Below are positions 1 to 38,409 of a DNA stretch of 38,409 bases, in pieces. The notes under the pieces were generated by a model. It did no database searches and was not told the DNA's origin. It saw only the letters and a program-made list of their open reading frames with translations. This stretch comes from a virus. The stretch covers positions 1 to 38,409 of the IMG/VR virus record IMGVR_UViG_3300030116_002143; one strand, 5' to 3'. The number at the start of each line of letters is the position of its first letter. The stretch's first letter is position 1. A program made the translations under genes and the position numbers.

Positions 1-100
1 AGGTGTGATCCAACAAACGTGCCGTTCTCTTATTCTTACACAAATTAACGTTAATACTGTGTTCGTGGTATTTCGTTTCCCAATTAGATAAACCGTACTT
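1..100. repeat. Terminal direct repeat, left copy
   Basis: Bases 3-100 are identical to 38312-38409. With one mismatch at base 2 the match covers 100 bp. It lies inside the helicase gene, whose frame continues correctly through the junction. This is what the ends of a contig from a circular or circularly permuted molecule look like. A true short terminal repeat on the virion DNA cannot be excluded from sequence alone. Confidence 0.95.
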
Positions 101-919
101 GTCACGCTTACGGTAAATCTCCACCACAAAAATAGCTTCCTGCTCGCCACCGTACCTGCCCGCATACAACCCAGCGGGGCGACCTGGTTCACCCGAACCG
201 CGCCCAGCTTGATGCACCAACCCGACAGGGACACGCTGCTTCTTAGCCCAACGTTTAACATTCTGAGCTTTTGTAGTCACACCAGTAGCGTCAGCGTCAC
301 CACCAGGTAACAACTCTAGGTAGTCGATCATCACGAAAGCAGGATCTCTACCCCACCATGCTCTAGCCTCATCCATAGCTGTCGCCATGTCCTCCAACCT
401 TAACGACTCGTCAATGATAGCGACACGGGAAAGTTCGTTAGCTCCCGCCTGTTCCAAATCTGCTAACAGATCCTTGTCGCCTTCTTTGATGCCTTCCTCA
501 ACAGACGCAGATGACCTGCCACGTAGCAGACAGTAAAGTTTCATCGTGACCAGTTCCCTAGGTTCATCCATTGAGAAGATGACTACGTGAGCGTCTGGTT
601 GGTTGACTAGGTTCCACACGATACTGTTCAACAGCATTTGCGATTTGCCTGTGTGTGATCTACCTACGACCATCATCACTTCGCCACGCCCGACACCGCG
701 GGTAGCTAAATCTATTTCACTGAGTCCCAAATACCAGCGTTCTGTCGGGTTTGAAACAAAACCTATCAGGTTGTCTACAACCGAGGAGGTTAAAACAAAC
801 GAGGTGGGTTTCTCTCCGCCTGGTGCGGGTGGGTGTACTTCGGAAGGAGCTTCGCCTGCAACAGTTTGTTGCGCTGCTGCGAGGCGACGACTCACTTCTT
901 CGGGGGTTTGTATTTCCAT
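1..919 (-). CDS. DnaB/RecA-like replicative helicase (N-terminal part; continues at 38242-38309)
   Basis: This is the 5' part of a 328-aa gene that closes across the contig ends; the remaining 22 codons and the stop lie at 38242-38309. It starts at ATG 919, just after the stop of the upstream gene. A Walker A motif, GRSHTGKS, is at residues 86-93, and a Walker B strand, FVMIDYLELL, is at about 195-204. Both are typical of the RecA-fold motor domain of DnaB-type 5'-3' helicases. The protein lacks the N-terminal primase-interacting domain of bacterial DnaB, and residues 1-50 look like a short flexible tail. It sits between a Cas4-like exonuclease and the primase, RusA and PP-loop genes, so a role in phage DNA unwinding is likely. 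A non-replicative RecA-like ATPase is the alternative. Confidence 0.85.
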   Translation of the reverse strand, partial: MEIQTPEEVSRRLAAAQQTVAGEAPSEVHPPAPGGEKPTSFVLTSSVVDNLIGFVSNPTERWYLGLSEIDLATRGVGRGEVMMVVGRSHTGKSQMLLNSIVWNLVNQPDAHVVIFSMDEPRELVTMKLYCLLRGRSSASVEEGIKEGDKDLLADLEQAGANELSRVAIIDESLRLEDMATAMDEARAWWGRDPAFVMIDYLELLPGGDADATGVTTKAQNVKRWAKKQRVPVGLVHQAGRGSGEPGRPAGLYAGRYGGEQEAIFVVEIYRKRDKYGLSNWETKYHEHSINVNLCKNKRTARLLDHT

Positions 920-922
920 AGG

Positions 923-1483
923 TTATAGGCGTGCGCGTATCTGCTTACCTATTTTTCCTAGTTCTTCACTGTCTTTACCAGTGAAAGGACACACAAAATG
1001 GTCAGGTACTTGTGAACTGCCATCTTGGTTAGACAACCATAGTGCTTTGTTGTTGTCTTTCTTGTGTTTATAGTCGGGTCCTTTAAGGTTGTTGAACGTG
1101 CCGTCTAGTTTCTTCTCCCAGTTGGGGTTCCACCAGTCACCTTTGTTGTTCATCAAGTCATCCCAGTATGACGCTTTGTCGCTACCACTGGCGGGACTAT
1201 TCCCCTTGGCAGGTTTCGCCACGGAATCACTCGTGTTGTTTGAGGGAACACTTTTGGAAAGCCTTCGCACTCCTTGTTCTGTCACCTCATATCCGACTCC
1301 CAAAGCCTCATAGTTAGCCATGTCGAGAGTGGTTCCCCATTCTTCGATCTGTTTAACTATTTCTTCTTGGGTTGCGCCTTCAGCTACCGTGATGGTCACT
1401 GAACATGACGCTTCAGCAGGCTCATAATCGCCTGTTTGTATTACTTGTCTACGGAAAACCGTAAACGAATTGCCTTCTGGCAT
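923..1483 (-). CDS. Unknown protein between helicase and exonuclease
   Basis: A 186-aa protein with start ATG 1483, preceded by AGGAGAAA. I recognise no family. Residues 1-75 look folded (beta strands, then an acidic helix). Residues 75-105 are a Ser/Lys/Pro-rich linker, and residues 105-186 are rich in Trp, Asn and Lys with WWNPNW and DHFVCPFTGK segments. It ends 3 bases before the helicase start and begins 15 bases after the exonuclease stop. The context suggests a DNA-replication accessory such as an ssDNA-binding or helicase-loading protein, but no motif proves this. Confidence 0.8.
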   Translation of the reverse strand: MPEGNSFTVFRRQVIQTGDYEPAEASCSVTITVAEGATQEEIVKQIEEWGTTLDMANYEALGVGYEVTEQGVRRLSKSVPSNNTSDSVAKPAKGNSPASGSDKASYWDDLMNNKGDWWNPNWEKKLDGTFNNLKGPDYKHKKDNNKALWLSNQDGSSQVPDHFVCPFTGKDSEELGKIGKQIRARL

Positions 1484-1498
1484 AATAGTTTCTCCTAA

Positions 1499-2332
1499 CT
1501 ATAGTTGCTTGAACGGGTCTGGACCCGCAAACCTACCACGACATGTTGACCATGCGCCACACCACTTTGGTGAACAGTGCCAACCACTCATTTGGAGAGG
1601 CCACACTGGTAGGTCTGCTGTGATTAGTGTCCCCGCTGACCGAGCAAGAGCAACCAAACTAGCCCAGTCTGCGGGTCCACATTCGACAACGTTGCGATGA
1701 ACTTTGCCTTTCACAAGATGAACGAACTCGAACTCCATCGGTTCGTTGATGCCACCGTCAATCATTGAGGCGACAGCGAACGTGTAAGCGGCAGCTTGAA
1801 GTGACCACCGTTTCTTCTCCCAGTCGTCAGATGGTTTACGACCAGGGTTTTTCCAATCGACTATGGGTGCGGGGTGGTGTTGCAGTAAATCTATCGTGCC
1901 GTGTAACCATATTTCAGGTTTGTGATCCACCACTAAAGGTATTTCAAATTTGTGTTCAACAGCTTGAGGGTTCAAATCGGGGCGCACCTCATCCCACCAC
2001 ACGGCAGAGTTCAACTCGATTATCTCCACACATTCTTCTTCGTTCTTGTGATTCCATCTCATAATCTCATGGGCGTTAGTGTTCCAATATGACAATGAGT
2101 CAGCTATCGTCTGATCCCGACTGGTGTGTTCACCCGTGTCGATGAAAGTCTGTAAACACACTTCGATGCCGTGATGCACAGCGCTACCTATCATCGTTGA
2201 GGTGGACTCGGTGGATTTAGAGATGCCCAGCATGTCCTGTCTCGCACGTTCAGGACACATAGCTAAACTACCCAGCCATGACTGTCTGAGGATGATCCTG
2301 TCATCTTCTAACCACACTGATTTTTGTACCAT
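1499..2332 (-). CDS. Cas4/RecB-like PD-(D/E)XK exonuclease with Fe-S cysteines
   Basis: A 277-aa protein. The nuclease core residues appear in the order expected for RecB/Cas4-family enzymes: His53-His54, Asp148 in GTIDLL, Asp159-Trp-Lys161, then Gln179...Tyr183. One Cys (C26, in MCPERAR) precedes the core and three follow it (C253, C258, C264). This is the arrangement that binds a 4Fe-4S cluster in Cas4 and AddB. Such enzymes resect DNA ends, and in phages they usually sit with replication and recombination genes, as here. No cas1, cas2 or CRISPR array is present, so a role in CRISPR adaptation is not indicated. The start is ATG 2332, and the upstream gap holds the CTAGG repeats. Confidence 0.9.
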   Translation of the reverse strand: MVQKSVWLEDDRIILRQSWLGSLAMCPERARQDMLGISKSTESTSTMIGSAVHHGIEVCLQTFIDTGEHTSRDQTIADSLSYWNTNAHEIMRWNHKNEEECVEIIELNSAVWWDEVRPDLNPQAVEHKFEIPLVVDHKPEIWLHGTIDLLQHHPAPIVDWKNPGRKPSDDWEKKRWSLQAAAYTFAVASMIDGGINEPMEFEFVHLVKGKVHRNVVECGPADWASLVALARSAGTLITADLPVWPLQMSGWHCSPKWCGAWSTCRGRFAGPDPFKQL

Positions 2333-2382
2333 GTGTTACACCTTAACATATATTCTTGACATGTAAACTATTTCCCCACTAG

Positions 2383-2463
2383 GCTAGTACTAGGCTAGGC
2401 TAGGCAAGCACAAGTATTGACTACAACCGAGCATACCAAGTGCTAGTACTAGGCTAGGCTAGG
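2383..2463. repeat. CTAGG repeat pair upstream of the exonuclease gene
   Basis: A 22-bp sequence built from CTAGT/ACTAGG/CTAGG units occurs twice as a perfect direct repeat (2383-2404 and 2442-2463), 59 bp apart. The second copy contains the stop codon of the cytosine methyltransferase gene. A TTGTAGTCAAT box (minus strand) lies between the copies. The same 5-bp unit forms a six-copy array at 10746-10775. Confidence 0.85.
2398..2429 (-). promoter_or_regulatory. TTGTAGTCAAT-GCTTGCCTAGCC element, copy 2
   Basis: Read on the minus strand, this carries TTGTAGTCAAT followed after a short spacer by GCTTGCCTAGCCTAG. That is almost the same string as 10719-10755 on the plus strand. It points at the exonuclease gene about 70 bp downstream. 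I see no convincing -35/-10 pair within it, so an operator or other protein-binding role is more likely than a plain sigma-70 promoter. Confidence 0.55.
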
Positions 2464-3417
2464 GGACAGTTGCTTTCTGACAGCTCCTAAAATTATTCTC
2501 GCTCCTAGTACGGGAACTGCCATTCCGATCTGTTTTCTCACAGATTCCTTACCGCCCATAAAGTTGAATGAGTCGGGGAAAGTCTGAAACCTGGCGCGTT
2601 CACGGTTGGTTAAAGCTCTGTTCTCCCAATGGTATCCGTGACCTCCTCCACCCGAAGCTGCCAGCACCGTGTAAGCGGGTTCAGCGGGGTTTGTTTTTCT
2701 ATAACATGTAGAGATTTGCAATTTGTTTACCATGCGTAGATGCTCAGGTAAATCTGCTTGCCAAACATTCTCACCAGGTTTTATGTAAGATAACCTTTCG
2801 ACAACTTTCGGAGGGTGCTTTGTTTTCTCATTGTTTGTAGCCCACTCAGGGATATCTGAGAGAGCTTCACGAGCTGTGACTATCCGACCAGAGGGTTCAG
2901 GTACTTCAAACTTCAAACCGAGATCGTTACGAAACCCTACTATCACATATCTGTGACGTTTCTGAGGTACACCGTATTCCTCAAACTTGTATTTGTGGAC
3001 ACTCAACTCGTAACCGTAATCACCTGCAGCTGCAAGAGCATCAGTTATTATTTCCAAAGCTCCATTAGTGGTGATACCCGACACGTTTTCAGCTACAAAA
3101 AACTTTGGTGAACGCAAATTAAGATACTCCACACCGTAAGAATACAAACCGCCAAAAGAACCCTCTAAACCTTTACTCTTGCCAGCAATCGAAAAGTCGT
3201 TACAAGGAAACCCGTACATGAAACCATCCACATAAGGTAATCGTTCAATGTCAAATTCTTTTATGTCAGCACACAAAACGTTAGGTGACACGTTCAGATA
3301 AAAAGAATTAACAGCATCAAACTCGTAGTCGATAGCAAACTTGTGATCGAAACCTGCTTGTTTAGCGCCAAGAGCCATGCCACCAGCGCCACAAAAAAAC
3401 TCTCCAACAGTAAACAT
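2449..3417 (-). CDS. DNA (cytosine-5-)-methyltransferase
   Basis: A 322-aa enzyme that should transfer a methyl group from SAM to C5 of cytosine in a DNA target. The ordered C5-MTase motifs are visible: motif I FCGAGGMALG (8-17), motif IV GFPCNDFS with catalytic Cys72, motif VI AENV (109-112), motif VIII QKRHRY (152-157), motif IX around RERARFQTFP, and motif X GMAVPVLGARI near the end. The region between VIII and IX is the target-recognition domain. No restriction endonuclease partner is adjacent, so it is an orphan MTase, plausibly protecting phage DNA from host restriction. Its start overlaps the upstream stop as TAATG. Confidence 0.96.
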   Translation of the reverse strand: MFTVGEFFCGAGGMALGAKQAGFDHKFAIDYEFDAVNSFYLNVSPNVLCADIKEFDIERLPYVDGFMYGFPCNDFSIAGKSKGLEGSFGGLYSYGVEYLNLRSPKFFVAENVSGITTNGALEIITDALAAAGDYGYELSVHKYKFEEYGVPQKRHRYVIVGFRNDLGLKFEVPEPSGRIVTAREALSDIPEWATNNEKTKHPPKVVERLSYIKPGENVWQADLPEHLRMVNKLQISTCYRKTNPAEPAYTVLAASGGGGHGYHWENRALTNRERARFQTFPDSFNFMGGKESVRKQIGMAVPVLGARIILGAVRKQLSPSLA

Positions 3418-3704
3418 TATTCTGTTTCTTTTTCGCCTTGTATGACCTTAAAGTTTCTTTCCACATCAGGTTGCTCGGTTTCTTTCTGCACTCTCTGATA
3501 TTGCGGTGAGATCAGTTCAGCTAACTCTGATAAAAAATATTCGTAAGCTGTTTGTTGGTTGTAAACAAAATCCCCGATCCTGGTTAACGCTTCCTGGATG
3601 GTGAGATAGTTGATGCCTACAACGTCAGCTAATGTTTGCTCAGGAAGGATAACTATTTCCTCTAAGCGTTGTAGTCGTTCCTCGATGGTTTGTTCTTCTG
3701 ACAT
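3417..3704 (-). CDS. Small acidic helical protein, unknown
   Basis: A 95-aa protein translationally coupled (TAATG) to the cytosine MTase. Mostly helical and acidic; residues 1-20 (EEQTIEERLQRLEEIV) look like a short coiled coil, followed by a segment at about 25-45 that could be a helix-turn-helix (TLADVVGINYLTIQEALTRI), which I rate as weak. Its start ATG 3704 has GAAAGGAAG three bases upstream. The leader contains a long hairpin at 3727-3777 whose loop can pair with that Shine-Dalgarno. A regulator or partner of the MTase is possible but unproven. Confidence 0.75.
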   Translation of the reverse strand: MSEEQTIEERLQRLEEIVILPEQTLADVVGINYLTIQEALTRIGDFVYNQQTAYEYFLSELAELISPQYQRVQKETEQPDVERNFKVIQGEKETE

Positions 3705-3726
3705 GTTCTTCCTTTCGGTTAGTGGT

Positions 3727-3777
3727 GAGAACAGGAGGGGCTAAAGAAAGGAAGTTAACCTAGCCCCCCCTGTCCTC
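3727..3777 (-). promoter_or_regulatory. Long RNA hairpin with anti-Shine-Dalgarno loop
   Basis: In the leftward transcript the arms GAGGACAGGGGGGGCUA and UAGCCCCUCCUGUUCUC form 17 consecutive pairs, 15 Watson-Crick and two G-U. In the opposite strand the two G-U positions become A-C mismatches, so the structure suits the minus-strand RNA. The 17-nt loop contains CUUCCUUUC, the exact complement of the GAAAGGAAG ribosome site at 3708-3716. No U-tract follows, so it is not a typical terminator. Confidence 0.6.
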
Positions 3778-3831
3778 GACAAGAGGAGGGTTTCTTGTTG
3801 TGTATAAAAGTAGTTGACTGAGACCAGTCCG

Positions 3832-4281
3832 TCAAGTCATTAGTTCTTTTAAGAGAGACTCACATTCTTTTACAGTATTTTCCAATTCAAGTATCTCTAA
3901 ACTGGTAAGAGTATCCAACTCATCCTCATCGTCTAATGTTTCCAAAGAACTATCACGTAGCCATTCAAGCTCCCCAAGAAACAAGCCATAGTCATGTTCA
4001 ATTTGTTTCAGGAAAGATAGGTTTGGATTAGCAGAAAATTCTTTAGCAAGCCTGTGCTGCACCTCGCTATCCAACTCGACCTCATCTAATTTTAATTTTT
4101 CTAACAGCACAGGTAAATGTAAATGATCCCGAAATACACAGTCACATTTTCTTGGACAGTTTTCCGTTGGGAAAGGTACTTCCCACATCCATCTGCCATA
4201 CTCCGCACTTTCAAACCACTCCACATTTTTGGCATTAGATGTTATTATTTCAACAGCTAATTTTATTGTTTGTTCTTTCAA
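3832..4281 (-). CDS. Unknown acidic protein with a CPRKCDC cysteine motif
   Basis: 149 aa with start TTG 4281, chosen because GAAAGGAAG lies 5 bases upstream. A GTG at 4311 would give ten more residues but would fall almost at the predicted transcription start. Residues 1-60 are compact with a Cys-rich PRKCDC stretch that could bind a metal. The C-terminal half is strongly acidic and helical with leucine repeats. I do not recognise it. An extended -10 promoter sits just upstream and the long leader hairpin follows, so this gene appears to begin a sub-operon with the cytosine MTase. Confidence 0.75.
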   Translation of the reverse strand: MKEQTIKLAVEIITSNAKNVEWFESAEYGRWMWEVPFPTENCPRKCDCVFRDHLHLPVLLEKLKLDEVELDSEVQHRLAKEFSANPNLSFLKQIEHDYGLFLGELEWLRDSSLETLDDEDELDTLTSLEILELENTVKECESLLKELMT

Positions 4282-4321
4282 TTTCTTCCTTTCATAAAAT
4301 GCTATTTGCACCTACGAATAT

Positions 4322-4330
4322 ATTATAACA
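4322..4330 (-). promoter_or_regulatory. Extended -10 promoter (TGTTATAAT)
   Basis: On the minus strand TGTTATAAT reads as an extended -10 (TGnTATAAT), and a TTGACA lies a little upstream but too close (8 bp) to be its -35. Predicted initiation near 4315 is just ahead of the 3832-4281 gene. Confidence 0.5.
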
Positions 4331-4395
4331 CACCTTGTCAAGTCGTGATTGTGCAAACACCCTCTAAACCGACCAAATCAAATTGTAAAACCGCA

Positions 4396-4432
4396 GGTCA
4401 GAGACTTTTTTTATTTTTTTTTACTCTGATCC
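4396..4432 (-). other. Hairpin with A-rich loop at a gene end
   Basis: On the minus strand TCAGAG and CTCTGA pair, with two more G-C pairs past a bulged A. They enclose a loop made almost only of A (T on the plus strand). The loop contains the stop codon of the 4421-4564 gene. A terminator would need U after the stem, which is absent in the leftward RNA, so the role is unclear. Confidence 0.35.
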
Positions 4433-4564
4433 CCATGAGCTGTACGAAACACGGTGATTGATAGCACGTTTACGTTCAGGTTGTTTAGCTTCCTCGTCAC
4501 GTTGCCTCAAATATTCTTCGCGGGTGATTGAAGTGTGTTCACCCGATGGTGTTATACCCATCAT
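4421..4564 (-). CDS. Small basic protein, unknown
   Basis: 47 aa starting at ATG 4564 (a second ATG at 4561 is possible) with AAAGGAAAAG upstream. It begins MMGITPSGEHTS, continues with a charged helix (REEYLRQRDEEAKQPERKR) and ends YSSWGSE. No family is recognised. Spacing and ribosome site match its neighbours, which supports a real gene. Confidence 0.6.
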   Translation of the reverse strand: MMGITPSGEHTSITREEYLRQRDEEAKQPERKRAINHRVSYSSWGSE

Positions 4565-4592
4565 CTTTTCCTTTCTATTATTTGTTTACCTA

Positions 4593-5120
4593 TCATTGCT
4601 TCCTTTCTACTGTCACGATGGTGTCGTTATGCCAACCACCATGAGGTACAAGAAGAATCTCCTCTATCTCAAAACCATTAGTCTTACCCATCCCACCAGA
4701 GTTCCACCCACAAGAGATAACCACACCATTCTTCTTAACGATGCGACCTATCTCTTTCTTCAGATCACCCCAAAAGGATGCCTGTGTATCTTTCATAGTC
4801 ACAGTTCTGCCAACATTCTGATAACATTCAGAAACTTGACGGGGACTATATGGTGGATCAAACAATACACAATGTATGTCATCATCTTTCCAACGCTGCA
4901 AAAAATCCAACGCATCTTCATGGTAATCAGCTTCAAACTCAGGGTTCAAATCGTTTGTATGCGAACAATCCCATTTGAACACGCTGTTACGCACAAAAGG
5001 ATCAAGTATATAACCACCATAAATAGGAGGTGACTTAATGTAACGCTCAATCAACTCCCGTATAGGTTTGATCGTAAATGTTTCCGAATTGGGCATCGCC
5101 CACTTTCTGCTAATTATCAT
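4593..5120 (-). CDS. DNA amino-methyltransferase (adenine-N6 or cytosine-N4 type)
   Basis: 175 aa. The catalytic DPPY is at 88-91 (VLFDPPYSP), and a degenerate SAM-binding motif I, ILDPFVRNS, is at 38-46, preceded by a motif X-like FTIKPIRELIERY. The order X-I-IV differs from the other amino-MTase of this genome at 12095-12592, so the two are not recent duplicates. Motif I lacks the usual FxGxG, so activity or SAM affinity may be altered. The start (ATG 5120) overlaps the upstream stop as ATGA. Likely role: modification of phage DNA against restriction. No cognate nuclease is visible. Confidence 0.85.
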   Translation of the reverse strand: MIISRKWAMPNSETFTIKPIRELIERYIKSPPIYGGYILDPFVRNSVFKWDCSHTNDLNPEFEADYHEDALDFLQRWKDDDIHCVLFDPPYSPRQVSECYQNVGRTVTMKDTQASFWGDLKKEIGRIVKKNGVVISCGWNSGGMGKTNGFEIEEILLVPHGGWHNDTIVTVERKQ

Positions 5121-5290
5121 TCGTCTTTAGATTCCCAGTCGCGTGTCAACGCGCTCACATACTCGACAGCTCTGTCATAATCCTGGAACAGTTCACGGAT
5201 ACGCCCATCCTGGACAACCACCCACCTGCTCGTAGACAGACCAGCACCCATCGGAATGATCCTGCGTTGTATCTTCAAATCAGTTCTCAT
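5117..5290 (-). CDS. Small protein, unknown (57 aa)
   Basis: Starts at ATG 5290 with GAGG 8 bases upstream and ends overlapping the next start (ATGA). The centre reads TSRWVVVQDGRIRELFQDYD, like a short beta-hairpin followed by a helix. This resembles many small phage proteins of unknown role. Codon use and tight coupling support it as a real gene. Confidence 0.75.
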   Translation of the reverse strand: MRTDLKIQRRIIPMGAGLSTSRWVVVQDGRIRELFQDYDRAVEYVSALTRDWESKDE

Positions 5291-5361
5291 ACTGACACCT
5301 CAACAGTTGAGGGTAGAGACTTGCCGCACCCCCATACGATCAAGCCTCCACCCATCAACAT
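5287..5361 (-). CDS. Possible 24-aa hydrophobic peptide
   Basis: A 25-codon frame from ATG 5361 that ends by an ATGA overlap with the next start. It begins MLMGGGLIVWGCGKSL. It fills an otherwise empty gap in a tightly packed operon, but the ribosome site is weak and the length is too short to judge. Confidence 0.3.
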   Translation of the reverse strand: MLMGGGLIVWGCGKSLPSTVEVSV

Positions 5362-5365
5362 CCTG

Positions 5366-5611
5366 TCACCCCACCAACGGTGAAGTGAGAGACTGTATAG
5401 CGATACGTTTACCATCAGCATAAGTATGCACCCTTATCTTGATACCTCTACGCTTACCTGCTTGGTAAGCTGAAGATCTGAAAGAGTCTACCTTAGTATT
5501 AAAATCCACTCCTTGTGATAACACTCTAGGCACACCGTCAAACCACGACTCCCAGTCGTAGCTCTCTGTTCGTTGTACTGATTTGGGAAACTCGGTTAAT
5601 ATCTCTGCCAT
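5366..5611 (-). CDS. Small basic protein, unknown (81 aa)
   Basis: Start ATG 5611 is preceded by AAAGGAGAGG and overlaps the lysozyme-like gene's stop (TAATG). Upstream in-frame codons to 5656 lie inside that gene and are unlikely to be used. The pattern is YDWESWFDG near residue 19, then a basic helix (SFRSSAYQAGKRRGIKIRV) and a strand ending in IAIQSL. I know this pattern only as a hypothetical small protein seen in phages of Gram-positive bacteria; the function is unknown. Confidence 0.75.
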   Translation of the reverse strand: MAEILTEFPKSVQRTESYDWESWFDGVPRVLSQGVDFNTKVDSFRSSAYQAGKRRGIKIRVHTYADGKRIAIQSLTSPLVG

Positions 5612-6321
5612 TAACCTCTCCTTTCTGTTACTGCGAGACCGCTCTGATCCCAACACTTTTTAGATGGACTCCAATGTTTCCACCCATTAGATCCACTATC
5701 ATAAAACAATTTAGCTGCTGTTGCCACGTTCGCTTCCAAATCAAACGGACTGAAAGCTCCCATGTTTGCAGCTTCTGACCTAAAAGACCAGTAGCGCGCT
5801 AAAATTTGGAAAGCACCCACAGCTAAAGCATCAGACACAGCGTCATTGTGCGTGTCATCAGGCATCGCACTACTCTCACAAAAAGCAACCCTCAACGCCC
5901 ACTCAGAGTGGTCATCAAGCCAATAGATATCAACCAACTCTCTTAAAGTTTTCTTATCCTGGTGGAATCCAGTAGGCAGATCAGGATGCCAGTCAGCTAA
6001 CACCGCCTCAGCACCACCCAAATACTTTACGTGAGCTTTACGTGTACGTGGACCATAAATACCATCAACCTGCTGCATCCCTAAAAACTCTTGCAGTTCG
6101 ACTACATCAGAGCCACGTTTATACATCCCAAATGGATAGTTATACATCAACGTTGGTGCTACCGTAGAGGCAACCCACAGCTTGTCCAACACAGTAGTCG
6201 TAGTTGTCGTGGTCGTTGTTGTAGTCAACACAGGTGGCGATGGTCGCTGCGCCTCATGCAAAGGCACGTTCGGATACCACGCCACCAGGATGCAACACAC
6301 CCCAGCTATGAGCAGCTTCAT
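5611..6321 (-). CDS. Exported lysozyme/Rpf-like peptidoglycan hydrolase with PG-binding domain
   Basis: 236 aa. Residues 1-15 (MKLLIAGVCCILVAW) are a signal peptide or anchor, possibly lipobox-like at the Cys pair. Residues 33-43 are eleven consecutive Thr, encoded with all four Thr codons. Residues 65-105 look like a PG_binding_1 repeat (GSDVVELQEFL...DGIYGPRT). Residues 138-225 resemble the lysozyme/transglycosylase fold: WALRVAFCES with presumed catalytic Glu149, then GAFQIL. Cys148 and Cys223 could form a disulphide, as in resuscitation-promoting factors. It lies in the early-type leftward operon, far from the late endolysin. It may modify the host wall during growth, block superinfection or act at release. 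The poly-Thr linker and Rpf likeness fit an actinobacterial host (inference). Confidence 0.8.
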   Translation of the reverse strand: MKLLIAGVCCILVAWYPNVPLHEAQRPSPPVLTTTTTTTTTTTVLDKLWVASTVAPTLMYNYPFGMYKRGSDVVELQEFLGMQQVDGIYGPRTRKAHVKYLGGAEAVLADWHPDLPTGFHQDKKTLRELVDIYWLDDHSEWALRVAFCESSAMPDDTHNDAVSDALAVGAFQILARYWSFRSEAANMGAFSPFDLEANVATAAKLFYDSGSNGWKHWSPSKKCWDQSGLAVTERRG

Positions 6322-6437
6322 TCAAAATCCTCAGGCATCGGATCACGCTCTTGCCTAATAGCACGAAGTTTGTAAAATTCCTCCAAGATACGATCCAGCT
6401 CTTGTAAATCTTCCAAATATTCTTTCATCCTACTCAT
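6318..6437 (-). CDS. Small helical protein (39 aa)
   Basis: From ATG 6437, with GGGGATGAAG upstream; a second ATG at 6428 is possible. The sequence MSRMKEYLEDLQELDRILEE predicts one amphipathic acidic helix. It overlaps the start of the lysozyme-like gene by ATGA and the end of the upstream gene by 8 bases. Function unknown. Confidence 0.6.
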   Translation of the reverse strand: MSRMKEYLEDLQELDRILEEFYKLRAIRQERDPMPEDFE

Positions 6438-6723
6438 CTTCATCCCCTATAAACTCAACACTAATGCTACGAACACGCTTCCATCCGAACTCATCGGTGT
6501 GAAACTCTACATAAACAGGGTAGCTACCATCACCGAAAGCAGTCCGTGTAACCACGCCCAGTCCATCAATAGCCTCGCTAAACAATTCGTCTATTGTGGG
6601 TTCAACAACCTCAGCGTAATCGTAGCTGTCGTTCTTAATGTAACACGGATCAACGATCATAATAGTTCCCGAATCAACCGAAACTTCCCCGATCTTAACC
6701 CTGTGACCAAACTTTATATCCAC
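6430..6723 (-). CDS. DUF4241-like small beta protein
   Basis: 97 aa with start GTG 6723, preceded by AAAGGAAAATTA. The segment DSGTIMIVDPCYI, followed by a loop and GDGSYPVYVEF, is the pattern I associate with DUF4241-type proteins found in phages and bacteria. Function is unknown, possibly ligand binding. I am moderately sure of the family and sure that the gene is real. Confidence 0.75.
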   Translation of the reverse strand: MDIKFGHRVKIGEVSVDSGTIMIVDPCYIKNDSYDYAEVVEPTIDELFSEAIDGLGVVTRTAFGDGSYPVYVEFHTDEFGWKRVRSISVEFIGDEDE

Positions 6724-6735
6724 TAATTTTCCTTT

Positions 6736-6954
6736 CTAATACGAATACTTGTAAGGGTACAAACAACGATGACAAACAGGTTTACTCTCCCCATCCTCAT
6801 CCTCTTTGTACATTACCCCATCGAAATGTTTAGACGGATTGTACTGACGGTCACAAAACCCGCACACTTTAAGACCGTACATCTTACGAAACGTGTCCAG
6901 GTTCTCAGGATGATCCTTGTTTAAAGGCAGATACTTAATATCATCTTCAAGCAT
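6736..6954 (-). CDS. Small zinc-knuckle protein
   Basis: 72 aa from ATG 6954, chosen for the AAGGAGGGG site just upstream; the frame could extend to 6990 without a ribosome site. Two Cys pairs (CGFC and CHRC, about 30 residues apart) make a likely single zinc ribbon. It belongs to a group of such small proteins in this operon (see 7499-7687 and 8208-8414). These could bind nucleic acid or host proteins; no target is visible. Confidence 0.75.
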   Translation of the reverse strand: MLEDDIKYLPLNKDHPENLDTFRKMYGLKVCGFCDRQYNPSKHFDGVMYKEDEDGESKPVCHRCLYPYKYSY

Positions 6955-7042
6955 CACTCCCCTCCTTTCTAAATTTGCGAATGAACTCAATGATGAGCGC
7001 CACCTCTAATATGATTATCATTATGGATGCTTCAGTAGGCAT
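6947..7042 (-). CDS. 31-aa single-pass membrane peptide
   Basis: Begins at ATG 7042 in a TAATG overlap with the upstream stop and ends 8 bases inside the next gene. Residues 7-22 (IMIIILEVALIIEFI) form one membrane helix followed by a basic KFRKEG tail. Position and coupling support a real gene; the role is unknown. Confidence 0.6.
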   Translation of the reverse strand: MPTEASIMIIILEVALIIEFIRKFRKEGSDA

Positions 7043-7272
7043 TAGCCCTCTCTTTCTTTCATATCCTTTACAGCATCTTTAATCTGTTCTATCAGATCCA
7101 GGGCTACATCCTCCTCCATGAACACACACATGAACTCAGGATCTCCGACCTTCAACACCATGCAACTATTCGATATGGCACGAACCCTTAGCTGCCCCTT
7201 TGAGTCATGCAGTTTGTGTTCTGTCGTGACACGTGGGTTTATATTTCTCTCCCAATAAAAATTGTCACTCAT
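7042..7272 (-). CDS. Unknown 76-aa early protein
   Basis: Start ATG 7272 overlaps the upstream stop (TAATG), with AGGAAG upstream. A beta-rich N-terminal half (RVRAISNSCMVLKV) and a C-terminal acidic-basic helix (LDLIEQIKDAVKDMKE). No family recognised. Confidence 0.75.
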   Translation of the reverse strand: MSDNFYWERNINPRVTTEHKLHDSKGQLRVRAISNSCMVLKVGDPEFMCVFMEEDVALDLIEQIKDAVKDMKEREG

Positions 7273-7499
7273 TATTCTTCCTCTCCTTTATCGGGGCTGC
7301 CCAAAATATAAATAGAGTTCTGAGTTTCAACAGCACCGTTCTCGGTTAACAAACCAGCAACTATAGGACTGGTTCTAATACTATCCCAAAGTTGACGTTT
7401 CTCATTAATGTAAGACCAGCCGACTATCCGACCATCCGATAACAAAATCCAACCATCAATAAACCCCTTGAAAGGTTTGTTTGTATCCAAATCAACCAT
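7272..7499 (-). CDS. Unknown 75-aa early protein
   Basis: Start ATG 7499 overlaps the previous stop (TGATG) with GGAGGAAAG upstream. The segment GWILLSDGRIVGWSYINE suggests two or three beta strands. Acidic C-terminus. No recognised family. Confidence 0.75.
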   Translation of the reverse strand: MVDLDTNKPFKGFIDGWILLSDGRIVGWSYINEKRQLWDSIRTSPIVAGLLTENGAVETQNSIYILGSPDKGEEE

Positions 7500-7687
7500 C
7501 AGCTTTCCTCCATTCTTGATTCTTCCAAATGAACACTCAACAAATAATCAGCTCTAGCCTCCTGGTTCTCGTCAACACAAGGCTCATCAGCATGATAAAC
7601 AGACACACAACACCACGCGCACTCAACATTATGAGCCTCACCAGTCTCAAGATCGTAGTCTGTCCCTATAAAATGGTGCTTAGGCAT
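7499..7687 (-). CDS. Small Cys-rich (zinc-binding) protein
   Basis: 62 aa from ATG 7687, which lies 7 bases after GGAGG; a GTG at 7693 is too close to that site. Residues include ECAWCCVSVYHADEPC, with four Cys and a His that could bind zinc. Overlaps both neighbours by a few bases. Function unknown. Confidence 0.7.
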   Translation of the reverse strand: MPKHHFIGTDYDLETGEAHNVECAWCCVSVYHADEPCVDENQEARADYLLSVHLEESRMEES

Positions 7688-7889
7688 CGCCACACCTCCT
7701 AGCTACCTCATTCATCTCACGCTCAAACCGATCTTCAAGAGCCGACTGCAGCCTAGCAAGCTCCTCTTTCAGACCAGCTAAAGCTTCCTCCATCTCATCC
7801 AACACATCGTCAAAAGTCTTAACCTTTTTAATAGGCATCGGGATGATCGGTCTAACCTCATCGGGTAACGGTGGTAATTTATAACCCAT
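7680..7889 (-). CDS. Small coiled-coil protein
   Basis: 69 aa with start ATG 7889, in a TAATG overlap and behind GAGGAGGTGAAC, one of the strongest ribosome sites in the operon. A proline-rich head (LPPLPDEVRPIIPMP) is followed by a long heptad-type helix (residues 27-60). Probably oligomeric; function unknown. Confidence 0.75.
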   Translation of the reverse strand: MGYKLPPLPDEVRPIIPMPIKKVKTFDDVLDEMEEALAGLKEELARLQSALEDRFEREMNEVARRCGDA

Positions 7890-8011
7890 TAGTTCACCTC
7901 CTCAAATTCCACAGCAAGCAGTTGTTCAAAATCTTCAACCGCCTCCACAATGTCCGCCCCTAAAGTCGGATCAAAGTCATCTTTAATTATTACTGTTATT
8001 GTTCTGCTCAT
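7889..8011 (-). CDS. 40-aa acidic protein
   Basis: Starts at ATG 8011 behind GAAAGGAAG and ends in a TAATG overlap with the next gene. It begins MSRTITVIIKDDFDP and continues as an acidic helix. Too short for family assignment, but operon fit is good. Confidence 0.65.
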   Translation of the reverse strand: MSRTITVIIKDDFDPTLGADIVEAVEDFEQLLAVEFEEVN

Positions 8012-8023
8012 CTATCTTCCTTT

Positions 8024-8152
8024 CTACTTGAAATCTTTGAAAATGTCAGCAAGAATATCCAACTCATCGTTAGACATCTCATCCACTCTTTTAACTGCAC
8101 TCTCTGTAACTTGATCCCACGCTATTGTGAAATCATTTTCTTTATCTTGCAT
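8024..8152 (-). CDS. 42-aa acidic helical protein
   Basis: ATG 8152 with GAAAGGAAG upstream; two predicted helices, the second reading MSNDELDILADIFKDFK. It is the first gene after the internal promoter at 8197-8224. Function unknown. Confidence 0.65.
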   Translation of the reverse strand: MQDKENDFTIAWDQVTESAVKRVDEMSNDELDILADIFKDFK

Positions 8153-8196
8153 ATCTTCCTTTCTGTTATTGTTGTAGCCTCCATGACCACACTCTT

Positions 8197-8224
8197 ATAT
8201 TACACCCTTATTTGTTTTTGTCAA
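8197..8224 (-). promoter_or_regulatory. Internal leftward sigma-70-type promoter
   Basis: On the minus strand a perfect TTGACA (8219-8224), a 16-bp spacer and TAATAT (8197-8202). The -35 lies within the last codons of the 8208-8414 gene, and initiation would be near 8190, ahead of the gene starting at 8152. It would boost the downstream half of the small-gene operon. Confidence 0.6.
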
Positions 8225-8414
8225 CTCTTTCATAACATTTTTTACAAGAACCAACAGGATCACCGTCTAAAGTCTCCATACCAGCTACTGCAGTACCCAT
8301 CTCACTCATACGCAACCCACTACTACCACAATCTAAACAAAACCAAACAGCTTCCCACTCTCTACGCTTATGACGTAAAGCTGTTCTCAGATCATCTAAC
8401 TGTTCTCTATTCAC
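8208..8414 (-). CDS. Small zinc-ribbon protein
   Basis: 68 aa, GTG start at 8414 overlapping the upstream stop. CLDC and CKKC pairs are about 30 residues apart, with a basic N-terminal helix (DDLRTALRHKRREWE). This layout suggests a nucleic-acid-binding zinc ribbon. The last codons double as the -35 of an internal promoter. Confidence 0.75.
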   Translation of the reverse strand: MNREQLDDLRTALRHKRREWEAVWFCLDCGSSGLRMSEMGTAVAGMETLDGDPVGSCKKCYERVDKNK

Positions 8415-8617
8415 AACAACCTTCTTTCCAGCTCAGAAATTCTACGCTCCGCATCCATCAATGCCTTAAACAAAACCAAAAACGACTTACACGCGCTGGT
8501 CTCAAAATCGTCATCACTATTAGGCTCTAACCATTCTAAAAACTCAGGCAGCGCTGGCACATTCTCAGCATATTTGAAGCTTCTTTTCATCATCTCCACC
8601 GTGTAATCATTAAACAT
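8411..8617 (-). CDS. Unknown 68-aa helical protein
   Basis: Start ATG 8617 behind ATAGGAGGA, a strong site. Residues 45-68 (SFLVLFKALMDAERRISELERRL) form a coiled coil. It overlaps the zinc-ribbon gene by 4 bases. Unknown function. Confidence 0.75.
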   Translation of the reverse strand: MFNDYTVEMMKRSFKYAENVPALPEFLEWLEPNSDDDFETSACKSFLVLFKALMDAERRISELERRLL

Positions 8618-8669
8618 TTTTATCCTCCTATACTCTATAAAGGGTAACTAACTTCCTAAAACGGAAAAA

Positions 8670-8831
8670 TTATTTACTATTTTTTCTAAACGGTATTGGT
8701 TTATCATGGAACTTCGACACGATCCCCAACTCATCACGCAAGCTGTCAACCCTGGTATTCCTACGCTCCCACCTCAAGACCAGTAAGTAGCATAGAAACA
8801 ACCATATAAAAAACGCTAGCTCTAAACTCAT
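8670..8831 (-). CDS. 53-aa single-pass membrane protein
   Basis: ATG 8831 in an ATGA overlap with the upstream gene. Residues 4-19 (ELAFFIWLFLCYLLVL) form one membrane helix, followed by a basic cytoplasm-type tail (RWERRNTRVDSLRDELG). Topology is likely N-out, C-in by the positive-inside rule. Function unknown; accessory membrane proteins of this type often act on host physiology or superinfection. Confidence 0.7.
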   Translation of the reverse strand: MSLELAFFIWLFLCYLLVLRWERRNTRVDSLRDELGIVSKFHDKPIPFRKNSK

Positions 8832-9007
8832 CCGTATGCTCCTAACTTGTTACGCAAATTACTGAGAACCTCTAAAGTTTTATGAGAATAACCATCCCAT
8901 TGATCTTGGATCATGTCATCTATATGTACTTCCATACAGGCGAGAGAATCTACTAACAGCTCCCATTGTCTAGTGGTCAGCTTCACATTCTTAATAGTTT
9001 TAGACAT
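8828..9007 (-). CDS. Small acidic protein, paralogue of 9272-9454
   Basis: 59 aa from ATG 9007, directly after the upstream stop, with GAGG upstream. It aligns with the product of 9272-9454: both start with a short strand, have LL near residue 18, a MI-D pair and a Trp before S-x-x-x-LE, and end with S-x-L-x-x-KLG. The two genes look like a local duplication. Function unknown. Confidence 0.75.
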   Translation of the reverse strand: MSKTIKNVKLTTRQWELLVDSLACMEVHIDDMIQDQWDGYSHKTLEVLSNLRNKLGAYG

Positions 9008-9211
9008 CTATCTAACCTCCTCAAGCTGTTCAGAATTGCACCAAATAGACTCACACAATCCTACATCAACAACATAAGCACCACTACCAAAACCAGAGGC
9101 GCCTCCACTGTCATATCTTACAATAATACCAGGCATATTACGGTATAAGCCAGGTCGGTTAAACCATCCACTTATTACTCTAACCTTAGTACCGCGTTTT
9201 AATTTATTCAT
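9008..9211 (-). CDS. Small SH3/KOW-like beta protein
   Basis: 67 aa from ATG 9211, 7 bases after GGAGG. The pattern KRGTKVRVISG, a turn with PGIIV, and YVVDVG...W...EQL resembles a small SH3-like barrel of the KOW type. Such domains bind nucleic acid or protein. The fold call is from the pattern only. Confidence 0.7.
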   Translation of the reverse strand: MNKLKRGTKVRVISGWFNRPGLYRNMPGIIVRYDSGGASGFGSGAYVVDVGLCESIWCNSEQLEEVR

Positions 9212-9271
9212 TATCAAACCTCCAAACTTTCATAATAAGCGTCCAGGTCCACATTAAACCTATCTGCAAAC

Positions 9272-9454
9272 TCACGACCACACCCCCAGCTTCACACCCA
9301 AACTACTCATAGCCTCCAATGATCCAGAATCATATTCTTCCCAATCACCCTCATCGACTCTATCCTCTATCATTATCTTCCATTGATGAACAGCTTCACA
9401 TAACAACACAAATTCCTCATCGGATAACTCCATAGTATGAACAATAGTAGACAT
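9272..9454 (-). CDS. Small acidic protein, apparently frame-broken at its C-terminus
   Basis: 60 aa as read, ATG 9454 with AAAGGAAGG upstream. It is a paralogue of 8828-9007. At a run of five C (9283-9287; G on the coding strand) the frame ends in VWS. Removing one base instead gives an open extension, reading CGREFADRFNVDLDAYYES and ending at 9214-9216, which abuts the next gene's ribosome site. This fits the overlap style of the operon, so the original gene was probably 9214-9454 (about 79 aa). The break could be a sequencing error, a real mutation or slippage. Confidence 0.7.
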   Translation of the reverse strand: MSTIVHTMELSDEEFVLLCEAVHQWKIMIEDRVDEGDWEEYDSGSLEAMSSLGVKLGVWS

Positions 9455-9497
9455 ATTTCCTTCCTTTCTATTTAGTTTATTTTCTTAAAAGACCAGA

Positions 9498-9869
9498 CTA
9501 CGCGAAAATCGGACAGTCATAAAACAGCTCCGCGAAATCATCACGCAACCACTTAACCCATTCTAAATGCGACACGTCACGACTAGCACCATCAAACCAA
9601 TCTAAAAACCAGTACTCAACACGATTATCGTAGAATCGTAATTCATCACTAGGTCCACCCCAGGATAGTTGATATCTTAAATATCCCTCATCTTGATCGT
9701 CAAACGTAAACGGCTCGACAAAATCAACACACAACCCATAATTGCCGAACCCCTCAATAGCTTCTTCTCTAATGTCATCATCATCACTAGATATACCATT
9801 CATAAACCATAGAAAATGCTCAGCTCGACTCTCTAAATGTCTTTCTATTATTTCTTCGCATGTAATCAT
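9498..9869 (-). CDS. Acidic protein, unknown (123 aa)
   Basis: Start ATG 9869 behind GGGAAG. Very acidic (DDDD at about residue 29) and rich in aromatic residues (WFLDWFDGASRD). It could be a DNA-mimic or antirepressor type of protein, but composition alone is weak support. It is the second gene of the leftward operon, a position often used for early host-takeover genes. Confidence 0.75.
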   Translation of the reverse strand: MITCEEIIERHLESRAEHFLWFMNGISSDDDDIREEAIEGFGNYGLCVDFVEPFTFDDQDEGYLRYQLSWGGPSDELRFYDNRVEYWFLDWFDGASRDVSHLEWVKWLRDDFAELFYDCPIFA

Positions 9870-9896
9870 TTTATTTCTTCCCTTCTATTCATCACA

Positions 9897-10310
9897 TTAA
9901 ATTTTAATGTAAACCTTAGTATTAGTTCTATTATTACAGCTCGAACTACAAACAACAACCATCTCGCTAGCGTGCGTTACCTTTTCACCTGTAGCCCTCA
10001 CATAAAAATAATCTCTAGTTGGATTATCTACAGGATTATAAGACACTTGAACATACTCAGAACTATTAGCGAACAAATCAAAACTAGCACTACCTCTACT
10101 AATCAAATCACCAACAGCATACGCCACTATCTCCCGATGAGCGCCATTAAAGGCGATTTTCCGATGTCCTCCCGCTTGCACCTTAAATTCCACATTCTCA
10201 AAATATAAAACACTATCGAAAACATGCTCGACAGGCTCTTTAATTCCCTTAGTTCTATTCTTAAGAGAGCCACACTTTTTGTTTAAATTACCGTGTATTG
10301 AATACCTCAT
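9897..10310 (-). CDS. First leftward gene, unknown beta-rich protein
   Basis: 137 aa starting at ATG 10310, chosen because AAGGAAG lies just upstream; the open frame extends to 10379 but that part overlaps the promoter. Predicted beta-rich, with ASEMVVVCSSSCNN near the end and a basic N-terminus. As the first gene after the main leftward promoter it is probably expressed immediately on infection. No family recognised. Confidence 0.75.
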   Translation of the reverse strand: MRYSIHGNLNKKCGSLKNRTKGIKEPVEHVFDSVLYFENVEFKVQAGGHRKIAFNGAHREIVAYAVGDLISRGSASFDLFANSSEYVQVSYNPVDNPTRDYFYVRATGEKVTHASEMVVVCSSSCNNRTNTKVYIKI

Positions 10311-10321
10311 AATACTTCCTT

Positions 10322-10333
10322 TTGTAGTCAATA
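10322..10333 (+). promoter_or_regulatory. TTGTAGTCAAT box at the leftward start site
   Basis: TTGTAGTCAAT lies right at the predicted transcription start of the main leftward promoter. A partial copy (TAGTCAA) sits 20 bp away inside the promoter (10345-10351). The same 11-mer occurs at 10721-10731 and, inverted, at 2416-2426. A ten-base match also falls inside the Thr codons of the lysozyme-like gene, so some matches are chance. Confidence 0.45.
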
Positions 10334-10338
10334 AATAG

Positions 10339-10368
10339 ATTATATAGTCAACAACAAAATAAAAGCAA
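10339..10368 (-). promoter_or_regulatory. Main leftward promoter
   Basis: Minus strand: TTGCTT (10363-10368), an 18-bp spacer, and a perfect TATAAT (10339-10344). Initiation is expected near 10332, giving a leader of about 20 bases before ATG 10310. The TGTAAC iteron cluster at 10389-10414 lies about 20 bp upstream of the -35. Confidence 0.7.
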
Positions 10369-10388
10369 GTAATAAACAATTAAAATTA

Positions 10389-10414
10389 TGTAACAATCGT
10401 AACAAAACTGTAAT
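10389..10414 (+). repeat. Iteron cluster, left (three NGTAAN copies)
   Basis: TGTAAC (10389), CGTAAC (10398) and TGTAAT (10409) in the same orientation, spaced 9 and 11 bp. The same motif and spacings recur at 10832-10890. The position just upstream of the leftward -35 suits an activator or repressor site. Confidence 0.6.
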
Positions 10415-10560
10415 TTTTTTTTCAGTCCAGTACCCTCAAGAGCTACCGTTTTTCTAGTGCGGCTGCGCGCACACACGCAAGCGCGACACAACAAAACAAA
10501 AAGGTATTAAGCAGCTTAGAGCGGTTCGCTCGCACGCGTAACGCGCCCGCGCAAGGCAAG

Positions 10561-10586
10561 CCCCCCACCCACGCGCCCCCGCCCCC
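10561..10586 (-). promoter_or_regulatory. Potential G-quadruplex, minus strand
   Basis: C-tracts of 6, 3, 5 and 5 (10561-10566, 10568-10570, 10576-10580, 10582-10586) give four G-tracts on the minus strand separated by loops of 1-5 bases. This is a strong quadruplex pattern. It abuts the AT-rich core on its left side. Confidence 0.55.
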
Positions 10587-10614
10587 ATGTATATATAATA
10601 TATGTATAGATATG
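10587..10614. promoter_or_regulatory. AT-rich core (possible unwinding element)
   Basis: A nearly pure alternating TA stretch with near-palindromic symmetry, containing TATAAT at 10594-10599 (plus strand). It lies between opposite-strand G-quadruplex tracts. It could be an easily melted origin element or a divergent promoter core; no good -35 is seen for either direction. Confidence 0.45.
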
Positions 10615-10626
10615 GAGGGACAGTAC

Positions 10627-10656
10627 GGGGTTTTTTGGGGTTTTGGGGTGTTTGGG
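10627..10656 (+). promoter_or_regulatory. Potential G-quadruplex, plus strand
   Basis: Four G-tracts (GGGG at 10627, 10637 and 10645, GGG at 10654) separated by T-rich loops of 4-6 bases, which recalls telomeric G4T4. It mirrors the minus-strand tract at 10561-10586 across the AT-rich core. Confidence 0.55.
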
Positions 10657-10659
10657 CGC

Positions 10660-10681
10660 AAATAAGTTTCGGGGCTTATTT
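10660..10681 (+). other. Short hairpin
   Basis: AAATAAG and CTTATTT form a 7-bp stem with the loop TTTCGGGG, directly after the plus-strand G-tract block. No T-run follows, so it is not a standard terminator. Confidence 0.4.
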
Positions 10682-10718
10682 CAGGGGTCGCCTTTGGGTT
10701 CGGAGGACTATCTTTCTG

Positions 10719-10775
10719 GGTTGTAGTCAATCAAGTTTTTGCTTGCCTAGCCTAGCCTAGCCTAGCCTAGCCTAG
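10719..10775 (+). promoter_or_regulatory. TTGTAGTCAAT box plus six CCTAG repeats
   Basis: TTGTAGTCAAT (10721-10731) and GCTTG are followed by six perfect tandem CCTAG units (10746-10775). The same string, with a slightly shorter spacer and a decayed array, occurs on the minus strand at 2398-2429. In both places it faces the next gene. CTAG is generally under-represented in bacterial DNA, so a dense array is unlikely to be chance. Confidence 0.6.
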
Positions 10776-10831
10776 CCCCTACCCCTTTAATAGTTCTTTG
10801 TGTCCCGCGTTTTTTAAGCCTTTTTTCGGAT

Positions 10832-10890
10832 TGTAACATGATTGTAACATTACTGTAACGTGTTTGTAATGTTTGTAACATAACTGTAAC
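10832..10890 (+). repeat. Iteron cluster, right (six TGTAAC copies)
   Basis: TGTAAC-type hexamers start at 10832, 10843, 10854, 10865, 10874 and 10885 (one is TGTAAT), spaced 11, 11, 11, 9 and 11 bp, so most face the same side of the helix. The cluster ends about 50 bp before the terminase small subunit gene. It pairs with the left cluster, which suggests one DNA-binding protein controlling both transcription units or replication. Confidence 0.75.
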
Positions 10891-10941
10891 ATTTGGGACA
10901 TGAGGGTTTTATTCTTGGAGACTACAAGTTTTGGAGATGTG

Positions 10942-11403
10942 ATGGCTCAGAATGGTGGCGGTAGGGGTTGGAAAACTGACCCTGAGACTGGGCAACAGGT
11001 GATGCCTGCGAAGTGGGCGAAGCTGTTGGATTGGTTATTGCAGGGACCCGACAGGGTTCCTAAGTTGCAGTATGAGTGGGCTGCTGAGAATAAGATTGCT
11101 GCTGATTCTATTCGTCGTATTAAGCGTGATCCTCGTTTTGCTAAGGAGTGGGATCGTCGTGCCGCGGAGTTGAATATTCATCCTGAGAGAACGCAGTCTG
11201 TGATTGATGCTTTGCACGCTCAGGCTGTTGGTGGGAGTGTTCAAGCTGCGTCTTTGTATTTGCAGTATATTGAGAAGTTCACGCCGAAGCGTAAGGTTTT
11301 GGTTGATGATGACCGTGATGTTGGCGGGTTGTCTGACGCTGAGTTGGCTGACGAGTTGGAAGCTCAGGTTCTTCATTTGAGAGTTGTTGATGGGGAAGGT
11401 TGA
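10942..11403 (+). CDS. Terminase small subunit-like protein
   Basis: 153 aa from ATG 10942, chosen for TTGGAG five bases upstream; the frame could start at 10900 but without a ribosome site. An HTH-like stretch (LQYEWAAENKIAADSIRRIKRDPRFAKEWDRR, about residues 43-74) is followed by a helical region with a pattern common in small terminases (AQAVGGSVQAASLYLQYIEKF) and an acidic tail. It should recognise phage DNA and form the packaging motor with TerL. It is the first rightward gene. TerL is four small genes away, so the call rests on pattern and position. Confidence 0.75.
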   Translation: MAQNGGGRGWKTDPETGQQVMPAKWAKLLDWLLQGPDRVPKLQYEWAAENKIAADSIRRIKRDPRFAKEWDRRAAELNIHPERTQSVIDALHAQAVGGSVQAASLYLQYIEKFTPKRKVLVDDDRDVGGLSDAELADELEAQVLHLRVVDGEG

Positions 11404-11548
11404 CTATGAGCGTGAGGAATCGTTGGGGGAACGTCCTGAATTTGTTTATGATGGTTCCTTTTCATCTGAGGAATACGATTTGTTCGACGACGACGAGGAA
11501 CTCGTTTGCGGTTTGGAGAACCCTGAGGTCTGCGAATCTTGCCAATGA
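11390..11548 (+). CDS. 52-aa very acidic protein with CxxC end
   Basis: From ATG 11390, overlapping the TerS end by 14 bases, to TGA 11548. It begins MGKVDYEREESLGERP, has SSEEYDLFDDDEELV in the middle, and ends with three Cys (VCGLENPEVCESCQ). Composition and ATGA coupling to the next gene make this frame more credible than the longer overlapping frame at 11400-11678. Function unknown. Confidence 0.65.
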   Translation: MGKVDYEREESLGERPEFVYDGSFSSEEYDLFDDDEELVCGLENPEVCESCQ

Positions 11549-11661
11549 GACCGCCGTCAGGGAAAGATTGGATAATCCTGATGATAATGGGGGTGGTTGG
11601 CGCGTCTACAGTGTATCTGGTGGGGGCGTTAGCGCGGACTGTACAATCTTGGTTCCAGTAG
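11545..11661 (+). CDS. 38-aa single-pass membrane peptide
   Basis: ATG 11545 overlaps the previous stop (ATGA), and the stop abuts the ferredoxin start. Residues 9-30 (WIILMIMGVVGASTVYLVGA and following) form a membrane helix between KD and a basic RTVQSW tail. Coupled on both sides, which supports a real gene; the role is unknown. Confidence 0.65.
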   Translation: MRPPSGKDWIILMIMGVVGASTVYLVGALARTVQSWFQ

Positions 11662-11901
11662 ATGAAAACTTGGATTGACCAGGATCTTTGCACGGGGGAT
11701 GGTTTATGTGAGGAGATTTGCCCTTCTATTTTTTATGGACATCAAGATGGGCTTTTTTATGTTAAGGAAGCAGGTTCTGAGACACCTAAGGAACCTACGC
11801 ACAGGATGGGCGAGTCGGTTGAAGTTCCCGCTGATTTAGTTGAGGCTGTTATTGAAGCTGCTGAGGAATGTCCTGGTGAGTGCATTTTTGTGGAGGTTTA
11901 G
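11662..11901 (+). CDS. Ferredoxin, single [4Fe-4S]/[3Fe-4S] cluster
   Basis: 79 aa. The cluster motif is C10-x2-D13-x2-C16-x3-C20-P, with a distant ECP (C70-P) and an extra C74. The Asp in the second ligand position matches the Pyrococcus furiosus-type ferredoxin, which can hold a 3Fe or 4Fe cluster. The protein should be a soluble, acidic one-electron carrier. No redox enzyme partner is encoded next to it, so the electrons probably go to a host enzyme. It is placed between the terminase subunits in a cassette of small genes, typical of an acquired accessory gene. Confidence 0.9.
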   Translation: MKTWIDQDLCTGDGLCEEICPSIFYGHQDGLFYVKEAGSETPKEPTHRMGESVEVPADLVEAVIEAAEECPGECIFVEV

Positions 11902-12086
11902 TGAATAAGACTCTTAAGTTGATTACAGCGATTACGGGTTTGTTAGTGGCTATTGGCACGCTTGTGGGTGCGATTACTGTTACACTGGGTAAGGATAAGA
12001 AAGATGGTGGCAGTTATTCGTATACTACAATTATTTTGGATTCGCCAGAAAAATATGAAGAATTTTTGATGAACCACCCAGGATAA
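11901..12086 (+). CDS. 61-aa membrane-anchored protein
   Basis: GTG start at 11901, chosen for GGAGG five bases upstream and the one-base overlap with the ferredoxin stop; 11880 would be an ATG with no site. Residues 5-30 (KLITAITGLLVAIGTLVGAI) form one membrane helix, then KDKKDGG and an acidic soluble tail. Function unknown. Being next to the ferredoxin, it could anchor a redox partner, but this is speculation. Confidence 0.7.
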   Translation: MNKTLKLITAITGLLVAIGTLVGAITVTLGKDKKDGGSYSYTTIILDSPEKYEEFLMNHPG

Positions 12087-12094
12087 TATTTAAA

Positions 12095-12592
12095 ATGAAA
12101 TTTGCTTATGCTGATCCCCCGTATCCAGGGTGCGCTCATTTGTATCCAGAAAAAAAAGAAGTAGATCATAAAGTTTTAATCTCACAATTATGTGACGAAT
12201 TTCCTGATGGGTGGGCTTTATCTACTTCCAGTCCAGCTTTACAACAAGTGTTAGCTTTATGTCCTGAAGATGTCAGAGTTATGGCGTGGGTAAAACCTTT
12301 TTGTTCTTTCAAACCAAATGTTAACCCTGCTTACGCTTGGGAACCTGTGCTGGTGCGTGGTGGTCGTAGAAGAACAAGAGAGCAATTAACTATCAGAGAT
12401 TGGGTTTCAGAAAACATTACTCTTAAAAAAGGTTTAACAGGAGCAAAACCTGTTGGGTTTTGTTTATGGTTGTTAGATGTTCTGAATGTTGAAATAGGTG
12501 ATGAACTTGTAGATTTGTTTCCTGGTACAGGAATTGTTACTGAAGAATTTAACAAACGTATGAATGGTGAAAATAATGTCTCGTCTTACTGA
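12095..12592 (+). CDS. DNA amino-methyltransferase, beta-type motif order
   Basis: 165 aa. DPPY at residues 7-10 (AYADPPYPG), GAKP near 116-119 and DLFPGTG at 140-146 give the motif order IV-X-I, seen in beta-class amino-MTases. It should methylate adenine N6 or cytosine N4. The gene is more AT-rich than its neighbours, has no clear ribosome site and overlaps the TerL start, which suggests later insertion between the terminase genes. It is distinct from the MTase at 4593-5120. A late-expressed MTase could modify DNA just before packaging. Confidence 0.85.
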   Translation: MKFAYADPPYPGCAHLYPEKKEVDHKVLISQLCDEFPDGWALSTSSPALQQVLALCPEDVRVMAWVKPFCSFKPNVNPAYAWEPVLVRGGRRRTREQLTIRDWVSENITLKKGLTGAKPVGFCLWLLDVLNVEIGDELVDLFPGTGIVTEEFNKRMNGENNVSSY

Positions 12593-13481
12593 GTTGCAGC
12601 AGGAAGCTGAGTGGCGGCGTTGCGCTAGTGACGAAAAGTATTTCATGGAAAACTATTGGCATATAGCCCATCCCGCTCATGGGCGTATCCCTTTCAAGTT
12701 GCGTTCAGCTCAGTCTACAGCTATCGACCATTGGGGTGACCACAGGTATTCTTTGACTTTGAAAGCTAGACAGATCGGATGGACCACACTGGTCGCTGCT
12801 CACCAGTTTTGGTTAGCATATTTTCATCCCGATCAGAACATTATTGATCTTTCACGCACGGAGCGTGAGTCTGTTTTATTGTTAAGGAAATCTAAATATG
12901 GTTTACAGCATTTACCTGAGTGGATGGTCGCGAAGGGTCCTGAGTCGCTTGTCGAGCATCAGCAGAAAATGGGGTTTGATAACGGGTCGCAAATTACTTC
13001 AATGCCTTCAGCATCCGATCCTGCAAGAGGTGAGTCAGCTTCGCTGGTTGTGGTTGACGAATGGGCGTTCCTTCCGAATCCTGAGGAAGCGTGGGCTTCT
13101 ATAGAACCTGTCGCTGATGTTGGCGGTAGGATCATCGGTTTGTCTACTGCTAATGGTTCTGGTAACTTTTTTCACGAACTGTGGGTTGGTTCTCAAACTG
13201 GTAACAACAAGTTCGCTCCAATGTTTTTCCCTTGGTCAGCTACCGAGGACAGGGATGAATCGTGGTATCAGTCTAAGCAGGATTCTATGTTGTCTTGGCA
13301 GTTGGCTCAAGAGTACCCGACTACGCCTGAAGAAGCGTTCATCAAATCGGGTAACCCTGTGTTTGATTTAGACAAGTTGGAAGCTATGTCAACTGTAGTC
13401 GAACCTGGTGTTATGGGTTACATGAGGGAGACTGCTAAACGGGTAGTGGAGTTCAGAGAAGATGCTCACAGTTTGGCGTAG
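12576..13481 (+). CDS. Terminase large subunit, ATPase part
   Basis: 301 aa from ATG 12576, with GGTGA upstream; an ATG at 12564 lies inside the MTase. It shows the packaging ATPase motifs: Walker A-like KARQIGWTT (63-71), Walker B LVVVDEW (157-163) and coupling motif GLSTANGSG (188-196). The frame stops at 13479-13481 just before the nuclease domain, which continues in another frame from about 13462. A normal TerL of about 515 aa carries both domains, so this gene is either split or joined by a +1 shift. Confidence 0.93.
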   Translation: MSRLTELQQEAEWRRCASDEKYFMENYWHIAHPAHGRIPFKLRSAQSTAIDHWGDHRYSLTLKARQIGWTTLVAAHQFWLAYFHPDQNIIDLSRTERESVLLLRKSKYGLQHLPEWMVAKGPESLVEHQQKMGFDNGSQITSMPSASDPARGESASLVVVDEWAFLPNPEEAWASIEPVADVGGRIIGLSTANGSGNFFHELWVGSQTGNNKFAPMFFPWSATEDRDESWYQSKQDSMLSWQLAQEYPTTPEEAFIKSGNPVFDLDKLEAMSTVVEPGVMGYMRETAKRVVEFREDAHSLA

Positions 13482-14130
13482 ACCTGTCAGTAACCAGATT
13501 TATGTTCTGGGTGTTGACACGGCTGAAGGTTTAGCTCACGGCGATTATTCGTGTATTCAGGTGTTGGATGTGCGTTCAGGTGAGCAGGCTGCTTGCTGGC
13601 ATGGGCATATCCCGCCTGATAATCTCGCTGAGGAAGTGTTCATGTTGGGTTTGTGGTATAACGACGCTTTGTGTTGCGTGGAGTCTAACAATCATGGTTT
13701 GACTACTATCGTGCAGTTGCGTCATTTGGGGTACCCTAATTTGTTCAGGAAACGTTCTGTGAATAAGGTCACTAACAAGGTTTCTCAAGAGTTTGGTTGG
13801 AAAACAACTAGGACTACTAAACCTTTGTTGATTGACGATTTGTCTATGGCTCTTAGGAATGACGAGTTGAAGCTGTTTGACAGGAACACTATTAACGAGT
13901 TGAAAACTTATGTTCGTAATGAGCGTGGCACCATGTCGGGTTCTCCTTTCGATGACCGTGTGATGGCTTTAGCTTTGTCTAATCAGATGCGCCAGTATGC
14001 GTTCATGCCCGAATATGCTCCCGCTGCTGACGATTACTGGACTGTGGATTGGTTTAAGAACCTTGTTTTGTCCGAAAAAGAGTCTCCAAGTACCCGTATC
14101 GGGTCAAAAACTGTGCGTGGGACAGTATAA
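13462..14130 (+). CDS. Terminase large subunit, nuclease part
   Basis: 222 aa from ATG 13462, overlapping the ATPase part by 20 bases. The RNase H-like nuclease residues are visible: D19 in GVDTAEG, D28 in HGDYS, E74 in CVESNN and D164/D165 in FDDRVMAL. It begins LTVWRRP, the usual linker just before the nuclease strand in intact TerL proteins, which suggests it was one gene. AGAGAAG lies just ahead of the ATG and GGAG 11 bases ahead, so independent translation is possible. Confidence 0.9.
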   Translation: MLTVWRRPVSNQIYVLGVDTAEGLAHGDYSCIQVLDVRSGEQAACWHGHIPPDNLAEEVFMLGLWYNDALCCVESNNHGLTTIVQLRHLGYPNLFRKRSVNKVTNKVSQEFGWKTTRTTKPLLIDDLSMALRNDELKLFDRNTINELKTYVRNERGTMSGSPFDDRVMALALSNQMRQYAFMPEYAPAADDYWTVDWFKNLVLSEKESPSTRIGSKTVRGTV

Positions 14131-14169
14131 CCGTATTATTTAGAGACTATAGGAACCTAGGAGGTTCAA

Positions 14170-14484
14170 ATGGCAAGATTTGTTTCCCACACGAGTGCCA
14201 GCGAAAACGTTGATGGATCTGGTACTTCAGGTGGCAATAACAAAATGGAACGTGGTTCAAGCGTTGTAGCTAACCCTATTTGGGAGCCAGGTGGCGCTCA
14301 GGATTTCGCTCAACGTTTCGACAGCCCAGAGTACGCTCACATGACTGGCGGTTACGGTGAGACTGCTGTGCGTGAAACACCTATGAATCAGCATGGTGTG
14401 ACTGGCAAGGTTGAACCTAATGTTGATCCGCAACCACGATTGCAGGGTTGGAACGCTGAAGGTTTCGGTCCTCGCCCTAGCTAG
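14170..14484 (+). CDS. Unknown 104-aa late protein
   Basis: Start ATG 14170 behind CTAGGAGG. Gly/Ser/Asn-rich and mostly disordered: DGSGTSGGNNKMERGSS, then Pro-rich ends (EGFGPRPS). No family recognised. Its place between TerL and portal suggests a small head-associated protein. Confidence 0.75.
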   Translation: MARFVSHTSASENVDGSGTSGGNNKMERGSSVVANPIWEPGGAQDFAQRFDSPEYAHMTGGYGETAVRETPMNQHGVTGKVEPNVDPQPRLQGWNAEGFGPRPS

Positions 14485-14738
14485 TGGCTGTTTTAGCGCC
14501 TGACGCTTCTTTCAAAGAGTTCGCAGAATACGTCGAAGCCCACAAGGGGCCTAAGACGGATGTTGAGCTTGAAGAATTATGGGAGTGGCGGCAAAAATTG
14601 TTGGGACTCAGGGTGATAACTGGGGCGGCTGCACGTTCCAGGCTACCTGAAGATGAACAGCATTTAACTTTACGTGAACGTGAAAACAAGTTGGTAGCTG
14701 AAGCGAAAGCTCAAGGCAGGAACATAGAGAAGGTCTGA
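14484..14738 (+). CDS. Unknown 84-aa charged helical protein
   Basis: GTG start at 14484 overlaps the preceding TAG by one base, and the TGA overlaps the portal ATG. Highly charged and helical (ELEELWEWRQKLLGLR). Translational coupling with the portal suggests a head-assembly accessory; no family recognised. Confidence 0.75.
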   Translation: MAVLAPDASFKEFAEYVEAHKGPKTDVELEELWEWRQKLLGLRVITGAAARSRLPEDEQHLTLRERENKLVAEAKAQGRNIEKV

Positions 14739-16630
14739 TGGCTCGGAAAACCCGTGCTGAACAACACAGCATAACTTTACAGAAAATAACGGCAGCGGCT
14801 CGTTGGCGTGACGAGATGGGTTATGACCAGTTGTGGCGACGCATGGTTGATTTGTACCGTGGGAAACACTGGCCTCGCACAACAGTCAGCAACGAGGATT
14901 TGATCGCAGTCAATTTGGCTTTCTCAACTGTTAATGTTATAGCTCCCGCTGTTTCAGTTAACCACCCTAAAATAGTTGTCACTCCTAACAAACCTGAAGA
15001 TGAGGACAGAGCGGCTTTCGTTGAAGCTGTAGTTAATCATCTGTGGAGGCATCACGATTTCCGTAAGCCTTTCCGTCGTTCTGTTAAAGATTTTCTTATT
15101 TTCGGTCACGGTTGGTTGAAAGTAGGTTGGAATTTCGTTGAACAGGAACGCACCCTCAGCGACAGTGAACGTGATGAACTGTTCATAGATGCTGTCGGTG
15201 AGACAGATTTGTTCGCTATGGAAAACCCTGAAATGGCAGGCGATTTGCCTACAGATGAGCAGATGGCTGCTAACATTCCCGACACTGCGATGATGGTCGT
15301 TGAAGATCAGCCTTTCATTGAAAGAGTGTCGCCTTACGACATTTACATTGACCCTGAAGCTACATGTTTAGAGGATGCTCAGTGGATTTGTCAGCGTATA
15401 GTTCGACCTTTGGAGGAAGCTAAGAAAGATAAACGTTACAAGGCTTCTGCACGCAAAAACCTTGGTGCCGATTCTGTTTTGAACCCTATGTTCACCCCCA
15501 CTGACAGGGAGCAGCAAGACCAGTATTTGCAGGACATCGTAGACAGGACAGTCATTTTCGAGTTTTACGACATTGTTAACAACAAGATGAGTGTTCTCGC
15601 TCAGAACGGTCAGGAGTTTTTAGTTGATCCGATACCTATGCCTTATGCTTATGGGCAGCCTTTCGTCATGTTACGCAACTACGATGTACCCGATTACTTC
15701 TATCCGATGGGCGATTTGGAAGCTATCGAATCTCTCCAAGAGGAATTAGATAAGACACGCTCCCAGTTGGTTAACGCACGTAAACGTTACGCCCGTAAAT
15801 ATTTGTTCCATGAAAGGTCTTTCGGTCCTGAAGGTCGAGAGGCTTTAGAAGCTGACGAAGATGGCAGGCTTGTACCTGTCGTGGATGAAAACAAGTCGTT
15901 GAACGAGGTTGTAGTCCCTATGCCTCAAACACCTTTGTCGCCAGAGATTTACAACTATTCTGCTATCATTGAACAAGACATCAATACTGTTTCAGGCGTG
16001 TCAGAATACGCACGCGGTTCAATGCCAGAGATTCGTCGCACAGCTACAGAAGCGTCTATTATTGCTGATGCTCAGAACGCTCGTGCGGCTGACAAACTAG
16101 CGATCATTGAGATCGGGATAGGTCACTTAGCGCGTCGTGTCATCCAGTTGATGCAACAATTTATGACAGGTCAACAAATGGCTCAGGTCGCTGACCGTGG
16201 AGGTCAGAACCTTTTTGTTCCGTTTGAACGTGACGACATTATAGGCGAGTACGACTTTTCTGTTGAAGGCGGTTCAACTCAGCCGATGAATGAAACTATC
16301 CGTAAACAGCAGGCAGTGTCGTTGATGAACGCTGTCGCCCCGCTGGTGGGTGTGGTCATAGACCCTGCTGCTTTAGCTAAATACGTGTTACAGACAGGTT
16401 TCGGGGTTAAAAACCCTGACAAGTTCTTAATACAACCAGGGCAACAAACACCTCAAGATTTGCAAGCGGCTCAAACCGAGTCGGGTGGGGTGCTTAACCC
16501 TTTCGGGGGGGCGCAAGCGCCCATCCCTGATAACCCAGATTTAGGCGCTTTTGCGCCAACAGGCGGCGTTCCCCCAGAGTTGTTAGCGCAACTCCAAGGT
16601 CAAATGGGAATGGATTTAGGCGCTTTGTAA
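14738..16630 (+). CDS. Portal protein
   Basis: 630 aa. It should form the dodecameric ring through which DNA is packaged and ejected. The N-terminal part (YRGKHWPRTT...NLAFSTVNVIAPAVSV) and the ERVSPYDIYIDPEA and EARRTATEAS-like segment (PEIRRTATEASIIADAQNAR, about 430-450) are typical of podovirus-type portals. The residues after about 560 are Gln/Gly/Pro-rich. Position after TerL and before scaffold and capsid supports the call. Confidence 0.9.
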   Translation: MARKTRAEQHSITLQKITAAARWRDEMGYDQLWRRMVDLYRGKHWPRTTVSNEDLIAVNLAFSTVNVIAPAVSVNHPKIVVTPNKPEDEDRAAFVEAVVNHLWRHHDFRKPFRRSVKDFLIFGHGWLKVGWNFVEQERTLSDSERDELFIDAVGETDLFAMENPEMAGDLPTDEQMAANIPDTAMMVVEDQPFIERVSPYDIYIDPEATCLEDAQWICQRIVRPLEEAKKDKRYKASARKNLGADSVLNPMFTPTDREQQDQYLQDIVDRTVIFEFYDIVNNKMSVLAQNGQEFLVDPIPMPYAYGQPFVMLRNYDVPDYFYPMGDLEAIESLQEELDKTRSQLVNARKRYARKYLFHERSFGPEGREALEADEDGRLVPVVDENKSLNEVVVPMPQTPLSPEIYNYSAIIEQDINTVSGVSEYARGSMPEIRRTATEASIIADAQNARAADKLAIIEIGIGHLARRVIQLMQQFMTGQQMAQVADRGGQNLFVPFERDDIIGEYDFSVEGGSTQPMNETIRKQQAVSLMNAVAPLVGVVIDPAALAKYVLQTGFGVKNPDKFLIQPGQQTPQDLQAAQTESGGVLNPFGGAQAPIPDNPDLGAFAPTGGVPPELLAQLQGQMGMDLGAL

Positions 16631-16702
16631 CAGTTTTCATGGGACAATAAATCCTGTGATTATAGGAGCAACCCTTTAGGACTCCAAAGGAGAAAACAGA
16701 AT
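16631..16702 (+). other. Short gap before the scaffold gene
   Basis: 72 bp with overlapping small inverted repeats (CCTTT...AAAGG and GGAG...CTCC) ending in the ribosome site AAAGGAGAAAA of the scaffold gene. They could tune scaffold translation. I see no promoter or terminator I can defend. Confidence 0.35.
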
Positions 16703-17428
16703 ATGGAAGAAGATGTAACGGAATCCACTGAGGTGGACACTCCAGAATCTTCAGTTGAGGTTCAAGAGGAACCTGCTGGCGATACCTATGCCGTGAAAGT
16801 GGATGGGGAGGAGCAAGAGGTCACCCTTGATGAGCTTCGGGATGGATACCAGAGACAGTCGGATTACACCCGTAAAACGCAGGAACTGGCATCCGAACGT
16901 AAACGATTGCAACAGGCAGAAGCGATAGTTGCCGCACTGGAGTCAGATCCAGCAGGCACGCTAACAGCTTTAGGCGACGCTTTCGGGGTTGAGAATCAGC
17001 CAATACCAGACGGATCTTACGATTCGGACTATGAGGCAGAGGACCCAACCGCGCAGCGTTTAGCCCAGTTGGAAGCAAGGTTGGAAGCCCAAGATCGTTT
17101 ACACAGACGTAATGAAATGGAAAAGCAAGTTGACAACTTAAAAGAGAGGTATGGCGACTTTGACGAGTCTGAACTTTACCAACACGCTTTGAGCAATCGG
17201 ATAGGCAACCTGGAAGCTGCGTTAACACACATGCGGTACGGGGATGTTGCTGATAGGGCAGAGAAATTGGAAAAAGAGCAGGAACGCACTGAAGCTAAAC
17301 GTGACGCAGGTGTTGTTGAACCGACGGGTTCTAAACAAACAGGTTCGTCTACAGACACCGCTCCTAAAAATGTTGGCTCGCTTCGTGAAGCTTACGCTGA
17401 AGCGAAACGGGAACTTGCAGATAGATAA
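16703..17428 (+). CDS. Capsid scaffolding protein
   Basis: 241 aa, acidic at both ends with long helical, Gln/Glu/Lys-rich stretches. The segment TLDELRDGYQRQSDYTRKTQ (about 40-60) is a signature seen in many phage scaffold proteins, and residues 120-200 are coiled coil. It should guide assembly of the prohead and leave before DNA fills it. It lies directly upstream of the major capsid gene with its own strong ribosome site. No protease gene is seen. Confidence 0.88.
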   Translation: MEEDVTESTEVDTPESSVEVQEEPAGDTYAVKVDGEEQEVTLDELRDGYQRQSDYTRKTQELASERKRLQQAEAIVAALESDPAGTLTALGDAFGVENQPIPDGSYDSDYEAEDPTAQRLAQLEARLEAQDRLHRRNEMEKQVDNLKERYGDFDESELYQHALSNRIGNLEAALTHMRYGDVADRAEKLEKEQERTEAKRDAGVVEPTGSKQTGSSTDTAPKNVGSLREAYAEAKRELADR

Positions 17429-17450
17429 ACTATTAGTGAGGTAAAACAAA

Positions 17451-18416
17451 ATGGCGGCAGGAAACGCTAACTTTGACGAGATTCTCTCAACCACACTGAA
17501 AAACTATATCCCTAAACTGACTGATAACATTTTCACGGCTAGACCACTGTTCTACGCTTTGACAAATGGTCAGACAATTAGGCGTGTTTCAGGTGGTGCG
17601 AAGATCGTCGTTCCTATTATTTATGGAACAAACTCAACCGCTGGTTCTTACTCAGGCACTGATACTATTTCCACAACTGCTCAGACTGGCATCACAGCCG
17701 CTGAGTACGACTGGAAACAGTACGCTGCTACAGTAACAATCAATGGTATAGAAGAAGCCAAAAACAATGGCGAAGCACAAATCATTGACCTTCTTGAAGG
17801 AAAAATTTTCCAAACTCAAGAAACAATTATTGAAAACATGAACACCATGTTCTTCGGTAACGCTACAGGCAATGGTGGCAAAGACTGGATGGGTCTAGCG
17901 GCTCTAGTCGGTCTTGGCAACGATGATGGTTCAGCAGCTTTGGCTGGTATCGACGCAACAGACTCAGATAACTCGTGGTGGAGATCACAAGTTACTAACG
18001 TCGGCGGCGCTCTAACCCAGGCAAACATGGCTACCACGTACAATAATTGTTCAGTTGGTAACGACCAGCCTACAATTATAATCACAGGACAAACCCAGTA
18101 TGAAACATACGAGGGTCTCCTTGAAGGACAGATCAGGTACACCGACACCGACATGGCTGACGGTGGGTTCCAGAACCTTCTTTTCAAGGGATGTCCAGTA
18201 ACATTTGATGGTACTCTCGCAGGTGAAGGCAAAATGTACATGCTTAACACCAAGTACCTTCAGCTAGTGGCCCACAGCGACGTATGGTTCAAACCAACCC
18301 CGTTTGTGCGCCCAACCAACCAAGATGCGGTATTCTCACAGCTACTGTGCTACGGCCAGTTGACCACGAGCAATCGCGCCCGTCAAGGCTACATGTACGG
18401 TATCACACCTGCATAA
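17451..18416 (+). CDS. Major capsid protein
   Basis: 321 aa, probably HK97-fold. Long helix-containing N-arm (EILSTTLKNYIPKLTDNIF), a SGGAKIVVPIIYG strand region, and a hydrophobic core typical of capsid proteins. Ala, Gly, Thr and Asn are frequent and Cys rare. It directly follows the scaffold and starts behind TGAGGTAAAAC. The fold is inferred from position and composition plus the RPLFYAL-type N-arm pattern. Confidence 0.88.
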   Translation: MAAGNANFDEILSTTLKNYIPKLTDNIFTARPLFYALTNGQTIRRVSGGAKIVVPIIYGTNSTAGSYSGTDTISTTAQTGITAAEYDWKQYAATVTINGIEEAKNNGEAQIIDLLEGKIFQTQETIIENMNTMFFGNATGNGGKDWMGLAALVGLGNDDGSAALAGIDATDSDNSWWRSQVTNVGGALTQANMATTYNNCSVGNDQPTIIITGQTQYETYEGLLEGQIRYTDTDMADGGFQNLLFKGCPVTFDGTLAGEGKMYMLNTKYLQLVAHSDVWFKPTPFVRPTNQDAVFSQLLCYGQLTTSNRARQGYMYGITPA

Positions 18417-18451
18417 TTGACGGCATAGGGGTAGTTTTCATAGGAGTTAAC

Positions 18452-18667
18452 ATGGGATACGAAAGACAGTATGCGTACAAGAAAGGGGCCAGACCTTACG
18501 GGGAACCGTCGGCTGACACCAATTTCAAAGATGCGTCACCACGACCACAAACCGTTGGAGCATCGCGCAGAGTTCATCGTGTAGCAGACACGTCTGTTGC
18601 CCCTGTTGCTCCTGTGAAAGCACCTACTAAAACAAAAAAGGTTAGGAAACTTTCAGAATCCGAGTAG
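18452..18667 (+). CDS. Unknown small basic late protein (71 aa)
   Basis: ATG 18452 behind TAGGAGTTAAC; the longer frame from 18284 lies inside the capsid gene. It starts MGYERQYAYKKGARPYG and ends in a Lys/Thr/Ala/Pro-rich tail (APVKAPTKTKKVRKLSESE). Possible head-completion or DNA-binding virion protein; no family recognised. Confidence 0.7.
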   Translation: MGYERQYAYKKGARPYGEPSADTNFKDASPRPQTVGASRRVHRVADTSVAPVAPVKAPTKTKKVRKLSESE

Positions 18668-18676
18668 GGGTTTAAT

Positions 18677-19483
18677 TTGCAACTAAGCAGTATGCGAAGC
18701 TATGTCCGTGACATAGTGGACATAACAACAAACGATATTTCTGATTCGACGATGAACACGTTTATCCGCGAAGGGTACAACGCTATCGTCTACTCGGAGA
18801 AACGGTGGCCTTTCTACGAGGCTGCTGTTACTTTCGACACTGTTGGAAATCAGAAAGATTACCCGATTGCAGATGTAGCCACCAATCTTAGCATCACACA
18901 CGATGGTGTTACTTTCTCAGGAGCTTCAGCGCCATCTAATGTTGGTTTGCGTGAAGTGGCTTCTTTGAAAACAGATGACCATATTTTAGAATTTATAGGC
19001 TACGACACGGGTGACATTATTTACCCATTAAACTCGAACACTTCAGGTGACCCTTGGTACTGGTCCATGTGGGCTTCAGGTTCCAGCGCCAGCGCAGGGG
19101 TAAGCAACCAGGTTATTCGTTTGTATCCAACTCCGAGCGGTGTTAAAACGATTTATTTGCGTGGTTACCGTAACCCTGTGGAGTTTGGTGGCAACACAGC
19201 GATTTATCGTACGGCTATAGCTGACGCTAACACACCTGATTTGCCTGATCCTTTCAGCAGTGTTCTCGCTTTGTACGCTATTTACAGATCGTATCAGCAG
19301 CAGGAAGATGCTCCGATGGGGCAACAGTATTACGCACAGTTTATTCAAGAGTTGGAGAACCTTCGGGCAAGGTTTGAGGACACTCCTGCTTCTCAGCCTG
19401 TTTTGTTGAACAGTGTTCGTGCGAGCAGGTGGATATCTCAAAGTTATATGCCTAGACGTTTGCGTTACTCATGGGAATCGTAA
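18677..19483 (+). CDS. Head-tail connector/adaptor protein
   Basis: 268 aa with a TTG start at 18677 behind GTAGGGG; an ATG at 18692 is the alternative. The N-terminal helices (MRSYVRDIVDITTND...TFIREGYNAIVYSEKRWPF) match the head-tail adaptor pattern of podoviruses (P22 gp4 / T7 gp11-like). A beta region and a C-terminal helical region (ALYAIYRSYQQQED) follow. It should form the ring below the portal, where the nozzle protein encoded next attaches. Confidence 0.82.
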   Translation: MQLSSMRSYVRDIVDITTNDISDSTMNTFIREGYNAIVYSEKRWPFYEAAVTFDTVGNQKDYPIADVATNLSITHDGVTFSGASAPSNVGLREVASLKTDDHILEFIGYDTGDIIYPLNSNTSGDPWYWSMWASGSSASAGVSNQVIRLYPTPSGVKTIYLRGYRNPVEFGGNTAIYRTAIADANTPDLPDPFSSVLALYAIYRSYQQQEDAPMGQQYYAQFIQELENLRARFEDTPASQPVLLNSVRASRWISQSYMPRRLRYSWES

Positions 19484-19486
19484 AGG

Positions 19487-21208
19487 ATGGCTTTACAAGC
19501 ACAGTTACCTCCCGCTAACACTCCTGAACCTTACCGTTACGACGAGAAGTCTGATTTCACGGGTGGTTTGAATCTTAGAGCTGACCAGTTTAATTTGGGT
19601 GAAACTGAATCTCCTTCCTTGTTGAACGTTTCTGTTGATCCTAGGGGTGGTGTTCGTCGCCGTAATGGTGTCACGAAAGTTAATGCTACGGAGCTGTCGA
19701 ACGAGATTAACAGGTTGATGACTCATTACGAGTCGGGTCAGAATCAGATTCTCGCTACGACTATAGACACTGGGGCTGCTCAGTCACAGTTGTATTACAA
19801 TGATGACGCTTCGGGTAATTTCACGGGTCCTGTGCAAATAGGTTCTGATAACCCGTTTTTTAACACAGTTCAACCTCCCACTGCTGTGACTTTCAACGGT
19901 TACACTTATATTAGTAACGGCGAGTTGATGCACAACGATTCTGGTGTGACTACAACTTCGGCTATGAAATGGGATGGTGCTACTGCTACAGCGATGATCC
20001 CTGATATTGACGGGTCGGATGGTCATTTTCCTTGCGCTCGTTATCTCGCTGCGTGGAATGAACACGTTTGGGTTGCTTACACTGAGGAAAGCGCAACTGA
20101 ATACAAGAACCGTGTCAGGTTCTCTAAAGTGTCTGACGCTGAAAACTGGACTGCGACAGATTACATTGACATAGACGTTGGTGAAGATGGCGATTTTATT
20201 ACCGCTATCATCCCAGATCAGAACCGTTTGCTGGTTTTTAAACAAAACTCTGTTTACGAAATTTTAGGTTTCAGCAGAGATAACTTCCAGGTGAGGAACG
20301 TTTCTCGTGTGGCGGGTAACCGTGACGGGTGTCAGCCTGTGGCTGCGACTATGGGTGTTTTCTTTTGGTACGGGGAAAAAGGCTTATACCTGATACAGAA
20401 TGAAAACCTTGCGTACGTTTTTGAAAGACTGTACCCGTCGTTAACTTATGATGTGGGTCAACCTGCGTTAACGTTAGACAACCCGCCTTCTCTTATGTGG
20501 TTTAATGAGAAACTGTGGCTTTCTGTAGACTACCAATCTGACGATAATCTAAGCGGATCTAATCAGATAGATCGCAGAAACACTTTCGTTTGGGACCCGT
20601 CATTAGGTCCTTTAGGCGCATGGGTGAGATACGATATTAATGCACGGAGCTTGTTGGCATACCGCCCTAGTGGTAGCACACACTTTCCGATAGGTGTCAC
20701 GTCTAATATTACGACTATTTCTGCTTTTACTCGTATAAGTAAACTTGATGACGAAACAGCAGATATAGACACTTATGACGCTTCTTTTAACGAAATAGAG
20801 TCTTTTTATCAGACAGGCTGGTTTGAGGGTAATCGCCCTACTTTTATTAAACGTTGGGGTAAACCAAGAAACATTGTTTTATCCGACAACAACACCGTAA
20901 TAGTGATGTGTATTTACAAAGATTACAGTTTAGCAAGCTCAGATGCTTGTTATTCTAAGACTTTAACAGGTCCTGGCGCTGCTGCTACGTGGGTTAGTAA
21001 TGATGGTTTAACAGGCGATGGCGTGTGGGACACGTCTGAATGGGCTGCTATAGGCACAGAGGACATATATGGGTTCGCTCGCTGGCCTACAGTTGGGACA
21101 GCGAAGGCTATTAGTTTGAGGTTTAGTGTTACTCCAACGCCTTCAACGAGAGGTAAATGGGGTATGACTTCCATCGTAGGCATGTATAGGACTAGGAGAT
21201 TGCGTTAA
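19487..21208 (+). CDS. Tail nozzle/stabilisation protein
   Basis: 573 aa. The N-terminal pattern GGLNLRADQF...SLLNVSVDPRGGVRRRNGVTKV is the hallmark of the nozzle/DNA-stabilisation proteins of short-tailed phages (P22 gp10, T7 gp12 type). The repeated beta strands through the middle fit a beta-propeller. It should close the portal-adaptor channel after packaging and form the tube end. Its position right after the adaptor agrees with this. Confidence 0.86.
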   Translation: MALQAQLPPANTPEPYRYDEKSDFTGGLNLRADQFNLGETESPSLLNVSVDPRGGVRRRNGVTKVNATELSNEINRLMTHYESGQNQILATTIDTGAAQSQLYYNDDASGNFTGPVQIGSDNPFFNTVQPPTAVTFNGYTYISNGELMHNDSGVTTTSAMKWDGATATAMIPDIDGSDGHFPCARYLAAWNEHVWVAYTEESATEYKNRVRFSKVSDAENWTATDYIDIDVGEDGDFITAIIPDQNRLLVFKQNSVYEILGFSRDNFQVRNVSRVAGNRDGCQPVAATMGVFFWYGEKGLYLIQNENLAYVFERLYPSLTYDVGQPALTLDNPPSLMWFNEKLWLSVDYQSDDNLSGSNQIDRRNTFVWDPSLGPLGAWVRYDINARSLLAYRPSGSTHFPIGVTSNITTISAFTRISKLDDETADIDTYDASFNEIESFYQTGWFEGNRPTFIKRWGKPRNIVLSDNNTVIVMCIYKDYSLASSDACYSKTLTGPGAAATWVSNDGLTGDGVWDTSEWAAIGTEDIYGFARWPTVGTAKAISLRFSVTPTPSTRGKWGMTSIVGMYRTRRLR

Positions 21209-21637
21209 ATGGCGGCTTTAGCTGTAACAAACAACTTCACAGCAGGAACTTCTATCGTTGCTTCACAAATGAACACTAACTTTAGTGATGTTGTGACATG
21301 GGCGACAGGATCACCTAATTTGTCTACATCAGGTTCTACTACGACTGTGAGTGGTGCTTTGGCTGTTACTGAAGCTGCTACTTTTAGCACAACGTTAAGT
21401 GTCACTGGTTTGGCTACATTCTCTGATGACGTATACTTAGCAGGTTCCAACCAACGTCTTGTTTATGAAGGTTCTTCTGCTGACGCTCACGAAACTTTCA
21501 TAGCGGCTACTAACGCCACTGCGGATCGTACAATAACGTTCCCTGATGCCACAGGAACTGTAGCCCTCACGTCAGATATCACTTCACCTACGTGGAATGA
21601 CGCTAACAACATTCTTACTAACTCGGTTTTCAATTAA
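21209..21637 (+). CDS. Tail-fibre-like protein, short
   Basis: 142 aa. NNFTAGTSIVASQMNTNFSDV at the start is a motif I associate with tail-fibre attachment parts. Then come Ser/Thr-rich strand repeats (STTLSVTGLATFSDDVYL) and RTITFPDATGTVALTSDI, a string very common in phage fibre proteins. It begins one base after the nozzle stop. Probably a short virion fibre or fibre adaptor. Confidence 0.75.
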   Translation: MAALAVTNNFTAGTSIVASQMNTNFSDVVTWATGSPNLSTSGSTTTVSGALAVTEAATFSTTLSVTGLATFSDDVYLAGSNQRLVYEGSSADAHETFIAATNATADRTITFPDATGTVALTSDITSPTWNDANNILTNSVFN

Positions 21638-21649
21638 AGGAAAGGTAAT

Positions 21650-22006
21650 ATGGCAACATATTCAAAAGAACTGCTGTCAGGCAGCACACAAGGAAAGAAC
21701 ATTTCCGTAACAGGCACCGCAACAGGCGCTTCTGTTACAGTTCACACTGCTGTGTCAGGCACAACTGATCTCGACGAGATATGGTTGTACGCTTGCAACA
21801 CATCAGCAACAGCTCGTGTTCTTACCATCGAATACGGTGGGACTACAGATCAGGATGATCTAGTGGAACTTGAAATCGCTGCTGACTCAGGTTGGGTGCT
21901 GGTATGCCCTGGTCTGCTTTTGCAAAATGGTCTTGTGGTTAAGGCTTTTGCGGCGGCTGCGGATGTTATCAACATCAACGGGTTTGTTAATAGAATAGAT
22001 AAGTAG
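21650..22006 (+). CDS. Small beta-sandwich virion protein
   Basis: 118 aa, ATG 21650 behind AAGGAAAGG. Strand-rich, with TDLDEIWLYACNTSATARVL and GLLLQNGLVVKAFAA segments, a pattern common in small tail or decoration proteins. It is flanked by fibre genes. Exact role unknown. Confidence 0.7.
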   Translation: MATYSKELLSGSTQGKNISVTGTATGASVTVHTAVSGTTDLDEIWLYACNTSATARVLTIEYGGTTDQDDLVELEIAADSGWVLVCPGLLLQNGLVVKAFAAAADVININGFVNRIDK

Positions 22007-22016
22007 AGGTCTTATA

Positions 22017-22979
22017 GTGTTTCGACAAGATAGGACTAACCCTAGTACTGCGGTTTCTACGTGGAAGGGTCGTAAGGATCTGCCGAAGGCTAATCCGTCT
22101 ACGGCTGTTTCTAATTGGTTGAATGGCGGTTTGGCTGGTGGCGGTGGTCCTATTACTGCTTTCGGTGGGGTTATTACTCAGTACACGGATTCTGGTACGA
22201 CGTATCGTGTTCACGCTTTCAGGGGTACGGGTACGTTGACTGTTCATGCTGGTTCTGGCGATGCTACTTATATGATTATTGGTGGCGGTGGCTCAGGTGG
22301 CGCTAACAACGGGGCGTATGTCGGTGGCGGCGGTGGTGGTGCTGGTGAAGTTGCCACAGGCACAGCGGCAATAGCCGCTGGTTCTTACACTATTACTGTT
22401 GGTACAGGTGGGGTGGGAACAACTACTGCAGGTGTTAATGGTGCATCTTCTTCCGCTTTAGGTGTGACTACTATTGGAGGCGGCGCTGGTGGTACTGGCT
22501 CGGCTGGTAACAGTTTAGGTTGCGGCGGTGGCGGTGGTCAGAACGGCTCTGCGGCTAGCACAATGGCTGGGGGTACTGCAACAGGTTCTCACACGGGTAA
22601 CGCAGGAGGTACAGCGACCAATTATACAACTAATGGCGGTTGGTATGAATCTGGTGGCGGTGGTGGTATCGGTGGTGTCGGAGAAGCCGCAGGAACAGAC
22701 GGTTTAGCAAACGGTGGAGATGGTGGTGCTAGTGCAAACCATATAGGTATTAGCGCTACTGCACGTGCTTACGGTGAAGGTGGTGGAGGTTCAGGTCAAA
22801 GTCAGGGTGAGAGCGGCATTGGAGGAGATTCAGGTTATGGCACTTCGACTCCTGCTGGTTATCAAACCGCTTTTCCTAATACTGGTTCAGGTGGTGGTGG
22901 CAGTTTGAATAATACTGGTTCTTATGCGGGCGGTGCTGGTTCTGCTGGCATGGTTTTAATCAGATATGAGGTGGCGTGA
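22017..22979 (+). CDS. Glycine-rich tail adhesin
   Basis: 320 aa with a GTG start at 22017 behind GAGGT. Residues 1-75 carry two NPSTAVS-W repeats and a beta domain (TYRVHAFRGTGTLTVHAGSG); the rest is poly-Gly/Ala/Ser/Thr with many GGGG runs, ending GGAGSAGMVLIRYEV. This matches the polyglycine-sandwich receptor-binding domains of phage adhesins such as gp38 types. The Gly-rich repeats usually carry host specificity. It ends in an ATGATG overlap with the next gene. Confidence 0.82.
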   Translation: MFRQDRTNPSTAVSTWKGRKDLPKANPSTAVSNWLNGGLAGGGGPITAFGGVITQYTDSGTTYRVHAFRGTGTLTVHAGSGDATYMIIGGGGSGGANNGAYVGGGGGGAGEVATGTAAIAAGSYTITVGTGGVGTTTAGVNGASSSALGVTTIGGGAGGTGSAGNSLGCGGGGGQNGSAASTMAGGTATGSHTGNAGGTATNYTTNGGWYESGGGGGIGGVGEAAGTDGLANGGDGGASANHIGISATARAYGEGGGGSGQSQGESGIGGDSGYGTSTPAGYQTAFPNTGSGGGGSLNNTGSYAGGAGSAGMVLIRYEVA

Positions 22980-23560
22980 TGACAGTAAACACAGCGACAC
23001 CTGATTACATAGTTGACGGCGTTCTCACTGATGGTGAAGCGTGGGTTGCTCTTGGTACAGCGACACCATCTTCTGCGAATGTGACTTTCACTTCTTCGAC
23101 TGGTGCTAACGACTGGTCACAGTACATGGATCTTAAGATTATTGGCTATGTGCGAAGCACACATAGCAACATATCAACTTCTCTTTTAATGAATTTCAAT
23201 AACGATGGGGGTAGCAACTACTCCATGCAATATTTATACAATTCTGGTACCAGTACTGCTTCTGCTACAGCCACTACCACTTATGCTTATGGAGGGTGGA
23301 TTGTAGGAGCGGGCGCTGGTGCCAACGAATTTTCGACTGTGGTTATAGATATATTTGATATTAACAGCGGTAAATTCAAGTCCTCAACAGCATTATCTGC
23401 TGATGGTAGAGACACCGCTAATTACACCCTACTATGTTCACAAACTTGGAAATCTCAAGCGGCGATTACGGAAATTGACTTGACAGGTGTTGGTGTCACA
23501 TTAGCGGCAGGTACACGTTTGGATTTGTTTGGTATTCTCCCAAGGATGGTGACAGCATAA
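22976..23560 (+). CDS. Tail beta-sandwich protein, paralogue 1
   Basis: 194 aa. Shares with the next two gene products the pattern of an N-terminal strand pair, a W-type centre and a C-terminal strand-turn ending in LFGI (LYGI in the others). Overlaps the adhesin stop by 4 bases and the next ATG by one. Probably a receptor-binding or decoration protein. It is the most divergent of the three. Confidence 0.7.
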   Translation: MMTVNTATPDYIVDGVLTDGEAWVALGTATPSSANVTFTSSTGANDWSQYMDLKIIGYVRSTHSNISTSLLMNFNNDGGSNYSMQYLYNSGTSTASATATTTYAYGGWIVGAGAGANEFSTVVIDIFDINSGKFKSSTALSADGRDTANYTLLCSQTWKSQAAITEIDLTGVGVTLAAGTRLDLFGILPRMVTA

Positions 23561-24078
23561 TGGCTATTATGGAAGCGATAGCAACACAGTATTTAGAAGC
23601 CGACGTTTCGTCAGTAACGTTTTCGGGTATTCCTGCGACGTATGAGCATTTGCAAGTACGTGGATCGGATGCGGCGGCAGGATATTCTACTGGTCAGGCT
23701 TATTACATTGAACTTAATGGAGACGGTTCATCAGTTTACGCATCTCAGGTCATAAGATCACACACAACTACTACTGGGGCGAATGCTTTGAATAGTACAG
23801 CGTACGTTCAAATTTATGACGGTCTTCACGGTGTCAATACTGATGTTAGTGAATACGCAACAATAATGGTAAATATTTTGGATTATGCTAACGCAAATAA
23901 AAATACAAGTATCGAATTTATTGGCGGTCAGTCACTATCTAACACTAACAGAAGGCTTTTTTTTGGTGGCGGTGTGTGGGATGACACGGCGGCTCTTACA
24001 TCAATAGAATTCACGCCTTCTAGCGGAAACATGAGGCGTGGTTCCTCGTTCACACTATATGGGATAAAGAGTTCATAA
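23560..24078 (+). CDS. Tail beta-sandwich protein, paralogue 2
   Basis: 172 aa, start overlapping the previous stop as TAATG. VTFSGIPATYEHLQVRGS near the start and SSFTLYGIKS at the end; the middle holds GGVWDDTAALTSIEFTP. It aligns by eye with the 24078-24605 product (W-x-x-TAA-x-x-xIxF and SSFTLYGI). Likely a tail or fibre subunit created by tandem duplication. Confidence 0.72.
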   Translation: MAIMEAIATQYLEADVSSVTFSGIPATYEHLQVRGSDAAAGYSTGQAYYIELNGDGSSVYASQVIRSHTTTTGANALNSTAYVQIYDGLHGVNTDVSEYATIMVNILDYANANKNTSIEFIGGQSLSNTNRRLFFGGGVWDDTAALTSIEFTPSSGNMRRGSSFTLYGIKSS

Positions 24079-24605
24079 TGGCTGTTTGGAATGTTATAGA
24101 TCACACAGAGTTAAGCGGCGGTGCGGCTGCTTATGAGAAAACTTCTATTACTTCAGGATACGATCATTTGTATTTTGTAGCCTCAGCCAGAACAGATGCC
24201 AGTGTATATTATGATTTTTGTCATTTTTACTTTAATGGCGACAACACAGATAGCAATTATTTTTCTCAATTCACGAACGCTTTTACTGCCACTCCAGCAT
24301 CAAATAGTGGGGATTACAGTTGGGGCGCACAAGTTCCTGGGGCATCTGGTTATGGGGAAATGTTCGGTATTTGTGAAATGTGGATACCCAATTACGCAAA
24401 CTCATCTAATGAAAAATCTGTGTTCACAAGATGTGTTGCACCTAATCGTTCGACTACTGATTATCAATACAACGTTGGATTCGCTGGAAACGTTTGGGAA
24501 AATACTGCCGCTATTAACGCAATCAAATTTTTGCCTTATGGCGGTACAGACGATTTTGTGCAATACAGCAGTTTTACACTATATGGAATAAACGGAGCAG
24601 GATAA
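24078..24605 (+). CDS. Tail beta-sandwich protein, paralogue 3
   Basis: 175 aa, start overlapping the previous stop. It shares AGNVWENTAAINAIKFLP and SSFTLYGING with its neighbour, with a divergent central part. Divergent middles between conserved ends fit proteins that evolve new receptor contacts. Confidence 0.72.
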   Translation: MAVWNVIDHTELSGGAAAYEKTSITSGYDHLYFVASARTDASVYYDFCHFYFNGDNTDSNYFSQFTNAFTATPASNSGDYSWGAQVPGASGYGEMFGICEMWIPNYANSSNEKSVFTRCVAPNRSTTDYQYNVGFAGNVWENTAAINAIKFLPYGGTDDFVQYSSFTLYGINGAG

Positions 24606-24913
24606 TGGCAGAGCCAAGATATAAGGTCGTGAACGGTGAGTACATCGAACTCACGGCAGAAGAAATACAAGAACTGGAAGACAGAGCCGCAGCAGTGGAT
24701 TTGGATTTCACTTTCACTAGAGCGCATCGTGACGCATTGTTGCGTGAAAGTGACTGGACTCAAATAGCAGACGCAGCATTAGGCGATCATACCGCTGAGG
24801 AATGGGCGACATACAGGCAAGAACTACGTGACCTACCTAGCAAACACAGCAAGGTATCCGAAGTTGTTTGGCCTGATGATCCTCCTACAGCGGCAGCAAA
24901 AGCAGCCGAGTAA
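24605..24913 (+). CDS. Phage tail assembly chaperone-like protein
   Basis: 102 aa. The pattern R-x-x-R-D-x-LL-x-x-SDW, then EWATYRQELRDLP and a final VVWPDDPP, matches the tail/fibre assembly chaperone family (Pfam Phage_tail_APC). It should assist folding or attachment of the fibre proteins encoded just upstream. Start in a TAATG overlap with paralogue 3. Confidence 0.82.
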   Translation: MAEPRYKVVNGEYIELTAEEIQELEDRAAAVDLDFTFTRAHRDALLRESDWTQIADAALGDHTAEEWATYRQELRDLPSKHSKVSEVVWPDDPPTAAAKAAE

Positions 24914-25041
24914 TGACTGTCGTATACCAGCCCACACAAAAAATGGTAGGCGAAAACGCTCGCTCAATCGAATACGAATTGTTAAAAATCCAGGAGAAGC
25001 TGGATGATTTAGAAATCCGCGTAACGGCGTTAGGCGGTTAG
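24913..25041 (+). CDS. 42-aa coiled-coil peptide
   Basis: ATG 24913 overlaps the previous stop. The C-terminal half (IEYELLKIQEKLDDLEIRV) is a short coiled coil, possibly trimeric. Its codon frame is tightly fitted between neighbours, which supports it as a small virion or assembly factor. Confidence 0.65.
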   Translation: MTVVYQPTQKMVGENARSIEYELLKIQEKLDDLEIRVTALGG

Positions 25042-25048
25042 GAGAAAC

Positions 25049-25339
25049 ATGTCAGGAATAAGATATAACGCCTCACAGTACGGGTCGTCTATCGGTGACC
25101 AAGCATTAACAGTGTCTAACACTGCTGTTGCTTGCACTGTGCCGACTGGTGCTATTGCGGCGATGATAACAAACGGTGCTGAACCTATAAGAGTGCGTTG
25201 GGGTACACCGACAGCTTCTGTAGGCCACTATTTGAACCCATACAGCGTCATGGATTTGTACCAGGACGACTTAACGGATGTGAAATTTATTAGAGCTGGA
25301 TCGTCAGATTCTGACATTCAGATTACGTACTTTGGATAG
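25049..25339 (+). CDS. Small beta-barrel virion protein (96 aa)
   Basis: ATG 25049 behind TAGGAGAAAC. Strand-rich, with VACTVPTGAIAAMITNGAEP and IRVRWGTPTASVGHYL, a pattern I associate with small phage structural proteins near the tail fibres. Function unknown. Confidence 0.7.
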   Translation: MSGIRYNASQYGSSIGDQALTVSNTAVACTVPTGAIAAMITNGAEPIRVRWGTPTASVGHYLNPYSVMDLYQDDLTDVKFIRAGSSDSDIQITYFG

Positions 25340-25347
25340 GGGTTGCT

Positions 25348-25515
25348 GTGAGCGTACAGAGAATAAATCAACGTATTACTCAGACATCTACGGGGGACAT
25401 TTCGGATGTTTCTGCTGGTACTGCTCTGAGCGGAGGTGGATCAAGCGGGGCTGTCACGCTAAATGTTGTTGTAGAGACTGCCACTCTTGTCATTGCGGGT
25501 CAGGTTTTTAACTAA
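25348..25515 (+). CDS. 55-aa fibre-like peptide
   Basis: GTG 25348 (GGGG lies 6 bases ahead) to TAA 25513-25515, with the stop overlapping the next ATG. It begins MSVQRINQRITQTSTG and contains SGGGSSGAVTLNV, a string typical of tail-fibre proteins. Too short for a full fibre; perhaps a fibre subunit or remnant. Confidence 0.6.
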   Translation: MSVQRINQRITQTSTGDISDVSAGTALSGGGSSGAVTLNVVVETATLVIAGQVFN

Positions 25516-25964
25516 TGGCTTTCGGTTCTGCTCCGTCTTTCGGGACTAATCCTCTCAGTAAAATAAATGTTGGTGACCCTTATGGGACTACACCTGCTGC
25601 GCGTCTGCAAAGAGCGTTGGCTGGTACGACGTTTTCTAAGAAGGGTTTGTTGACTGATTACGGGCAGGGCAAGTTTGATTTAACTAAGGGTTATAAGAAG
25701 CAGGTTCCTCGTACTTCAGCCCAGTTTGCTAGTCGTGGTTTGGAGACTTCTGGTTTGAAGAACATGGCGTTAGCGGAGCAGGCTGCTGCGTTTGATCGTC
25801 AGCGTGCTGAGTCTAGGGGTGCTTTGGATAGGGCTTTGTTTAATTTAGCGGTTGAGAATTTGGGTAGTTATGGCGGTTATTCGGGTTCTAGGTTTGAGGA
25901 TGTTATGGGTACTGCTGCGGGGCGTGCGGAGCGTGCGGCGCAGATTAGGGAGGCTTTAGCATAA
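25515..25964 (+). CDS. Possible internal virion protein, small
   Basis: 149 aa, basic and helical, with SAQFASRGLETSGLKNMALA in the centre and an Arg/Ala-rich tail. It is coupled by a TAATG overlap to the large internal protein gene. In short-tailed phages the small internal proteins precede the large ones like this. The role is inferred from position. Confidence 0.65.
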   Translation: MAFGSAPSFGTNPLSKINVGDPYGTTPAARLQRALAGTTFSKKGLLTDYGQGKFDLTKGYKKQVPRTSAQFASRGLETSGLKNMALAEQAAAFDRQRAESRGALDRALFNLAVENLGSYGGYSGSRFEDVMGTAAGRAERAAQIREALA

Positions 25965-28504
25965 TGGCTACAGGAGATCCTGGTCAAAGACGTTCAATGA
26001 GGATAAACAAAAAGTTTCAACCTTTTAATCCTCGTGTCAATCAAAAAGGTGGTTTTAGTGGCGGTCCCGCAGATCAACGGCGACCTGATTTCACTACTGT
26101 GGCTACTAATCCTGCGGGGCGGGGTGGCCCCTCGCCTGTAGTCGCATCTGCTTTGCAATCTATAGCGGATCAGGCGTTGTTAGGGCAGGCTGCTCGACCT
26201 GTTACTACTGATAGGGTTGCTAGGGGTATAGCTTCTGCTGGTGACGCTGGCATGTTAGCTAGTGCGCGTCGTGAACCTGCTGTTGGTCCTAATCTTGTTG
26301 ATCGTGTTTTGTTACAGCAAGCTCAACGACCTGTTACAACGGGTTTCGCTGATGCTGCTGACAGAGCGATGAGAGCTAGTGCTACGCGTAGTCCTTCTAC
26401 TACTGGTGCGTCTGCTGCTGCTGATAAGGCTATGAGGGGTAGTGCCGCTAGGGGTGCTGCTGATGCTCAAAGAGCTAGAGCTGCGGCTCAGGCTACTGGG
26501 AGGGCTGTATCTGCTGGCGCTGATAAGGCTTTGGGTGTAAGTCCTGTTTCGAGAGCTGTGAATGATGTTGCTGCGAAGTTTGCTACTTCTGGTTACAGTC
26601 CTGCTGATGCTGCTGATCGGATTATTAGACAGCAAATTCCGCAACGTTCGGCTGGTGTGTCGCCTGCTGATAGAATGATGTTGCAACAGGCACAACGACC
26701 TGTTACGACTGGTGCTGGCGCTTCGACAAGCGCTGATAAGATGATGTTACAGCAAGCTCAACAACCCGTTACGACTGGTCCTGGGGCTTCTGCGAGTGCT
26801 GACAAAATGATGTTGCAGCAAGCTACGCGACCTGTCACGTTTCAGGATTATGTTGACCCTGCTGATGTAAAGTTTTTACCAGGTGTTGATGGTGCGCCTT
26901 CTACTTACGATATGGGTGCTGGCGCTCCTCCAGCTTTAGGGTACGATCCGACTCCTGAAGATCCTGTTGATGCGTATTTGCGTGATTTGGCTGCGATGAC
27001 TGAAAAGGAAAGAATTGATTTAGCTGAGACTTTAGGTGCTTTTGACAGTGAGCAGGATTATTTAGATGCTTTAGCTGGTAAAGGCAGTTGGGTTGAAGGT
27101 AACTACATTCCCGCAGGCGCTGGAGCAGGCGCTGGTGCTGGTGCTGGTGCTGGTGCAGGCGCTGGTGCAGGCGCTGGAGCGGGCGCTGGAGCGGGCGCTG
27201 GAGCTGGAGCAGGTGCGGGCGCTGGGGCTGGTATGGGTGTAGGCAGTCCTTTAGATAGGCAAATAAACATTGTTGAAACAGCGTTATCTGAACGAGAAGC
27301 CGCTATACAAGACATGTTAGACGAAGGTTTAATAGACATTGAAGCAGCGCAATCTTTGTATGACACGGAACGTGAAAGAGTCTACAACGACTTTCTTACT
27401 GAACAAGCAGGTGTCATGGCAGGATTTGAAAGCGACATGGCTGCCGCTCAAGCTGAACGTACTGCTGACAGGGATGCTTTAACAGCAGAGTTGATCGCAG
27501 CGGGGATAGATCCCGCTCTGGTCGCTGACGAGTTAGCTATGATTGATGCCACCTATCAGGGTGGTCGTGACGCTGAACGAGACTATTTGGATGCTTTGGG
27601 TCGCATAGGTACTTCGGCTGATGCTGATAGGGCTTTGTTAGGTGAAGCTGTGTTTGGTGGTTTCGGTCAGGACTTGCGGTCTACAGCAAGGGAGATGGAT
27701 TTGAACGCTGCTATGTTGGCTGCTGAGGATCGTCAGACGGCTCGTGAGCGTGGTTTGTCGTCTGAGTTGTTGTCTCCGTTTACTGGTGTCCCTGAGGGCG
27801 CTATGTTTGCAGGTCAGTACGCTGGTGTGGACACTCCTGGTATTCAATCAGGTCGTGAGCAGAGAGCTTCTCAAGAGCGTATAGCGTTAGCTGAGAGTGC
27901 TGACGAGTTGCAGGCTGCTATTGCTAAAGCTGATGCTGATAGTTATGAAACGATGATGGATCTCATGTCTCAAGGTATTGATCCTTTCACGGGTCAGTTG
28001 ATGCCGTTTGATCCTGATAATCCTTATATGGGGTTGGATGCTAACCAGAGGCTAAATCAGATTTTGAAGAACAAGTATCCTTATCGTGATTTGTTACCTA
28101 CTGTGTTGAATGACATGTTAACGAATTTAGACATAGATCAAGATACTTTCGACACGTTACAAGAAAGTTTGTTTGACCAGTATGAAGGATTTGCAATAGG
28201 TTCTGATGGTGATATTTCTAGTTGGTTGCTTGCTAATCTTGAACCTCAACTCGCTGCTGACATCATGCAAAGACTCCAAGTAGTGCAACAATCTTTCGCT
28301 CCTACCGTGTTGCAACCTGGTATGGACATGGCTGCTACGGCTGCTAGTGGGGGCGGGCAGGTGGGTTACTCCCCTGAACAGATTGAAGCTGCTAAAAATC
28401 AGGTTTTAACTGATGCTGAAATAGAAATGGAGGCGTTGGAGGAATGGGAACCTGAAAGATCTGTAGTGGACAAACTCTTAGACAATTTCACTATTAGTAT
28501 CTAA
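25964..28504 (+). CDS. Large internal virion protein with repeats and a Gly-Ala tract
   Basis: 846 aa. Residues about 60-300 are Ala/Arg/Gln-rich with repeats of an ADxMMLQQAxRPVTTG unit, perfect to degenerate, clearest in three copies at about 26660-26840. A (Gly-Ala)19 tract follows at 27116-27229, then a long helical part rich in Ala, Asp and Glu (coiled coil, about 425-620). The C-terminal 200 residues look globular. Overall it resembles ejection/internal core proteins of podoviruses, and the linker-like repeats would suit a protein that must unfold through the tail. No enzymatic motif is seen. Confidence 0.8.
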   Translation: MATGDPGQRRSMRINKKFQPFNPRVNQKGGFSGGPADQRRPDFTTVATNPAGRGGPSPVVASALQSIADQALLGQAARPVTTDRVARGIASAGDAGMLASARREPAVGPNLVDRVLLQQAQRPVTTGFADAADRAMRASATRSPSTTGASAAADKAMRGSAARGAADAQRARAAAQATGRAVSAGADKALGVSPVSRAVNDVAAKFATSGYSPADAADRIIRQQIPQRSAGVSPADRMMLQQAQRPVTTGAGASTSADKMMLQQAQQPVTTGPGASASADKMMLQQATRPVTFQDYVDPADVKFLPGVDGAPSTYDMGAGAPPALGYDPTPEDPVDAYLRDLAAMTEKERIDLAETLGAFDSEQDYLDALAGKGSWVEGNYIPAGAGAGAGAGAGAGAGAGAGAGAGAGAGAGAGAGAGAGAGMGVGSPLDRQINIVETALSEREAAIQDMLDEGLIDIEAAQSLYDTERERVYNDFLTEQAGVMAGFESDMAAAQAERTADRDALTAELIAAGIDPALVADELAMIDATYQGGRDAERDYLDALGRIGTSADADRALLGEAVFGGFGQDLRSTAREMDLNAAMLAAEDRQTARERGLSSELLSPFTGVPEGAMFAGQYAGVDTPGIQSGREQRASQERIALAESADELQAAIAKADADSYETMMDLMSQGIDPFTGQLMPFDPDNPYMGLDANQRLNQILKNKYPYRDLLPTVLNDMLTNLDIDQDTFDTLQESLFDQYEGFAIGSDGDISSWLLANLEPQLAADIMQRLQVVQQSFAPTVLQPGMDMAATAASGGGQVGYSPEQIEAAKNQVLTDAEIEMEALEEWEPERSVVDKLLDNFTISI
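26653..26840 (+). repeat. Coding repeat, about 18-residue unit
   Basis: Three adjacent copies of an AD(K/R)MMLQQA-x-(R/Q)PVT unit with Gly-Ala-Ser linkers; weaker copies lie upstream near 26170 and 26310. DNA and protein are both repeated, which suggests recent expansion. Confidence 0.75.
27116..27229 (+). repeat. (Gly-Ala)19 coding repeat
   Basis: 19 Gly-Ala dipeptides in one run, encoded by mixed synonymous codons (GGC, GGA, GGT, GGG; GCT, GCA, GCG). Mixed codons speak against pure slippage or assembly collapse and for selection on the protein. Confidence 0.9.
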
Positions 28505-28506
28505 TC

Positions 28507-31500
28507 ATGGCTTATTCCCCGATTGAGGAAGCGTTAAAAAGAGCCAGAGTAGTTCAACAGTCTGGTGCTGCTGGGGGGACAGGTCCTGATGGGCGTATCC
28601 AAGCGGCTTTAGAACGTGCTAGAAGTATTGCGCCTGTAACAAAACGTCCGACTATTAAAGAAGCTACTCAACCTGAAAAATCTGGTGACATAGAATTTTG
28701 GGGCAAAGTAGGAGATTTTGTAGATTTCTTAGACACTCCACGCGCTGCAATAGCTTCAACTGCTCAAGAACTTGTAGACGTTTTCCAAGGTGAAGGCTTT
28801 TCTCCTAAAGATTGGTTACAGCAAACTAAAGACAACCATTTGTTCGGAGAGGTTTTACGAGACACAGGAGTAACAGGATGGTTAGAAGATAAAGGTTACA
28901 AACACTCATGGCTACCTGGTCTTGCTTTGGATGTTGCTTTTGATCCTTGGACTTATGCGTTTGGTATAGGGTTAGCGGGTCGTACTTTGACTACAGCCCC
29001 GAAAGTATCTCAAGCTTTGAAAGCAGCGGCTAACACTGCTAAAACTGCGGGCAGGATGGATGACCACGCACGTTTGCTTGCTGCTGCTGAGAGAGTAAGA
29101 AAAACTAAAAGCATATCTTCGGCTGGTAAATCTTTAGATGATATAGGTATTAAACCAAATATGGGTTTCACTGTTCCTGGCACTGGCAGGTTCAGTCGTC
29201 AACTTATAGAGAATCCTTTGAATTATGCCACACGGGGAAAGTGGGGCGCTAAGTGGGATCAACGTCGAATTAAACAGTTGCCTGATTTTGTTGTTGGTGA
29301 AGGTCAAGGTTGGGTGGCTAAAAATAATGACAAAATTTTAGAAGCTATGCGTTTGATGCGCCGCAGTGACGACGCGAGTGTAGCTGCTTTACGTCAATTA
29401 GATGATCCTATTAAACGTGCTGCGGGTATGGCTTCCAAGATGGCTGTGGAAGGTTTGCGTATACCTGGGACTGCTGGTCTTGTCGGCATGTTAGCTTCTA
29501 TGCCTGGTAGGGCTTGGAACGCTGCCGCCCAGTTGAAACTTTTTAATGCTGCTGACAATTTAATCAACACTAAAGCACCTATACGCCAGTTGGAGATGAC
29601 GGCTAAAAACCCTGATGATGCTTTGGTTGGTTCTTTTCTTTCTTCTGTGCGTAATGAGGGCAAGGTTGCTCAAAGCACGATAGAAACTGCGCTTGTTTCT
29701 GATGTTAACAGGATAGGCGCTCAAGCTGATGCTCTGGGTGTAGACCGATCTGTTATCCAGTTGGCTTCTACTCAACCTTACTATTTGGAAGTTGCTGGTC
29801 GTCAAGTGGTTAACCCTGCGTTGCCAGAATCTATAACCCGTTTAGGTGCAGCGGGGGAGGAATTTCATAAAAGTCTCGTAGATTTTTGGGACAACGCTAA
29901 AGTTTTATTTGACGACGTTGCAGGTGACGCAAGGTTCGAGCCTTTAATCAACGACATGTACGCTGCTAGAACTTTAAAAGAAGGCAACGTAATAAACAAA
30001 GATTCTATTTTCAGACCTGCTTCTCCTAGTAGAAAGTTCAGTTTACGTTCTTATGTGACTCCCTCCCAGTACGACGAGTATGTCAGACAGTTAGGACAGA
30101 AAGAAGCTGACAGGCTTTACAGTAAAACTTTTTATGGTGAAGAAATTTTTGATGTGACTGGTCCTAATGGTGTGGGTAAAGGCGTTCAACAGCAAATGGA
30201 GGAAATAGGTCAAAGGTTATTTGGGGCTGAGTGGGTTCAGTTGTTTGAAGATGATTTTTTCAAAGTAGCGGAAGAATACATAGGTCGTTTAGGAAGGTTA
30301 GCGTCTGACACTAGAGTGGCTACATCGTTGGAGAACGCAGGGCAACTTATCCCTGTTGAAGTTTTAAACAAAAATTTTCAAGGAAAGCTGACAAGCCGTT
30401 TAGATAAGGCTTTAAATAAGGTTGATGCTAAAAAAGTTGAGTTGGGTGAAACTCGTAGGATAGCTGTTGAGGCTCAAAACAAAATAGATGATTTGAAACA
30501 GGGCGCTTCTGTGGATCAGGCTTCAGCGCGTAGGATACGTGACGAGCTTCAATCACAGTTGGATGAGTTGATGGAAGATGTGACACAGTTGCCTGATGTT
30601 ATGTTGCCTAACACTAAACGTGTTGTTGGTGAGATTCAAAAAAATTTGGGGGAGCGGAGTAAAACTTATGCGGCGAGGGCGTTAATAATTGATGAAGAAT
30701 TGACGCTGATTAACAGGATTCTTACTGCTGTAGCGAGAGGTCAAGATCCTGCTTTGTTTTCTGAACTTAGACGTAATGTTAAAACTATCAGTGATGCTTT
30801 GAGGGCTTACAATGTGGGGCAGTCGGCGGCTTTGTTGTCTGATGAGACTGTTGCGGGTATGCGAAGGTTGGAGCGTTTGCTTCGAGGCGAATTGGATTTA
30901 GGTCCTATGCCCGCAAGTGGGTTTGATCCTAAAGATCCTGCTGTTCAGCGTTTTGAAACGTGGGAAGAAATAGCTTCGGAAGCAATGCGGTTAGATCAAC
31001 AGTTAGAAGGTACTCTATTTAAACTTCAAGATGATTATGGTCGAATAAATAGTGCTAAAGCTCTTGTTGATGAGGAGATACAAGCTATAGAAGATGCGTT
31101 TAACACAGGCTTGTATGTGGATCAGCCTGTAGACGTTCAACGTTACATACGGTTACAGCAAGACGCTATACAGTATCAACAATCTTTAGCAGATCGTGAA
31201 CTTGCTGGTTTACGGCAGGCTTTGGCTGCTCAGACACGCATTTTCGGTGAGGCTTCTCAAGATGTTAAAAATCTTAACAACATGATTAACACGATAGAAG
31301 CTAATGAGATTCGTAGTTTGCGTTTAGACATAGCGGATGCTAAAGCAAGTCCCGATTTGAAAGTCCAGTTGACAGCCGCTGAGAGTCAAGCTGAGGCTGT
31401 TGCTGCTATTAACAACAAAAGAAGTATTCTTGGTTTTCAAGAAAATTACAATCAAGCCTTATCTAACCGTATCCGTCAAACAGGTTTCGACGATTATGTT

Positions 31501-32892
31501 GCTGTTAACACTGACGAATTTAAAGAAATGTTTGATGATGCTTTTTTAGCGTCAGCTCGCATTAACGATCCTAGAGCTGTCAGCGAGTTTCTGACAGGGT
31601 ACCCGAAGTTTTTGAACTGGTGGAAAGCTCAAGCTATAGCGTCACCTGGTTTTATTTTAAGGAACGGTCAGGGTGGCGTGTGGGTTAACACTCAGATAGC
31701 TCGTATTGAGATGGGGCTACATTCAAAGGTTGAGGCGATGAGAAGGGAAGCTGTTAAGAGAGGTACAGGCCCTACGAGTTACGACAGGTTGTTGACGGGT
31801 GCAAGAATTTTGCGTGATGAAGGTAAGACCATCCCGTTGAAAAGAGTGTTTGGTAATAAATCTAATCGCACAGCGTCAGGTTACGATCTGAAAGTTTTTG
31901 CGGACATGGTGGAATCAGGTATTGTTGGTCGTGGTCAAGCCGTGTCGGAGGTAGCGCGAGATGTTTTAGGGACTCGTGCTGGTACGTGGAATCCTTTTTC
32001 GGCAGATTTCAAACTGTTTCAAGGGATGAGGCGTGCTAATGAACGGATGGAGTTTATTTTACGTGGTGCTGTAGCTTTTGACGCTATGGCTTACAAGGGT
32101 AAAAGTTTGGATGATGCTTATGAGCTGGTCGCTAAATACCATTTCGATTACTCGGATTTAACTGATTTTGAACGTAAAATCAAATTGGTTTACCCGTTCT
32201 GGAAATGGCAGAAATCCATTATTCCCGTGTTGATAGAATCAATGGGGAAGAACCCTACGGCGTGGTCACGTTTAGGTCAACTTAAAGGCGAACTCGAATT
32301 AGATATAGGTGAAGAAAATTTGTGGCCTAGTTACGTTTTGAAACGTTACGGCATCGAGTTGCCGTTCATGTTTCAGGGTGGGCGTGCTATGACGATGCCT
32401 GATTTGCCTTTCCAAGATTTCGCCATAATGGTGAACGACCCGTCAGAAGCTCCACGCAAATTCGCTGAGGGTGTAGCCCCCTTTATTAAACTTCCTGTTG
32501 AACGACATTTCGGGGAGCAAGTTTTCGGAGGGTTACCTTTAGAGGGAAGATTCCAGCAGGTTCCTAATTTGTTAACAACCATTCCTGGTGTTATGGATGC
32601 GTTGGATTTTTTAGGGATGGCGAAACGCAACTCTAAAGGCGAGTGGCGTATGAGAGATAAAGATATTTATACTTTGGAGGCTTTAAGTCCTATTTTGGGT
32701 AGATCCCGCAGGTTGTGGCCTAATGAGAAATCTAAACAACGACGTTGGATCACAAGTATGGTAAGTTTCTTTTTTGGTGGGAGTTTACGTTTCCATAACG
32801 ACGCGGATGATCGTTTCGTGTGGTATGAGGAGCAGAAGAAACTTGAAAAAGACATACGGGATCAGCAAGATCTTGAAAACCGACGAAAATAG
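28507..32892 (+). CDS. Very large internal/ejection protein (1461 aa)
   Basis: The largest gene. The N-terminal 350 residues hold hydrophobic-amphipathic segments (LPGLALDVAFDPWTYAFGIG) that could act at a membrane. The middle (about 640-1000) is a long helical coiled coil. The region of about 1030-1300 carries FLNWWKAQAIASPGFILRNG and YHFDYSDLTDFERKIKLVYP followed by FWKWQKS, a conserved block I know from large internal proteins of phages of Gram-positive and marine bacteria. Size and position match the largest ejectosome protein (T7 gp16 type), which spans the host envelope and guides DNA. No transglycosylase motif is evident. Confidence 0.85.
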   Translation: MAYSPIEEALKRARVVQQSGAAGGTGPDGRIQAALERARSIAPVTKRPTIKEATQPEKSGDIEFWGKVGDFVDFLDTPRAAIASTAQELVDVFQGEGFSPKDWLQQTKDNHLFGEVLRDTGVTGWLEDKGYKHSWLPGLALDVAFDPWTYAFGIGLAGRTLTTAPKVSQALKAAANTAKTAGRMDDHARLLAAAERVRKTKSISSAGKSLDDIGIKPNMGFTVPGTGRFSRQLIENPLNYATRGKWGAKWDQRRIKQLPDFVVGEGQGWVAKNNDKILEAMRLMRRSDDASVAALRQLDDPIKRAAGMASKMAVEGLRIPGTAGLVGMLASMPGRAWNAAAQLKLFNAADNLINTKAPIRQLEMTAKNPDDALVGSFLSSVRNEGKVAQSTIETALVSDVNRIGAQADALGVDRSVIQLASTQPYYLEVAGRQVVNPALPESITRLGAAGEEFHKSLVDFWDNAKVLFDDVAGDARFEPLINDMYAARTLKEGNVINKDSIFRPASPSRKFSLRSYVTPSQYDEYVRQLGQKEADRLYSKTFYGEEIFDVTGPNGVGKGVQQQMEEIGQRLFGAEWVQLFEDDFFKVAEEYIGRLGRLASDTRVATSLENAGQLIPVEVLNKNFQGKLTSRLDKALNKVDAKKVELGETRRIAVEAQNKIDDLKQGASVDQASARRIRDELQSQLDELMEDVTQLPDVMLPNTKRVVGEIQKNLGERSKTYAARALIIDEELTLINRILTAVARGQDPALFSELRRNVKTISDALRAYNVGQSAALLSDETVAGMRRLERLLRGELDLGPMPASGFDPKDPAVQRFETWEEIASEAMRLDQQLEGTLFKLQDDYGRINSAKALVDEEIQAIEDAFNTGLYVDQPVDVQRYIRLQQDAIQYQQSLADRELAGLRQALAAQTRIFGEASQDVKNLNNMINTIEANEIRSLRLDIADAKASPDLKVQLTAAESQAEAVAAINNKRSILGFQENYNQALSNRIRQTGFDDYVAVNTDEFKEMFDDAFLASARINDPRAVSEFLTGYPKFLNWWKAQAIASPGFILRNGQGGVWVNTQIARIEMGLHSKVEAMRREAVKRGTGPTSYDRLLTGARILRDEGKTIPLKRVFGNKSNRTASGYDLKVFADMVESGIVGRGQAVSEVARDVLGTRAGTWNPFSADFKLFQGMRRANERMEFILRGAVAFDAMAYKGKSLDDAYELVAKYHFDYSDLTDFERKIKLVYPFWKWQKSIIPVLIESMGKNPTAWSRLGQLKGELELDIGEENLWPSYVLKRYGIELPFMFQGGRAMTMPDLPFQDFAIMVNDPSEAPRKFAEGVAPFIKLPVERHFGEQVFGGLPLEGRFQQVPNLLTTIPGVMDALDFLGMAKRNSKGEWRMRDKDIYTLEALSPILGRSRRLWPNEKSKQRRWITSMVSFFFGGSLRFHNDADDRFVWYEEQKKLEKDIRDQQDLENRRK

Positions 32893-32916
32893 CGGGACAA
32901 AACGGAGTATAAATAG

Positions 32917-33687
32917 ATGAAACACATCTCAAGAAAAGAATGGGGCGCTCAACCGCCACCAAAAGGAAAATTCGACAAACTTAACCGTGCCAAAGTTCAA
33001 GGCGTAGTCATCCACCACTCTGGTGTGGAGAACGGACCTAAGAACTCTGATGCTGTTAAAGCATTTGAACGACACCACATGGGTAAAGGTTGGGATGGTA
33101 TTGGCTACAACTGGCTTGTAGACGAATCGGGAACCATTTTTGAAGGCAGAGGATGGGATAACCGTGGAGCTGGAACTAAAGGCTGGAACAGTCGTTCAAT
33201 CAGCGTGTGCTTTACTGGCTGGGGTTTTAATAAGCCTGGCGACAATGCTTTACGTGCTTTACAAACAGTTGTTGATGCCGCTGAGTACCATTTCGGCAAA
33301 GGGCTTTGGGTTTCAACGCATCGCAAGAAAAGCCGTGAAGGGTATACGACGTGTCCTGGTGACTGGTTAGGTAACTGGGTTGAGGGAGGCATGGGTGTCG
33401 TGGAACCTCCTGAAGCTGTTGACTGGGCGGCTATCATCCAGTTCTTTAAGGATTTACATGAGAAGGTTAAGGCAACTCCTTTGTCTCGGCCTTCTCGTAG
33501 CAGAGGTTTGCCTGTGCGTTTAGTGCAGGGAAAATTAGTGGAACGTGGTTTCAACCCTGGTCCTGTTGATGGGATTTTCGGTAAGAAAACTGTGTCCGCT
33601 GTCAGAGAGTTTCAAAAGACACAAGGTTTTTTGAAGGTTACAGGCGTGGTGAATGGTGACACGTTCAGCGCTTTGTTCATACAGTAA
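32917..33687 (+). CDS. Endolysin: N-acetylmuramoyl-L-alanine amidase with PG-binding domain
   Basis: 256 aa. The amidase_2/PGRP domain (1-155) has the zinc ligands H33 or H34 (VVIHHS), H135 (WVSTHR) and C146 (TTCPGDW), with the usual Tyr64 (IGYNW). It should cut the amide between MurNAc and L-Ala. The C-terminal PG_binding_1 domain (about 190-256) reads FNPGPVDGIFGKKTVSAVRE. No signal peptide, so release depends on the holin encoded downstream. Start ATG 32917 behind ACGGAG. Confidence 0.95.
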   Translation: MKHISRKEWGAQPPPKGKFDKLNRAKVQGVVIHHSGVENGPKNSDAVKAFERHHMGKGWDGIGYNWLVDESGTIFEGRGWDNRGAGTKGWNSRSISVCFTGWGFNKPGDNALRALQTVVDAAEYHFGKGLWVSTHRKKSREGYTTCPGDWLGNWVEGGMGVVEPPEAVDWAAIIQFFKDLHEKVKATPLSRPSRSRGLPVRLVQGKLVERGFNPGPVDGIFGKKTVSAVREFQKTQGFLKVTGVVNGDTFSALFIQ

Positions 33688-33696
33688 GGAAAAATT

Positions 33697-33885
33697 ATGC
33701 CAAAAGGTAAAGGGTACGGTCCTTCGTTTCAGGAAACGTTCGGGTCGCAGGATGAGCAGCCTTACAACTCGACTTCTTCATTTAACATGTGGGATATGAG
33801 TCAGAAGGCTAAGAAAGCCGCAGCGTATTTGCGGGGAACTAATTTGGGCAACGCCAATCAAGGTGGCCGCCCTTTCGGAAAGTAG
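33697..33885 (+). CDS. Small late protein, unknown (62 aa)
   Basis: ATG 33697 behind AAGGAAAAA. Basic, Gln/Asn/Gly-rich, low-complexity ends (MPKGKGYGPSFQETFG; ANQGGRPFGK). Common type of short phage protein with no known role; position next to the lysis cassette. Confidence 0.65.
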   Translation: MPKGKGYGPSFQETFGSQDEQPYNSTSSFNMWDMSQKAKKAAAYLRGTNLGNANQGGRPFGK

Positions 33886-33891
33886 GTTAAG

Positions 33892-34050
33892 ATGCCTCAC
33901 AATTTAGATGGTACTACTCCTAGCACTAACGCTGAGAGTGTGGTCGTGTCGAGTGTGACACGCCCTACAGCTAATCTGGGTACGTTAACTGGTGACGCTA
34001 TGTTGCGTATGAGTAACGGTATGCGCGCCAAGTTCGACGAGAACGACTAA
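33892..34050 (+). CDS. 52-aa late protein, unknown
   Basis: ATG 33892 to TAA 34050. It begins MPHNLDGTTPSTN and ends MRAKFDEND. It fits tightly between its neighbours and overlaps a 10-codon frame by one base. Function unknown. Confidence 0.6.
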   Translation: MPHNLDGTTPSTNAESVVVSSVTRPTANLGTLTGDAMLRMSNGMRAKFDEND

Positions 34051-34082
34051 TGGCTCGTAAGCCTAGAAAACCTAGGTACTGA
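34050..34082 (+). CDS. Possible 10-aa basic micropeptide
   Basis: MARKPRKPRY from ATG 34050 (TAATG overlap with the preceding stop) to TGA 34082; the next gene starts 3 bases later. It may be only a translational bridge that re-positions ribosomes, or a real Arg/Lys-rich peptide. Confidence 0.3.
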   Translation: MARKPRKPRY

Positions 34083-34084
34083 AG

Positions 34085-34219
34085 ATGCCTCTTAAACGAG
34101 GATCGGATCAGAAAACTATTTCTCAAAACATAGGCACTCTAATCTCGGAGGGTTATAAACGGGATCAGGCTGCCGCTATAGCGTATGATAAAGCTAACAG
34201 GAGTAAAAAAAGAAAATGA
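34085..34219 (+). CDS. 44-aa basic protein of a common phage type
   Basis: MPLKRGSDQKTISQNIGTLI, then SEGYKRDQAAAIAYDKANR and a Lys-rich end. The pattern of a TISxNI helix followed by a QAxAIAxxKA helix is widespread in phage and bacterial small proteins of unknown role. Coupled to the holin by an ATGA overlap. Confidence 0.75.
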   Translation: MPLKRGSDQKTISQNIGTLISEGYKRDQAAAIAYDKANRSKKRK

Positions 34220-34386
34220 AAAACTTTGGTGATTTATTAGAAAGAGCGGCTTGGACTTTCGCCCAGTCGTTTCTTGGTGTGTTTGTTGTTGCTGACTTGT
34301 CGTCAGCTAAAGGTGCGGGTATCGCAGGTTTAGCTGCCGCTGTGTCTGTTGCTAAAACGTTCGTTAAGGATCGTGTAGCTAAGTAA
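34216..34386 (+). CDS. Putative holin
   Basis: 56 aa starting at ATG 34216. The pattern is a short cytoplasmic start (MKNFGDLLERAAWTFAQ), a hydrophobic segment (SFLGVFVVADL), then a Gly/Ala-rich helix (GAGIAGLAAAVSVAKTFV) and a basic tail. It resembles r1t-type small holins (LLERAAWTFAQ pattern). It should open the membrane to release the endolysin encoded 0.5 kb upstream. It overlaps the previous stop by 3 bases. Confidence 0.8.
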   Translation: MKNFGDLLERAAWTFAQSFLGVFVVADLSSAKGAGIAGLAAAVSVAKTFVKDRVAK

Positions 34387-34388
34387 CA

Positions 34389-34727
34389 ATGGAAGAAAAT
34401 GTTGATGTTGAGGAAAAATGGCAGGAGTTTCTGAACGCTGAAGGCTGGCAGATTTCCAAAGAGATTTATGACAATCTCCAAGCAACATCAAGAGTGTTAG
34501 ACACTGATGATGGAACCCACGCAAAATGGTCCTCTAATGGAAAACTTGGGTTACTGTTGGTGTTTGATGGTGATGAAGCTGATGCCCTTGTCGCTACCTA
34601 CTTCGCTGGAATGGATGGTAGTGACGAGGCTCAGTCTTGTTTCGGGATATGGGTAGCTTCGTTGATGAACATGTTAGACGCTTGCCTCGGAGACATGCCC
34701 ACTGACGGGCAGATCGAAAGTCCTTAA
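34389..34727 (+). CDS. Unknown last rightward gene
   Basis: 112 aa, acidic and aromatic, from ATG 34389 just after the holin stop. Its last 54 bases overlap the end of the convergent minus-strand gene. No family recognised. The region before the overlap has the same frame quality as the upstream genes, so I think it is real. Confidence 0.7.
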   Translation: MEENVDVEEKWQEFLNAEGWQISKEIYDNLQATSRVLDTDDGTHAKWSSNGKLGLLLVFDGDEADALVATYFAGMDGSDEAQSCFGIWVASLMNMLDACLGDMPTDGQIESP

Positions 34728-35231
34728 GTCTAACATTATCCCTATGATCGCATAGCCGATCAGATCTTTGAAAGTGTCAGCTAAAGGTTCCCAACCTGGG
34801 TCTGCGTGCATAGCGACCAGATTTTCCATGCGTGCCACTTTGTCGTGTGAACGCACCCATAAACCTGTCTGACCGAAACGGCGTATGTTCTCATACCCGT
34901 ACGCTTTCTGTTTCTCCGTGAGGAAACCTATGAGCTGTTTAGCGCGTGGTCTGCCTTTGCCTGTAGTCCACGAGGTTACACCGTGATCTATCGCAGCGTG
35001 CAGGTTGCGTTCAGCTAGACAAGCCCACGCCAACCAGCTTCCGTCACGTCTGTCAACCATGTGATCTAAATATTTTCTCAAGTCCACGAGCGCAGTGTTG
35101 TTTGACGGTTCGCGTGGCGTGTAGTAGTCGTCGATTATCACAGCGGCTCTGAGAGCGGCGCTTTGCCATGTGTGAGGTCCGTCTGTTGTTACTCGTTCGA
35201 TGAGGGTTTGACGTTTTTTTTGTGCAACCAT
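34674..35231 (-). CDS. Nmad1/DUF1599-like nucleotide-modification associated protein
   Basis: 185 aa. The C-terminal half has K-x-x-AYGYENIRRFGQTGLWVR, SHDKVARMENLVA and the helix PLADTFKDLIGYAIIGIM, which is the pattern of the Nmad1/DUF1599 family (a MazG-like all-helical fold). Members are found near DNA-modification enzymes and are thought to act on nucleotides. It is the last gene of the leftward block. Activity is inferred from family only. Confidence 0.72.
   Translation of the reverse strand: MVAQKKRQTLIERVTTDGPHTWQSAALRAAVIIDDYYTPREPSNNTALVDLRKYLDHMVDRRDGSWLAWACLAERNLHAAIDHGVTSWTTGKGRPRAKQLIGFLTEKQKAYGYENIRRFGQTGLWVRSHDKVARMENLVAMHADPGWEPLADTFKDLIGYAIIGIMLDLRTFDLPVSGHVSEASV
34696..34711. 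terminator. Weak hairpin in the convergent overlap
   Basis: TGCCC-ACTGAC-GGGCA gives a 5-bp GC-rich stem between the two converging gene ends. There is no T-run on either strand, so as a bidirectional terminator it is weak. Confidence 0.3.
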
Positions 35232-35599
35232 TCCTTTACCTCTGGGTGTTCTGTTAAATCTTCTAAAAGTTTCAGTCGTATAGCGTCGCGTCGTCTAGCT
35301 AACGTCGTTTTGGGTATGCCCAGCACTCTGCCTGCGAGCCGTAACGATAAGCCTGCTATGAACAGGATGTTGAATATCCATTCTTCTTCGGGTGACAGTT
35401 TGTCTACAGCGTCGGCTAATGCTTCTCTTAGCAGGTGCGTGTTTTGCATCGGGAGGATGTCAACGGTTTGTCCTGGTGCTAGGGAGATTAGAGCTTCAAG
35501 GTCGTTTATTGCTCTGTTGTTTGTGAAAGCTGCTTTTGTTCTTGTGTTAGCCCATAGTGAAGATGTTGGATCTTCAGGCCATTCCCGCTTCTTCGCCAT
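35189..35599 (-). CDS. Sigma-70 region 4-like HTH protein
   Basis: 136 aa from ATG 35599; a TTG at 35614 also fits. Residues about 75-120 read LSPEEEWIFNILFIAGLSLR and then LAGRVLGIPKTTLARRRDAI. This is the sigma region 4.2 helix-turn-helix pattern (LS-EE, GLS, LGI-KTT-RRR). The N-terminal half lacks recognisable region 2, so it is more likely a transcription regulator or anti/alternate sigma than a full sigma factor. It is a candidate to act on the divergent control region. Overlaps neighbours by 26-43 bases. Confidence 0.7.
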   Translation of the reverse strand: MAKKREWPEDPTSSLWANTRTKAAFTNNRAINDLEALISLAPGQTVDILPMQNTHLLREALADAVDKLSPEEEWIFNILFIAGLSLRLAGRVLGIPKTTLARRRDAIRLKLLEDLTEHPEVKEWLHKKNVKPSSNE

Positions 35600-36065
35600 C
35601 GTGTGTCCATTCAAACATGTTTGTTTTCAACTGCCAGTAAGGTTTCTCTATTCCTGGATCTTTGAAAGTTCCTAGTGTTGTTTGGTCACTTTTGATTAGT
35701 TTGTTAAGATCTTGTAACGGTACTGTTACGAACATGTTACGAGATGAGTCCCAAAAGAAGTATAGCACAGGCATCACGGTGTGCCATGCTGTTTCTATTG
35801 CAACATATTTTTCTATTTTAAGTTTGATACCTGCACGTGGGGAGCATCCTTGCACTTCCACAAAGTATCTCCCTTCGAGAATGTAGTCTGGCGTGTAACG
35901 TGTCGCTAATGGGAGTCTAGCTACTGGGAAATCTGGTCTGTTCAAACCGTACCGCGCCCATTTTTCGTAGTTGCGTTCAAAAGCCGCTTCGCTTATGTCT
36001 CCCATGGTGTCGAAACGTGCGCCCCATGATTTGTCCGCAAAGTGTGTTGTGTGTTTAGTCGTCAA
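35574..36065 (-). CDS. PD-(D/E)XK-like nuclease
   Basis: 163 aa with a TTG start at 36065 overlapping the RusA stop. The segment YTPDYILEGRYFVEVQG carries an Asp, then E-x-Q after a strand, close to the D...ExK core of PD-(D/E)XK nucleases (Gln replaces Lys). A downstream helix and a strand (PVLYFFWDSS) fit the fold. It may cut branched or host DNA. Adjacent to RusA and the sigma-like gene; activity is unproven. Confidence 0.65.
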   Translation of the reverse strand: MTTKHTTHFADKSWGARFDTMGDISEAAFERNYEKWARYGLNRPDFPVARLPLATRYTPDYILEGRYFVEVQGCSPRAGIKLKIEKYVAIETAWHTVMPVLYFFWDSSRNMFVTVPLQDLNKLIKSDQTTLGTFKDPGIEKPYWQLKTNMFEWTHDGEEAGMA

Positions 36066-36414
36066 GTTTATCTACTTTCACCGCCGATACTCGAACCACT
36101 TGCCTGTCGTCATCCCAGGCAACACCGTTCAAGGCATCTAATGTGAGTTTCACATAGTTGTCTATGTCCCCTCTGAGGGTTTTAGCTCCATGAGGAGATT
36201 TTAGCACTGTGATGGAGGTTGCTGTGGGACTGTACATGAGTACCACTTCCACTGGTCCGTCTATTTTTTCGCCGATCTGGTTTTCCCATTCTTCAGCTAT
36301 GACATCTTCTTCTTTGAGGGTGCTTTGTGGTGTGAATACGTGACCGCTGCGTGTGTGCCGTGGTCGTGCTTTGACTTTCGGTCTGCGGTCCACGATGAGG
36401 GTGAATGTTTCCAT
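36055..36414 (-). CDS. rusA: RusA-type Holliday junction resolvase
   Basis: 119 aa. RGDIDNYVKLTLDALNGVAW with a following DDDRQVV is the RusA signature: D83 and D85-N86 (metal ligands), D93, and D101-D103. It should cut four-way junctions symmetrically to separate recombined or replicated phage DNA before packaging. It starts in a TGATG overlap with a 30-aa membrane peptide gene. Confidence 0.92.
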   Translation of the reverse strand: METFTLIVDRRPKVKARPRHTRSGHVFTPQSTLKEEDVIAEEWENQIGEKIDGPVEVVLMYSPTATSITVLKSPHGAKTLRGDIDNYVKLTLDALNGVAWDDDRQVVRVSAVKVDKLDD

Positions 36415-36506
36415 CAGATCGTCAACGTGAATATCAGTAAAGCTGTGGCGATAATAACGATTATTATTTCACATGCGGTTCTTAGTTTAACGGATTGGTC
36501 TGTCAT
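36414..36506 (-). CDS. 30-aa single-pass membrane peptide
   Basis: ATG 36506 overlaps the primase stop (ATGA), and the TGA overlaps the RusA ATG. Residues 13-30 (EIIIVIIATALLIFTLTI) are a membrane helix after a polar MTDQSVKLRTAC. Coupling on both sides supports a real gene; the role is unknown. Confidence 0.6.
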   Translation of the reverse strand: MTDQSVKLRTACEIIIVIIATALLIFTLTI

Positions 36507-37471
36507 GTTCTTACTGTTCTTTCTGCGTCTGCGACCATGTTGGATATGCGTTGCCTACCGTCGCTGCGGTTGTTGAATTTGGAACCCCACGCTATGTCAG
36601 CGTCTATGAGTTCTTCTTCGATGTCGCCACTGGGGTAGCCTTGTTCAACCATCGCGCAAGCCAACGAGAACAAGGTCGCGGATCTGTCTCCGTTGGGTTT
36701 GTTAGGCTCTGGTCGAGGTCCGTTGCGTCTGATAGCTTCAGCTAACCCTGTCAGCTTCCCGCTGTTTCTAGTCGCATACGTTTTTCTAGGAGGTGGGGGT
36801 GGCGGGGGTTTGTACAGGGCGTGTACTGGCTCCCATTCCTCTGGCAGTACCCTTGACATCAGAGCTGTTGTAGCGAACTGTGATGCGGTCATTTCCTCTC
36901 CGTGTCTGATAACAACGTTACGACCTGGATCTGCACAAGCGGGGTATGGGAGCCTGACACCGTTTCCCCATCCTTTTCCTGTTAGTTCTATTTGTTTCGG
37001 GTTGACTTCTGTTATCGGTGCGTCAACTATGTTACACGCTGCGATCAGTCCTTCTCTGCAATGGCGTGCGAGTATCGGTTCCGAGAAGAAAACCCACAGG
37101 TGGTAGCCTTTGGAACGTGAAATTTCCACCCAAGATGCCACGTTCAGTTGCTTCAATAATTCTTGTACGTTTAATGCGTGTATTAATGATTCTTCTTCTC
37201 CTACATCCCAGTCTACGCAACCCCAATAAACCATGTATTTAGACGCTCCCGTTTCCTGCCCTTCTGAGGCTTCTGTCACCTCTAATAGTGGGTACACCCC
37301 GATGGGTAGCTCAGAGTCGCTCAGATGGTCCTCTATGGCGGTCTGAAAGGCAATCCCGTAAGCTGTGCAAAACCCTCCAGACCAGTTTTGCATGGGTCTG
37401 AAATCTGAGCCTGCTTTAGCTATCTTCCCGCCTCTGAAAAGCTCACTGAAAGCGACACTCGTTTCACTCAT
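36503..37471 (-). CDS. Archaeo-eukaryotic-type primase (AEP / PrimPol-like)
   Basis: 322 aa from ATG 37471; the frame extends to 37504 with other starts, and the ATG overlaps the PP-loop gene's end. The catalytic DxD is D87-W-D89 in CVDWDVGEE, followed by SRSKGYHLW (118-126, the SxH nucleotide-binding motif) and GNGVRLPYPACAD, the third AEP motif. The C-terminal 60 residues look like a PriCT-type helical domain (SLACAMVEQGYPSGDIEEEL). It should make primers and may also extend DNA. With no DNA polymerase gene, it and the helicase are the phage's core replication enzymes. Confidence 0.88.
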   Translation of the reverse strand: MSETSVAFSELFRGGKIAKAGSDFRPMQNWSGGFCTAYGIAFQTAIEDHLSDSELPIGVYPLLEVTEASEGQETGASKYMVYWGCVDWDVGEEESLIHALNVQELLKQLNVASWVEISRSKGYHLWVFFSEPILARHCREGLIAACNIVDAPITEVNPKQIELTGKGWGNGVRLPYPACADPGRNVVIRHGEEMTASQFATTALMSRVLPEEWEPVHALYKPPPPPPPRKTYATRNSGKLTGLAEAIRRNGPRPEPNKPNGDRSATLFSLACAMVEQGYPSGDIEEELIDADIAWGSKFNNRSDGRQRISNMVADAERTVRT

Positions 37472-38249
37472 ATTCAGACATGCAACCGCACCCTCCCCAG
37501 TCAAACAAATCTAATTGTTTAACATCTTCAGACGCTACACGCAAACGGAAATCTTTTAACGTCATAGGTTTACTGGAACCGCCACGCCTGTCTCTCAAGA
37601 TGGCTACATCTTTGTCTAAGAAATCACGCATCTCTTGTTCTTTAGTTTCCCAATCAGCGTAAACTTCAGGGATCGCTTCTAAAGCCCATTTGAAATGAGC
37701 TTGACCTGCGCGAATACACAACCCTCCGCAGTTGTTGTGAGGCGCACCTAGTTTATACAAGCGGGGTTCTTCCACACCGTATTGTTTCAACAGTGTGTCA
37801 GCTTCTTCCTTGTCGCTAACAGGTTCCCACAATAAAGGGAAATCCACTTTGTATGGTTCCCAATGTTTAGGTATCCGTTCCGCTCTGTGTGCTTCTGTCC
37901 AGTCGATACCGAAATGAATGGTGGTTGTTTCAGGATCACAGTTTTCTTTCACCCATCCTGCGGATGCTTCCTGTTTTAATATTCTGGAACACACTGGCAC
38001 TCTGTTGTTTCCTAAAAACTTGTTGTCTTTGAACACTTCCCAAATGTTCCGACCATCCGACAGGTGAACAAGGGGAAGATCAAGAGCTTCAGCTCCTTCG
38101 TAAAGAAACCTGTACAAATCTTCATCTTCTGTTTTCGTGTCGGTGAATAAAAGTTTCACATCCGACTGGGGGTATTTGTTGGCTACAAGATGAGCGGCAA
38201 GCCATGATGCTTTACCTCCACTGTACATTACAACGTGAGCGTCACTCAT
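37464..38249 (-). CDS. PAPS reductase-like PP-loop protein
   Basis: 261 aa from ATG 38249, the start nearest the first motif; an upstream ATG at 38267 lies in the helicase gene. The PP-loop SGGKAS (10-15) is the ATP-pyrophosphatase motif of PAPS reductases, tRNA thiolases and DndC-like proteins. A Cys pair (NNCGGLC) and a terminal CGCM could bind metal or an Fe-S cluster. True PAPS reduction for sulphate assimilation is unlikely for a phage. A role in sulphur chemistry on DNA or tRNA, or in nucleotide modification, is more plausible. Confidence 0.82.
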   Translation of the reverse strand: MSDAHVVMYSGGKASWLAAHLVANKYPQSDVKLLFTDTKTEDEDLYRFLYEGAEALDLPLVHLSDGRNIWEVFKDNKFLGNNRVPVCSRILKQEASAGWVKENCDPETTTIHFGIDWTEAHRAERIPKHWEPYKVDFPLLWEPVSDKEEADTLLKQYGVEEPRLYKLGAPHNNCGGLCIRAGQAHFKWALEAIPEVYADWETKEQEMRDFLDKDVAILRDRRGGSSKPMTLKDFRLRVASEDVKQLDLFDWGGCGCMSEYE

Positions 38250-38409
38250 CTTCTGGCACCAGCTCATCCGTGTAAGGTTGAATGTGACCAGCAGTCGAAT
38301 CCAAATAATAAGTGTGATCCAACAAACGTGCCGTTCTCTTATTCTTACACAAATTAACGTTAATACTGTGTTCGTGGTATTTCGTTTCCCAATTAGATAA
38401 ACCGTACTT
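38242..38409 (-). CDS. DnaB/RecA-like helicase (C-terminal end, and repeat of start region)
   Basis: Completes the gene seen at 1-919. The C-terminus reads YYLDSTAGHIQPYTDELVPE and stops at 38242-38244, overlapping the start of the PP-loop gene. Bases 38310-38409 repeat 1-100. The helicase is one intact 328-aa gene in the circular form. Confidence 0.85.
   Translation of the reverse strand, partial: KYGLSNWETKYHEHSINVNLCKNKRTARLLDHTYYLDSTAGHIQPYTDELVPEDE
38310..38409. repeat. Terminal direct repeat, right copy
   Basis: Bases 38312-38409 equal bases 3-100. See the left copy. The single mismatch (38311 A versus base 2 G) lies at the outer edge, which suggests read-end noise. Confidence 0.95.

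Follow-up and report, generated by a model that had tools for sequence, protein, structure and literature searches.

What is the function of a long hairpin that stands directly ahead of a marine phage gene and carries in its loop the exact complement of that gene's Shine-Dalgarno (SD) sequence? We addressed this question in the window, by which we mean the whole stretch of 38,409 nucleotides that was analysed. Identical 98-bp repeats at the record ends (window 3–100 and 38312–38409) suggest that the genome is complete, either circular or terminally redundant.

The leader hairpin and its surroundings

The main hairpin is formed by the minus-strand RNA of window positions 3727–3777 and has a stem of 17–19 bp; its coordinates, strand and motif had been read correctly in the first-pass annotation. 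The 111-nt minus-strand leader RNA folds with a minimum free energy of −39.4 kcal/mol (z = −3.3), versus z = −1.2 for the plus-strand fold of the same leader. The features, all on the minus strand, are as follows.

3807..3835, minus: promoter-like TTGACG-17-TACTTT, a consensus match only, overlapping the upstream gene's stop codon
3779..3798, minus: second small hairpin ACAAGAAACCCUCCUCUUGU, from folding, immediately 5' of the main hairpin
3759..3777, minus: 5' arm of the main stem, GAGGACAGGGGGGGCUAGG, G-rich, from folding; covaries with the 3' arm in L007/L008
3743..3759, minus: apical loop GUUAACUUCCUUUCUUU, from folding; both ends able to add 1–3 stem pairs
3746..3754, minus: anti-SD stretch CUUCCUUUC inside the loop, exact 9-nt complement of 3708–3716
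3727..3745, minus: 3' arm of the main stem, UUUAGCCCCUCCUGUUCUC, from folding
3708..3716, minus: SD GAAAGGAAG serving the small-protein gene, separated from the stem by 10 nt on its 3' side
3417..3704, minus: small gene after the hairpin, encoding a 95-aa all-helical protein, founder of the hairpin-tied family (profile search)
2449..3417, minus: cytosine-type DNA methyltransferase (MTase) gene (phrog_116), downstream in the window, missing from L007
1499..2332, minus: exonuclease-like gene (phrog_1218, phrog_69), further downstream, which served to find relatives

The anti-SD stretch CUUCCUUUC is also similar to the 16S rRNA 3' end CCUCCUUUCU. The exact sequence GAAAGGAAG occurs at six minus-strand sites and once more as the complement of the loop, seven occurrences versus 0.28 expected. 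Five of the leftward sites precede the candidate starts listed in the first-pass annotation, all of them plausible (ATG at 3704, TTG at 4281, and ATG at 8011, 8152 and 9454, those at 8011 and 8152 opening frames of 40 and 42 aa); the sixth lies at 4599–4607. The 95-aa protein has no match in Pfam or PHROG, and its model (pLDDT 78) has no fold match.

Like the main hairpin, the second small one presents a CCUCC-like loop, and its counterparts in L007 and L220 reach an equivalent fold with other stems. The promoter-like element is kept in L002, L006 and L007 and has analogues in L220, L225 and L226; a stricter promoter scan did not recover the element at 3807–3835. A longer gap between the upstream stop codon and the hairpin, with such a promoter-like TTGAC/TTGAT-17-TANNNT sequence inside it, is found in the window clade, L220 and L225/L226. 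The putative promoter at 3807–3835 would place the RNA start just before the second small hairpin.

Elsewhere in the window, another leader hairpin (MRTDLKIQRRII...) lies at 5311–5353 on the minus strand, ahead of a 57-aa gene; its loop is not anti-SD. It recurs in L003, L004, L005 and L007 with a nearly conserved loop, (A)TCGTATGGGGGTGCG(G), and a variable stem, while the hairpin preceding the homologous 57-aa gene in L177–L190 has an anti-SD loop instead. Runs of palindromic tetramers forming near-perfect inverted repeats are found just ahead of the exonuclease gene (CTAGGCTAGTACTAG, window 2379–2457) and upstream of the exonuclease in relatives (CATGGCATGGCATG in L191, L209, L215, L228 and L230; CTAGCTAG in L012). 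A perfect C-rich/G-rich hairpin, GTACCCCCACCCCCC-CTTTAGG-GGGGGGTGGGGGTAC, is present in L216–L219, L225, L226, L229 and L241, directly upstream of the start of a gene that lies before the exonuclease. The window also encodes a phosphoadenosine phosphosulfate reductase-like protein (phrog_424, 37464–38267, minus strand), a candidate for auxiliary metabolism, and at 27101–27251 an imperfect 12-bp tandem array, GCTGGTGCAGGC, corresponding to a glycine/alanine-rich repeat of an 846-aa rightward ORF.

A conserved RNA hairpin in related phages

The 95-aa gene is present in nine viral contigs, and the hairpin, its loop and the SD are kept in all eight of those that include the leader. The loop AACUUCCUUUCUUU is conserved in all relatives of the window clade. 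In L007/L008 the stem is GGGAACGGGGGGCUAGG / UUUAGUCCCCCGUUUCC, which differs at many positions and is fully paired, with loop core and SD identical. No prophage or host contigs were found when the exonuclease was sought in GTDB genomes. The search for isolated phages returned only a distant uncultured relative, MW202803, in which neither the hairpin nor the small gene was seen in the exonuclease region.

The leader had initially been tied to an MTase operon. This reading was rejected. L007, whose leader is identical in L008, has the hairpin, the SD and the small gene with no MTase, the exonuclease directly following the small gene. Conversely, L012 and L013 encode MTases 84% and 83% identical to that of the window and have the hairpin in a different position, about 6–10 nt past the stop codon that ends a gene of 161 or 159 aa and upstream of the exonuclease, with the loop UCUUCCCUCCUUUCUU. 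Thus, the element does not belong to the MTase. Relatives that retain the MTase and lose stem pairing or loop complementarity had been named as the telling case against the proposed regulator; in L012/L013 pairing and complementarity survive, and it is the position that moves.

Scanning 80 loci with related exonucleases for strong stems, and related viral contigs with a profile of the 95-aa family, which yielded 53 distinct leaders, revealed a wider family. The stem scores of the leaders are bimodal, with a GC-rich hairpin in 38 of the 53 (score of at least 30), 15 at 22 or below and none between. Nearly all 38 loops include an SD-complementary stretch (CUCCUU, CCUCUC or CUUCCUUUC), so that the complementarity first noticed in the window is conserved in its relatives; L185 and L191, both among the 38, show almost no loop complementarity to their own SD. 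Most hairpin-less leaders are those of internal cistrons, and where the small gene is internal, the hairpin in several clades stands ahead of the gene heading the operon, namely the 57-aa gene in L177–L190, an HNH-like gene in L194 and a KHGxSAY gene in L212 and L213. In L194 (533–610) the small gene is separated from the hairpin by the HNH-endonuclease-like gene, whose leader the hairpin thereby becomes. Complete genomes contain about one element each; L178 and L182 have two such hairpins. L012, L013, L053 and L155 carry a similar hairpin with no start within 90 nt.

Stem pairing is conserved with many compensatory changes. Such changes are found in the window clade and in the L209/L202, L232 and L177–L188 groups, and formal covariation counts gave 2 and 3 pairs altered on both sides, with none when the partners were slid. 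Read with the pyrimidine loop, the 38 non-identical stems hold 477 Watson-Crick pairs, 95 G-U pairs and one A-C pair, a G-U/A-C ratio biased in its own favour by a stem finder that ranks G-U above A-C; the hairpin-less leaders offered no A-C-rich alternative of comparable strength. The 95 G-U pairs versus one A-C pair fix the strand as that of the pyrimidine loop, leftward in the window, and extend to these 38 stems the early remark that the leftward RNA pairs better.

The same observations bear on the idea of a DNA-level site akin to ESAS, the inverted repeats known from cluster K mycobacteriophages. SAS/ESAS do share with the hairpin the placement of such a repeat immediately ahead of the SD (PMC3203893), but here pairing is conserved and stem sequence is not, and only one strand retains G-U pairing, the opposite of what was reported for ESAS, where departures did not support RNA pairing (PMC3203893). 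We therefore consider a DNA-level site highly improbable.

Anti-SD loops are not a general property of hairpins in these loci. They are found in 36 of 47 strong leader hairpins versus 6 of 151 hairpins elsewhere in the same loci (P = 1e-23, a value that ignores kinship). A stem-only pattern search of all viral contigs, with one stem type and a free loop, gave 20 distinct matches with anti-SD-like loops versus 33 without; most of the 20 precede a gene start and many precede members of the small-protein family. A covariance model built from 16 members produced 41 matches in relatives totalling 0.55 Mb (E up to 1; a few are the same site matched on the opposite strand), versus none in control loci totalling 0.57 Mb. 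The element of the window itself scores weakly (E = 0.31), since the window clade is divergent. At the gathering threshold, Rfam 15 gave no match in the whole window or in 15 relatives (115 kb), and the sub-threshold matches in the window were chance-like, mainly to miRNA models; a known RNA family was therefore rejected. The hairpin is a genuine and conserved RNA element; it displays an anti-SD loop, has no Rfam counterpart and usually heads an early operon.

Conservation of the loop could also reflect protein binding. The core CUCCUUU is near-invariant over changed stems and the element follows the small-protein operon, which is compatible with an operator whose pyrimidine loop would be recognised by the small protein, S1 or another ribosomal protein, of phage or host, that controls the operon. 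Such an operator appears doubtful: loops range from 9 to 22 nt, an unusual spread for the target of a hairpin-binding protein, the next gene may be the small-protein gene, that of the 57-aa protein, an HNH-like or a KHGxSAY gene, and base pairing is the simpler account of an anti-SD sequence.

Possible routes from the loop to a Shine-Dalgarno sequence

The anti-SD stretch lies in the 3' part of the loop, usually 0–3 nt from the 3' arm, which is the arrangement of an H-type pseudoknot, and the potential stem 2 has 5–9 pairs in most elements. The linker was described early on as about 10 nt and the knot as tight. Both descriptions are borne out, with L3 = 10 nt in the window and tightness general in the family, where linkers are mostly 3–11 nt versus stems of 11–20 bp. 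As a linker rule we took the IBV pseudoknot, which we assume to span 11 bp with 8 nt, and combined it with a penalty of 9.6 kcal/mol. By this crude model the cis pseudoknot is net favourable in 7 of 51 elements, four of them of the window clade, and unfavourable in the other 44. For the window clade the estimates are −2.6 to −5.0 kcal/mol with 1–2 bp melted (about −3.4 with 2 bp melted). Temperatures below 37 °C would favour the pseudoknot. The local pairing of loop and SD that was first proposed is thus estimated to suit the window clade but not most of the family; as a general mechanism, a cis pseudoknot with intact stem was rejected, both geometry and energy being against it.

The position of the element relative to the preceding gene offers another route. 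The hairpin begins no more than 12 nt from the upstream stop codon in 29 of 51 elements (often 2–12 nt past it), so a terminating ribosome would cover the hairpin base. A long GC-rich intercistronic stem, often just past a stop, also recalls RNase III sites or tail-less terminators, and the element might serve RNA processing, stability or termination between cistrons, the loop being incidental. We regard this as improbable, given the strong enrichment of anti-SD loops in leaders relative to other hairpins and their conservation over changed stems. An intrinsic terminator was rejected because the 3' arm is not followed by a U tract, either in the window or in its relatives.

The preferred reading, to which we assign a probability of roughly one half on the basis of the sequence comparisons, is that of a leader or intercistronic hairpin controlling translation of the first cistron through pairing of the anti-SD loop with the SD. 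The controlled cistron would usually be the small helical-protein gene of the early operon. The long GC-rich stem would present a pyrimidine loop as a copy of the 16S rRNA anti-SD end, and a loop paired with the SD would compete with the ribosome and lower initiation. In the window clade, pairing with the own SD could take place in a partly opened H-type pseudoknot with a stem 1 of about 15 bp, a stem 2 of 9 bp and a linker of about 12 nt. In other clades the stem is too long for the linker, and the loop would reach an SD only if the stem base were opened, for instance by a ribosome that ends translation at the preceding stop codon, or in another molecule. The structure, its strand, the conserved anti-SD loop and the position are established by the comparisons, from which we infer the regulation, its repressive sign and the route of the loop to its target; the loop may act in trans or, once the stem opens, on its own gene. 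Speaking against the preferred reading are the unfavourable cis estimates for 44 of 51 elements, the hairpins of L012, L013, L053 and L155 that have no start nearby, the near-absent loop/SD complementarity of L191 and L185, and the within-clade comparison of loops and SDs given below.

How well the loops fit particular SDs bears on this choice. Pairing energies of loops with their own SD average −8.3 kcal/mol versus −6.1 for shuffled sequences. In comparisons between clades, the fit of a loop to its own SD exceeds that to the SDs of others (p = 5e-5, confounded by relatedness), and within clades loops are not better matched to their own SD than to that of a sister (p = 0.21); strict co-evolution of loop and own SD was rejected since the overall signal vanishes within clades. 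For the SDs of other genes in a phage group, the group's own loops are also a somewhat better fit than the loops of other clades (double-centred p = 0.006, with crude gene calls). The most striking case is the L209/L215 clade, where the loop is CCCUCUCUU and several other genes have AAGAGAGG-like SDs.

Action on other SD sites, already raised by the first-pass annotation, is suggested by such complementarities. As a trans-acting anti-SD element, the hairpin would pair with SDs of other phage (or host) mRNAs and damp a set of early genes. This alternative could draw on the six leftward GAAAGGAAG sites of the window, on the group-wise fit, to which L209/L215 belong, on the poor cis geometry in most relatives and on the hairpin of L012/L013, alone past a stop codon. 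We nevertheless hold it to be unlikely: with about one copy per genome, the loop is kept beside the SD of one gene in nearly every phage, and while the fit to the group's SDs allows trans action, a single host anti-SD common to all SDs could also explain it.

With the 3' end CACCUCCUUUCU, which we take to terminate the 16S rRNA of actinobacteria and of many alphaproteobacteria, the loops share an average match of 6.9 nt versus 4.8 nt for shuffled loops, although this tail may not be that of the host. Our guess is that the host is an actinobacterium. More speculatively, the early-operon hairpin might mimic the 16S anti-SD tail and, by capturing SDs, buffer or re-time the translation of a group of phage genes, with a loop that tracks the SD type in use in that phage.

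Comparison with known systems

The structured RNA described here is absent from Rfam and recurs across a broad group of viruses for which metagenomes are almost the only source. Its covariation is unusually clear and its loop points directly at translation initiation. If the preferred reading, translational control through the anti-SD loop, is true, these phages would tune an early operon by copying the sequence with which the ribosome recognises starts. We found no papers on anti-SD hairpin loops in phage leaders in the literature searched, which was covered in part.

In SD-sequestering H-type leader pseudoknots, such as those of the rpsO/S15 type and of riboswitches, a leader loop is able to pair at the downstream SD. 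The present loop is likewise complementary to a downstream SD, with the anti-SD in its 3' part. Unlike in those systems, the stem is 11–20 bp long and the linker short, and the knot needs a partly melted stem; the element also has no ligand domain and no Rfam match. In Staphylococcus, small RNAs with C-rich, UCCC-type loops (RsaE, RNAIII) pair SD sequences through the pyrimidine loop of a hairpin. The present hairpin also displays an SD-complementary pyrimidine loop, and complementarity to several SDs is present, as in trans-acting anti-SD small RNAs. It differs in standing beside its own gene, in a leader or intercistronic position, and, as far as can be judged here, is not a separate transcript. 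SAS/ESAS elements, described from mycobacteriophages of cluster K (PMC3203893) and from Microbacterium phages of cluster EF (PMC7302621), have a conserved sequence and about 10–19 copies per genome; for those of cluster K, RNA pairing finds no support (PMC3203893). Our element resembles them in being phage-specific and in placing an inverted repeat or conserved motif immediately before the SD and start (PMC3203893, PMC7302621). By contrast, it is present in about one copy per genome, and between clades its stem sequence varies while the pairing and the anti-SD loop are conserved.
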